Positions 1 through 64,000 of a stretch of DNA of 64,000 nt are shown piece after piece (the stretch's first letter is position 1; every line of letters begins with the position of its first letter). Both the position numbers and the translations under genes were made by a program. Below the pieces are notes generated by a model that was not told the DNA's origin, made no database searches, and saw only the letters and a program-made list of their open reading frames with translations. The DNA lies in the NCBI GenBank assembly GCA_015146655.1, contig VKHL01000130.1, positions 1 to 64,000 of the forward strand, given 5' to 3'. This DNA comes from Ochromonas danica. Its lineage: Eukaryota; Sar; Chrysophyceae; Chromulinales; Chromulinaceae.

Positions 1-415
1 TTCGACATTCTGTATCTCCGAAGCACAGCTTAGCTTCATGGAAGAAGACAGCTTCTGCATCAGACTTCCCAAGAAGAATACCATCCCTTAGGGTCGCTCA
101 TTGAACATTGCCGAAGCCTCGGACACAAATAGCTCACATCTTCTCGCAGAAGAGAAGATCTTCTTGTGGCAGTATGTGCATCATCCAAGACAGACTGTTG
201 TGTGGTCTGACTTGAGCTAGTAAGACCCTAGCCACGCTTAGGATGGTTCCAGGCCAAGGCCCCATAGGCCATATGTCATATGGCATCATATGGCCTGGAA
301 CGACTGCAGACCCCTCCTTGGCAGGACCAAGTTGTTCAAGCCCAGCTGTTACGATGACACTACATTCACCAAACAGAAGGTTTAAACAATAGCTGTAACA
401 ACATGTAACTAATAA
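1..415. other. Spacer without a recognised gene
   Basis: Open frames on the minus strand here have no recognisable domain and look like composition artefacts. A short AT-poor inverted motif, catatgtcatatggcatcatatg, lies around 271-294. I see no other element. Confidence 0.4.
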
Positions 416-675
416 CATAATCACCACCGCACAGCAACAACTCACCTCGTGCATACCACCTCCTGGTTCATTCGACGCTGTACAAAGATCAACCAGGGCT
501 CTTCCATCGGTGAAGCAGCTAAGCCTGGTCCTGCCATTGGTCAGGCATTGGGTCCTTTGGCTCTCAACATGGCTGAATTCTGTGAGCAGTTCAATGACCG
601 CACCAAAGGCTATGATAAGGACATCATCCTCCCCGTCAAGCTTAGAATAAGCCATGCAGATAGAAGAGCTTAGAA
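416..675 (+). pseudogene. Mitochondrial/bacterial-type ribosomal protein uL11 fragment
   Basis: The frame reads PGPAIGQALGPLALNMAEFC, then EQFNDRTKGYDKDIILPVK and LRISHADR. This follows the N-terminal domain of bacterial and mitochondrial uL11 (GPALGQ...NIMEFCKAFNART...PV), which binds the GTPase-associated centre of large-subunit rRNA. The frame is open from 416; an AG at 433-434 could be a splice acceptor. Similarity stops at 'DR', a stop codon follows two codons later, and no GT donor sits at the break. The missing C-terminal domain (the usual PPTS..LL segment) is not visible in the next 1.5 kb. No ATG lies near the homologous start, so upstream exons or a truncated copy are both possible. 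I read it as a broken or partial gene copy. A real gene with unseen exons is the alternative. Confidence 0.55.
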
Positions 676-1744
676 CAACCCCATGGCCACTGAGGAGGCG
701 ATGAGATGAGATGAGATGAGGCGACATCATTGGTATTCACTTCCCTACATCCCCTGCAATAGATCGCTGTGCCCCTCCTCTGCAGTAGTAGATTGCGATA
801 CCAGCAGCCACGGAATGGAAGGGTATACATACTGTGCATCAGAATGACTAACCAGAGACTGGATGGGTCGACCAGCTAGTTGCATGACATTCCAAGACTT
901 CCTCATCGTCATCCTCTTCCTCCAGTCGATCTCATTCATGTCTCAGATTGAGGAAAGAGGTCATGACTGCAGATATCAATGAATCAAATCATCACCTCAT
1001 CATGAGATGAGACAGGGAAGAAGACAGTCTGCTGGAGACTCTCCCCGCAGCAGATCATCCTCTTGTCTCACTCAGCACAATGGCGATAGCATCATCACGT
1101 GGTAAACGAAGTAGTCTACAAGCCAAAGCCGTCGCTTCCCAGAGGAGGCTGCGGCATGGCGGGAAGGGAGAAGACGAGCACTGACAGAGTGCAGCACCAG
1201 ACATCATCCTTCACGTCAAGACAGATCTTCGAGGTCTGTCTAGGAGAGTCTCTCACTCTCTAATAATACTTTCCTCCTCACTCACTCTTCATCGCTACCC
1301 TCTGACCCTCTGTGAGGTCTAGCCTATCAGAACTACAGCGTCAGCATTGTTGAACAGAAAACAGACCTTTCTCATGGAGTCAGAGAATGATCCATGACCA
1401 GCACATCTCAATAGTAATAATTAGACTAGTGTTATATGAAGTTTCTCATGGCTCATGTGATAAAATTTTCTTCTTCTTCATACCATGCAATGAGCTTTCT
1501 TCAGTGAGGCAACGAGAAGAACACCACACAACACTCTCTCATCTCCTGCACAATATAGATACTGTGGTCAGTTAGTGGGCATATTGAAATTGCTATCATG
1601 TCTGCTTTCTTTCTTCTCTGCTTCAGAAGGCAAAGAGAGAATAGAAGAAACAACAATCAGAATGAAGGCAAAGGAAAGGGAAAGTGGAGATGGAAGAGGA
1701 TGTGGTCGTACAGTATGTATAGTGAGGTGGTGAGAGAAACAGAC
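676..1744. other. Gene-poor spacer with a short ATGAG tandem repeat
   Basis: Four perfect ATGAG units occupy 701-720, and degenerate relatives (catcatgagatgag) recur near 995-1010. The rest is CT/GA-rich with no frame of recognisable content. Confidence 0.4.
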
Positions 1745-1862
1745 ATGATCGTTCATACTAGCACTACTGCACCCTAACCCGTCAGATCTAGGAAGTTAAG
1801 CGTGCTCAGGCGAGGCCAGTAGTACGGTGGGTGACCACGTGCGAAGCCCTCGTGACGATCGT
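1745..1862 (+). rRNA. 5S ribosomal RNA gene
   Basis: The 118-nt segment carries eukaryotic 5S hallmarks in order: ACCCTAACCCGTCAGATCT in the loop A/B region, then GGAAGTTAAGCGTGCTC (box A of the internal control region), then AGTAGTACGGTGGGTGACCA with CGTGCGAA (box C). The ends pair: ATGATCGT at 1745-1752 pairs with ACGATCGT at 1855-1862 as helix I, with one G-U pair. A run of four T follows, as expected for an RNA polymerase III terminator. It is a single copy in this window rather than part of a tandem array. The product is the large-subunit 5S rRNA, bound by uL18 and uL5. Confidence 0.93.
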
Positions 1863-2244
1863 TTTCTATTGTATTAGCTATTGTTTTGTTTTGTTTCTTT
1901 TTGTTTTGATTATTATTTTTACTTTTGCCTTTTGCTGTGCTTGACTTCATGGTCTTCTTATTCTTGCTCTCCTCTTCAATTTCTGGAAGAGAGGTGATGC
2001 TTTATTCAATCTCTCTTTATTCTGTCTTTCTATCATGTGTGTGTGTCATTCCTTCTGGATGGTCTCTCTGCTAAATATGGTCGCATTATAAAGCGATCAG
2101 GTTTGGTCAGATTGGGGGCTGACCAAAGCTTATCCTCGACTCCTCCCTCCTTCCCTCCTTCTTCATAACCTTCACTCTATTCTACTATTTACTACAACAG
2201 AGTCATCGTCACATCTTCTTGCTAGCCATCCCCCACAAGTCTCA
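1863..2244. other. Spacer with TATA motif and perfect hairpin
   Basis: A T-rich stretch follows the 5S gene. A TATAAA hexamer lies at 2087-2092. A perfect 9-bp inverted repeat (TTTGGTCAG / CTGACCAAA, 8-nt loop) lies at 2102-2127. A CT-rich leader then runs to the ATG at 2245. This could be the promoter of the downstream low-complexity ORF or part of an unrecognised small RNA gene. Confidence 0.35.
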
Positions 2245-2517
2245 ATGGACAGCTTCTCATTCAGCGATCATCACCCCAGCTTTGAAGATGAGCAGTCTCA
2301 ACAAAATGATCTACACACACAGTATCTGCAAGAGTTGTTGCATCTGCTGATCTTTGGAGATGTACAAGCAGCCGCAGCACCAGGTGGACTGCCCCACGAA
2401 GAACACTCCTCCTCCTCCACAACAAGAAGATCCTTTTCTGCTATGATGCGATACTATGCCATGCAAGCATTCGTCTTGTTTCCTCCCACAACCTCCACAG
2501 AAGAATTGGTCTCGTAG
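2245..2517 (+). CDS. Possible low-complexity protein of unknown function (weak)
   Basis: This 90-residue frame begins MDSFSFSDHHPSFEDEQSQQ about 150 bp after a TATA box and a pyrimidine-rich leader. It is rich in Ser, Gln, His and Ala and has no recognised domain. Past its stop, other frames continue with coding-like low-complexity text: NWSRRQQTVFEHSIRFSEG near 2510-2570 and MMSGQSLLGAGLVSPIPFP near 2690-2750. The real product may be a longer spliced protein reaching about 2825, but I could not find convincing splice sites of normal length. Composition alone could also explain it. Confidence 0.22.
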   Translation: MDSFSFSDHHPSFEDEQSQQNDLHTQYLQELLHLLIFGDVQAAAAPGGLPHEEHSSSSTTRRSFSAMMRYYAMQAFVLFPPTTSTEELVS

Positions 2518-2934
2518 ACAACAAACAGTCTTTGAGCATTCAATTCGCTTTAGTGAAGGAATACTACCAGTTGTACTACCACTTGGTACTACCACTACCT
2601 CTTCACAGGGTAGAGAGTGATTCAATACAGAGGGTAACAGTAGACCTCCTCCTCCTCCTGCTTCTGCTGCTGCTACCTGGTAGTTGTTGTCATGATGAGT
2701 GGACAATCTCTCCTAGGCGCTGGTCTTGTATCGCCCATACCCTTCCCTCTGCTACCTCTCTCCTCCTCCTCCTCCTGCTGCTGCTCCTCATAGTTTTCAT
2801 TGTTGTTGCTCATCAGCAGTCCAGATAGCTAGACAGCCAGACTATAGCCAGACTTGGTTGTTGATTGGGTTGTTCTTTACACTGCCGCCTAACGTTATCG
2901 ACTAGACCTATTATTGACTTATTGTTGTTCGAGC
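2518..2934. other. Spacer with trinucleotide-rich tracts upstream of TBCE
   Basis: CTC/CTG-rich runs at about 2642-2676 and 2755-2790 give poly-Leu or poly-Ser in translation. They resemble short microsatellites or Ser-rich coding sequence; see the low-complexity ORF just upstream. Confidence 0.3.
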
Positions 2935-4687
2935 ATGATTGACTCTTTGGAAAGCTACCAAGGCTTTGCACTAGGTGGAAGGGTCCAGGATGTGGATGGC
3001 TTCAAGGCCACCATCCGCTACATAGGACCCGTCATAGCTGCGACTGACAAGAACGAGATTTGGCTGGGAGTGGAGTGGGACAGTCAAAGCAGAGGCAAAC
3101 ACGATGGCTCTTGTGTAGACGATAAGGGTGTCTTGCACCGCTATTTTCATTGTCGCCCTGGTTCTGGCTCGTTTATCAGGACTGGCAAGGTGACGAGCGG
3201 TGTTTCTCTTTGCGCCGCGCTGTCTGATCGTTATGGCCAGCCTCACGACCTTGCAGCTGGCGGTGAGCGGCTCTTATCAGATGCCTTTGTGAGGACCTCT
3301 AAAGGCAACCAGAGACCCATCGAGTTCGTCGGAGCGGACAATATTCGCTCCCATCAGCAACTGTCCTCGTTGCTCAAAGCCTCGGCCAGGAATGCTTCCA
3401 TTGCTTGTGCATGTCGCGGAGAGGAAGATTTGCAAAGCCTGGCGGGTCATTTGCAAGAGCTCGACTTGCAAGATAATCTCCTTTCTAGATGGGAAGAAGT
3501 TTTCGCGATTATTTCTAATTTGCGTCAGCTGCGAGTCCTCTTGCTGCACGGCAACAAACTGCAACCTCTGCTGCCGCAGTTTCTACCCCAGAGTGCTTTT
3601 GATAACCTCAAAATTGTTGCTCTAAATGGGTGTGGATTGCATTGGAAAGATGTGCGCTTGTTTGGAGAAGTGGTCCCAGCCGTCGAAGAGCTTTACCTCG
3701 CCAACAATCCCCTTAGCGAGGATTTCCCTTTATCGTCAGAGGATTGCGATGAAGAGCGGAGTGAAAGTGTGTGTGACGATGAAGCAAAAGCTTTCAATTG
3801 TGTGCGCATTCTTGATCTAACTAGTTGTGGTTTGCAATCTTGGTCGCAAGTTTGCTATTTTGGAGGAAAACACGGAATGGAACAATTGCAAGAGCTGCTC
3901 TTGGATGCGAATCCCATCTCACACATTCTTCCGTGCGAAGAAGGTCTATTCTCTCGCTTACAGCGCATTTCCATTGCTCAAACACTGTAAGTGTGCTCTC
4001 TTCAGTGTGTTCAGTGCACATCTAGTAAACACACACACATATGTCTTGCATGTGATTAGGTTGTCTTCTTGGGGAGATATCGATCATCTGAACTCTCTTC
4101 CATCACTCGTAATGCTTCGCTGCTCTCAAGTTCCTCTCTTCTCACATAAAGGTGCCTCCGAGGTGCGCCCGGTGGTCATTGCGAGGCTTCCCAAACTAGC
4201 TGTTTTCAACGGATCGTCTATCACCGCGAAAGAAAGAGTAACGGCGGAGAAGCATTATTTACGAATCGTGTGGCAGGAGATCGCTGGAAGGTCAACGGAA
4301 GATGTTTCGGGCGTGCTTTCTTTGCTTCATCCGCGCTTTCAGGAGCTTTCCACAACCTACGCGGACGATTTGGCTCTTTTCACCAAAGTCACGACCGCCC
4401 AGAATGGGCAGAAGTCTCTCTTGGGCGATTTGGTCTCCGTTACGTTCATCAACTTTTCGTTTTCGACTAATGGATCACTTGAGCCGATCGTTAAACGTCT
4501 TCCGCGGTCACTGACTGTTGGCAAGTTGCGAGCTTTGGTGAAACAGAATTACGGACTCGATCCAGCCGCACAAAAGCTATCTCTGCGTGTCTTCAAGGAC
4601 TCACCGCCCATGATATTAGAAGATGAAGCTACTACCTTACAATACTATGGAATTCAAGATGGAGCGGAAATATTCATCAACGAATAA
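2935..4687 (+). CDS. TBCE: Tubulin-specific chaperone E (TBCE)
   Basis: Two exons (2935-3986, 4060-4687) encode 559 aa. TBCE works with cofactors D and C to assemble and dissociate alpha/beta-tubulin dimers in the cytosol. All three family domains are visible. An N-terminal CAP-Gly domain (about residues 12-85) contains GVEWD, GKHDGS (the GKNDG-type tubulin-tail-binding motif) and GSGSFIRTGKV. A leucine-rich repeat block (about 140-400) contains LQELDLQDNLLSRWEEV, VEELYLANNPL and LLLDANPI. A C-terminal ubiquitin-like domain ends in LQYYGIQDGAEIFINE. The intron splits an LRR, and splicing restores the family-typical LLSSWGDIDHLNSLPSL. ATG at 2935 is preferred because the CAP-Gly begins directly after it. 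Length is close to human TBCE (527 aa). Confidence 0.95.
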
Positions 4688-4982
4688 TGATCGTAATTGT
4701 TGAATTAATTGTTAGGATCAGATTTATCATAATTAACCCTAACTGAATCTATGGTTTAGACTACATCCAGGACATGTCTAACTATGGTCTACATGTACAG
4801 CAAATTATGATGGAAGACAAACCTAGCTAAATCTGGATATCTGGAGGTTTGGAGGTGGGGAGCCTTTCGCCCCACCAGAAGATGAGAGATTGAGAAGGCG
4901 ATTAGCGAGTTATAACTTCAGTTTTGGCTTTTCTTTTGAGGGGGAACGGTGAATGGAGGGTGGCAGGAAGAACGAATAGAAA
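4688..4982. promoter_or_regulatory. TBCE-XPO4 intergenic spacer
   Basis: This 295-bp AT-rich spacer contains one AACCCTAA telobox-like motif near 4734-4741. It presumably holds the TBCE 3' end and the exportin promoter. No gene is seen. Confidence 0.3.
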
Positions 4983-7900
4983 ATGTCAGACTTCATTGCT
5001 TGGTTCGAGCAGCTATGTCTTGAGCTATCGACGAATCCTCGTAGTGCTGCTGGCCAATTTGAGGCCCTCCGCAATTCGGAGACTGTCTTGGAGAGCTGTC
5101 AGGTCGTGGTCCAGTCGCCGGCCACTTCTCCGCTCGCCAAATTTCACGCGCTGGCAGCCGCGCAGTATGCCTTGTTCACGCGATGGAACAGTGGATCGTC
5201 CTCGACCGCTGCCATGCAGTGGAATCAGTTCCTCGAGCATGCCTTGAGTCAGATAGCGCAGGCCCGGAACAACTCCTTGCCTTCCTATCTCACCCAGAAG
5301 ATCGTCCAGTTCTATGTCTCTATCCAGAAGAGGTCCTGGCCGACAATGACGGAAGAAGAGCGAGCCAAGCTGTTCTCTATGGCCGTGTTGTGGTTGCGCG
5401 GCGAGGCGCCTGGCGCTCTGCTGGGCAGTCGCTTGCTGCTGTGCGCGCTGGAAGACTTCAGCTCGCTGCTCTTCTCCGACTACGGCCTCACCTTGACTGC
5501 CTTCAATCAAGCCAAAGTGGGATTTGAGAAGAACTTTCTTGAGAAGATCTTTGTTCTCGTTCTGAGCCAAGTCATGGACCTCACTGTCGATCCCCTTCTT
5601 GTGGACTGGAGGAACGCGAATCTGCTGGAGCTCCTCTTGCATCTGTTCAAAATTATCAATCAGTGTATCACTTGGGAATGCGGCGAGAAAGTCAGTATGA
5701 AAGGAAGTGAGGAGCAAGAGGGATCTAGTCAGCTCGCCACTCACAATCCCCTCCCAGCCATGGCCCCCTTGATCACACACGACCTCTTGCCCAAGACTTT
5801 CGCTCTTTATGCCCATCTCCGAGTGCTATCAACCAATGGCCAAGCAATGGATGAGAAGAGAGCATCGCTTCTTCTCGAGTTGAAAGCTTTGCTCTCCTCC
5901 CTCTCTCTCATAAATAACAAGAACTTGACAGAGGAAGCTCAGAAAGTTATGTTCGTCGATCTCTTTCTGGCCCAATCTTTGGCTTTATCTCAGCCTCATG
6001 TTCAGCGACGAACAATGCAGCTATTGACTTTTGATTCGGAGGACTACGAGTTGGAAGGAAACCAACGAGCCGAGGAGTTGCTGTTCTTTGTCCTTCTATT
6101 CACACAGCTGCTGCAAACACAAGGTCTCAAGGTACTTGGATACAGTGCCTACTTTGGTCCTGTCGTGTCTTTTCTGGGACAACTCACTCAAGTGATCAAC
6201 GGAGAGTTTGGCGCCCTCATTGCTGATGTCATGTTGCTTTCTGCGAGGTCGAACTACGAAAGCAATGGCTTGGAGAGTGATATCTTGAATTGCTGGCGAT
6301 ATGACTTACTCTCAGGTTTGTTGGAGATCTGGGTCAGCTTGCAGGATGATCATACGCTCCTTCAGACCATTCAATGGACTGTGGGACAGAAGAATGGATG
6401 CTCAACTGGCGAGCAATTGCAATTGGCAAACAATCTGACTACTTTTCTCTCTTCCCTCTCGTTGGAGATTTTCCCTTCTCTCTTTAGTCACCTGGTCCTA
6501 ACGTTTACATCTCTTTGTCTGCAAGAGGTGGATGTATTGGAAGATGAAGATCGCGAGCGAATATCTGAGGATCGATTGCATGATTGGTTAGTTCGTCTGG
6601 CTACCTTTGCACGTATGAACATCTCCTCAAGTCTGATGGCGTTGAATCAGGCGCTTCAAAGCATGCATGCGGACTTACTCAATATGGCCAACAACCGCAA
6701 TAAGGACATCTATTGCTTGGAGTACATCCGTCTCTCCATCCTTGTCCTTTCATATCTTCTGGTTGATGACTTCGCAAGTGATGGTAATAGTGACACTCCG
6801 GTGATTACTGTCGCCCTCCTGGAGGGTCTCAAGGATGATTGTAATATTCACTTGTTCATCAAAGTGATGGAGGTGTCGTTGATGATCTTGCAACAGCAGC
6901 TGTCCGCATCAGCCACATCCTTTCCAAGTCATGCTTGCAAAGACTCTCCGGCTGTCATTGAATCCATCTTTAATCTCTTCACCGCTTTGCTGAACAGGTT
7001 TATCGATCCTAACACCGAGAATTATAATTCCAACATGCTTGCGATTTATCCTTTTCTGTCCTCTACGCTGCAAGGTCTGTTAGAACTTGTTGGAATAGCC
7101 TCCTAGCAAAAGGGAATTTGACTAAAATGATGTTCTAACTGCTTTTTTAGGTGCTTTGTGGGATCGTCTAGTGGAGTTGTTGTTGCAGTCGTGCGTGAAT
7201 TCATTGAAAGTTTATCAATTCGAGCTTTCGGTCACAGAGAGTGCTTGTTTGTGTTTGGATGCTTTTCAGCGATCATGTAATCTACATCGTCTGCAGCAGC
7301 TACATTCCATTCTTTCGAGGCATCAGATGGAGTTGTTGCACATCACTATGCAGTTGAAGGGAGAGTTGCTGACCCGGGCTGTTCGTTCAGTTTTCTCACT
7401 GACGTTGAAGCTTCGGATGTATGATTTCATTCAACAGATTTTTGCAATTCTTATGGAGAATCTTTCCGCTTTCCAGGATCTCTCCGATGTTGCCACTGGT
7501 ATCGCTCAACATTCTGCGAAACGCAGCCGAGGTCTAGCTATGTTGTCTGCTGTAGTCAGGTAGGTTGAGAGATTCCACCCATCCTGTGGTTGTTTATTGC
7601 ATGTTCTCACCTTGTTATCTATGAACAGTCTACCAGCATCGGAAGTGGATAACTCTGTCTTCGAGGCAGTGCACGGTTTGGTTCAAATTCTCACCTCTAA
7701 CAGCACGAGGGGAGGGAAAATCGTTCTGGATTTGCTGCTGGAGCAGAGCGAAGAATTGGTAGATCCACTCTTGCGATGCTTAGAACTGGTTATGGAGCAC
7801 TTGTTGCTGCGTCTGCCTGAACAGACTACTAAAATTGTCTATGTCTTGATAATGAGACTTTTTGAGTTCTTTCAGAGACATATTCTCCGTGAACTAAGAG

Positions 7901-8850
7901 ATCGAATGGACCGAGCAGCCCCAAATGAGATGAATGCCCTTGCTGAAAGTTTATGTGAGAAGCTCGTGACGCTGCTATCAATACTGAATAGTCTTTCTTT
8001 GAAAGAGTTCATCTTGTTTGACGAAAGCCTTGCTTTGTCTTTTCTTTCAGGATGGAAGAGCAAGAACGACGACAATGTACTCCCTCACATTGTCCTCTAT
8101 GCACTCAGTTTGCTTCTTCCTTTTTGCTCCGCAGTATTCCTGAAAGAATACGTGGAGCTTGGCGAGGCTTTAGCTTCCTTGATTGTCTACATAGCATCAT
8201 CTTTCAAAGATACTTTCGTTGTCTGGGTGCAATCTCTTGAAGCAGATCAATGGCGGTACTTTCTACAGATTATTTTCAATCTAAGCATGCACATCAAACC
8301 GAGCATTGCTAGACAAGCTTTCCAGGCATTACAAATGATGGCATCCTACGAAGTGGAATCACGGCGTTTGTACAAACAAACTCTTTTTCCCGGTAAAGAC
8401 ATGGAATTTGTGATCACATTGCGATTCCTTCTTCGGATGTGTCTGGCTCCACAACTGCTTGACGACAGTTTTCTATTGTCTGCCGCCGGGAATGGTGCCA
8501 ACATAGTTTCTCCTCGTTCACAACATGGTCCTTCGATTGCGAAAGGTGGTTTGATCGCGGATCGACAAGATGCCTTTGCGAATACGATGATTGCCTTTGT
8601 GGTGTTGTGCGGCTCGCAGATAGTCCAGGATGTTATTGCTGAAACTCTCCAGCAAGATCTCCATCTCTCAGCCACCACTCCGATTTATGGACAATTCTTT
8701 CATTACTTTGGACTGTTGCTGTCTGATCGAGGAGTTAATCTATCAGCAGAGTTTGCCGTCTCATTACAGAAAGCTAATCGTCAACTGTTTGTAATGAACT
8801 TTCGTGAGTTTGTGGTCCATGTCTCCGCACTGAGTATTGCCGTGGCATAG
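4983..8850 (+). CDS. XPO4: Exportin-4-like importin-beta family karyopherin
   Basis: Three exons (4983-7074, 7151-7559, 7629-8850) encode about 1240 aa, close to human XPO4 (1151). Exportin-4 is a bidirectional Ran-GTP-dependent karyopherin; known animal cargoes include eIF5A and Smad3. The protein is an all-helical HEAT-like solenoid with no enzymatic motif. Family-like stretches are an LLEIWVSLQDDHTLLQ segment (XPO4 has LLESWLTLVQDDKH), LEYIRLSILVLSYLLVDD (XPO4 WLILVTGYLLADD), and LKEFILFDE followed later by VLYALSLLLPF (XPO4 LSKEFIDF...VVLYGVNLILPL). The first donor is a weaker GTCTGT, but splicing at 7074/7151 keeps the frame. Exportin-7 is the main alternative; the motifs above favour exportin-4. 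Confidence 0.8.
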
Positions 8851-9000
8851 ACTGCGTGGGAGTGGTCTCCAAATTAAAGTACTTGTTGTGGGCCTTCTGA
8901 TGAAACTAATTTAACACCAATTTTGCTTGCACTTTGTTTCTTCCTCCAAACTCGAAGATGATTATCAAGGTTAGTCACAAAATACATCTACTGCCGCAAA
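8851..9000. other. Convergent 3' spacer (XPO4 / HIRA)
   Basis: This 150-bp spacer separates two convergent stop codons. No gene is seen. Confidence 0.4.
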
Positions 9001-12000
9001 CTATGATGAAAGGCTGCTTTTAAGAGCCTCTACGATATGTCCCAGCAAGAGTTGAGCTTGGACATCCTTTTCACTCCCTACCGCCGGCATAATGACCTCT
9101 TGAACAATCTTTGCACCTTCTCCATCACTCCTCTTCTTTTCACACCATGAAAGTAGTCCATTAACATCTTCGCAAAGATCTTCTCTAATAAAAGAGCTGT
9201 TTCTCAAGAGAGTACAAACAAGCCACTCTACTTTGTGTGTTGCCTGGCAACGACAGCACACGCGCACAAAGTCCCTCAAGACGCTGTCAACAGCATTATC
9301 ATCCAATGCGGTCAGAAAGCGATCCTCTGCATGAGCTAAGGTTGCCAATGACGACCATTCGATGGCAGTCAGCGTTGCTCTATCAGTAGAGGATGATGAG
9401 AGCGTTGAGCCACGAGCTCGTACAATATCCAACAGCTCCCCCTGTCCCACTGCAATTCCCTGCTCTACCTCTCTCTCCCACTCTTCAATTGAGCCACTTT
9501 TCAGGCCAAAGTCTGAGGAGGGAAAAGGACGAAGAACTGGGAGACTCGGAGATGACAACACAAACAAATGGGACATGAGATGTTCCGACCCACTCAAACG
9601 CTGCCAGCATTGCATGGTGGTGTCAAATAGAAATACATCGTAATGCCCCAGCATCTCTTCCTTGGAAGAGGAAAAATAGAGCGACACCACAGGCATCAAC
9701 CGCACAGGATGCAAGTAGCAACGTAACACACTCAAGCGGAACTCCTGTTCTTCTGACTCTAAATTTAAATCCTCTCCTCTCTTTCCTCCTTCTCGTTCAA
9801 GCTGGGCAACACGTAAAGTTGTTTTCAAAGACACCCAAAGTGGTTGAAGCTCACAAGAAAGAACACGATGCAGCTTGATTTCAGCAATCAAATCGAAAAG
9901 GTGCATTTTACCATCAGCGCACAACACCAACAAGCGCAGACCTTTCCCCTCGCCTTTCAACAGACACACGTTGATGTGGGCTATCGCTGCTCCTAAGATA
10001 GCAGGAGGTAGTAATTTGAGGCCAGAGAAAAGGTCAATGATATGAAACGATCCATCCAATCCACCTACTAATACAATTCCCTTATTAATCGACTCATGCG
10101 GTTCAAGCATTTGCTCGTCTTGCTTCTTCCGCCGCTCACGCCATCTATAGGCCGCTATCGACACCGCCTCACATGCAAGACAAGACGTCCAATACACACC
10201 CTTGTCGACTCTCAGACAGCGCACTACACAGAGTGGCCCTCCTGAACGCGGTAGCTTAACCAACGCTGAAGGCTTTGTTACGCGCTCCACCACTACTTCA
10301 TGCACGCAATCAGCACCATAATGACTACTGTTACCACTACTTGAGGCCGGTGAGTTCAAAACATTCGAAGACAGAAATTGTACACGAGCAGATATTTGAG
10401 AACTTTCTCTCATGCTCAGGGCAGGACAGAGTAGATCCAGATTAACTTTCTCTCCTCGCAATATCACTTTTAGGAGCAGCCCTTCAGAAGGGTTTTCCCT
10501 CCTGGGTGTCTTTGAGATTGGCCCTCTTGCTGCATCCGGAGTTTCTCCGCGCTCTTGCGGCAGCTTGCGATTGTTCGATGGAACTGGCTGAGACGCTGTG
10601 AGCAGCACTGGACGAATACGCTTTTTGCCATTACCAATGTGTTCTACAACTTGCTCACGCAATGTTTCCATGGATGTTGTACTGTTGGCTTTGAACGACC
10701 CACTTAATGACTGACTTACACCAATGGTTGCAGCAGGATTAGGGAAGCAAGGAGGTAAAATGGGTGCCACAAGAGCAGTAAGAGAAGCATTGGATGAGGG
10801 ATCTTGCTCAGCTGTCAAGGCCAGTGATGGCAATGAAGCAGGCTCAGTTTGAAGATCATGTCCTTGGAAAGCCAGGACTGACGGTACATGCACCAGATCG
10901 CCATGGCCTGTACGCTCAGCGGGTAGCCGAGTAAGCAGATGCGCAGTCCGCTCCTCTGCCGTGAGCTCTCTGCGTATGCTTGGTGCTGTGAGATCAATAA
11001 GTAAAACTTCTCCAGTAATAGCACATGCCGCAACAAGGTCTCGAGCTGAATCCATTCCTAACACATCATTACCTGACAACCACGACAAATCTACCACTTG
11101 GCCAGAGAAGGCTTCGCTCAGAACCACCTCCGGACGAGAGCGTTGCGACGTCCAGATAGACAAGCTCCCTGAAAGATCCCCCAAGCAAAGAAGTGTGTGA
11201 CCGGTGGGAGTAGAAACAGAAGCAGATGAGGTAGAAGAAGCGGGAACAGATGTGGTCACAGAGTGGAAAAGTCGCGGAGAAAAACGGGCACAGGTCACCA
11301 CTGCACGATGCCCCACAAGATCTGCGACAGAAGACCATTCTCCGCGCGAGAGAATAATTGCCACATCTTTGCCTTTCTTTAACCCGCAGGGCAGGCAGGC
11401 AGCAAGGCCATCGGGTGAAAAGTCTAAACGACGGAATAAAGAAACGTCTGGAGCGTTTTCTGGCACCGAGGGCACGCTGTTGCACTGTGCGAAGCCTTTC
11501 TGGCTATCCCAAACAAGAAGATGATTATTGGCGTCGAGAGAGAGCAGGAAGCGGTCGAGTGGATCCCAAGCCAGGCCCTTCACGTGACAGTTATGACCGG
11601 ACAACTCGAAGGCAGCACTCTGCACCACCCCTTCGCCACCACCTTGACTGCTGTTGAAGAGATTCCAAAGAAGGACGCGATTGTCCATGGAGGCAGAGGC
11701 AAGAAGACTACCACTGTGCGACCAAGCCAAATGCAAGACATTGAGGCGATGGCCCTGCAACAACAAGCACCTCGTCCAGACCTCTCCTGCAATTGCACCA
11801 CCACTGACCTGCATCTGCCTATGGATGAGGATATAGTTATCATCACCTCCCGAAGCCAGAAACTGTCCATCAGGCGACCAACGGACAATGTTCACCGACT
11901 TCTCATGAGTGGTGCAAGTGGCCAGCAGCGCTGACTCCTCTGTTCCTCCCACTCCTTCTACTTCACCTGCAGCAACCAACTTACGCATATCCCAGAGCTT

Positions 12001-12204
12001 CACAGCACAGTCTATGTGTGGACAAACAGAAGAACGAGAAACAGAAAGTTAGCTTGTGAGTGTGGAGTGAGTGAGGAACACACAAGCACCTCCACCAGCC
12101 GTGGCAAGTCGCCAGCCTCGAGGCTGCAGGTCAACTGAGTAGATGGCGCAGCGCCCTCCTTTCGAGTCGAAGTGGCCTACTATTGATGGATGAATAATTC
12201 GCAT
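9001..12204 (-). CDS. HIRA: HIRA histone chaperone, WD40 protein
   Basis: Two exons on the minus strand (start codon 12202-12204; exon 12090-12204, then 9001-12011) give 1041 aa. HIRA deposits histone H3.3-H4 independently of replication. The N-terminal WD40 propeller is clear: SPDGQFLASGGDD, HSGSLLASASMDNRVLLWN, CHVKGLAWDP and the family-specific FRRLDFSPDG. Splicing joins LATAGG to DCAVKLWDMRK, the first WD blade. The C-terminal part carries a HIRA-domain-like region (VVSLYFSSSKEEMLGHYDVF, then DTTMQCWQRLS). A long low-complexity linker (about residues 430-600) contains basic patches. An open frame continues upstream to an ATG at 12456, adding 84 residues. I chose MRIIHPSIVGHF because HIRA proteins start directly at the first blade. 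Transcription diverges from the casein kinase gene. Confidence 0.9.
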
Positions 12205-12642
12205 GGCGAAGTCTTGGGGGACTGGCTGGCTTTGGAAAGTTGGCTTAATGGACTTGGGCAAGGCTATTTTCTGGAAATCTGGACGGCTGGGTTGTGCGGG
12301 ATGCTCTGCTGGCTCTCTGTTGGGTTGAGTTGCAACTGCCGCCGAGTGCACAGAGTGTGTCTTTCCGCTCACCGCGCTCAGACAGCGACGGGCTGTCTGG
12401 GACAACGACAACAAGAGAAGAAGAAGACCAGCAGGACTGCTTGCTTGCCTTCTCACGACGAAGAATTTCCTGTCTTTATAGAAAGAGGCTTGGGGAAAAA
12501 GAAAAATACCTCGGAATAGGAAACGCGAAGAAGATTTAATTTATTTTCTTCTTCAGCGCGGATTTGAGACACTCCAGACCCGTCTGTCTGTCTGTCCGCC
12601 TTAGTCACTATTGTATGAGGAGAAATTGAAAAAGGAGTTAAT
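12205..12642. promoter_or_regulatory. Divergent HIRA / CK1 promoter region
   Basis: This 438-bp region separates two head-to-head start codons. On the minus strand it is open in frame with HIRA to 12456, so part may be coding or 5' leader. A pyrimidine-rich tract and a tgtctgtctgtc microrepeat lie near 12583-12596. No conserved core element is certain. Confidence 0.4.
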
Positions 12643-14988
12643 ATGGCAACCAGCTTAGTTAATAATAAATATCGCATCACGCGTCGCATTGGCGGCGGCA
12701 GCTTCGGAGAGATTTACATGGGTGTAGGCCCTAATGGAGAGAAGGTTCGTTTATTTGGCCCTTAAAGTCTTTGCTTCTTTCCTTTTATCTGCTTTGCTTC
12801 TTTGGTTAGGTGGCAGTGAAATTCGAGCGTCACGGCACCCGCTGTCCGCAGCTTCGCCATGAGTACAAAGTCTATCGCGAGCTAGTGGGCTGTCATGGCT
12901 TCTGCCAGGTGTACTACTTCGGATCTCTCGATAATTATAATGTTATGGTCATGGATCTTCTTGGACTCTCTCTGGAAGATCTTTTTAACAAGTGCCAACG
13001 CAGGTTTTCCCTTAAAACTGGTGAGTTGCCTCCGTAATTGCTGCTGATTCGCTTTGATTTATTTCTTCCCGCACTCAAACTGAATAGTTTTACAAATCGC
13101 CGACCAAATGCTGGAGCGAGTGGACACGTTGCATTCACGACATCTCATCCATCGAGATATCAAGCCCGCCAACTTTGTAATTGGTGTGGGCGAACAAGCA
13201 AACAACATTTTTTGTGTGGACTTCGGCCTATCTAAACGCTATCGCCATCCAAAGAACTTGCAGCATATTCCTCATCGTGATGGTCGCAGTCTCACGGGTA
13301 CCCCTCGTTATGCGAGCATCAACAATCATTTGGGTATAGAGCAGAGTCGTCGGGACGATCTCGAGAGCATCGGCTACGTTTTGATCTACTTCCTCAAAGG
13401 ATCTTTGCCATGGCAAGGTCTCAAAGCGAAAAATGCGCAGAAGAAGTATCGTCTCATTCTTGAAAAGAAGCAACAGGTCTCCATTGCGCAGCTTTGCCAG
13501 GGTTGCCCGAGTCAGTTTGCTGAGTTCCTCGCTTATACGCGATCATTGAAGTTCGATGCTAAGCCAGATATTCCCTATTTGCGCAAGCTCTTCCGTGACC
13601 TTTACCATGCCCAGAACTGTGCTTCTATACCCAAACTATGGGATTGGGATGGTATGGAGAACGATTTCAGCAGTGTCTCTGGGAGTGCCACCCAGGGTGT
13701 AACACCAGCCATCATGCCTACAGCTACAGGTGCGAACAATATCGCGGCTCCCAACCTTCGCCCAACAACCGCAGCAGCGATTGCAATGGATAACGAAATG
13801 CTCTTGGGTAATCTCAATAACGAAGATCTCGACGAGGACTTCGGTATGGAAGGCAATGGAGGAGTACCGGGCCCGGCGCGTCCAAATACTGCTGGAGCTT
13901 TGCTATCCAACGCTTATAATCGAACTGGAGCCCCTGGTGGTGCTCAGCCCACCGGTAATAACTGGGGCTATTCCCGCGGAGGAGAACCGACCGGCGTGAT
14001 GATGAAGGGAGCTTCTGGTCCAATGCTTTCCTCCAATGGAGGGATCGGTGACTATGGAGGAAGCGATGCTATGGGCAATGCTCGTAGACCTCATACTGCT
14101 CATGGTGCCAGAGCTGGATTTCCTGTTGGTGGTCCCGTAGGCGCTGCTCCCACTGGTATGATGTATGGTGCTGAACAGGAAGAGGTAAATACCCGTTTTT
14201 ATGAGTTTGCTAAACAGAAGGGAAAATTTAACAGTTGTTCTTAGGAGGGAGATCCTGTCGTAGCTGGCGCTCGTGGGATGATGCGCTATCGTCGAAATCG
14301 CACGGGAGCGGATGTTCCGGTTGGCGCGCCTGGATCCAGCTCTGCCATGGGGGCCAACTTGCCTATTAACAACGTTGGTGCTATGCCCACGTATGGAGCT
14401 AGTAAACCTGCCGGGTATGCCCCGGATCAATATTCTGGAGCAAATGGGAGCAATTGGGCAGTCTATCAAGGAGCTGCCGGCAATAGTAAGCCTGCAATGG
14501 CCTTGGCGCCCGGAACTCAAACTGCTGCACATCTTCAGGCGCAGCAACAGGCTCAAGCGATGCGTAAAGTTCAAACTGGTGGCGCGCCGGTTCCTTCAAA
14601 CGGTGCCGCACCCTCTAACTGGGGTCCTTTCACTGCCAATGACAGGCCTAAAAGTGCCACGGGGGTATTATCCGCTGGACACATGGTGCCAACAGCTGGT
14701 GCTGCTCCAATGACTGGTGCAAGACCGGCTTCTGGCTCTTCGATGGGCCAGTCGAACGGAAATGGCCCTTGGCCTTCAAGCAATGGCACTGGTGGTCTAG
14801 CTTCTGGAGGTGCGGGTAGCAACACGCTTTCCTATGGCTCTCTCAAGAATCGTTTTCTCAGCGGAAGTGGAGGGCAGATGACTAGTGGTCAACCAGCACC
14901 TTCTGGTAGCAGCAAGGGTGCCACCTCTACGCCTTCAACCGGTGCTGCTGGATCGGGCAAGTCGAAGTTGTTTTCGCTTGCGCGCTGA
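12643..14988 (+). CDS. Casein kinase 1 family Ser/Thr kinase with long Gly/Ala-rich tail
   Basis: Four exons (12643-12744, 12810-13020, 13088-14184, 14245-14988) encode 717 aa. The first about 300 residues are a canonical CK1 kinase: IGGGSFGEIYMG glycine loop, VAVKFE lysine, LIHRDIKPANF catalytic loop, VDFGLSK (DFG), the CK1-specific GTPRYASINNHLG in place of APE, RRDDLESIGYVLIYF, and LPWQGLKA. CK1 enzymes phosphorylate primed and acidic sites in cytosol, cilium and nucleus. The remaining about 400 residues are low-complexity Gly/Ala/Asn/Ser with repeated GAxP and RPxTA-like phrases, likely disordered. The tail is much longer than in CK1 delta/epsilon and may carry autoinhibitory or localisation functions, which is inference. 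Confidence 0.95.
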
Positions 14989-15286
14989 TGTTAATTCCCT
15001 TCGTTCTGTGACATTTTGTGCACAGAGAGCCGACCTCGCCAAGCCTCTCTTGTTTAGTGTATAGAAATTCTGCTCTTCTCTATTGTCATACTAACATTCT
15101 CTCCATCGTTATTCCCAAGTTCACAACGTAATGTCCATACGTGCTCCTTTTGATGAGTCGTAAATAAGAAAACACAAGGTGGTTTTTGGTGGAGGCAATT
15201 ATGTTTGCGCGCGATGCACCGCTGAGTGGGGCGGGCGTGCAAGAGAAGAGAGCGAAGAGACAAACCAGGGAAAGCGAAGCTAAAAG
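14989..15286. other. CK1 / COQ6 spacer
   Basis: This 298-bp spacer lies between codirectional genes. I recognise no element. Confidence 0.35.
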
Positions 15287-16985
15287 ATGATTGCGGCGAG
15301 TTGTCTTGCGCCGCGTTCTCACTTTTGGCAAAGTCTCATGCGTAGAGGTTACAGCGCAAGTGCAGAACCGGCGGTCTATGATGTCGTTATCCATGGCGGA
15401 GGAGCAGTCGGAGCATCGCTTGCTGTTGACTTGATGGCTCGTTCACAGGGAAGGCTCAAAGTCTGCTTGATCGAAGCCAATAACGTTCGACATATCACAA
15501 CTTCCCAGCCTGATCCACGAGTTTATGCTCTTTCCCCGCGCTCGATCAACACTTTGGATCGGCTGGGGGCTTGGAAGCATGTCGTTGAGCGCTCTCACCC
15601 CTACTCGTCCATGCAGATATGGGAAGCCACCGGCCCTGGCATTGTAAAGTTTCGATCCACTGATGTGAAGAAGGCAGAGCTTGGCCGCATCTGTGAAGAC
15701 GCCACCATCCAGGCTGCTCTGTATAAAGTGCTCTCTGAGCAAGAGCAGAAGGTGGACGTCATGAATCAATCTAGTATTCTGGAGATCCAATTGCCACCCA
15801 CGGGTAACTCTTCCAAATTAGCAGAGTTACGAGTCAAGAAGACAGAGAATGGTGAGGAGTCAGAAGTGCGTCTATCGACCAGGTCAGCCCCTGTTGTCTT
15901 GGCCATGCGATACCTTCAACATTAATACGGTGCATTATCTCAGGTTGCTCGTTGGAGCTGATGGTGCAAACTCGTTAGTTCGAAGACTTACTGGGATTCC
16001 TTCCTGGGGTTGGAGCTATGGCCAAGAAGCTGTGGTGTGCTCTGTCTCCTTGCTTGATGCTGACCAACAAGCTGCTGGCGCTGGCAAAACGTTCGAGAAT
16101 CCTACTGCCTGGCAGCGCTATTTGCCAACAGGCCCTTTGGCTTTGCTTCCTTGCTGGCAGGGCTATTCCTCTATCGTTTGGTCGGTGCCGCCACCTGAGG
16201 CCCGTCGTCTGAAGGCGCTTTCAACGGAGGACTTTCTCGCTGAGCTGAATGCCGCGTTGCGTTCTCCGATCAATCTCAACAATAATAACAAAGCATATAT
16301 AGAGGAAGATGAAAGGGATGATGAGCGATCCAGTCGTCCTCCGCGCGGCATCTTTCCTCCTTGGGCGGAAGCTGTGCTGGATGCGCTTGATGGTCCGGCT
16401 GCTGGTCTGCGGAAGGGCTCAAAGGAAGCCCTCAAAGGTTTGACTAAGGAGTTTTCTGCGGCTTCTGAAGCAATGCTGGCTATGGCCCAGCTTCGCGATC
16501 CCTACACCGCCCCACCGTTCGTCAAGCAGATTTCCGGCCCTCGTCTCAGCTTTCCTCTCAACTTCCAACAAGCTAAATATTACGCTCTTAGCCGTTGTGC
16601 TTTAATTGGCGATGCGGCTCACAGTATTCATCCGCAGGCTGGACAGGGGCTAAATTTGGGTTTTCAAGATGCTGGAGCGATGTGTTCTCATATAATTCGA
16701 GCGCTTGAGGCTGGTCATGACATTGGGCATCAATCTGTGCTGCAAGACTATGCAAATGAGCGCTTCACCCGCAATTTGGCTATGATGGGATTGGTTGACA
16801 TAATCAACGCAACTTTCAAAGACAGCCTTGTCCTGGGAGATCAAGTGGCGGCTGCTAATCGTCTTTCTCCCGATTCTCCCGCTGTTCGAGCTAAACGCTT
16901 CTTGCGATCCATGGGTATGCTTGGCATCAATAATTCCGCCATGCTTAAAGCAGAGATAGCCAAGTTTGCTATGGGTACGGACTAG
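15287..16985 (+). CDS. COQ6: Ubiquinone biosynthesis monooxygenase COQ6
   Basis: Two exons (15287-15882, 15944-16985) encode 545 aa. COQ6 is the FAD-dependent hydroxylase acting on the benzoquinone ring in coenzyme Q synthesis at the mitochondrial inner membrane. The first about 25 residues (MIAASCLAPRSHFWQSLMRR...) are basic and acid-poor, as in a mitochondrial presequence. DVVIHGGGAVGASLA is the FAD-binding Rossmann motif. DPRVYALSPRSINTL is typical of the UbiH/COQ6 group. LLVGADGANSLVRR is the DG motif, rebuilt across the intron. IGDAAHSIHPQAGQGLNLGF is the GD motif contacting FAD ribose. An inserted acidic and Asn-rich loop (about residues 300-350) is longer than in human COQ6 (468 aa). 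Confidence is high on family and subfamily. Confidence 0.93.
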
Positions 16986-17156
16986 TTAAATAATAGTGCT
17001 TTCAATAACTTAACCCCTTTCTGAACAGAAAAGAACGGTTTCTTAGCGACAGAAGGCGAGCGAGTTTTAGTGAGGGAAAGGAGATTTATAACTCCAATCT
17101 TTTGAATTTCAACAAAGACGTTTCGCTGGAGAGTTAGTTGTTGATTTTCTTTGAAA
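16986..17156. other. COQ6 / SPAG17 spacer
   Basis: This 171-bp spacer shows nothing beyond presumed UTRs. Confidence 0.3.
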
Positions 17157-20100
17157 ATGGATGCAAATGGAGTGGCCACCTTATCGGAGACTTCCTCACG
17201 TCCAATATCTCATGAGCTACTCTTGAAAGAATACGTCTCAAAGGTGCGAGAAATGCCTCGTCCTTGGCTATCGCAGCCGAGCGCTTTACTCTTCGCCATG
17301 GTATGCGCTGTCTCTCGGGCCCATGGCGCAGATCCAAACGTCGTTTATCCCACTGACAGCCTCTTTACCCCGGAAGGGAAGTCCATCCTTCTTTCTTCTT
17401 TAGACTGCCCTATGCTCTTTCAGGGGGCACTTGGAGAGACGGAGCAGCTGGGGGAAGTTGAGCAGGCAGAGCCCACTTTTCCGCAGTTAATCGATGCCGA
17501 CGCGGATTTCAATAAGAATCTAATCGACAATAGCCCTTACATGATGAGAAATAGCCTTATAGAGAGAGATCTTAAGCAGTTTGAGGCTCAAGCTGTTGCG
17601 CGGCGGGTGATGGTCCGACTATTGGCTTGCGCTTTCCCATTGCGGCCAGCACTCTCGGCCGTTGAACGAGGCATGAAAGAAAGCGAGCTCCTCACTTTTT
17701 CTCCCTTTCCGTTAGAAGAAATCTATCGCGGAAGGCAACTGCAGGTCTTCACGGAAATGGTTGCAGCTCAGACTCAGCCACTCTCAAACTTCACCGGTTC
17801 TGCACTACCAGCGGAAGAAGGTGAGCAGCCAGTAGAGGCCATTACAGAGCGACGCTTTTATCGAAGAGTATCAGCGTTAACTCTTGGTCGTTTACTTTCC
17901 AGTGAAGACGGAGTTCGGACAAGCCGCTACTTCGACCTCACAGATCAGTTATTGCTTGCTTTGCTCTGGCCTCCACCAGCACGTAGACACGTAAGAGATG
18001 TCTGGAGCCACCCTGGAATACGTTTAGAAACTACTCTGATTACTCCAGCAGGACGTGGATTGGTTCATCTATATCGCCTAAACTCCTCAGACCAAGTGTG
18101 GCTGACAGGAGAATTGGAAAAGTCTCTTTATGGCCTGCGCTTTCTTCAAAGTCGATCCAACGACCTATCTTGCCTTTTCTTCTTCCTGTCAGAAGAGGGC
18201 TGGCGTTACTCTTTCTACCCTGGGCCCATGCATGAACAATCACGCAAGCCGGACAAGCAAGGCACTGTCTGCCTGCATGTTTCCTCCTCTTTACCAGCGG
18301 GCAGCCCTGCAATTGTATTCTGCTCCAATGGCGACATTCGAATAGCTGAAGAGATAGAACAACAACAAGAAGAAAACGGTGATGATGACGGCTACCCGTT
18401 GTTTGCAGAGCATCATCGATTGATCGGGCCGAGGCTGTCTGTGTTGCGTGTCTTTCCCTCCAAGGCGCCACAGGGCACACACCCTTTCTCTTCAGAAGTT
18501 CTCGACCTTGATGGAGGTCGGGAGCTCATAATAGAGGTTGATCGCCTTAAAGCCTTTCTGAAGCGTAGAGACGGCGCGTCGAGGGAATGCTACGAACTCT
18601 CGTTGGTCCGGAGTATCTGCAAATCGCTTCAAACACCCACATCACTCCGGAGATTGAGGCTACTCGCTGATGGACAAGTGGCTTACTCTGTTGGCGAGGT
18701 GGAAGATTCGTCTTTCGAGTTTCTGCCACAAAATATCCTGGAGTCCTTCGTTGACGCAACAACCAAAGCTGTTGTCAATCGCTTCGAAGATGGGCGAGTA
18801 ATTATCTCTTATCCTTCGCCCATCTTGCCTGCTGCTATTATTGATGCGTCTGTTACCTCTTCCTCTTTCATCGCGTCAAACTCTCCAGCGGCCTCCGTTG
18901 CATCTTCACAGCATTCGTTCGTCTTAAGAGAGATCTTCTTTCCAGATGGTTCTTCAATATCTCATGATCTCGCCAACAACCTTGCATCTTTATACTATGG
19001 CGATATAGGCAGCAAAAGGAAAGGTGCTGATAGCAGCGACAAAAGAGAAAGGAACAGGAATGGCTGGCCGGTGATTGAGGTAGATCTCGATGTGGATCAC
19101 ACTAGCCGCGGTCATGCCTCTGGGATGGAGGTTCCTATCAATAAAGGTGGAGAACGAGTGCGCTGTCGAGCGGCTTTGAGAGACGGAAGTGCAGTGTTTA
19201 TCAAGTATGACACGCGGCTAACTGCTGTGGCCAATGGGTCTATTCACCTCGTCACACGAGATAGATTTGCAGTTGTAGCACTTGATAACGGACAAGTCAC
19301 ATTTCGCCCCGCCACTGCCTGGGATAGAACGGTAACATCATATGCTGGTCTATGCTTGCACGTAAATTTAGTTTATTGTTGTTCTGACTTCTACAGGCAG
19401 AGCAAGTATTTCGTAAAGATTGCGCTTTGGATGGCGCGGAGGTTTCGCAAAAAGCACCCACTTCGCCTCTTCGGACGACAAAGAAGAAAACAAATTCTTT
19501 CGGCGATCCAGCAGTTTCCACTTCGATGACCACTGTGGCTCGCGCAGATGCTACTTCAAGCGCTCTTGCTGCTGGGATTGCAAGTGCTAAATCACGTCGC
19601 GCGACCAAACGCTCAACTTCGACCCCCTCTCCTCCTTCACCACCTCCACCTTTAACCTTTGCTCTAAACGATCCACTGCCTGCCCCCGAACGAGACGCGG
19701 TCTTTTCTGCCCACCTCCTTTCTGGTCATTGCTCTTTACAAGTGAGTGTTCAATAACACTATTCTTGATTCTCTTCCTTATTGAGGGGGAATTGCTTGAA
19801 TAGGACGCGGAACACAACTACTTCGAAGCTGATCTCGCTTCCACGCGACGGCACAAGGCCAGTCTCGCAAAGGAAGACAACCAACAAAGTAAAGGAGACA
19901 AGGAAGAACCTTTTTATGTAAGGGTTGTTCTATCGGGAGAGGTTGAAGGGCTGAAGCCTCCTGCTGTTATTCGCAATCCCAAGTCCCCGCGACTCTTCAT
20001 CGTAAATCGTGATGGCTCCGCGCTTGAAGCTGCCAGTCAGCAGGCCATTGCGCTGATGGAACACCGAGCTGGTGTAGTCAAAGCTACTGTTCCAGGTAGC

Positions 20101-21620
20101 GCCACACGCCACTACTTGGTCGGAAGGTGGGATGGACAACTCTCTTTATTCGTGCTTGATCCAACGATGATGATATGCTAATATCTCTCCGTTGCACTTC
20201 ACAGGCCTGTATTAGCCGAATTTGGCGAAAAAATTGGCTTTCAGGAAGTCTTTGGAGCACGACAGTACATGTCATTTCCCCTGCCTGCTTCTGTTTTGGC
20301 TCTGCTGCGCGAGTCACCAGTGAGTCTATACAATACGCCACGGCGCCTCTTCGAGAGGTTTGTTTTCTTTGAGACCCGCAGCTTGGCATCCGGAGACTTT
20401 GACCTGATCGCCCAAGCTCTTCAACGGTTAGCATTCACTGTTCATCCGTTCATCTATGGCCACCATAGATAGATTGACTTCTTCCTTTGGTAGTTGTGAG
20501 GCATTCCGCACACAACGCATGCAGTCCATCGATCGTTTTGCGGTGGATGATCCACGGACGAAAGAGCAGATCGAGGAAGAGGAGGCTATGGTGAAGAGAC
20601 TGAAGCAGGCGTACAAGTTGGCCAAGCTCAATGCGGCCAAGCGGCGAGAACAGCGCGCTAAGTACGGATTCCTTTGCATTCACAGCAATTTACACTGATA
20701 TTTCGGCATATTTTGTCAAATAGGGAGAAGGCCGCAACTGACACAGAGGAGGAACAGGAGGATGAAGCGAAAGACAAGAAGAGCTTCAAGCCAACCAAGA
20801 TTAGCGATGCGATTGCCGAGGGCCCAGAGGATGAAGAAGAAGGAAGCGAAGATGACGTTGACCATTTCTCAGATGACGAAGAAGCACAGGTAAAACGGTA
20901 TTCTCTTTCGCCTCTCCTGTATCCTTGTAACCCTTACGGCCCTGCTCCATGACTTAGTTGGATCCACAGGAGGAGGAAATCCGTGCGACTTTCGAGGATT
21001 ATGCTGTGGATTCAGGAGTAGCTGAGGGCTGGGCAGGGAGTCCAATGATGCCTCTACATGCGCTACAAGATGCATTGGTTCGTATCTGTAACCTCTTCAT
21101 TCCATCCGATCTTGTTGAAGAAGCTGTTGTTGAGAGCGGCGAGATCGAGTTAGGCATGGAGGAAATAACTCTTCATGAGTTTCGAGGAATCTACCATTGG
21201 TAAGATTAGATATCCTGGCTCTAACTACTTGCTCAGATATAATTCCGCTTGATATTGTTTAGTCTTCAGCAGTTGCTGAAAGGCGAGCGACCCAGAGCAA
21301 GCAAAGAGGACGAAGAAGTGGGAACAGGAGATTTGATGGAGCGCCGTGACGGATCTGTCTCGACGCTAGGTAGCAAACTAAGCGCACATGCTCTTACTAA
21401 AAGTAACGGTGCGCGGTCACTGGCTGGACTGCCTCTTGGAGACGATTCGCCTGTTGCTAAGAGAGCTCCGCGCACCGCACCAGTGCTGAATCTTAAGCTG
21501 CTACCCCCTTCCGATTCGGTAGCTTCAGAAGAAATACTCAGTCTTGATGCTATCTCCCAGAGCACGGCAGCAGGATCAGCTGTAAATGTAGTGAGAAAGA
21601 AGGTTCGCTCTTATGAATAG
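17157..21620 (+). CDS. SPAG17: SPAG17/PF6-like central-pair protein of the axoneme
   Basis: Eight exons (17157-19331, 19397-19741, 19804-20126, 20205-20426, 20494-20661, 20724-20889, 20958-21199, 21263-21620) encode 1332 aa. SPAG17/PF6 is a C1a projection component of the central pair and is needed for flagellar motility. Family-like segments are a repeated phrase of the type FEDGRVIISYPSP / FFPDGSSISHD, a block GWPVIEVDLDVDH...VRCRAALRDGSAVFIKYD, and the late SPRLFIVNRDGSALEA. A short basic/acidic coiled segment (QIEEEEAMVKRLKQAYKLAK) and an acidic stretch follow. The protein is much shorter than human (2223 aa) or Chlamydomonas PF6 (about 2300 aa). It seems to keep the C-terminal half of the family and lacks the Ala/Pro-rich N-terminus. 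Assignment rests on remembered motif similarity; a divergent paralogue is possible. Confidence 0.75.
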
Positions 21621-21934
21621 ATCTTCTGTATGGTGTGCTGTATTTGTTGAAAAATATTCGAACTTTTCTCTCTCTTGACAATACTGGGAACCCAAACGTC
21701 TGGGATCGAAGATATGATGTTGCCGCGGCTTTGAGAGTTACAGTGTATGACTATAAGCTAAGCAATGTAGACTAGCTACTGCACAGTAAATTACACCGGA
21801 TCCGAGCAGAATGAGTCTTGTTGCGAGGGGTGGCAATAATAGTTGGCCATGCAACAAAAGGAGAAGAAAGCTTTGGCATCATCCATCTGGTGGGACCGTC
21901 AAATACCTTGTCATAGAATATCCTTTCGTTTCAC
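21621..21934. promoter_or_regulatory. SPAG17 / U1-70K spacer
   Basis: This 314-bp spacer contains the presumed 3' end of SPAG17 and the U1-70K promoter. An ATG at 21811 opens a frame without recognisable content that overlaps the true start. No other feature. Confidence 0.35.
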
Positions 21935-23188
21935 ATGTATGGACCTGGCGGAGCCCAACGATTTCAGGTACTTCCATGCGGTTTAGTGGTGGGCTCGTTT
22001 TCATACTTTCGGATCTCTTTGTGCTGCTGCCTCTGATTGATTAGAAAGGACAGAATGCCGGGCCTCAACGACCCCCGTTACTCGAAATACCTCCAAGTAA
22101 GTATTTTTCTCTTATGAGTTTTATATGGTTGGCATTTGACAATGATGATGTTAATGGGGTGAACAGACTTACGAATGATGTTCGAGCCGCGCGTTGCCGT
22201 GGAGTTCAAACCTCCTATTGAGAAGGCGCCGATGCCTTCTTACAGTGGTATTGCTCAGTATACTTCTCTTTTCGAGACTGCCCCACCTCCAGTGCGCGCA
22301 GAGTTTGTTTCTCCACTCGAGCGTAGAGCACAGACGCGTGCTCGATTGCAAAAGACGCACGAAGAAAAGAATGATTTGCTTGCGTCAGACTGGGATCCAC
22401 ATAACAATCCTAAGGCCACGGAAAATGCATACACCACGCTTTTTGTTGGCAGGCTCTCGTATGAAACCAACGAGAAAAAGTTGCGTCGCGAGTTCGAACA
22501 GTTTGGAGCTATCAAAACATTGCACCTCGTGCATGACTTGGAAGGGAAGTCTCGTGGCTATGCCTTTATTGAGTTTGAGAATGAAGCAGACATGACAAAT
22601 GCCTTTCGCAAGGCTGATGGCAAGAAGATTGACGGCCGACGGATAGTCTGCGATGTTGAGCGTGGGCGAACCGTACGACAGTGGAAACCAACGCGTTTGG
22701 GCGGCGGACTGGGAGGGCGCCCTGCTGCTAAGAGTAAGAAGGACATAAAGGAGGAGGCTGCGAGTCAAGCAGCAGCGGCAGCGGCAGCTGCTTCTGCGAT
22801 GGGAGCAACAACTGGCCAACCTTCCGTTCGAGTGCCCACTGAGGTATCACGCGGTGACAGCCGTAGTCACCGCCGCGAACGTTCTCGATCGCGGGATCGT
22901 GAACGACAACCTCGATCATCTTTCCGTCGAGACCACTCACGGGAACGAGATTATGGAAATGGAGGAGGAGGTGGACGGCATGGAGGTTCTTATGCCCCTC
23001 CTCCCTCGACATACGGTCCAGCGCATGATAATAGCTATGGTGGAGGAGGATATGGCGGGTCTGCAACACAGCATGCAGCAGGACGTAGTGATAGCCGAGA
23101 TCGTGATCGTGATCGCAATCGTTTCCGAGGGGATCGAGACCGTGAAGGACGCAGAAGAGAGAGATCTTGGGATCGCGACAGGAGATGA
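21935..23188 (+). CDS. SNRNP70: U1 small nuclear ribonucleoprotein 70 kDa
   Basis: Three exons (21935-21967, 22045-22096, 22167-23188) encode 368 aa. U1-70K binds stem-loop I of U1 snRNA and helps define 5' splice sites. The splice of exons 2 and 3 creates EIPPNLRMMFEPR, matching the family N-terminus (LPPNLLALFAPR). PPIEKAPMPSYSGIAQY follows. The segment ending in DWDPHNNPKA leads into an RRM with RNP2 TLFVGRLSY and RNP1 KSRGYAFIEF. KKIDGRRIVCDVERGRTVRQ and LGGGLGG are U1-70K signatures. The tail is RS/RD/RE-rich with a glycine-rich patch. The 11-codon first exon (MYGPGGAQRFQ) was found by frame and splice-site fit and is less certain than the rest. Confidence 0.95.
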
Positions 23189-24247
23189 TCCTATAGTTAT
23201 TATTTAGTCATCAATAGCGGCGGAAAGAAAAGTCAGTAGCAGATTTGGATGTGCAGATTAATAATTAATTGGGTGTGATTTGTTATAACCAACCTAAGGT
23301 TAGATATAAGTTCCTTCTATTTTTAGCTTTGTTTAGTTCCTCGCCTGTCACCCTTTGCAAGGCAAACAATAGCAGATGAAGGCTGCTAGGCTAACAAGGC
23401 GGTCTGCGCGAACTGCACAAAATCGATGAGTGTCAGGGTTAGGGTAGTTAGATAGCGTGAATTGGGGCAGCACCACCAAAATTTCGGCATTACAAACCAT
23501 TTCAAATCAAAAATTTGCAGTACCTGCTGCTGGCCACATTCAGCCCGGAGTTAGCTAAAATGTTGAGTGGAACGTTGCTTGGGAAAGGGTAAAATAGATG
23601 TCCAAATTTTCCAGTTTCCTAAATATGCGACTCAGAATTCTTTTTGTGAATGCGATAGACGAGAATCTTCATGACCTTGAACTTGAAGACGATAAAGATT
23701 ATTGATGATGATGAATAACGTGGATTGTTGACGATTGCGAAGCGTTTCTAATGAATGATCACTGACTGATTGGCCTATGACCCAGTCTAACTTTTCTTGG
23801 GTGAACAAGTTTATAGGGAGGGAGAATTAGTTGTATAGGGGCCGAACACTATATACTATTTGAATATTATCAGTGATACTATTCGGCGGTATCCGACGAA
23901 CAAAAGTTGTAATTTCTGAAGAAGGTTTGAAATTAAAAGATTGGAAGATCACTTTAAGCATTTAACTTAACAAGAACACTTACTACTTACTATTCGAACG
24001 CCCTCGTGTGCACAATCGAAATAGTATATCCCGTAGTGATGGTCCCACACAAACGATAACCTGTACGATAGATAACCTCATATACGATAGATAACCTACA
24101 GTATTTGGTCTCCCTATACTAGTAGTTATGGGCGGTATCTGTTAGTAGCAGCAGTTCGTTGGAGGAGAAGGGTTAGGGTTGGTAAGTTCTCATCAATTAA
24201 AAGATAATAGTTATCGAGATGAGTCAAGATTGTCGTGGATAAAGTCC
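23189..24247. other. AT-rich gene-poor island, left part
   Basis: No gene is recognised. TTAGGG-like telomeric motifs occur near 23437-23444 and 24171-24180. A 15-bp direct repeat, tacgatagataacct, lies at 24064-24078 and 24083-24097. Short frames carry stops and no domain. Confidence 0.4.
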
Positions 24248-24379
24248 AAGAGAAGAAGAGAAGAAGAGAAGAAGAGAAGACGAGAAGAAGAGAAGAAGAG
24301 AAGAAGAGAAGAAGAGAAGAAGAGAAGAAGAGAAGAAGAGAAGAAGAGAAGACGAGAAGAAGAGAAGAAGAGAAGAAGA
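24248..24379 (+). repeat. Polypurine microsatellite (GAAGAAGA)n
   Basis: About 130 nt of almost uninterrupted purines are built from the 8-mer GAAGAAGA. The only pyrimidine interruptions are two identical GAAGACGA variants with C at 24281 and 24353, exactly 72 nt (nine units) apart. That points to a block duplication inside the array. Translation gives KRRREEE repeats on one strand and LLLFFSS on the other; both are treated as non-coding. Such purine mirror tracts can form triplex DNA. Confidence 0.9.
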
Positions 24380-24533
24380 TTAAGATCATGATCGCGAAGA
24401 TAAAAGAATAAAAATAAAAATATGTTCGAGACCGCAAAGATGAACGAACGATCGATGACAAAAGATATCGTCGCATGCAGCGTAGAGATGATGATCCAAT
24501 GGATATTTCTGAAAGCCATCATCCGTCCTATTA

Positions 24534-24534
<1 letters not shown>

Positions 24535-24612
<78 letters not shown>
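24535..24612 (+). repeat. (GTT)26 microsatellite
   Basis: Twenty-six uninterrupted GTT units. The perfect array implies recent expansion. Translation yields homopolymeric Leu, Val or Cys frames that are not considered genes. Confidence 0.95.
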
Positions 24613-24613
<1 letters not shown>

Positions 24614-26848
24614 GCTCGAGTTAGTGAGGGGTTAGTCAGAATTAGGGTTTAAACTCAACGTTGCTGCACACAATGGAAGAAGAAGAAGAGGGGAAGCTAC
24701 CACTGAAGAGACCATACTGATCTTGCCTGCCGACAGAGACACCCGCACCCTTTCTTTGTTTTCTCCATGTTTGCTGAACTTCTGCATACGGACATTTGTA
24801 ATGTGGAAGAAGCCTGTCTCCGCATGAATGGCAGATGGCGAAGGAAGAAACTAGTCCATGCGTTGACTTCTTCCTTCATGTCTCTTCATAATGTTGCAGT
24901 TCTGCTAGTGGCTGGGACAAGAAGATGCTAGCGGTTCCGCGCTTCCACCCTATTCGATGGATATGTTATGCACGGTTGGCCCCTATGCGCTGAGAATAAA
25001 ATTCGAGAGAGACAGAGAGAGGGTAGTGGTCAGAGCAGTGGTTACTTCGTGATTTAACAACGTTTGCAGTCCTGAGAAAAATCACCTTTTCTATCTAAGT
25101 GCTGCGTAAGTTGGAGTACTAGTAGTATCATGTCAATTTTATGTATGTTGGTGGTATCACGCCATTTGTTGCACATAATCAAATAGACGCCTAACTTTTG
25201 TTATGCTGGCGTGAAATGTCGTTATGATTCTGTGGATTACACCAGTACCCTTCGTTCTATCTACTTGGGTGGTGGTCGTTAGGGTGGGTGTAGGCAACGC
25301 CCATCGATGTACAAAATCAACTTTGTACAAAATCGACGAGTGAATATCCTTCCGGACTGACCTGTTAAATGTATTGATTGATCTCTACAGGTGTTTGACT
25401 GATGCATACGTAGTATGTCGCTTAAAAAGAAATGTCGCTGTGTTCTGTGAATTTTATCTGCAACGACCAGTAAATTCTCAGTAGTCCCCTTCTTCCTCTC
25501 TACTTGCAAAGCCGGGAGGAGGCTACGGATATTCTAACTGCTATTTTTGGCTTATTTCTACCTACCTATTAACCCTTTGTACAGTATAAACTCACCCCAA
25601 CCCATAATCAGTCAGCATCGCCAATATGTTATTGTGTTTTCACTATTAAACTGGTTCAATTGATCGAAGGAAGGTAAGAACATTCGACGGCGAACTGAAA
25701 AGCAAGTCTCTAAATGGAGTGAGTACACATATATAACACTATATATATAACTAACCCCTTCCTTCAAGTTGTTTGTGTATGTGTCGCGTGGAAAACATCC
25801 ATTAGGTGAAGTGAGTTTTAATGATTAGGTGGTGTGTGGTGGTCCTGAAGATGCTGCTTTCTGTCTTAAAAAATAAGCTAGAATAGTTGGGAAATTCCTC
25901 GAAAATGAATGTTTGCATCCCACTGAACAGGTCAGGCGAGAATGTTCTCGTAGGCGTGGGCAGGCGAAAGGTCGTCGCAACCAGGTGTTTTTCAGCTACA
26001 CCAGCCGACCTTTATCGCCGACCTTTATCACTACTCAATCGACGCAACAAACCCTTACTCAACAACGTCTACAGCGGCCCTCCGCGAACGTCTGCAGTAC
26101 CGCAAGCGGTAGTTTTAGCTCAAAAACAACGAAGAACGTGAAGCATTTTTTGCGTACATCACTGAGAAGAGTGATAATCTCATATCTCACTCATATCATA
26201 GTTTGCATATCATAATTGTGACATAGTATACTATACAGTACAAGACTACCACCATGTAAGGTGGAAGAAAGAATGGGTCACACTCACATTATCAGCCTTG
26301 TTTACATCCATCCACCCACCGCCCATCAAGCAATAATATACACCTCAAAAGACAGATTTTAGACGTGCTGTGCTGCCACACCCGGCTGCAGGCCGGCAAT
26401 TATTACATTGCGTGGTAATCTAATATGGAAAGATGATTATTATATTCTTATGATTATATATGTGTTATAATATAAAACCACGAATGCCAAAAAATAATGG
26501 CGATCGATGTCATAACACCACATCCACTATCTAAGAAATGAAACAAGGAAAGCAAACTGCAAAACCACCGCATAGGTACGTTTTTTCATGCAAAACTAGG
26601 AACTTGGGGCTGGGTGGAGAGTACGAAATCTCGATGCTGTATGACAATAATCTCGAGTGAAACTGCTCTCTGAGGAGTTGGCGAAAATGAACGAAGGAAG
26701 AAACATGATAATGATTATTGTGATTCTAACGCTAAACCCCGACATTAAAAGGTGCAATTAAATTAAATTTGGTAGATAAAAGGTCATATGCAAGAAAAAT
26801 CTGTGAAGTCGACAAAGCGCGAGAAAAACGCCTTCCAGAAATATATAT
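24613..26848. other. AT-rich gene-poor island, middle part
   Basis: No gene is recognised in about 2.2 kb. Telomere-like 'attagggttt' lies near 24641 and 'gttagggtggg' near 25278. A frame at 25887-26141 (84 codons, beginning MGNSSKMNVCIPLNRSGENV) has mixed composition but no recognisable domain, so I do not call it. An AT dinucleotide-rich patch lies at 25735-25752. Confidence 0.35.
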
Positions 26849-27109
26849 ATGCCTGGTGGCTTTCCGCATCGAGAGCATACATGTTCACAAAATCCGTGCG
26901 AAGAGACTGAGACTGTTCTCATGATTTGCCCCAACCACCACTTCATGGGAGAGGAACTGCTGCGAGCGAAGGACACAGTTAAATGATTCTACAGGATTTT
27001 CCAGAGTGGACTTTCGCCGGCCATGCGCATGGTAAGGGATCTCCTTATGGAAGGACATACCACACATTCAAATGAAGACTTCTATCACTGTCTTGCGCCT
27101 AAACCATGA
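26849..27109 (+). mobile_element. Possible 3'-end fragment of a non-LTR retrotransposon (LINE) ORF2
   Basis: The frame reads MPGGFPHREHTCSQNPCEET, then ETVLMICPNHHFMGEELLRA. The spacing Cys-x4-Cys...ETV...CP resembles the zinc-knuckle C-terminus of many LINE reverse transcriptase proteins (CxxC...ETVxHxLLxCP). One in-frame TGA near 26981 interrupts it, after which FYRIFQSGLSPAMRMVRDLL continues. No reverse transcriptase motif is visible nearby, so only a short decayed 3' piece would be present. A chance frame is a serious alternative. Confidence 0.25.
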
Positions 27110-27835
27110 AATGGTTAATGAGGGATGACTTGGTGCATTGTCTGCACTGCAAAGTCGGGAAAATATGATGAGATTAATGGAGGACGATCCGGCCGTAGTG
27201 CCGTAACAGATTGGAGCAAGAGGTGAGTTCTCAATAGGTTGGCATGGTTAGTACGAAAAGTTGATTTAACTCCAATAGGCAGCGACGATCAAGGACGCGG
27301 CCCTCGAGTCTCCGGAGATCAAGGGCCATGCTGTATGAATGAACTTGAAAGTTGCTTGGGGCGTGCGCCACATATTACATTTTACTGTCAACCTCATCAA
27401 GAACAGAACAAGAGGACCTGTATTCTTTTTCTGGACGTTCCTCTCTCCCATCGGAGGAGGTCTTTCTCTTTCTCTTACAGAAAGAAATTCCCAAGGAACC
27501 ATCTCACAAACATCATGCAAGATGTAATTCGTGTAATGCAAAATATGGTGGCGCTAATCTAAAGACGACAATGGGACAGTGTAAATCCAGATCTGATCTA
27601 ATTGGATCCGACTGGAGCTTACAGTCCTGGATACAGACTCATCAATATCAACAACTCGGCGATGGTCTCTCCTGCTGTGTCTCTATCTCCAACAAACGAC
27701 TTTTTGTTAGGGTAGAAGGGTGTTTGGCTGCCCTTTAACTTAACTATAACTGGCCGGCAACTTTAACTTCCCCCGGCTGACCACCACACGCCGCGGTCCT
27801 GTCCTTGTCAAGCCATTCATCACACAATCCCAAAG
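27110..27835. other. Island right part and eS24 promoter
   Basis: No gene is recognised. Several short frames around 27239-27740 have no known domain. A TTAGGG-like motif at about 27708 and a pyrimidine-rich stretch just before 27836 may belong to the ribosomal protein promoter. Confidence 0.35.
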
Positions 27836-28459
27836 ATGGCAGGCAGCAATCAACCAGTGCAGATTCGCACCAGAAAGTTCCTTCGCAACTCTTTGCTTGC
27901 GAGAAAGCAATTCGTAAGAAGCGCCATATGCTGTAGTCTTGTCAGGATTTATTCTAATAACAGGTTCTTCCTTTCCTTCCTCTTCGCAGATTGTCGATGT
28001 CATCCATCCTGGCAGAGCCAATGTTAGCCGCTCTGAGTTACAAGAGAAGCTTGCTCAGGTAGAATTTAGTTCTTAACTTTACGAGAAGGCTCTTGTATTG
28101 ACTGCGAAATGTCCTTCTTTAGCTCTTCAAGGTGAAGGAGGTTGACCGTGTCTTTGTCTTTGGCTTCCGCACCGCTTTTGGTGGTGGACGCAGCAGTGGC
28201 TTCGCTCTGATATACGACTCTGTCGAGGCTGCCAAGAAGTACGAGCCCAAGTACAGATTAGCCAGAGTAAGTAACTCTGTTAGCCTGATGTTCCCCATCG
28301 CTTGTCACTGACAGACAACCTTGCTTCTGACAGAATGGTTTGGCCAAGAAGAGAGAGGGCTCTAGAAAGCAGATCAAGGAGAAGAAGAACCGTGGCAAGA
28401 AGGTCTGGGGTCTGGGTCGTCGTCTCGCCAGACACAAGGCCAAGAAAGCCGACGCTTAA
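27836..28459 (+). CDS. RPS24: Small-subunit ribosomal protein eS24
   Basis: Four exons (27836-27913, 27990-28058, 28123-28266, 28334-28459) encode 138 aa. eS24 is a eukaryotic/archaeal protein of the 40S subunit. The whole chain matches the family: [59 protein letters not shown] and [19 protein letters not shown], then a basic tail ending [11 protein letters not shown]-like. Length equals human RPS24 (about 133). All introns are phase 0 with consensus GT-AG ends. Codon usage is more biased than in neighbours, as expected of a highly expressed gene. Confidence 0.97.
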
Positions 28460-28710
28460 ACTGCTCACCATACATGTAATTAGCATCGGGATTGTTGGCC
28501 TGCTAACCAGTGAAAATATCACAAAATCAATATGTGTTTCCATTATTCAACGGAAGTTTTTGAAATGGGTACTTCATAACCGCAGAGTGTATGAATCATT
28601 GCAGAGCAACAATATGTGTTACGTTATTTACAACAACAATTTAGAGCATGACGGCTTATCCACTACAAGGATTATGGCGAATAAAGTCTAGAGGCAAACA
28701 AGAATTCTAA
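28460..28710. other. Convergent 3' spacer (eS24 / PI3K)
   Basis: This 251-bp AT-rich spacer separates convergent genes. No feature. Confidence 0.35.
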
Positions 28711-31700
28711 CTAGGCATGCGCCAACATATGAGCAGCATCGTTGAGTCGCGTACCCCGAGTGTTCAAACTAATCTCTAGCTGCTTGGAGAAATGTTGGGA
28801 AGCTTCGTCGTCCGAGGCACCTACAAGAAGCTTTTCATAGATCCACATGACATCTTTCTCAGCTTGCAATTCGGGCAGATTGCAGGGGATGGCAAGGGAG
28901 AAGAGCGAGACCAAAAGCATGGAGTGCTCTCTCAGGATGTTATAAACATCACAACAGAGATCGACGAAGGCATGATACTGCTGTTCACCTCCGATGACAC
29001 ACTTCATAGCAGGTGTGAAGACAAAAGGGGCACGCTCTCTTTTCACGCCTAACTTTGACTTGAAATTGCCTAAAATATGCCCAAAGTCGATATGGAAGAA
29101 GTGGCCAGACTTGGTAATCATGAGGTTATCGTTGTGACGATCTCCCAACCCAAGCACATAGGATGCAACACAATAAGCTGCCGTGGAGATGGTGAAGTTT
29201 TGAACTCGCCTAAAGCCAAACGAGTGTAAGGCCTTGTTAAATTTCGCTCAGAAGGGAAATTGATTCACTCACCTTTCGTATTCTTCGTTTCTATTCGCTT
29301 CTTCAATACCTTCTTCTTTGATCTGATCTTTGATCCAGTTAGAAATAACCGAGAAGTCGCTCACTGCTCGCATTGCCGCTCCTAGCTTTCTAGATAACGA
29401 ACCAGACTTACTGGCACCACCCTTGCTTTTAGTCTGCGAGTCCGTTGCCTCCATCAAAATGCTACCTAAAGTTGTGGCATTTAAGACGACCTGCAAAAGG
29501 CCGCGCTCATCGCCTGTGGAAATGCAATCATAAAGCATCATTCGCATATCCAATCCTTCTCGTCTCCAAAGATCATTCATTACGCGGAGAAGTTGAATAA
29601 TAAGAGCATCTTGCCGAAGATCGTCACCAACCTTGAGCATGAGCACAACATCTGGACCACCTGATGCATTCTTCAACGTTAGCCACAAAGGTTTCTTCTT
29701 GGATTCCATTACTCGACATCGATCAACGTCGATTCCACAGACCTAAACAAACCACTGTTAAGAAGTCAGCGAGAACAGAAATACATATCACCTCACCGTT
29801 AAATGTGGATTGAGGGGAAGTTTAAATGCCGTTGGCAACACAATTTCCTTTAAGCGATCGCGCAAGATACGTTTGCGATCCTCCTTCGTTTCGCCCAATT
29901 TGACGGCTTCAGCAACATGCTCTAATCTACGCATGACAAACATTTGATGGCCAAGTTCAATACGATGATGGCCACAGTTTCGAATGTACACCTATAGGGA
30001 GTACAGATCATAAACATTAAACGAGAAAGATCCGTTGCGAGGAAGAAGATTGAAAATACCTGTAGAAGGACAATGTAGCGTTTGCTCACATCAGCATTGT
30101 GAACTTCTGACTGCAACAGCCAATAATAAATGTGTCCGATGAGCTTGTTGTTAGTCAATGCCCGGCGAAGAAGATATCGAGCCAAGGCAGAATCAACGAA
30201 TGTCTCAAACTTGAGTTGTTGACACAGCTGTAGCATGTAGAGTGCTAGTTCTTCATCAGGTAGATCTTCCAAGCAGTGAACAGCGAACGCGCGGACTTTG
30301 GGATCCATAAAACGGCGATCAAGCAACTGCAGAGCTTGGACAGCTGTTGGTTGTTTCCACAGATCGAGGAGATCATAAAGCTCTTGAACACGCTCCGCTT
30401 TGTTCCACCGCACACTCATAACAAACGCAGGGAGCAGTTCGGCTCTATGGAGGATAGAGAAACGAAGGTCCCAAAGCAGATCTTTATCTGCTGAGGACAG
30501 CATCGACAAGCTGAGCGGATTGAACGAAACTTGAAGAATACGATCCAACTCTAGCTTGTGAGCTTCGGAAAGACTGTCTTCACCCGCTATCTCATAGTCG
30601 ATAGGGTCATTTCGAGCTGGCAAACTGTGTACGACTCGAACGCGTGGTGTGCCGCTATCTTCCGCTAGCACTAGATCAGGCGCAAGCACGAGGTTCACCA
30701 CGCAAACAGTTCCCTCCTTTCCATTGCTTAAAGTAGTGCTTACAGGAACCTCGACTTCACGTTCTTCTTCTGGAAAGAAATACAGTTCCTTCACACAATC
30801 CAGACAGCCTTTGAAGTCGTAGAGAGTACAGGCAGACCATCCAAGCGGAATACGGCCAGCAGAAGTTGCTGCAGCAGCACCTAATTGGGTAGAACTACTT
30901 GTGCGCTTTCGCCGGCAGCCATAAATCTTAATCAGCGCGCGCGTAGCACGAGGGAGATCTCTCACTGCTATGTTGAAAGACAGCCGTTCCTGCAAGGAGA
31001 GCACCCACTGACCATCATTGTTACGAGCCAATCGACTGGAGGTTCCCCTAGTAGATGTCTTAGGAGCAACTTCAACGGAAAGAGTAACAGGCTCGCATAG
31101 AGGAGTCATAGCCAAGAAGAGTGCAACCTGCACTTCCAGGAAAGCCAAACCCTCCTTAGCCAGTACATCTAAAGTCTTCGATCCCAATACCAGAGTAGAT
31201 AGATCAATCTGGAAGTTTGAGTTGACATCCGAAGATTGCAAGAGCATGAGGCCGTCTCCTACGCCTTGACCTAGCGCCTTTTGTGGTCCACTTCCGCCTG
31301 AATGAATGAAGACTTCAGTTCGACCCAACAATAGCTCTGACAGCTGCTCTGCCGCTAACTCCAAAATACGTTGCTGCTCACCAGAAAAGCTCTCTTGACT
31401 ATTATCCAGCCTGTTATTGACCTGCAGCATTCCCATAGCCTCTCCAGTGAGTGGATGACGTAAAGGCACTCCCAACACTTGTCGTGTGCGGTATCCTGTT
31501 CTCCGATCCATGGTTGCGTCAAAGCGAGGGTCTTGATAGGCATCAGGAATATTTACTGGAGCATTGGTTTGAAGCACAGCTCCAGCTAGTCCTCGTACTG
31601 GGAGACGAACACCCTTACTGCGCTCTGAGATCTTAAGAATCATACTCTTTCCATCTTCACTCAAGACGAAGAAGCCCACACGATCCACTTGCAATGCAAT

Positions 31701-32492
31701 CTTTACCGTCATAACCATTCGACTCATAACTTCATCAGGGGACAATTCGGGAGTGAAAGCGGTGCCTAGTTCATAGAGAATGCGTCGCACCTTCGGCGAA
31801 CTGGCCATTCGATTTATGTCGAGAATATTCTCCACGTGCTTGAAGAGAGAGCGCATCTCATGGTCTTTTGACCAGTCTACATCAACGTTCGTATCATTGC
31901 CAATCAATGCATTACTTCCACTGATGAGCTCCTCGTAAACTGCACGGCTGAAAGTGAGACAAACGGTGTCGTGGATGGCTCGGATGGAGGCGGCACGCTT
32001 TTCAGACGTCATCAACGCTCTCTCACCAAAGTAACACCCTTCAGTTAAGCGATTGACAATTCGCCCAAGATCTCCTTTCTTGAGCAAAGCTGGCTGGTCT
32101 TGAATGAGGACGTCCACGGCGCCCTTGTTGATGACATAGAAGACGTCTCCATCTTCTCCCTGGCAGAAGACCACGTCGCCACCTCGATACGACACAACAC
32201 TGGCCTTTTGCTCAAGCACGCAGAGCTGCTGGTCGCTAAAGTCTGAAAAGGCAGGAACACTGGCAAGAAAGTCCTTGGCACGCATCTGCAGCCCCTGCGA
32301 TGCCACCATGGAAGGATGGCGCGAGGCTTTCTTCGATTTTCTCGGTCCATTGTTGTATAAAGGATTTTCAAAGACAACTTTGTCATTATTGGTCTTGACA
32401 TAGAGGGAAAGGCGGGCGGCTTCTGAGAAGAGGGGCATATAGTTTGAGTCGATGATCTCTAGGCAATAAGGATAATCCTCGCGAACACCCAT
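28711..32492 (-). CDS. Class I-like phosphoinositide 3-kinase with N-terminal cyclic-nucleotide-binding and GAF domains
   Basis: Four exons on the minus strand (32492-30060, 29991-29797, 29742-29273, 29209-28711) encode about 1198 aa. A single 2.4-kb exon carries, without interruption: a CNB domain (about residues 75-190; FGERALM...KRAAS keeps the phosphate-binding-cassette Glu and Arg), a GAF domain (about 235-390; NIPDAYQDPRFD, TGYRTR, GMLQVNNR), a PI3K C2 domain (about 445-640; SFNIAVRDLPRATR, then TLYDFKG) and the start of the PIK helical domain. Later exons give the kinase: LPLNPHLTVCGIDVDRCR, KVGDDLRQD, LGLGDRHNDN catalytic loop, IDFGHILGN, and the activation loop KLGVKRERAPFVF, whose basic residues are typical of class I enzymes that make PIP3. 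No clear Ras-binding domain is seen. Ala after the cassette Arg suggests cAMP preference (inference). The frame is open upstream through non-ATG codons to about 32545, so an extra 5' exon is possible. Confidence 0.9.
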
Positions 32493-32958
32493 CTCTCTTA
32501 GGCAAGGGGGGAAAATAGTCCAAACGATCAAAATTGGCTGCTAGGGGAGAGTGAGTGAATCCAGAAGCCGTCGTCACGAGTGCTATCGCTCGGCTCTGTG
32601 GCAAAGAACGAGAAGAACTGGCTGGAGCAACGATCGAATGACCGCTTTGAACCTGCTAACTATTGCTACGAAGCGGGGGAAATATCCTCCTTGAGATACG
32701 GCAACGGCTCTTTCCGGATCAAAGATGCATTATACCGGATTTGTACTAGATATGCCCTGGAATGTTAACTTACATTTTTATAAAAACGATAAGGAGAAAT
32801 CATTGGCACAAGATAAGGAATGCTGCGGAAAACAAAAGTTATCCGCAATCTCTGATCTTGCCACAGCCATGTCAACGTAGCGGACTTGATCATATCACAA
32901 TACAATGCACGACGACACTTGATAGCATCAAAGCTGAAATAATAACTATACACACAAA
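32493..32958. other. Spacer between PI3K and receptor kinase genes
   Basis: These 466 bp separate two codirectional minus-strand genes. They contain the presumed PI3K promoter and 5' leader, with an AG acceptor-like site (minus strand) near 32545. No other gene. Confidence 0.35.
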
Positions 32959-32959
32959 A

Positions 32960-35900
32960 CTATGGAATACAACGGAGTTGCTCCTCAATCATCATTTGCA
33001 TCTTGGCCGAGGAGATGCGTCTGGATGGCTCAAATGACCAGGCAACATCAAGCTACAACAAGACAGAGGGTTAGGGGGTTAGGGTTCGGATAACTATATA
33101 GTGGTCAAGTAAAACATCAGCTTTACCATGTTGCGTAGCCACACGAGATAGGGATGGTCGGGTAGAGCTTCCATGCCGTGTATTCGAAGGTCTGGTCGTA
33201 AACCATCCTGCAGCAAGTCCACGAATGCCGCCATCGTTAGCTCTTGAAAGCGTGTATCGTCAAAAGGAACGAGGCCCGTGGCAATCTCAAAGATGACCAT
33301 GGCCAAGGACCAAACATCTGCAGCTTCAGTAACATTCCGCTCTAAACGGGTAGAGGATGCATCGCCAGCCAAGCCGCTTGCCAGCATCGTCAGCCTCAAC
33401 GTCTCGGGACTAGACCAATTGATATTACTAAACAACACCACAGCAATGGAATTATCACATAGGCCATAGCTAATAGCATGAATGAAACATATGTCATTAT
33501 TACCTGGGCAGAGTCTTCCAGCGCGAAGCCACGCCCATGTCTTGTCTCGCTCGCGCTTCACCCAAATCCGCCAATTTTATTCGCAGATCCTCAGTCACTA
33601 TGCCAAATTTAAGATAATTTGACACATCCACGTCAAAATAACTAAGGAAAGAGACTTACCCAAGAAGTTCAAAGACTTGATGTCGCAGTGAATGAATCCC
33701 TTGGAATGAAGATAAGCTAAGCCAGCACAACAATCGCGCATCATGGCAAGGCGCACACGGACAGGCAACCAACTAGATATCGTGCTATTGAGCAAGGAAG
33801 ATATACGTATTGATTCCTTGTTAACACCGAGTCGACTGCCAAGATCGCTGGGATTATTGGGAGTTGCTGCCTGGGCGAGAGAGGACAGCAGCGCATTAGT
33901 GGTCGCTACGTTACTTTTGTCATTGCCGGTGATAAGCAACAAAGAGCGAGTGTTCCAGCGCCCACTTCGTAAAGAAGCACTTTCTTCCAAATGCTTGGCT
34001 CTATTCCGTGACAAACAAGCTCAACAACACAACGAAAAACAAGAGTCATGAAATCAAGACACTCACCGAGTAGATTTGGAATAAGAGAGAGATTTTTGCG
34101 ATTTCTGCGATTTTTCGGTTTCAATGAGTATTTTGCGTGGACCAAGGCCGAAGCCCATCTCTCTTGTGAGCATCACCGAGGAGGGAGACATCAGCCGCGC
34201 ACTTGTTGTGCCTTGCCTGATAGGAAGCCTTGTTGGCTGAAATCCTCGTTTGACAACTTGATCATCAGACACAGCTCTCTCGTTGCTACGGTTATCCAGG
34301 CGAGTGGCGAAGGTTGTGATCGGACTGCTGCTACCATCATCTCTTGAGTGCTGGGGACTTCTGGCCAACGACTGCTTCAGCAAATTGCATTCTTCATTGC
34401 TGGGCCTATTGGTCGGGTAGGAATCTCCTGTCATACTATCGCTCAATAGTGCCTTTCGGGCCGAGAGCAATGGACTAGATCGTACGCTACTGATGCCCAT
34501 CCCAGCGCGCTCCTCCTCCAGCAAACGATAAAAGCTCCCCGCCCCAGCATTGTAGCTCTGATCCTCGATATCCCCTGAAACATCGTGGGCGGTCGAATGG
34601 TCTCTAAAGTTCCACATTGTCCATCGAATAATACATGGACAACAACAACTGCCCTCTTCTTCATCTTCCGAACGTTGTGGCATCGCAGAGGTAGTCGTAG
34701 CATCCAGATAAGCCATATCCTCAGCAGATATCAAGCCAGCTTGGAAGAGCACGCGCTGCATAGTCTGGTTATCCTTCTTGGCGTGCAAGAAGTCGAAAAG
34801 AGAGCCATGAACGCAGAACTCAGTGACGAGGGAGAGCGCAGGGGGCATGATCGCCACACCCTGACAGCTCACAATGTTCTCATGCTGCAAGCTGTTGAGA
34901 AGCGTCGCTTCTTCACAAAAAGAGATTATTCTCTCCGGAGTGAGTTCCATGCAAAACAAAAACTTTATTGCCACCTGGTAACATCATGAGGATAGATGAG
35001 CACCGCAATCGCATGTAGCAGGCGACGAAGGAGGAGAAAAACCTGTTGTTCATGATAATAACCCTTATATACTCTTGCTGTGCCTCCGGAAAAGAAGCCC
35101 GTCGTGTCCAAGGTCAACTGGCTGAAGGGGATGATCGGCACCACCTTGCGCTCGAATTGGATCACCGAAGAAGTCACCAGCTTCACGAGATCACGATCCA
35201 TATCCCAAATACCTAATAAAGGCTCATTTAACTGACCACCTTTGCTGTCACGATACAGTCCTAGACAAGAGCGAGGAGACAATTAGCACATCATCTTGAT
35301 TGGGTGGAGATTGGAGACCATTACCTTGCCAAAAGCGGGAGTCAAAGGCAAAAGCCAGCACAATAAACCAGATTTGTAGAAACTCCATGACTTCTAAGAC
35401 GATTTCCACAGTGCACGCAGCGGATCTGCTCTGATGGCCGGTATAAATGAGCAGGCAGCCCATCTGCAGCAAGAGCGAAGCCAGATTAAGGCCAGAGAAG
35501 ACGTTGAGAGCTGGACGGCGAGACAAAATGCGTTGTGGTGCGAGAAGGACAGCAACGTAGAAGACGAGTAGTTCAAGGAGAATGCCACAGGCGGAGATGA
35601 GCAACGCCCTGAACCCCACTGTCAAGTAGAGCGAGAGCGGAATGCTGAAGCTTGCTGCCGTCCACAGACTCCCCAACAATAAGCTGCGCTTCGCAGATGA
35701 CAGCCCAATGCTAGGGTGCATGAGGAAGATGCTCACACTCTCAGAAGCGCAACGCAAGACGAACCACTTGCCCAGAGAGAAGAAGGGATTGTCCGTGAGC
35801 AGTCCTAACGCGCTCACCACTCCCACAAGCAGCATCGCCACTATCAAAGTCACGACAGCGCTGAGATACACAGGCAGCATATAGGAAACGATGAAGGAGA

Positions 35901-36069
35901 AGGGTTTCCATATCTTGCAGACGAGGCGATTGAGCATGGTGAGAATTAGGACAAGGCTGAAGATAATCTCCACCACACCCACTATGAAATAGGGCAGTGG
36001 AGCCCACCCAATATGATCATCACTCGAGCATGTGTGATAGTCACCGAAAGAGATGTCAGGATATGCCAT
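32960..36069 (-). CDS. Seven-transmembrane protein fused to a TKL-type kinase
   Basis: Seven exons on the minus strand (36069-35325, 35260-35043, 34974-34067, 34000-33660, 33597-33504, 33427-33127, 33052-32960) encode 899 aa. Residues 1-249 carry about seven hydrophobic helices (roughly 25-47, 58-90 as one or two, 102-117, 130-150, 153-177, 188-210, 222-242). A cytosolic kinase follows: FFSGGTARVYKG loop, VAIKF lysine, CEEATLLNSLQHENIV (alphaC Glu), GFIHCDIKSLNFLV catalytic loop, IKLADLGEA (DLG in place of DFG), SSPETL, ADVWSLAMVIFEIATG, and RRISSAKM at the end. HCD replaces HRD, so it is a non-RD kinase. A Ser-rich insert of about 280 residues splits the lobes after FDFLHAKKDN. Similar GPCR-kinase fusions are known in oomycetes and other protists. 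Ligand and substrate are unknown. It diverges from Prp3. Confidence 0.88.
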
Positions 36070-36213
36070 CCTTTCTTGATCTATCGCTTCTGAGTAAACG
36101 AAATCGAACGCCGGATGAATGATAGAGTTAAGGAAATACAGTACCAGTTAAGGAAATACATAAGAGCTCTGGCCTTCTTCTCTTGGTGAGTAGAAGAGTA
36201 AAATAGGATTAGA
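36070..36213. promoter_or_regulatory. Divergent promoter with 15-bp direct repeat
   Basis: Only 144 bp separate the start codons of the 7TM-kinase and Prp3. agttaaggaaataca occurs at 36126-36140 and again at 36146-36160, a likely shared cis element or recent duplication. Confidence 0.5.
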
Positions 36214-38342
36214 ATGGAAGGTGATGGTTCAGTTGGTCAGAAGCGACGGTCTCGTTTCGACGAAGAAGGAGAGGGTCCTCAGCCAAAGAAGTTGTCCCTA
36301 GACATCAGCGCAGCGGCTGCGAAAGCGGCGGAGATCTCCAAGCAGCTGTCCAGCAAGGTGCCCTGTTCTGCCCTGCTTCCTTCTTCTCTTGTCCTGTCCC
36401 GGATCTACCCTGACTTGATTTATCTAATGACTTCGTAGATTGCTGCCATGTCCTCTATGCTAGGCCAGATCAATGCCAGCAAAGTGGACCGCAAGTCAGC
36501 CTATCGCCCTCTGCTGCTGGACGACCAAGGTGAGTGAGTGAATCGCTGCCCTGTCTCGCTGTGCTTCATCATCTCTATGCAACACTCTGCCTATTCTTTG
36601 CCTTTCTCTTGCAGGTAGAGAGATCGATGAACAGGGCAATCTGGTCAAGCATGACGTGCAGCAGGTCAAGACATTGGCCGCCAATCTTGCCGTCTCTCAA
36701 CCCGTCAAGAAGAAGGAGAATCCTTACCTCTCCCACCGCTCTGCCAATGAAGTTGACGAAGGCGCTAATAACGCGATAGTTGATGAGAGGCTGCCCACTC
36801 ATAATCGCATGGCCAAAGTTCGCAAAGCGTTGCAGTTCATTGAACCAGGCAAGTTTGTCCAAGAAGCCTCCAAGCTGCAAGAAAAGGAGGAGAACAAGAT
36901 AATTGCAGGGTATGCATCAGGTCGTAAGAAGCTTCAGCAAGGCCACAGTGGCCAAGAGGAGGCGTTGGAGGCGGCAGTGGTGGACTCCCCCTTGCCTTCT
37001 CTCTCTCCCCTCGACTCCATTCCTCCCCCACCTGACTCTGTGACGCCTTCCCTGGAGTGGTGGGATGAAGCATTTCTTCCCAAACTACGTCGTGAGCAAC
37101 GAAAAATCTCGAAAGCAGCCGCAGCGGAGAAGGATGACTTCGCTTTGCTCTCTTTGGCCAATAGTCGCACTTACAAATACATCCAGCATCCCTTGCCAAT
37201 AAAGCCGCTCATTGCCGAGCTTCAACAAAAGCCTCTGCCAATGTATTTAACGAAAAAGGAGAGGAAGAAGCTTCGTAAAGCGAACAGACAGGAGCGAGAG
37301 AGAGAGAAGCGCGACAAGCAGATGCTGGGCCTCATTCCTGCGCCGGAGCCCAAATTCAAACTCAGCAACTTTATGAAGATTTTGGGCGATCAGGCTGTTG
37401 CAGATCCTAGCAAGGTGGAGTTGAAGGTACTCCAGCAGATGCAGCAGCGTGTGTTAAATCATGAGATGCGAAACCAGGCAGCAAAGTTGACACCAAAAGA
37501 ACGAAAAGAAAAGAAAATCCGCAAGCTTCAAGAAGACACTTCCAAGGGAGTCTATGCCGCTGTCTTCCGAGTCACAGACTTCTCTTCCCTTAAGCATCGC
37601 TTTAAAGTGGATGTCAATGCCCAGCAGCTCTTCCTCTCTGGAATTGGTAAGGATGCATGCCTTTCTCATTGCTACCAATATAAGTGCGTCAACTCAACTT
37701 TAACTTTGCTGCTCAGTACTGCTTTGTGAGGAGGCTGCTAATCTGGTTGTGGCTGAGGGTGGACCAAAATCGATTCGAAAGTTCATTCGCCTTTTAACTG
37801 AGAGGTGAGAGATGCCGAGAGTTTAGAAATGCATCCAAAACTTGACTGCGAACTTAATTTTGCCCAGAATTGACTGGACTGCGATTGATCAAAGCCATTT
37901 CGCTGAAATGAAGGACGAGTCTCTTGGCCCACCTGGCGTTGCCCAAGACAACGGCTTGAGTGCAGAATGGAACTATGCCTCGGCGGAGACCGTGGAGCAA
38001 GCGGCTTCTCAAGACAGTGACTCTGATTCTCAATCGGATTCGGATGATGATGGTGATGATGATTCCATCGTTACACCTGCAGCTGCTGCTTCTGGCCAAT
38101 CCCTATTGACAAGTGCTTCTGTAAAAGACGGAACAACGAAGCCCTCCAGAGAACGACGATGTGACTTACTTTGGACAGGCACTTTACCAAAGAAAGTCTT
38201 TAGCGGGTTTAAGTATCAGGAGAGTAAGACTGCCGCAGCGGCTCGCAAAGTGCTCGAAGCAAAAGGAGTGGCTCATTATTGGGACATGCTGGTTAATGCA
38301 GATCAACTCATTTCATCGGCCACTTCGCATAGTCTATTTTAA
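36214..38342 (+). CDS. PRPF3: U4/U6 small nuclear ribonucleoprotein Prp3
   Basis: Five exons (36214-36357, 36439-36529, 36615-37646, 37717-37804, 37868-38342) encode 609 aa. Prp3 holds the U4/U6 duplex in the tri-snRNP. Family features: RRSRFDEEG near the N-terminus, NPYLSHR, the PRP3 domain (EWWDEAFLP...YKYIQHPLPIKP, PMYLTKKERKKLRK), then PEPKFKLSNFMKILGDQAVADPSK..., and a C-terminal DUF1115-like region (RRCDLLWTGTLPKKVF, GVAHYWDMLVNADQL). An acidic Asp/Ser run interrupts the C-terminal domain around residues 500-515. The final stop is directly followed by the convergent methyltransferase gene, 63 bp away. Confidence 0.95.
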
Positions 38343-38405
38343 GAGTTCTTGATCGATAGTCTACTGCAGTATGTAAATAACGAGCTACTGGTGGAAGTCT
38401 ATTCT

Positions 38406-39676
38406 CTACAAACAGGGTTTTCTGGCCACAAAGACTCGATGCGATTTAGAGGCATTATCAGCCTCAACCATCTCAAAGCCTGCCTCGACAAGGTCATGCG
38501 TAGGTTCGAGCAGCAAGAATTCACTCATATATGGCTCCGTCCGTTTGTAGATTGCCGCCACGAAAGGATTCTCCAGCAGGACCTCGAGGTTATTCTTGTC
38601 GAGATCAAGCATCGTGAACACTCCGCCTGGCCGTAGAATGCGAAATGCCTCAGCGAATATGGCTTTCGACACATCTTTGGGAGATTCATGTGCCACGAGA
38701 CAAAACGTGACGAGATCTTGAGAATTATCGGGCTGAGAGGTTCCCTCCGCTGCTTCATGCCTCAGTTGGTACTTGCTTGCCTTCAATGAAGGCTGAGGGA
38801 TACAAACAGATGATTGAGTCGAACGGATGATTAAGGGTGTGTGGTCAAGTCTTACCATGAAAGCTTTCTTTTCCTCACAGACAGAGAGTTTAAAGGTTGA
38901 CAGATCAACACCGACCACTCGCTGCAGAGAAGGCCACTTTGAGTCGAGCATATACATAGACAGCCCTACAAGACATATGGTCAATCTATCTTCAATGCAG
39001 CTGCGCCGTTTCGCTCATCTCACCTGTTCCACAGCCTAAATCTGTCGCTGTTTGAGGAGGCATTGTAACTGCTCGAGCTGTGATGGCCAGCCATTGCCGT
39101 CGCATGCGAACGTCTCCATCAAGAGCGTTGTCAAAGAGAGGAGCAATCATCAACTTGGACCAGAGGTCCTCCTCCATCGCCGACTCCCAGCACAGATTGC
39201 CTTCCTTGTAAGCGTGCACAGGTGCGTGGAAGTATTGGGGAATGGTGGTGTTGGGGTTGTGAAGATGTGCAGCCGTAGCAGAGAGATCCGGCAGAGCTTC
39301 TCTCTGTTCCTCCATGTATTGCCTCCAGGGCAACCCCATGCGCTCAGCTTTCTCCACAATCTGCCTCCGATAGATCCCAAACATGGTGTCGTGCACCAAA
39401 GGAATGGAGAAGAGGAAGTCGAGCACACGAAAGGCGGGAGATTTAAACATGGTCCCTTCTGGTGGCGCTTGTCGATTACTCGGTGAGTTGAAGACTCTAA
39501 AGCTGGCTCTCAAGATACCCGAGTCTGGGAGAGACAAAGGAGGCAGTCAGACCTTTGCCATGAGGCACAGACATGACATGATGATAGTGTGATTGACCTT
39601 TGACTGGACCAAGCTTCCAAGCTTGACAAAAGATGAAACAGAAGAGAAGTACGAACAGCTTAGAGGAAAACAACAT
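38406..39676 (-). CDS. Signal-peptide-bearing SAM-dependent methyltransferase of plastid/cyanobacterial type
   Basis: Four exons on the minus strand (39676-39598, 39524-39024, 38965-38856, 38793/38792-38406) encode 358 aa. Exon 1 supplies a hydrophobic signal peptide, MLFSSKLFVLLFCFIFCQAW, followed by a basic, Ser/Pro-containing stretch. The middle matches plant-plastid and cyanobacterial class I methyltransferases: FRVLDFLFSIPL, IVEKAERMGLPW, and HAPVHAYKEGNLCWESAMEE. The catalytic Rossmann fold follows: ATDLGCGTG (motif I, rebuilt across an intron), VVGVDLS (motif II), FRILRPGGVFTMLDLD. Substrate unknown. The signal peptide followed by a transit-like segment with Trp after a likely CQA cleavage site suggests import into a complex plastid; secretion is the alternative. 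Exon 1 was found by splice and frame fit, which is moderately certain. Confidence 0.8.
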
Positions 39677-42537
<2,861 letters not shown>

Positions 42538-42727
42538 GAGAGGAATTGCATATCGTGTCGTCTAGTGTGTCATTGTAACTATTATAAAAATTGTCTATTA
42601 AGCTTCTAGCATTTGACGTTAGTCGATCAATAAATACAGCATCTATACAAAGGGGAAGGGATGAGAGGATGCAACAAAGGTGCCACAACCTAGAGGTCAA
42701 GATGGACAAAAGGGAGATGAAGTCTAT

Positions 42728-44172
42728 TCACATGGGGAAGTCCTTGTCTTGGCTGATATACATCACTATTCCCGTTGCATTATCTGCTTGACTACCAAAG
42801 TTTCGCTTTGAATAGATGGCATTTCGGTGCATTAAAGAAGTTGTCACTCGCTGTGCACCATCATTCGAGGCTCTTGCTGCTCTCAAACAGCCCAAGTCGG
42901 TGACGAACCTTGCCAGATCTTCATAGAGCCAGTTGTCCCAGATGCCATCAGTGGCTACCACGAGACAAAGAATGTTGCCCTCTGCTCCAACATTATCTTC
43001 GCTTCCACTTTGCTGACGTTCAGCTAGGCGAGCTTGCATGGCAGCAAATAAAGGAGGAAGATCAATGCGATGCACTTCTGGTAGATGAGTAACGCCTAAA
43101 ATGGTGAAAACAACCAACAAATACACTTATCGATCAAGATCACGATCGTTTCCTCTTTCACACTAAACTTACCGTAAGTGTGTAAGTGCAGATCACCTAG
43201 CGAGCGTGTAAACGCCAGGGCGTCCTGGAAAGCCGCCGTTGAAGGTGTGCTGATTAATGAAGCCCATTCTTTCCGCACATTCTTGAAGTAGCTAAAACAC
43301 AAATACGCACAAACAATAGGCTGTAATGACTCGTTCCTTCATCACTTATTATCATTATTCTCTTACCTGCCGCGGAGAGAGGGTTGGAGAACGGGCTGGG
43401 AAGGCTCAAAAACGGCTGCACATTGTGACTTGTCATGAGAAGCAGAGTCATAGACGACATAAAGAGCTGGCTGAGAAGGGTCTCCTTCACGACTTCGGAA
43501 GCGCCGTAGCCGTTCAAACTCATAGCTGCTCTCGGGCGAATGCTCTGCGGTGAGGACGAGCATGGAGGCTGGTGGTCCCGACGATGGGCCTGGTCGATCA
43601 CCCGTGTAGGCAGCATCTTTCTCATAAACTACCACGCCAGGACTAAGAACAGGGATGGGAGTACAGAGCAAGGCAGTGCTGTCACCCACATTGCTGACAT
43701 ACAGGGCAGACCCAACGAGGGCAATGAGAGTACAGGCTGCTCCGCCGTGGACACAAGACCAAGCGTCCAAGGCAGTTTTGCGCTTCATCAAATATCCTTC
43801 CTCTGACTGTTTCACTTCATACCCTTGCTTCTGATATTCTGCGGCAAAGACGTGCTTGATGTGGTCGTGGGCAGAAATGTGCAGCCGCACTAAAAAGTCT
43901 ACCGGTGATTGAAGCAGAGCACTGTGCTCGCTGTCAAGGATATTCAGGATAGCAACTTTGGCCGCCATAGCAGCAGTCTTACCAACCTCTCGACCATGTC
44001 CATCCAGGATCCCTATAACCGCAACCTGGTGTTGCGGCGGGAGTGATTGAGTGTGACACCAGATAAAGCCTTCGTCTTGATTCTCACGGCCTCCACCAAT
44101 ATCCGTACCAAATCCAACTTGGAACCTATAAGGATAGGAGGATTCGACTTCGTTGGCAGCGAACTGGGCCAT
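42728..44172 (-). CDS. PP2C-type (PPM) protein phosphatase
   Basis: Three exons on the minus strand (44172-43367, 43291-43173, 43095-42728) encode 430 aa. PPM phosphatases are Mg/Mn-dependent Ser/Thr phosphatases. Metal and phosphate residues are visible: RENQDEG (motif 1), GILDGHGREVG (motif 2 DGHG), GGAACTLIAL and YVSNVGDSTALL (central motifs), TRSLGDLHLHTYG, VVATDGIWDN (DG metal ligand) and QADNATGIVMYI (D-N metal ligand). The segment between LTAEHSP and TRSLGD holds about 75 residues of low conservation (VVYDSASHDKSQCAAVFEP...). ATG at 44172 is the first in frame after a stop. An upstream exon cannot be excluded because an AG acceptor-like site lies at 44244-44245. Confidence 0.9.
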
Positions 44173-44353
44173 TGGGGAGGTCTGAGCAAATCTGTTGCCG
44201 TGCTGCGGTCGAAAATATCCTCCCACACAGAATACAACAAACTACACAACAAAGAACGCACCAAAGAACCCGTTTCTGGAGTTCTGCTGTCAATTTGAAA
44301 TTGCTGTAACGTCAGTGTTCATTTTAACTGGCCAATACAATCACTTTAACTTT

Positions 44354-47207
44354 TCACGAAAACTGTCTTTGAAAGCAAAGATCGACAGCTTGAAGCAAAC
44401 TAGTTCGCGCTTGGATAGACAGTAACTGGAAGTCAATCTGCAACGATATCAATGCCCAGAGAACCACACCCATGTCTGCGGAGCGCAGCTCTGAGTTGAT
44501 CAAGAGCTCTTCGACTCTCTTGACGATGATATTCTGGAGAGGAATGGACAGATCACGAAAAGAAAGCTTTAGCCTCGCCATTGACCACAACGTCCAAGAA
44601 AGGTCATGGCTATCCATGTTTCCCAAGACACGAGCAGAGTGATAATATAAGTCACTAATCCATGCGATGGGATACAAGCGTAAAAGAGAGCCATGCATTG
44701 TTCCATTATTAGAAGGGGCTATGGGAGAGGAAGCAGTACTCTCCAGCGGACTTTGCAGGTGAGCTAATGCCCACCAAACCATAGCCATGTTTTCCGCGTC
44801 CATGCTAGGCAGGCATCGGGGAAAGACCCCTACCACATAGTCCAAGGCAGCTTGAGGAGCATGATTAGTTCGTCTCAGTAACAAGGCAAGACCGTGGAGA
44901 GCAGCAGCTGCATTTTTCCCAAGATAGAGATGACAGTATTCATCGTCAAGCAGCGCTTCCTCACATTTTTGCACTAACGTGGACAATATGTAGGACATCA
45001 TCGTGTTCTCAAGAGGATGAATCAAAGGAAGCTGTAATCGTCCAAGGGCTTGCAACAGAGAAGAAAGAAGTCTAAGATCTGCCGTGGGAGAGCGCAGGTG
45101 GTTGATGGTGGATTTCAACAAACACAGGCGCACATCCTCAGGCATATCTTCCCACTTCAATGACTCTTTGCGACCAAGTCCTTGTAGAATTCCCACTAGC
45201 GCAGGCCTACGGAGAGATCTGCACTGCTTTTTTATGGCCTCATAGACGCAATCCAACAAACCATAGCAAGGGCCGGAGGAGATGAGAGAAAGCTGTAACT
45301 CACCCATAGCCCACACAGTACTCCCCAATTCTTGCTCCGTCATAGCTAAGATAGTTGCTTTGACAGATTGCACCAGACTTGTTAAGGCCGGATAGGGAAG
45401 GTCAGAGGCATGAAGACCAGAGCGGGCCAGGCCATGAAGGATCGAACTGCACTCTCTTCCGCTCAGCAATCGTCGATTCTCCGAAAGGTCTCGTATCAAA
45501 CGATTGCACAGTGCAGTAGCTTTGTAATTATCTTTCATATAGCGGAGATCAAGGCAGCGCGCTACGGTGGCCAGTGCAGGACCAGAAAGAGGATCTGGCA
45601 GATGTACAATAAGTTCCTCCGCTCGTTGCACTAGACCTTCAGCTGGACGCCTCTCGAACTCGCAAAATGACCAATAAATATTTAACAAGCTTTGCTGCTG
45701 CATTGAATCCATACGATTCGCCAGATTATCTGCATCGATAGCAGAGAAAACAACATCCGAGGGAGCTTGCATCTAAAACAATCATTTCAATTAGGTGAGT
45801 CCAATACATGTACAGCAAAAGGCAGCACACCTTAGCAAAGCCCAACAAGGTATTGGAAACCCCTTGGTTAGTGAGCTGACTTTGTCGACCTGAAAGAGCT
45901 TTCACTAGAGATGAACAAAACATCGACCAGGGGTCCTGGTCGTCGCTGTTCCACTTCCATTGAAAGTGCATCGTTCCTAAAGCCCAGAAAACATTTGAAA
46001 TAGCTTGTCCATCCAGCTTGTATAACAACCCACTTTTATCATTTAGTCCTGTTGCAACAATTTGATCAAAAAGTACCAAAGGGATGGTCTTCGATGAGAG
46101 TGTCAACCTTGCTAATGCATAGAGAGAATTACTAAACCCTTGAGGTGAGCAGTAAGGAAACACTTGAGCCAAGCAAACCAATAGATCTTGGAGACGAGAT
46201 GGGGGCAGCGAAGAAGCGGTAGCTCCTAATAGCCCAAGGGAATAAATGATCCGTGTGATTGACAACTCATATGCAGCCTCGTGACCCTTCACCATCTGCG
46301 CGGTTGGCAAGTCTCGCTCAACTCGCTCTTTAAACAAATCATCCAGTTTACTCCATGATGCTTTCATACGGGCTAAACCTTGCAAAAGATTTGCAACATT
46401 CTGGGCAGAAAGTGGTTCTTTGCGCTGAACAAGTGCTTGCAAGAGGGATCGACGTAAAGATAGCGGTACAGCTGACCATGAAATAGACACCTTTGACATA
46501 CTCCAAACAACAATAGAGATCTGCGCTGCTGATAAAAAGGAAATATTTTCACTGAGTAGAGGCCAAAACCGGTTGCGTAGACTGTCGGGTAGACGCTGCA
46601 TGTCACTTTCTAGTTTTGCTAGATCATGAAGATTCTGGACGAAATCGCCACCCGAGTCGTGCAAGAAAAGATACCACAGACGATCCTGTGCACCAAAAGT
46701 GAGATCAGTTGAACTGAAGCCGACCTTGCGCAAAACTGCCAATAATCTCGAGACAGAAACCCCGTTTTTGCCCCCTTTCTCCACGACCAACGAGACTCTC
46801 TCTCGAGTATGGAGAGGTAATCGACCCAATTCTTCCTCTCTTTTTCTGCTCAAAGCATCGAGGAAGATGCATAGTGTGTGTAATGTTGGGATCTCTCTAT
46901 CAATGCTCAGTATCATTTTTTCCATGCGATGAAGTTCAATATCAGAGAGATCATCCACACCAGTACCAGAAGATTGAGATTGCATTGTCAACAAGATTCC
47001 GTCAAGATCATCCAAAACTAAGTCTTCTCCAACCATTGCTTTAGTTTGATCTCTGCAACCAGACGAGGTTGCAGAGAGATCTTCGGCTGCATGCAACATG
47101 ATGCGTCGTACGGAAGCATATTTCTGGTCGACCAAGGTTCTCCAAGGGAAAGATATGTCTATAGAACACAGAACAATCAAGAATAACAACCCTACAGCAC
47201 TAAACAT
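44354..47207 (-). CDS. Heptatricopeptide/OPR-like helical repeat protein with N-terminal signal peptide
   Basis: Two exons on the minus strand (47207-45831, 45772-44354) encode 931 aa. Degenerate helical repeats of about 37-40 residues recur through the chain with a core like NLLQGLARMKASWSKLDD, SSILHGLARSGLHASDLP, GILQGLGRKESLKWEDMP and SLLQALGRLQLPL. This pattern (LLxALAxLxWxxxxLP) is known from organellar RNA-binding heptatricopeptide repeat and RAP-associated proteins of protists. No C-terminal RAP domain is recognised. The N-terminus MFSAVGLLFLIVLCSIDISF is a signal peptide with Phe-Pro after the likely cleavage point, then an Arg-containing stretch, consistent with bipartite plastid targeting. 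Predicted role: organelle transcript processing or stability (inference). It diverges from HDAC. Confidence 0.65.
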
Positions 47208-47443
47208 GAGGAAATTGCTCTTGTTGGCAAAAGGTGAGACTTGGGGGTGGGCCCGTTAACTTAAAAAGGCGGCGATCGGATTTGTTTTCTTCCCACTGTG
47301 GGGCGTGGGAAGAAATGAACTCGTTGGGCGGCGCGGTGTGGTGTGCTCTGCTCTGCTTTTGGTCTGGTGCTGCAGGATCTGCCACGAGAGTTCCAGTTCG
47401 TTCCCTTCCTTTGGCTTCAAAATTGAAAATCGAATCTCCAGCC
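47208..47443. promoter_or_regulatory. Divergent repeat-protein / HDAC promoter region
   Basis: This 236-bp region separates the two start codons. The sequence is GC-richer than other spacers, with no clear TATA. The leader is open in a non-HDAC frame, which I ignore. Confidence 0.4.
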
Positions 47444-49043
47444 ATGTTGCAAGATGTACACGGCACCGTTAAGAGGAAGGTATCTTACTTCTATGATCCT
47501 GATATTGGCAACTATCACTATGGTCAAGGTCATCCAATGAAGGTTAGTTGGTCCTGCCGATGGAAGCCAGTTCAAATTGTTTGGCCAAAACAAAACTGAT
47601 CTTTGACTTACTGTTGTCTCTCCCCAGCCACATCGTGTTCGCATGACACACAATTTAGTTGTGAATTATGGGCTCTATCGCAAGATGGACTGCTTTCGAC
47701 CAAAGCTCATTTCCGCGGCGCAGATGACACGATTCCATTCAGACGATTACATCGATTTCCTGCGCTTGATATCTCCAGGTTAATATTGTCATCTCTGTCC
47801 TTTCTTAGTTTGGAACACTGAGTTAACTCGTCCCTATGGATGCCTATTGTGTTACAGATAATATGGCTGACTATGTTAGACAGTTACAACGCTTTAATGT
47901 GGGTGAGGACTGCCCCGTTTTCGATGGCCTCTTTGAGTTTTGTCAAATTTATGCGTCTGGCTCCATTGGTGAGAACTAATTTCATTTTTGCTCCTCTCGT
48001 CCTTCTATTATGGTTATATGCGTGTCGAATCAGGAGGTGCGATTCGTTTGAACGAAGGTTTAGCGGATGTGGCAATCAATTGGGCTGGCGGTCTTCATCA
48101 TGCGAAGAAAAGCGAAGCGAGTGGATTTTGTTACGTCAATGATTGTGTGCTGGCCATCCTTGAGCTTCTCAAAAAGCACCAACGAGTGCTTTACATCGAT
48201 ATTGATATTCACCACGGAGATGGCGTGGAAGAAGCCTTTTACACCACGAATCGAGTAATGACTTGTTCTTTCCATAAATTTGGAGAATATTTCCCTGGTA
48301 CTGGGGACGTTAAAGACAAAGGTCACGATGCTGGTGAAAATTATGCTATCAACGTCCCCTTACAAGATGGCATGGATGATGAGAGCTATCGCACAATCTT
48401 CCGCCCGGTGATTGCAAAGATTATGGAAAAATTCCAACCTGGAGCTGTGGTTTTGCAGTGTGGTGCCGACAGTCTGTCTGGTGACCGTTTGGGATGCTTT
48501 AAAGTTTCCATCCGTGGTCATGCTGAGTGTGTTAATTATGTCAAGTCTTTCGGCATTCCTATGCTCATGGTTGGTGGAGGTGGATACACACTGCGCAATG
48601 TCCCTCGTTGCTGGACTTATGAGACTGCTGTGGTATTGGACACACCTATCAAGGATACATTGCCATACAACGATTATTTTGATTACTACGGTCCTGAGTA
48701 TCGTCTACATCTTCCTGTCAGTAATATGGAAAACCTCAATACTCCTCGTTATCTAGAAGATATAAAAGCGAAGGTGTTCGATATTCTCGGCAATGTCGAA
48801 ATCGCCCCCAGCTCTCAGATCTACACGGGCCAGCCAGGCACAAGTCAAATCCCCCCACCAATGGAGAGTTATACCACGAAAGCATTGAGTGGCAAAAGTA
48901 CAGTAGATAGCGGAGATGCGGAGCGCTTCGTTACTAATCCTGTCCCTAATGGAGAACAGAGCGATGCTATGGACGTCGATCAGGATGGACAAAGTGGCAA
49001 TGGTGGAGGTTCGAGTCAACAACACCCGATGGTGTTGTCATAA
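47444..49043 (+). CDS. HDAC1: Class I histone deacetylase (HDAC1/2, Rpd3)
   Basis: Four exons (47444-47542, 47628-47778, 47858-47968, 48034-49043) encode 456 aa. This is a Zn-dependent lysine deacetylase of Sin3/NuRD-type corepressor complexes. Signature stretches: [20 protein letters not shown] with [11 protein letters not shown] joined across intron 1, [38 protein letters not shown] (catalytic His pair), [16 protein letters not shown] (Zn ligands), [14 protein letters not shown] (Asp ligand) and [18 protein letters not shown]. The acidic, Ser/Gly-rich tail is shorter than in human HDAC1 (482). All three introns have consensus ends. Confidence 0.97.
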
Positions 49044-50129
49044 TCGTACATAAGTCCTATCATTTGTAGATTAATTACATTAAATGATTAGCAAGGGTTT
49101 TCGCACGTACAACGTTGAAAAGACAGGCCATCTACAGGTACTTCAACTGGGGACATTGCTTCATGAACACACTGAGAATCATTTCTTCTGGTGTTTAAGA
49201 ACTATAGCAAATCTGCAAAATATGAACTATTGTGAACTATTTAGTTCGAAGGGTCGGTGTTTCCCACAACGATAGTGCAGAACGTATGACCATAACATTC
49301 GGCGACCATTCCAAACGGCAAGACTATTGTGAAGGCAATCCGTGACTGCTTGGCGAGGAGCTTAGCTAATCCTACTCACAAGATTCCAAGGAAGAGGAGT
49401 ACATCAGTGAAGGATGTTGACGATGCCTTGATTATCTTTTCCAAAGGCTGCTCAAAAAGCTGAAAGTCCTCTTCCTCATGCAGTGCCAGGCGACCGTTGC
49501 GGCAGACTTTTGTCGACAGAAGAAACCTAGCCATTATTATTGCTTAATTGCTGTAGTAGCACGTCCGGCTTCGTTTTAGCAACGATCCAGTAGCCGGACC
49601 TCCTGCGCTTAATGGTTCGGTTCGCAGCAGCAACACAGTTCTCCCAAGAGCTGCCACTCTTAATTTGTTTCCTGGAAAGCACTCTGGAGGCTCATTTCGT
49701 TCTCATTTGGTATCACTCCACAACTTTGTCTCGAAGGTGTTCATGAGATCGAACGAAGAGGAAAGAGGAAGGGGAGGGAGAGGCAAGCCTTCAAAGATCC
49801 AAAACAAACAAAACAGAACAGCAAGTGGAACTTCCACTTGCACCTCTCCCACGCGAAACGGCACGCTGTATTTTCAAATGGGCCAAAAGGTGATTACAAA
49901 GTCATAAAAACGCAGTTGAGGGCGGGAGTGGGTTGTTTAGGCAGTCAAAGCAGAGCAAAGCACGTCATCCGATCCTGCTGCGTGCTTCCCCCGTCGCCCA
50001 GGCTTGCCTCTGCAGCCGTCCCATCTTACAATCTTCCCTTCTGTGATCCCAGAAGGCCTGAGAGAAGAGCTATTCTTGCTTCGTCAGAATCAAACAACAC
50101 CAATTGAGTTCTACTCAAGATCTTGAAAT
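49044..50129. other. 1.1-kb spacer without a recognised gene
   Basis: The longest gap in the right half. Short frames (for example 49084-49275 and 49665-49907) show no domain. No tRNA-like box pair or repeat longer than about 12 nt stood out. It contains the NNT promoter close to 50130. Confidence 0.4.
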
Positions 50130-53100
50130 ATGTTGCGTATTGCTGCGCATCTTCCAAGTGGCATTCAATCTTGCCGTCTTCATGCGCTGCGTTCAACACG
50201 CGCTTTAAAAGGTTTAATCGTCGGTGTACCAAAAGAAAGTCTGGAAGGAGAGTATCGTGTTGCCCTTGTCCCTTCGAATGTCCAGCGTTTGCTCAAGGCC
50301 GGCGCTGTGGTCAACATTGAACGAGATGCAGGTATCTTGAGCGGCTACAGCAATGAGCAGTATCAACAAGCTGGAGCCCAACTTGTGGGATCCGATGATG
50401 TTTGGAAGTCCCCAGTGGTTGCTAAAGTTCGCCCTCCTACTGACGAGGAGGCGGCCAAAATCGAGAACAGGACGTTGTTGTCCATTGTCCAGCCCAGAGT
50501 GAATACTTCCTTGATGGACAAGTTGGTTGAGCAAAAGGCCACAGTGTTGTCGCTGGACTCCTTGTTGCGAACTCTTTCAAGAGGGCAAGCATTTGATGTC
50601 CTCTCCTCCCAGGCAAATGTTGCTGGATATCGCGCGGTGGTGGAAGCTGCTCAGCACTTGCAACGTCCCTTCGCCGGACAAATGACTGCAGCAGGTAAGA
50701 TTCAACCAGCCAAGGTATTGGTTGTGGGAGCTGGTGTCGCTGGATTGGCCGCCATCCAGCTTGCAAAGAAGAAGGGCGCCATTGTCTATGGCTTTGATGT
50801 TCGTGCAGCGGCCAAGGAGCAAGTTGAGAGTTGCGGAGCCAAGTTTTTGGAAGTGCAAGTAAAAGAGGATGGATCCGGTGCGGGTGGTTATGCCAAAGAA
50901 ATGTCCAAGGAATGGTTTGAAGCTGCTGATAAGATGCTTCTTGAAGAATGCAAGCACATGGATGTGATTATCACCACGGCTCTAATCCCTGGTAAGCGTG
51001 CACCATTGCTTATTAAAAAGCCTATGGTGGAGAACATGCCATCTGGTGGTGTTACTGTTGACCTGGCTGCTTCACAAGGAGGAAATGTGGAAACTACTGT
51101 CCCTGGTCAGGTTGTGAAACACGGTGGAATCACTTGTGTGGGCTACAACAACATGGAAAGCCGCATGGCCTTGACTGCTTCTTTTCTTTTTGGAGGCAAT
51201 GTTACCAACTTGTTGTTGAGCATGGAGGATAAGAAGACCAAGGATTATGTCATTGATCTAGAGGATCCCGCTGTTCGTTCGATTTGTGTCGCTTTGAAGG
51301 GCGAACGTTTGCCTCCTTATGTGCCTCCTGCTGCTCCTGCACAAGCGGCTCCAAAGAAGCCAACTGAAGTCAAGAAGGAAGTCAAAACTCCTGAAATCAT
51401 TCAGAAAGAATATTGGAGTTCTGCTCTGTTCAGCACGGCTGGAACTACCACAGCTCTCGGTCTTGCTGCACTGGTGCCCAATGCCCCGATGATGAGCACC
51501 TTTGCTCTCAGCTGTTGGGTCGGTGAGTGATGGAGACCGTATTTCTCTATTTCTGTTTAGCTAAATTGAATCCTGCTGTCATAGGTAACAGTTGCGTGCA
51601 GGGTGTGACCCACGCCTTGCACTCACCTTTGATGGCTATGACAAATGCCATTTCTGGTATGACCATCGTTGGTGGAATGCTCCAATTGGGCGGAGGCCTT
51701 GTTCCTACAAATCTTCCCCAAGCTTTGGCTGCCGCGGCAGGTAATTAGGTGTTTTATATACATTGCTACTCTTTCAACATACTAACGTATGGGTTGTGCG
51801 CTTTAGTTGGTCTATCTGCAATCAACTTGGCGGGTGGAACGATCGTCACAAAGAAGATGTTGGATATGTTCCGTCGAGCCGACGACCCTCCCGAATTCAA
51901 CCATTATTACCTTCTTCCTGGAGCTACGGCAGTTGCTGGCTCAGGATTGCTTTTTGCGATGGGGCTCAATCCTCCCGCTTTGGCCCCCACTTTGGCATTG
52001 GCTTCTGCCCTGGGCTGTGTGGGAGGTATTTCTTGTTTGTCCTCCCAGAAGACTGCTCGACTAGGAGTGGCCGTTGGTATGGGTGGTATTGGTACTGGTT
52101 TAGCAGCTACTTTGGCGTACATGAACCCTGCAGACATTGCAACATACGGCCAGTTGTTGCTGCTTGGTGCTGGTGGCGGAGGAGCAGGTTATCTGATCTC
52201 CAAAAAGATTGGTCCCACTGAACTTCCACAAGCTGTCGCTGCTTTCCACTCCTTGGTTGGTGTTGCTGCTGCCTGCACTGCTGTTGGTGACTTCTTGATT
52301 CACGATCCTGCCACTGTCGCTTCAACCTTCCACAACATTAGTACTTATCTCGGTGCCTGGATGGGCTCAATTACAGCTACTGGCTCAATTATTGCTTATG
52401 GAAAGCTTTCTGGTGCTCTCGGCTCCGCAGCTCTGCAGCTCCCTGCACGCGATCAAATCAACATGGGTCTGGCTGCTACCAGTGTCCTTGGCTTGGCTGG
52501 CTTTTGTGTAACGGGCGATCCAACTCTTGCTGCTCTATCTCTTGGCACTGGTGTAGCTTCTAGTGGCCTCTTGGGCTTGCACATGACTCAGTCTATCGGT
52601 GGTGCTGATATGCCTGTGGTCATTACCTTGCTCAATTCCTACTCTGGTTGGGCACTCTGTGCCGAAGGCTTTATTCTTGACCAACCTCTTTTGACTGTGG
52701 TTGGTGCGTTGATCGGCTCTTCTGGCGCATTCTTGACTCGTGTTATGTGCGAGGCTATGAATCGTTCCCTGCCTAATGTCATTCTGGGTGGCTTTGGAAC
52801 TACTACTGTTGCTCCTCAAGGCGGAGACAAGAAAGTGGAGACCCGCATCCACAGAGAGATCGATGCCATAAATACCGCTGAGGCTTTGAAGAATGCTGAG
52901 AAAGTTGTGATTGTGCCTGGCTACGGTCTTGCTGTGGCCCAGGCCGCCAGTGTGGTCGCTGATATCGCCTTGAAGTTGCGCAAGGACGGCAAGGATGTCA
53001 AGTTCGCTGTCCATCCTGTTGCTGGCCGCATGCCTGGCCAACTCAATGTGATGCTTGCGGAGGCTGGTATTCCATATGACATGGTGCATGAGATGGAGGA

Positions 53101-53374
53101 GATCAACCCTGAAATGGACTCCGTCGATGTGACCCTGGTCATTGGTGCCAACGATACTGTCAACAGTGCTGCTGAGGAGGAACCTGGCAGCGCTATTGCT
53201 GGTATGCCCGTTATTCAGGTATGGAAGTCTAAGAGTGTCGTCTTCATGAAGCGCTCCATGGCATCTGGCTATGCTGGTGTGGACAATCCAGTGTTCTTCA
53301 AGAACAACACGGAGATGCTCTTGGGTGATGCGAAGAAGACTTGTGAAGCCATTCGTGCTGAACTTTTGAAGTAA
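50130..53374 (+). CDS. NNT: Proton-translocating NAD(P)+ transhydrogenase, single chain
   Basis: Three exons (50130-51522, 51585-51740, 51807-53374) encode 1038 aa. NNT couples proton entry to hydride transfer from NADH to NADP+ in the mitochondrial inner membrane. N-terminal residues ([22 protein letters not shown]) look like a presequence. Domain [41 protein letters not shown] (NAD site), [14 protein letters not shown]. Then a transmembrane block (PntAB-like, about 430-520), the PntB membrane region ([20 protein letters not shown] onward) and domain III ([23 protein letters not shown] site; [20 protein letters not shown]). The order alpha-then-beta matches animal NNT; apicomplexan-type chains have the reverse order. 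Length matches human NNT (1086). Confidence 0.97.
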
Positions 53375-53542
53375 ACGAATGAAAATAATGCTCTTAGTTG
53401 GAATTGTCTGTCCAATTTCTTTTCACTGACAAAACCATTCCTCGTATTACAAGTAGCTAGAAACTGTTTTTGGGGCAGAGTATTTGAAAATCAAATGTTG
53501 CTGTATTAACTTAACAGAGCTGGTTGAGAATCACATACGAGG
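53375..53542. other. NNT / RFC2 spacer
   Basis: These 168 AT-rich bp lie between codirectional genes. No feature. Confidence 0.3.
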
Positions 53543-54664
53543 ATGGCGTCTTCTTCTTTCGAAGCTCCCTGGATCGAGAAGTACCGTCCTGAAATCCTTC
53601 ACGACATAGTTGGAAATGTTGAAGCTGTAGAGAGACTTCAGGCTATTGCTCGCTTGGGCAATTTGCCCAACATCATCCTGGCAGGTCCCCCTGGTACTGG
53701 CAAGACCACGAGCATCCTCTGCCTCGCCCGAGAGATGCTGGGAGAGGATGTCTATAAGCAGGCTGTCTTAGAGCTCAACGCCTCTGATGCGCGAGGCATT
53801 GACGTGGTGAGAAACAAAATCAAGATGTTCGCTCAGAAGAAAGTCACTTTGCCTCCCGGTCGACACAAGATCATCATCTTGGACGAGGCGGATAGTATGA
53901 CAGCAGCCGCGCAACAAGCTCTCCGTCGAACCATGGAAATATATTCTTCTACAACTCGCTTCGCCTTGGCATGCAATAATAGCACGAAGATCATTGAACC
54001 CATTCAGTCCCGCTGTGCTATTCTACGCTATTCCCGACTCACCGACGCCGAGGTACTCATGCGTCTACAAACTATCATTGAGAAGGAGAAAGTTGTCTAT
54101 GACGACAGCGGGCTGGAGGCAATCATCTTCATCGCAGAGGGAGATATGCGCAATGCGCTCAACTCTCTGCAGTCCACAGTGAGTGGGTTCGGATTCGTCA
54201 CAGCTGCCAATGTATTCAAAGTCTGTGACCAGCCACAACCAGTCAAGCTTAAAATTGTATTGGAGAAGTAAGCTATATTCCACTACTGTGTGATGTGTTT
54301 AATATGTGATGCGTCATGTGACCTGCAGGAGTCGCCAAGGCAAGATGCGAGAAGCCTTGGATGTGATGAACGACATTTGCAGTTCTGGCTATGCTGCCAG
54401 TGACATCATCCAAACCCTCTTCAAGGTATCCATCCACCACTGTTTATTCTGATTGATTGTTTGACCACCGACCTTTATCTCTTGTAGGTAACCAGGACGG
54501 CATCCATACCTGAAACAGAGAAACTGGAAATGCTGCGCGAGATTGGATTCTCTCATATGCGTATCTCGGAAGGACTTGGAAGCGTTCTCCAATTGCAAGG
54601 CTGCGTTGCGCGGCTTTGCCAACTTACTCACCAACGAGAGCAACAGCAGACAAACAAACCTTAA
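53543..54664 (+). CDS. RFC2: Replication factor C subunit 2 (clamp loader)
   Basis: Three exons (53543-54267, 54329-54425, 54488-54664) encode 332 aa, an AAA+ subunit of the RFC clamp loader that opens [20 protein letters not shown] starts the core. [20 protein letters not shown] is Walker [14 protein letters not shown] is Walker [19 protein letters not shown] holds the SRC arginine finger. [19 protein letters not shown] is diagnostic for the RFC2 (yeast Rfc4) group rather than RFC4 or RFC5. The C-terminal collar is assembled from exons 2 and 3 ([20 protein letters not shown]...). The chain ends with a Gln-rich tail ([10 protein letters not shown]). Length is near human RFC2 (354). Confidence 0.95.
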
Positions 54665-54847
54665 CACTCACCAAATCACTAACTTATCCCCTCTTTCTGA
54701 AACAACTATTCCAATAACTTTCAAGACTCAAAATCATGTTGTAGAGGGAATGTTAAGCACAACCTTACACAATGACTGCCCACGCCAACAACAGCCTAGA
54801 AGAGTAAAGGCTCAGGAATAGGGATTGAGACTAGCAAAGGAAAGCAT

Positions 54848-55766
54848 TTAGCTCTTCCAGTTAGCCTCACCCTCGCCCCAGGTAGCCTCAGGAGCAGCAG
54901 GCTGGTTTTCCCAGCCGCCATCAGTGCGGGAAGCAGCAGCAGGATCGTAAGCAACCTCGGCAGCAGGGGCAACCACAGGAGCAGCAGGGGTGTTGTCCTT
55001 CCAACCAGTCTCCTCAATCTTCTCCAACTCCTCAGGATCGCGGTAGAAGAAGAGATCCACAGGGACATCCCAAGTCTCACGAGAGATAGTTCCGCGGAGG
55101 CGGAGAACCTCTCTGGCGAGAAGCCAGTAGAGCAGGCCAATGGAAAGCTTGCCCTTGTTGTTGCCGGGGATGGCGCAATCGACATACTTCAAAGGAGAGT
55201 CGGCATCAGTGAAGGCAATGACAGGGATGTTGGAATAAGAAGCTTCCTTGATAGCCTGAGCATCGATGCGAGGATCGGTCACGATGAGCAGACGAGGCTC
55301 ACGGAACTGCTTGGTGATCTGGTTGGTGAAGCTACCAGGAGTGAAGCGGCCAGCAATGCACTGGGTGCCAGTGTACTGAGCGAACTTCAAGACAGCACGC
55401 TGTCCATAGGGTCTGGCAGAGATGACGACGACATCCTGAGGGTTCTCGATGGCAACGATCATTCTGGCAGCCAAGACGAGCTTCTCCCAGGTCTTGGCCA
55501 AGTTCAGGATGTGAAGACCATCCTGTCTGCGCTTCCAGATATATTCGCGCATCTTAAAGTCAGAGTTGGTGGTTCCGATGTGAACCTCGGCGGACAACAT
55601 CTTTTGGATGTCCTCCTCCCTATCAGAGAGAAGAGACAAAACCAAAACAAAGAAGAAGAAAAAAAGCGTTCAGTTTGTTGTCCACTCAAAAGAAAGAGAA
55701 CGCAGAGTAAACACAGGGAACTACGGCTTACTTGGGTTGCAGGATAGCAGGCAAAGCGAGCGCCAT
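54848..55766 (-). CDS. RPSA: Small-subunit ribosomal protein uS2 (RPSA / 67-kDa laminin receptor homologue)
   Basis: Two exons on the minus strand (55766-55732, 55619-54848) encode 268 aa. The family core is nearly complete: [98 protein letters not shown] and [17 protein letters not shown]. The C-terminus is acidic and Ala/Trp-rich with [11 protein letters not shown], like animal RPSA tails that contact uS21/eS21. Exon 1 encodes [12 protein letters not shown]. The first 9 nt after the stop already overlap a convergent neighbourhood with RFC2 183 bp away. It diverges from the SNARE gene. Confidence 0.97.
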
Positions 55767-56095
55767 GGTGGTGGTTGTGTCGAATGAAAGCAAGGCTGTG
55801 CTAAGTGAGTGAGATGGAGTTGGTGATGGCCGCTTGGTGGTGGCTCGGAGCCACAAAACCTCACAGCGCCAAAACCACCCTAGTTAACCAGATTGCCAGA
55901 AATAGAGCTAGATCTCCAGCCAGCCAGATGCAGTCCAAGAAGAGACGAGAGAGAACAAACTGGAGAACATTCGGCCTCTTTCTTCGCTCTTGCTGCGTTT
56001 ACCACTAAAATCAACAGGTTGCCCGTGAGGGATTGAAGCAAGCGAGTAGGGAGGAGTTGACTAATAAAGGTTGTAGTTCGGTGCGATAGAAGAGG
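55767..56095. promoter_or_regulatory. Divergent RPSA / SNARE promoter region
   Basis: These 329 bp separate two starts. I see no strong core element; a frame at 55805-56008 has no recognisable content. Confidence 0.35.
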
Positions 56096-56455
56096 ATGTC
56101 TTCCTCCTACGGAACTGTGCCCAAAGCCAATGCCCTTCTGGATGACCTGGAAGCAGCCACTAGGAATATCTACATACAGGTTAGAGCCTGAGCTTCCTTG
56201 TCTCTGACGATAGCTGATGTTCCCTATTGTTGCACCTCGCTTCAGACCACTCAGATCCAAGGAACAGTCTTGGGGCAGAATAGGAAGCTCGATGGCTTGC
56301 GCGATGAGATGGAGGAAACGAGTCAGACATTTCAGGGACAACATCAAATCCTTCGCACAGTACGCGAGGAGGGCCAAAACCTCTGTTGGATGTACACATT
56401 GATCGCCCTGGAGAGCATGTTGTTTCTCTATTTATTATTAAGCGGACTATCCTGA
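56096..56455 (+). CDS. Minimal Qb-type SNARE (Vti1/GOSR-like), tail-anchored
   Basis: Two exons (56096-56179, 56246-56455) encode only 97 aa. The segment TTQIQGTVLGQNRKLDGLRD followed by EMEETSQTFQGQHQILRTV has the heptad spacing of a SNARE motif and resembles Vti1/GOSR Qb SNAREs (TxxIGxxVLxxLxxQRxxL...F..S..ILRxM). A C-terminal hydrophobic anchor (MYTLIALESMLFLYLLLSGL) follows. The protein has no room for the N-terminal Habc bundle of Vti1 or GOSR proteins, so it is SNARE motif plus anchor only, like Bet1 or Sft1 in size. Bet1-like Qc is the main alternative. Confidence 0.7.
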
Positions 56456-56508
56456 TCTTACCCTATCGACCCTCATTTCTACACAACTAGAGAGAATAGA
56501 GAGTTGTC

Positions 56509-57781
56509 TTATTTAGACAGACTCCACAGCACGAAATTCTTCACCGAAATCTTCTCCACGCCAAGCTTAGAGGCGATGGCGTCCAAATGCTTGTTCACAA
56601 CAGGGTTTCCTTCCTCAGCAAGATGGTTCTAATACACACCGCATAGATACAGTAGCACACCACTCTATCAGACAATGAGAGAGTTGAGAAGAGCAGAGAA
56701 GGTTTCAAACCTGTCCCACAAGGCACAGCTCATTCAGGCGCTTCGACAGCTTGCCCTTGAGAATATTCTCTAAGACACTCTCCTTTTTCTTCTCATCCTT
56801 CATTTGCTCGCGGAAGATGGTCATCTCATGGTCCACGACTTCCTTGGGCACAACGGAGGGTTCAAGGTAGAGAGGCTTAGCGGCCACAATGTGCATGGCC
56901 AGCTTTCGCCCAACCTGCTCCCTCAATGCCACTTGGAGGTCAGTAATCTGGGCAGTCGATAATGAGGCAGGCACCTTGGCGGAGAGGTGGACGACACTAG
57001 CAGCCTTGCCAAGTTGCACGGGCGGTTGCACTACATCTATGCCCACCTACAGTAAGAGATAGCATAGGTAAGGACAAGGGTAATCGACAAGTAAATCACA
57101 AATACGAAATACCTTTCCGTGGACATAGGCAGCAAAGACATCTACGCTGCCTTCTGTAGATGGAGCTAGGAGAGTGGCCGATCTCTTCACGACGATGGTC
57201 TCTCTGTCAGTTCGAGGAGAGGTTAGGCCAGAGAACGGGAGATTTACACAATAGAAGAGATTAAGTAACCTGATCGACGAGACAATGTCACCCAGCGCTC
57301 GCTCAACACTACTCTCACCCAGAGATAGCTTGAGAATCTCCTCGCCAGGTCGCTCCAAGGCAGAAGCGGTTTGTGCATCGACTGTCCCACAGACACTCGC
57401 CACAAAGCGTTGAAAGTCTTGGTTCATACCGACAAAGTCGGTCTCGCAGTTGACCTCCACAAGGGTGGCTTGGTGGTCGCGCAGGTGGACGCCAATGAGG
57501 CCCTCGTTGGTGGTGCGCTGAGACTGGGCCATCTTTTTGAGACCTCTGGCACGCAGCCAGTCTAACGCCTTTTGCATGTCACCACTAACGTTATCTTGAG
57601 CCAAGGCTTGTCTGCAGTCAAGGAGAGGGGCTCCAGAGAGACCCCGCAACTCCTTCACCATGGCTGCTGAAACCTCCACAGTGCAAGCCATTCGACTAGT
57701 CGAGTAGTTCTGGCTACGCAGTGGACGACCAGTTTGAGTAGCCAGCTGAACAAACTGACGAGAAACGACAGAACGGAACAT
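56509..57781 (-). CDS. TSFM: Mitochondrial translation elongation factor Ts
   Basis: Four exons on the minus strand (57781-57270, 57203-57113, 57046-56711, 56628-56509) encode 352 aa. EF-Ts is the nucleotide exchange factor for EF-Tu. Presequence: MFRSVVSRQFVQLATQTGRP and onward, basic and acid-free. Then VKELRGLSGAPLLDCRQAL (UBA-like domain), WLRARGLKKMAQSQRTTNEG, VEVNCETDFVGMN (the TDFV motif that contacts the EF-Tu nucleotide site), SVVHLSAKVPAS in the second subdomain, and KLGVEKISVKNFVLWSLSK* at the end. Exon 4 encodes just the last strand. It diverges from cathepsin Z with 182 bp between starts. Confidence 0.93.
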
Positions 57782-57963
57782 GGCGAAAGAGATGCAGAAC
57801 ACGAACGACCAACTTGGCCACTTGTTGATGCTCCCTCCACTACCCAACACCCCACCAGAGAGAGCCAGATTCCAGATTTGGTAATTTGGGAGATCTCCCT
57901 TCGCAATACAACAATAGTGAACAATGTTGGAGCAGATCAAACAACTTGTCATCGATCTTCGCC

Positions 57964-59133
57964 ATGCAGCTGCTGTTTCTTGCCATTGTTTTGCTGACAA
58001 TTTCCACCGTCTATGGAGAAGTTCGGAATGAGTTAGTTTTGTTGGGTGACGACACGATTGGAGAGGTGGTAAAGACCCGCATGGTCTACAAGAAGGCCAG
58101 CGAGCTGCCGACCCACTGGGACTATCGCGAGCAGGGCCTGCTGACCACAGACTTGAACCAGCACATCCCAACCTACTGGTAAGCTCACCAATTTCTTGAA
58201 GATGACATATATCTCCTGTTTAACGTTGTGGCGGGGTCGGGGTTGATCTGATATGATAATTTATGATGTGATGGTTTCAGCGGATCTTGCTGGGCTCATG
58301 CTGCCATGTCATCCATTGCTGACCGCATCAGAATCGCGACGAATGGTGAGCTCTGTCATTGTGACTGCCCGTCCTTCACCTCGTATCGCTTTATTAAAGA
58401 GGGGTGATTGCTCTAGGCACGAAGAGAGATGTCATTCCCTCTGTCCAGGCTCTGATCAACTGCGGCCATGCAGGCAGCTGTAATGGTGGAGACTCCAACG
58501 CTGCGAATGCCTATGTTCACAAGAATGGTATCCCCGACGTCACCTGCCAACAATACCAGGCCAAAAACATGGAGGTGAGTGATATCGTCTCCAAGTCAAT
58601 AGCGATAACTAACTGTTGTGGCGCCTTTGATTTGGCATTGCTGGCAGTGTTCCGACATCAACATGTGCATGAACTGCGACCCTGACACTGGATGCTGTGA
58701 GTGAGCGATTTCTTACTCGATCTGATGACTGCGATTCTTTTACTCATGCTGCCATGATGTGTTATGCTTCTTGTGAGCAGACGCCATCAAGAACTATCCT
58801 GTGATTCGAGTAAGTGAGTTTGGCTCAGTCACAGGGGATGAAGAGATCATGGGTGAAATATACGCTCGCGGGCCCGTCTCCGCCTATATTAATGCCAATT
58901 GCTTGGAGACCTACACAGGAGGAATTAGCCAGTACGACAATTGCAAACCTTTCCTCTTTAACCACGCCATCCAACTCAATGGTTGGGGCAGTGAAAATGG
59001 TACGGACTATTGGATCGGACGTAACAGCTGGGGCACCTACTGGGGGGAGCATGGTTTCTTCCGCATTGTTCGTGGTGGCGCCTACAAACCTGTCAAAGGC
59101 TATTGGGCAGTCCCTGAAATCCCTGATTTCTAA
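57964..59133 (+). CDS. CTSZ: Cathepsin Z/X-like papain-family protease
   Basis: Five exons (57964-58178, 58281-58345, 58417-58574, 58648-58696, 58781-59133) encode 279 aa. It is a secreted or lysosomal carboxypeptidase-type cysteine protease. Signal peptide [18 protein letters not shown] precedes a very short propeptide, as in human cathepsin Z. LPTHWDYR opens the mature domain. [16 protein letters not shown], joined over intron 1, holds the catalytic Cys and the His-Ile-Pro mini-loop typical of cathepsin [11 protein letters not shown] holds the catalytic His. [17 protein letters not shown] holds the Asn. [14 protein letters not shown] matches the substrate-cleft loop. Length compares well with human CTSZ (303). 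Confidence 0.95.
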
Positions 59134-59666
59134 GAAATAGAGTGATCGAATGATGATCTGCTTTGCTTTGATTGAAGCCCGCTGTGCGCGAACATCTTTG
59201 TTGGACACTCTCATTACCTTTTCGGATACTGATAGTGACCAAGTAAACTGTATTGTTATGTTTGATGGAGAGAATGATCCACTTAAGTTTAGAATGGTAA
59301 CTTATGAGGAAATCGATTACTCTCTATTGAACAAGCACTGAGATATATTTGGCCCAGGGTTAGTGGAATTCCGCACACACGCCGTTGGCACCCTCAACAC
59401 GAAGTGCGTGAATAAAACAAATAATCGGCATCAGCATCCAGATTTTACACACACCAATTTGAAATTCTGAATTATTGTTATTCCAGCGCAAGTAACATTA
59501 AACCCGGGAAACGCGCACTTTTGGACCGTTTGCTTTGGCTTTGTGATCGTTTTTTGTTGAATTTGTTTCCGATTTTCATTTCTTTCTTCCACAATCCGAA
59601 GGGGAAGAAACCCAAAGACCTCTGATCTTCACAACTGTATCGTACTGTGCTGCGTGCTTCGCCTTT
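59134..59666. other. Spacer upstream of the coiled-coil gene
   Basis: 533 bp. Frames on both strands (for example 59150-59341) show no domain. No repeat or RNA gene is seen. Confidence 0.35.
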
Positions 59667-62332
59667 ATGAGAAGAATGGAGGATGGATTGGATCAAATGA
59701 ACTGGCAGATGATGCAGGATCCTATGAAGCAGATCTTCCTTTCCTTCTCCAAGGCCTTGCGTGTGCAAGCAGCTTCTCTCCGAGAAGTTGATCGCAAATG
59801 CGCCGCTTTGCTGTCGCCGGATCAAGTTGGGAGATTGATTCGAGAGAGCTTTGATCAAGTCTGCACCAAGCAAGACGCCACGCAGCTCATCTATCAACTT
59901 GAGGCTAAAGTAGATCAAAAAGACTTCAATGACCTGGAAGACAAGGTCGAGCTGGTAAGTTCCTTCTCTTATCGATAGATAGAATGTGTTGACGTCTGAC
60001 CTCATCCTCTAGATGCTGCAAGAGAACAGAAGACTGCATGGACTCTTAGCCAATCAAAACCAAACAATTGAGAGACTAACTGCACAACTAGACGACTGCT
60101 GCATGGAAGTGAACAGACTGAAGACCCCTAATTACGACCAGGTCCTGTCTTACGTGGATAGACAGATGCAGAACACTCTCATCGATATTGAGGCAAAACT
60201 AAGCACAAAAGCTGAGAAGCGAGAAGTGGAAACCTGTCTGCCTCAGCGGGCCGAGGACTTATATCGCAACATCTATAATAAAGTTGCGGATATTCATCGC
60301 GAAGTCTCTCATTGTGCCACGAGGGAAGAGCTGCTGGAGCTTGCCAATGTGAAGGCTGATGTAGGAGCACTTCGTGATCTATCTGCTGAAATGATAAGTC
60401 GTATCAGTCGCTCCGACGCACAACAAATTATCTCCGCTCACATACAACCCGTTCTTCAGTTAATCAAAAACCAGGAAAAGGATCGCTTGACCCACGTTTC
60501 AACGCAAAAGAACTCTTTGGATCAAATCACGGATCGTTTGGCAACTTTGCAGACAGTTTATCAAGAAATATCGAGCAGCAATCTGCTGGGATTTCTCAAA
60601 GAAAATCAGATTAGCAATCTACGGTTGTATACCAGCAAAGAATACATCGTCTCTCTTGTTCAGAATGCAATTCAAGAGAAAGAAAATTCTTCTCGAGTGG
60701 AGCAGATAGTGGAACAACACATTGAACAAGTTTATAAACGCTTGGATATACTCGGCCAATCTCTTCGACTCGATTCTTTGACTTCTTGCAAAGAAGAAAT
60801 AAAGGAAAGTCAGTCGTCACTGCTAGAAAGGATAGAAGAAGTACGTCAAGCCACCGTGCAAACAAAGTAAGTGACCGCTTCATGACCTTCTCAATCTCCT
60901 TTTATCAAGATTTACTTTACTTTCCATGCATGATGGCAGCGAGAAGTTGAATAAAGTTCGTCAATCAATGAAAGAACTATCTTTAAATACTGCCAAAGCA
61001 ATCAGCGAGAAGGTCCACAAAAGCCACGCTGTTAATCGATCTCGCGATATCTCGAAAGGGACAACAGAGCAAGTTTTGACCGTGAGCCAAGAACTCCTTC
61101 CTCCTAACGATAATATGCAGGACAGTTTGCAAGAGTTCGAATTTCTAATGTCTGAACTTCGGGGAGAAAATCAAAATATTGAACCAAACTATGAAGAAGG
61201 TAATCAACATCAACGCGGAATTAATAGCGACGCTTCTGATAAGTCTGAAGATGAGCGGCAGACCAGACCCATGACAAAAAGAGGAGGCATAAGCGGAAAC
61301 ATTCTCAAAGAGAAACAACAACTGGCTAATCGTTTCAGACAGTCACGCGGCATAATGAAAGATCAGCAGATGCAACCCACAAGGACAGATGCTCTAAATG
61401 TTAAAGGCCAGCTGGCAGCCATGAAAAGCGAGCTACAACGCATCGAAGGAATCGTTTCTTCTATACAGAACAGTTTGGCATCAACAACAAAAGCCAGTCC
61501 AAGCAATAAAGATAAAGAGCAACTTGTTGTTCAAGAAGAGCTAAGTAAGATCGACTGTCGCTTGGCTATCGCAGAACTGGGCATGAATCTCCGTCGAGAA
61601 ATGGCTGAGAAAATGTCTCGTGAGGAAGTTTACACTGCGTTGCAGAGCGAGTATGCAGAGCTTGAACAACGTTTATCGGTTCGTAGCCAACATTATTTAT
61701 GCGATAGCAAGCCTGCTGGTTACGCTAATATACTGTTGTTTGATTTTTAGGAGTCGGAAAGAATTTTGGGAAGTCATGCAAAGAGTCAAGACGTGACAAG
61801 ACTCTCCAATGACCTCATCTCACTCAAGCAACGCTTGACGGGCGAATTGGTGGGAGCAAGATTCTTGTGGACATCAGGAAGGCTTCTCTCTAGTGGTGCC
61901 ATCAAACCTTCTCACCTACCTGTTGAAATGCCATTACTAGGATTCGTTCCTTGGGATGTACAGGCCATTAACATGGCCCCAAATGCTTATCTGTGGAAGA
62001 AAGGGGAAGACCAAATCGTAGTGCGCCTGCCAGGATTGTACCAGCTCTCCTGCTATATGTTCACAGTCGAAAAAGTAGTTATGCAGCTTTATTTGAACGA
62101 CGAACCGTTCGTTATCCTCCAGCCTCGACCAGCGGCAACTCCTCCTGTTGTTCTCGAAAATGGCACTGGCACAGCCGATACTTTAACAACTCACAAGTTC
62201 TCTCACAGTGCGGGAGAGGTGAGCAGCGTTGGACTACAAGAGTATGTTTCTCTTCCAGCAGAAGCACGAATCAAGGTTCTATTGGCTAGCAATCAACCAG
62301 TGCAGGGTTTTCTCTCTCTTCGTAAATTATGA
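59667..62332 (+). CDS. Long coiled-coil protein with C-terminal beta-rich (C1q/TNF-like) domain
   Basis: Four exons (59667-59954, 60013-60866, 60940-61678, 61751-62332) encode 820 aa. Residues 1-380 and about 520-680 are heptad-rich coiled coil (for example MLQENRRLHGLLANQNQTIE, LREVDRKCAALLSPDQVGRL). A charged linker with Lys/Arg/Gln runs about 380-520. The last about 150 residues are not coiled coil: FVPWDVQAINMAPNAYLWKK, VVRLPGLYQLSCYMFT, VMQLYLNDEPFVIL and the end GFLSLRKL have alternating hydrophobic strands. The LPGLYQL...LNDEP...SLRKL pattern recalls C1q/TNF jelly-roll domains. I do not recognise the family. A structural cytoskeletal or basal-body role is possible (inference). Confidence 0.75.
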
Positions 62333-62408
62333 TTAAGTACTGTACGATGAGAATAATCTCTGTAATCAGAACAAAGCATACCCCCGTCCCCGTGTAAAGA
62401 GAACAGTG

Positions 62409-63185
62409 CTATCGATTGTTCTTCCATGGCTGGAACTCTACGATCCTGCAGGGACACACGAAAATGTAAAAGAACTGACCAATCACGGCAAAAAATAGCA
62501 ATGCTTACCGATACACCACATCTGCTTCTTCCACTCGTTCCCTCACCACGCTCGCATCGAGATCTTGTGCCTTCAGGTATTCGCAGGTTTTCTCTGTGAG
62601 GAAAGTATCGCAGGGGAAGTCTTGGCTGATAATCTGGGTGAGGTGCAGGGTGTGGAAAGAGGGATGAAACAGACTCTCCTCAAAGAGCTTAGCTCCACCT
62701 ATCACCACAACTTTCTCCACAAGATCCTTCAAAGGAGGCGCAGAGAGGAGGTTCAGTGCTTCCTCGAAGGACTGCACCACATGGAGGTGACTGGCGGGAG
62801 AAGGGTGGGTCTTCTCAATAGATGAACTCGTTACGACCACATTGATCCGGCTCTGTAAAGGTCTCCTTGTCAGCGGAATACTCTCCCATGTAACTCTCCC
62901 CATGATCACAGCGTTCATTTTCGAGGAGTCCTCTGTTTCAGTGGTGCACTGGCGGAAGTAGGCCATGTCTTGTTTGAGATGCTTGTCTTGTACGACCCAT
63001 GGGACAGTGCCGCGATAACCTATTCCCCATGATGGAGTGACAGCAACCACGGCAGTAATCGGAAGAGGAAAAGGTACACGACCAGGAGAAGCCAACATTT
63101 CAATAGTTCCGAATCGGTTTTTGTTTTTGGCGGTGAAAAGTGACAAACACGCAACTAATAATAGCAAAACATACCAGAAGGGCAT
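62409..63185 (-). CDS. Dihydrofolate reductase, monofunctional, with signal peptide
   Basis: Two exons on the minus strand (63185-62509, 62445-62409) encode 237 aa. DHFR reduces dihydrofolate with NADPH. Family motifs: ITAVVAVTPSWGIGYRGTVP (substrate/NADPH loop with Trp and Gly), MGRVTWESIP (cofactor loop), RPLQSRINVVVTSS, VVVIGGAKLFEESL and the final strand VYRIVEFQPWKNNR, completed by the 37-nt second exon. A stop follows, so there is no thymidylate synthase fusion. MPFWYVLLLLVACLSLF plus TAKNKNRFG forms a signal peptide with a basic follow-on, unusual for DHFR. Upstream in-frame codons before 63185 lack ATG. A conserved core start at MLASPGRVPFPLP is the alternative, giving a cytosolic enzyme. 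Confidence 0.9.
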
Positions 63186-63488
63186 GATGCTTTGAATGCT
63201 TTTGTTGAAAGAACACAAGAAGCTGTAGTGGTGATGCCAATGATTCGCTTCGAAGGAAGTTTTACAATGAAGTCAGAGATGATTTATCTAAGCAATGTGT
63301 TATCTACAGTAGTTGTCTCCTTCTGCTCTACTCAGATCTGTCTCGTAATAATACAGTTGCAATGTATTGATGACAAGAAGCTCCATAAGGTTATGGATGC
63401 AAATGATTAAATCTATTTACTAAAAGCCATCGCCGCCTCGTCTTGAGGGGGTGGAAGAGTATCATGGAGGGAAGGAAGAAGGTCCTTT
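63186..63488. other. DHFR / cathepsin spacer
   Basis: 303 bp between codirectional minus-strand genes. No feature seen. Confidence 0.3.
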
Positions 63489-64000
63489 TTAAAGAGCGCG
63501 TGCACCTGTTGGGTAAGCAGCGTCATAGATCAATCCACAGGTGCCACAAACCTTCACAGGTTCATCTTCGCCATCACATGCCACGCCATCCTGAGGGGTG
63601 CTATCGATAGCACAACTTGATTCATCATCGTCTCTTCGGAGCAAGCGAATATATCCGATTTCTCCCCAGGTTGGAGCCCATGAGTTTCTCACCAACCAAT
63701 ACTTCAGACCCGTGGCACTATCAACACCATAACCAACGAGGACAACCACATGGTTGATATCGAGAGTCTCAGTGCTGCATCCTTGGAAGATACCACCTTG
63801 ATAGGCATGCCACACAGAGGCATCCACATTAACTGCCACAGGCCCCACCTGGGCAATGGCATTCATAAGTGCGGTGTAGTTGTTGTTGGGAAGATGGACG
63901 TAACCATCGATGGTCGCCACAGGAGTACCATGGAAAGCCTTGCAGGCAAGAGTAGTGCCATTGTAGGAAGCGTAAGGGTAGCTGAATTCCTGGGCAATGC
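63489..64000 (-). CDS. Papain-family cysteine protease (cathepsin L-like), partial at window end
   Basis: The minus-strand C-terminal part only; the gene continues beyond 64000. The open frame reads [52 protein letters not shown] (catalytic His in NHVV) and [20 protein letters not shown] (catalytic Asn), with [19 protein letters not shown] at the end. This is the C-terminal half of a cathepsin L/papain domain. The catalytic Cys lies outside the window. The C-terminal extension [17 protein letters not shown] is longer than usual and rich in Cys and acidic residues. With cathepsin Z this makes two lysosomal-type proteases within 6 kb, not close relatives. Confidence 0.93.

Follow-up and report, generated by a model that had tools for sequence, protein, structure and literature searches.

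Regulatory architectures of described PI3Ks

In the sections of the survey drawn on here (Philippon et al., 2015; PMC4617754), bikont sequences are assigned to a single class I/II group, the two classes having split only in the ancestor of Unikonta, and the bikont ancestor of the group had a Ras-binding domain (RBD). Class III PI3Ks are described there as a C2-PIK-kinase core without extra domains, and opisthokont class II PI3Ks as carrying a PX domain and an additional C2 domain. The survey sets out the ancestral layout rather than every protist protein, and earlier unnoticed cases of other layouts are possible. Similarly, the class I enzymes TtPI3K1-3 of Tetrahymena are given as RBD-C2-PIK-kinase in the relevant part of PMC3823935. 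The original prediction for this locus had assumed that animal and fungal PI3Ks alike use Ras-binding and adaptor-binding modules; the fungal half of that statement does not stand, as class I and II are absent from Fungi according to the same sections of PMC4617754.

A PI3K with CNB and GAF domains

The window, that is, the whole stretch of 64,000 nucleotides of Ochromonas danica DNA that was analysed, contains on its minus strand a PI3K gene at positions 32492-28711. A computed splice model divides it into four exons coding for 1198 residues plus a stop codon, with exon junctions at residues 811, 876 and 1033 and introns of 68, 54 and 63 nt, GT-AG in each case. Pfam profiles find five domains in the protein, all above the curated cut-offs, in the predicted order CNB-GAF-C2-PIK-kinase. 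The CNB (cNMP_binding, PF00027) covers residues 100-191 (31920-32195, minus; 6.5e-16) and the GAF domain (PF01590) residues 252-385 (31338-31739, minus; 2.6e-14). The C2 domain (PF00792) at residues 457-598 (30699-31124, minus) reaches 9.5e-11 in a scan restricted to residues 378-662 and is recovered as 478-598 at 1.1e-9 in the whole protein. It is followed by the PIK helical domain (PI3Ka, PF00613) at residues 662-823 (29956-30509, minus, across intron 1; 6.9e-46) and the catalytic domain (PI3_PI4_kinase, PF00454) at residues 910-1148 (28864-29643, minus, across intron 3; 1.8e-58).

No RBD (PF00794), p85/adaptor-binding domain (ABD; PF02192) or PX domain was found in the whole protein at Pfam E-values up to 1, nor in residues 1-81 or 378-662 at E-values up to 10, and Pfam detected no additional C2 domain, a class II trait. 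The N-terminal 81 residues have no convincing match, and NCBIfam returned only CNB-type matches far below cut-off. The stretch that links GAF to C2 (residues 386-456; 31125-31337, minus) is, at 71 residues, short for an RBD, which usually comprises about 100, and Pfam finds no RBD in it. An AlphaFold2 model of exon 1 made without an alignment had a mean pLDDT of 35.2 and was set aside.

An RBD upstream of the gene was also considered. From 32493 to the stop codon that closes the neighbouring minus-strand frame at 33094 there are roughly 600 bases, and the minus-strand frames of at least 60 codons that touch them, leaving out exon 1's own frame, measure 89, 64 and 62 codons, which is too short, although a domain split over short exons is possible.

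In the predicted protein, the CNB-GAF pair thus stands at the N-terminal position where an RBD is expected, as had been proposed when the pair was said to replace Ras-binding and adaptor-binding modules: Pfam finds neither module, and the pair occupies their position. Because the bikont ancestor had an RBD in the layout given by PMC4617754, this arrangement is a departure from it.

The putative sensor domains

The best PDB matches of the CNB are the cGMP-dependent protein kinases 9p74, 5ezr, 4rz7 and 5dyk, which we take to be apicomplexan, followed by PKA RII-alpha. The E-values (1.3e-29 for 9p74, 2.5e-23 for PKA RII-alpha) are summed over several CNBs per chain, and the best single stretch of 9p74 gives 2.4e-08. 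The cassette YFGERALMTSEKRAAS retains its Glu, the ribose-binding residue, and its Arg, the phosphate-binding residue. In alignments with CNB domains of PKG, both residues, within YFGERAL...KRAA, fall opposite their counterparts, which bears out the earlier reading of an intact cassette with Glu in FGE and Arg in KRAAS; together with the PF00027 match they place the domain in the CNB family. CNBs that prefer cAMP usually have Ala after the cassette Arg, and those that prefer cGMP have Thr or Ser. The Ala found here leans towards cAMP, although as a whole the CNB resembles PKG. Most likely the CNB binds cAMP (or cGMP).

For the GAF domain, the best PDB match is 4mcw ('metal dependent phosphohydrolase'; 1.8e-17), presumably a phosphohydrolase of HD-GYP type, with which it has the core NIPDAYxDPRFD...DxRTGYRTR in common. 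The cGMP phosphodiesterase 3lfv (5e-17, summed over stretches) and then the adenylate cyclase 1ykd (5.4e-15) come next. Cyclic-nucleotide-binding GAFs of the phosphodiesterase/cyclase type carry the NKFDE motif, the position of which reads N-R...F...Q-Q here (NNRLDNSQESFSGEQQ, residues 359-374) and is degenerate. Since the motif is degenerate, the GAF is not counted as a cyclic-nucleotide binder, which leaves the CNB as the basis for proposing that the protein binds cyclic nucleotides. This second domain had been predicted to be a GAF of the phosphodiesterase/cyclase type: that it is a GAF holds, with matches to phosphodiesterase and 1ykd, but the closer typing needs correcting, the best match being a phosphohydrolase, and is not supported by the NKFDE position.

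These results bear on the main rival explanation, in which the fused PI3K is the same but its CNB and GAF no longer serve as cyclic-nucleotide sensors and instead bring about dimerisation, determine where the enzyme is located or bind a different small ligand. Some CNB domains keep the fold yet bind other ligands or none, and both the degenerate NKFDE and the fact that the best solved match of the GAF is the phosphohydrolase 4mcw, not a phosphodiesterase, favour such a role. The CNB, however, has the cassette Glu and Arg in place and resembles the domains of PKG and PKA, and we regard a purely structural or other-ligand role of the pair as unlikely, while giving it more weight than any other alternative.

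The kinase core and its class

Over the helical and kinase regions, identity to both p110-beta and p110-gamma is 43%. The motifs GDDLRQD, GDRHxDN and DFGH are invariant among the three proteins, so that the full set of catalytic motifs is present as originally read; YFGERAL, EKRAAS, GDRHNDN, HIDFGH and KSKLGVKRERAPF can all be located in the sequence. The last of these, the activation loop, had been assigned to class I and is indeed class I-like: it matches KSKFGIKRERVPF of p110-beta and is basic, of the KRER type, as in class I. In class I enzymes such a basic loop goes with PI(4,5)P2 as substrate, and PIP3 would be the product proposed for this enzyme. The kinase part has 29 extra residues relative to p110-beta and p110-gamma, at 975-977, 990-1006 and 1015-1023. 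The longest of the three inserts, 17 residues at 990-1006 (29353-29403, minus), could be a regulatory loop.

The presence of C2, PIK and kinase domains in order, with intact catalytic and metal-binding motifs, places the protein in the PI3K superfamily. Its position within the superfamily is less simple, as it has the activation loop of class I but neither the RBD nor the p85/adaptor-binding domain (which belongs to class IA only), lacks detectable class II features (PX and additional C2), and carries CNB and GAF domains where class III (Vps34) enzymes have no extra domains. A "class I/II-type" PI3K is the safer label, one drawn from pairwise matches.

A class III-like enzyme that produces PI(3)P and has acquired extra domains is a further alternative, and the C2-PIK-kinase core is common to class III in the survey sections cited (PMC4617754). 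It is nonetheless very improbable: the 60 listed PDB matches, out of 244, are by name class I chains throughout, KSKLGVKRERAPF agrees with the class I activation loop, and the class III enzymes in those sections of PMC4617754 are without extra domains.

Evidence for a single gene

Exon 1 (30060-32492, minus), delimited by its open frame, the splice model and the coding score, encodes the N-terminus, CNB, GAF, C2 and the helical domain up to residue 811. The original prediction had it contain only the start of the helical domain after CNB, GAF and C2; the three complete domains are there, and of the helical domain it holds most (662-811 of 662-823) rather than the start. As was also claimed, its 811 codons run without a stop, within a stop-to-stop frame of 872 codons on the minus strand (32540 to 29922; first ATG at 32492). 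Twenty random sequences of 64 kb generated by a first-order Markov model had longest open frames of 143 to 246 codons, and exon 1 is therefore not a product of chance. Furthermore, the coding score of its reading frame is positive in all 20 forty-codon blocks (codons 1-800), both linkers included, and the two other frames score lower in every block. The training set for these scores was 11 further long frames in the window, taken from stop to stop and uncurated.

Exon 2 (29797-29991, minus) encodes residues 812-876, comprising the end of the helical domain and the stretch up to the kinase domain. Exon 3 (29273-29742, minus) carries LMLKVGDDLRQD and the extra residues seen in the alignment with p110, and exon 4 (28711-29209, minus), placed by the splice model and motif positions, carries GDRHNDN, HIDFGH, the activation loop and the C-terminus. 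A PDB search matched residues 485-1194 to p110-beta (E 1.1e-121), and the alignment crosses all three splice junctions without a gap. For the third intron, a 27-nt candidate (29273-29247) would keep the frame and give 1210 residues, but it starts with GG, not GT, and was rejected; the 63-nt GT-AG intron chosen gives 1198 residues and is gapless against p110-beta at that junction. The gene model reproduces the length and both ends given in the original prediction.

Because the p110 match runs unbroken across the three junctions, the CNB-GAF sensor part and the kinase are, on the splicing predicted here, a single gene read in one frame. The helical domain, which spans intron 1, ties exon 1 to the later exons.

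Relatives and literature

Searches of viral and prokaryote contigs returned no homologue with the order CNB-GAF-C2-PIK-kinase. The whole protein had one pattern match in viral contigs, which was not confirmed; the helical-kinase alignment had 85 matches in viral and 154 in prokaryote contigs, none confirmed in either set, and none of the 52 viral matches of the CNB-GAF part was confirmed. The least probable of the alternatives is that two genes encode the sensor and the kinase separately, or that an assembly artefact joins them: these contigs hold no homologue to confirm the layout, but the stop-free first exon has a coding signal continuous through both linkers, includes C2 and most of PIK along with CNB and GAF, and is joined to the kinase exons by a PIK domain that spans intron 1.

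In prokaryote contigs, a relative of the CNB-GAF part is encoded by 269 of 513 matching stretches, of which 80 were kept. By their tblastn ranges, 79 of these loci match on the GAF side only, and one (L021) matches across CNB and GAF. When the CNB of the window was used by itself as a phmmer query, no CNB turned up at E-values up to 1e-3 among 2227 open frames of the 80 loci, a zero that is weakly informative given that Pfam does find a CNB in L021. There, positions 3929-6676 of a Deltaproteobacteria MAG encode, according to Pfam, a CNB, two GAF stretches, PAS and a class III cyclase domain; such a cyclase may sense its own product class. The predicted CNB-GAF pair is as such not confined to the PI3K gene, and no descent from L021 is claimed.

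Among the titles and abstract openings listed in a literature search, no PI3K with a CNB or GAF domain appears, and such a protein goes unmentioned in the excerpts of PMC3019232 (on P. infestans protein kinases), PMC9694693, PMC6033456, PMC5784254 and PMC3823935 that were consulted. The suggestion that this is not a described PI3K class agrees with these titles, openings and excerpts, and the claim of novelty extends as far as they do.

Neighbouring genes in the window

Upstream of the PI3K gene, the minus-strand region 33094-36147 begins with a multi-span membrane frame (35248-36147) that has five separate hydrophobic stretches and no Pfam match, continues with protein-kinase frames (PF07714 in 34063-34983) and ends in a frame (33097-33576) that by itself has no Pfam match. 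If these pieces form one gene, as we infer, it reads like the GPCR-TKL bigram described for oomycetes in the part of PMC6033456 concerned. Downstream and convergent lies an exon for ribosomal protein S24e (28123-28308, plus; PF01282, 1.4e-16), the gene of which seems to have more exons on both sides. Further away, a full-length 5S rRNA gene (1745-1863, plus; 91.7 bits) is the only Rfam match of the window at gathering score. An NAD(P) transhydrogenase (50127-53374, plus) has an alpha part at 50127-51530 (PF05222, PF01262) and a beta part at 51749-53374 (PF02233), and the two probably belong to a single fused gene interrupted by an intron. A dihydrofolate reductase domain (PF00186) is found at 62505-63272 on the minus strand; thymidylate synthase follows this domain in many protists.

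Proposed mechanism and significance

With moderate confidence, we favour a class I/II-type PI3K in which CNB-GAF replaces the RBD, and in which a cyclic nucleotide at the CNB would release the core or bring about membrane contact and so lead to PIP3. cAMP (or cGMP) would bind the CNB, and the helix after the cassette, together with the 60-residue linker, would pass the change on to the GAF, which probably acts in dimerisation or as a second sensor. The C2-helical-kinase core would then be freed from inhibition, or would contact the membrane differently, and would convert PI(4,5)P2 to PI(3,4,5)P3. Gating of a PI3K by cAMP or cGMP is suggested here by the domain content and the intact-looking CNB cassette. 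More tentatively, a protist PI3K lineage may have swapped Ras control for a direct route from cAMP/cGMP through the CNB to PIP3 within one molecule, a route that would bypass protein kinases, GTPases and adaptors.

cAMP/cGMP and PIP3 are among the main second-messenger systems of eukaryotes. The connection between these two usually runs via several proteins, and the enzyme proposed here would unite them in one polypeptide. It would also show that the class I/II lineage is not tied to control through the RBD, and cell biology would gain a ready-made source of PIP3 that is switched by cyclic nucleotides.

Comparison with known systems

Among known systems, the class I enzymes p110-alpha, -beta, -gamma and -delta have the same C2-helical-kinase order, catalytic motifs and KRER-type loop. 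Unlike them, the present protein has CNB and GAF at its N-terminus, no RBD or ABD that Pfam could find, and 29 extra kinase residues in three places. Protist class I/II PI3Ks such as Tetrahymena TtPI3K1-3 have the C2-PIK-kinase core as well and probably belong to the same group; theirs is combined with an RBD in the sections cited (PMC4617754, PMC3823935), whereas CNB-GAF is found here instead. The CNBs of PKG and of PKA regulatory subunits resemble this one in sequence and in the intact cassette, but the output here is a lipid kinase rather than a protein kinase, and a single CNB stands against at least two matching stretches in those proteins. The GAFs of cGMP phosphodiesterases, 1ykd and 4mcw are the nearest counterparts of the second domain, with a core shared with 4mcw; the GAF described here differs in its degenerate NKFDE and in being joined to a PI3K. 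Finally, the bacterial CNB-GAF-GAF-PAS-cyclase of L021 likewise places a GAF after a CNB, but it is a prokaryote protein with a nucleotide cyclase as its output, where the Ochromonas gene has a PI3K.
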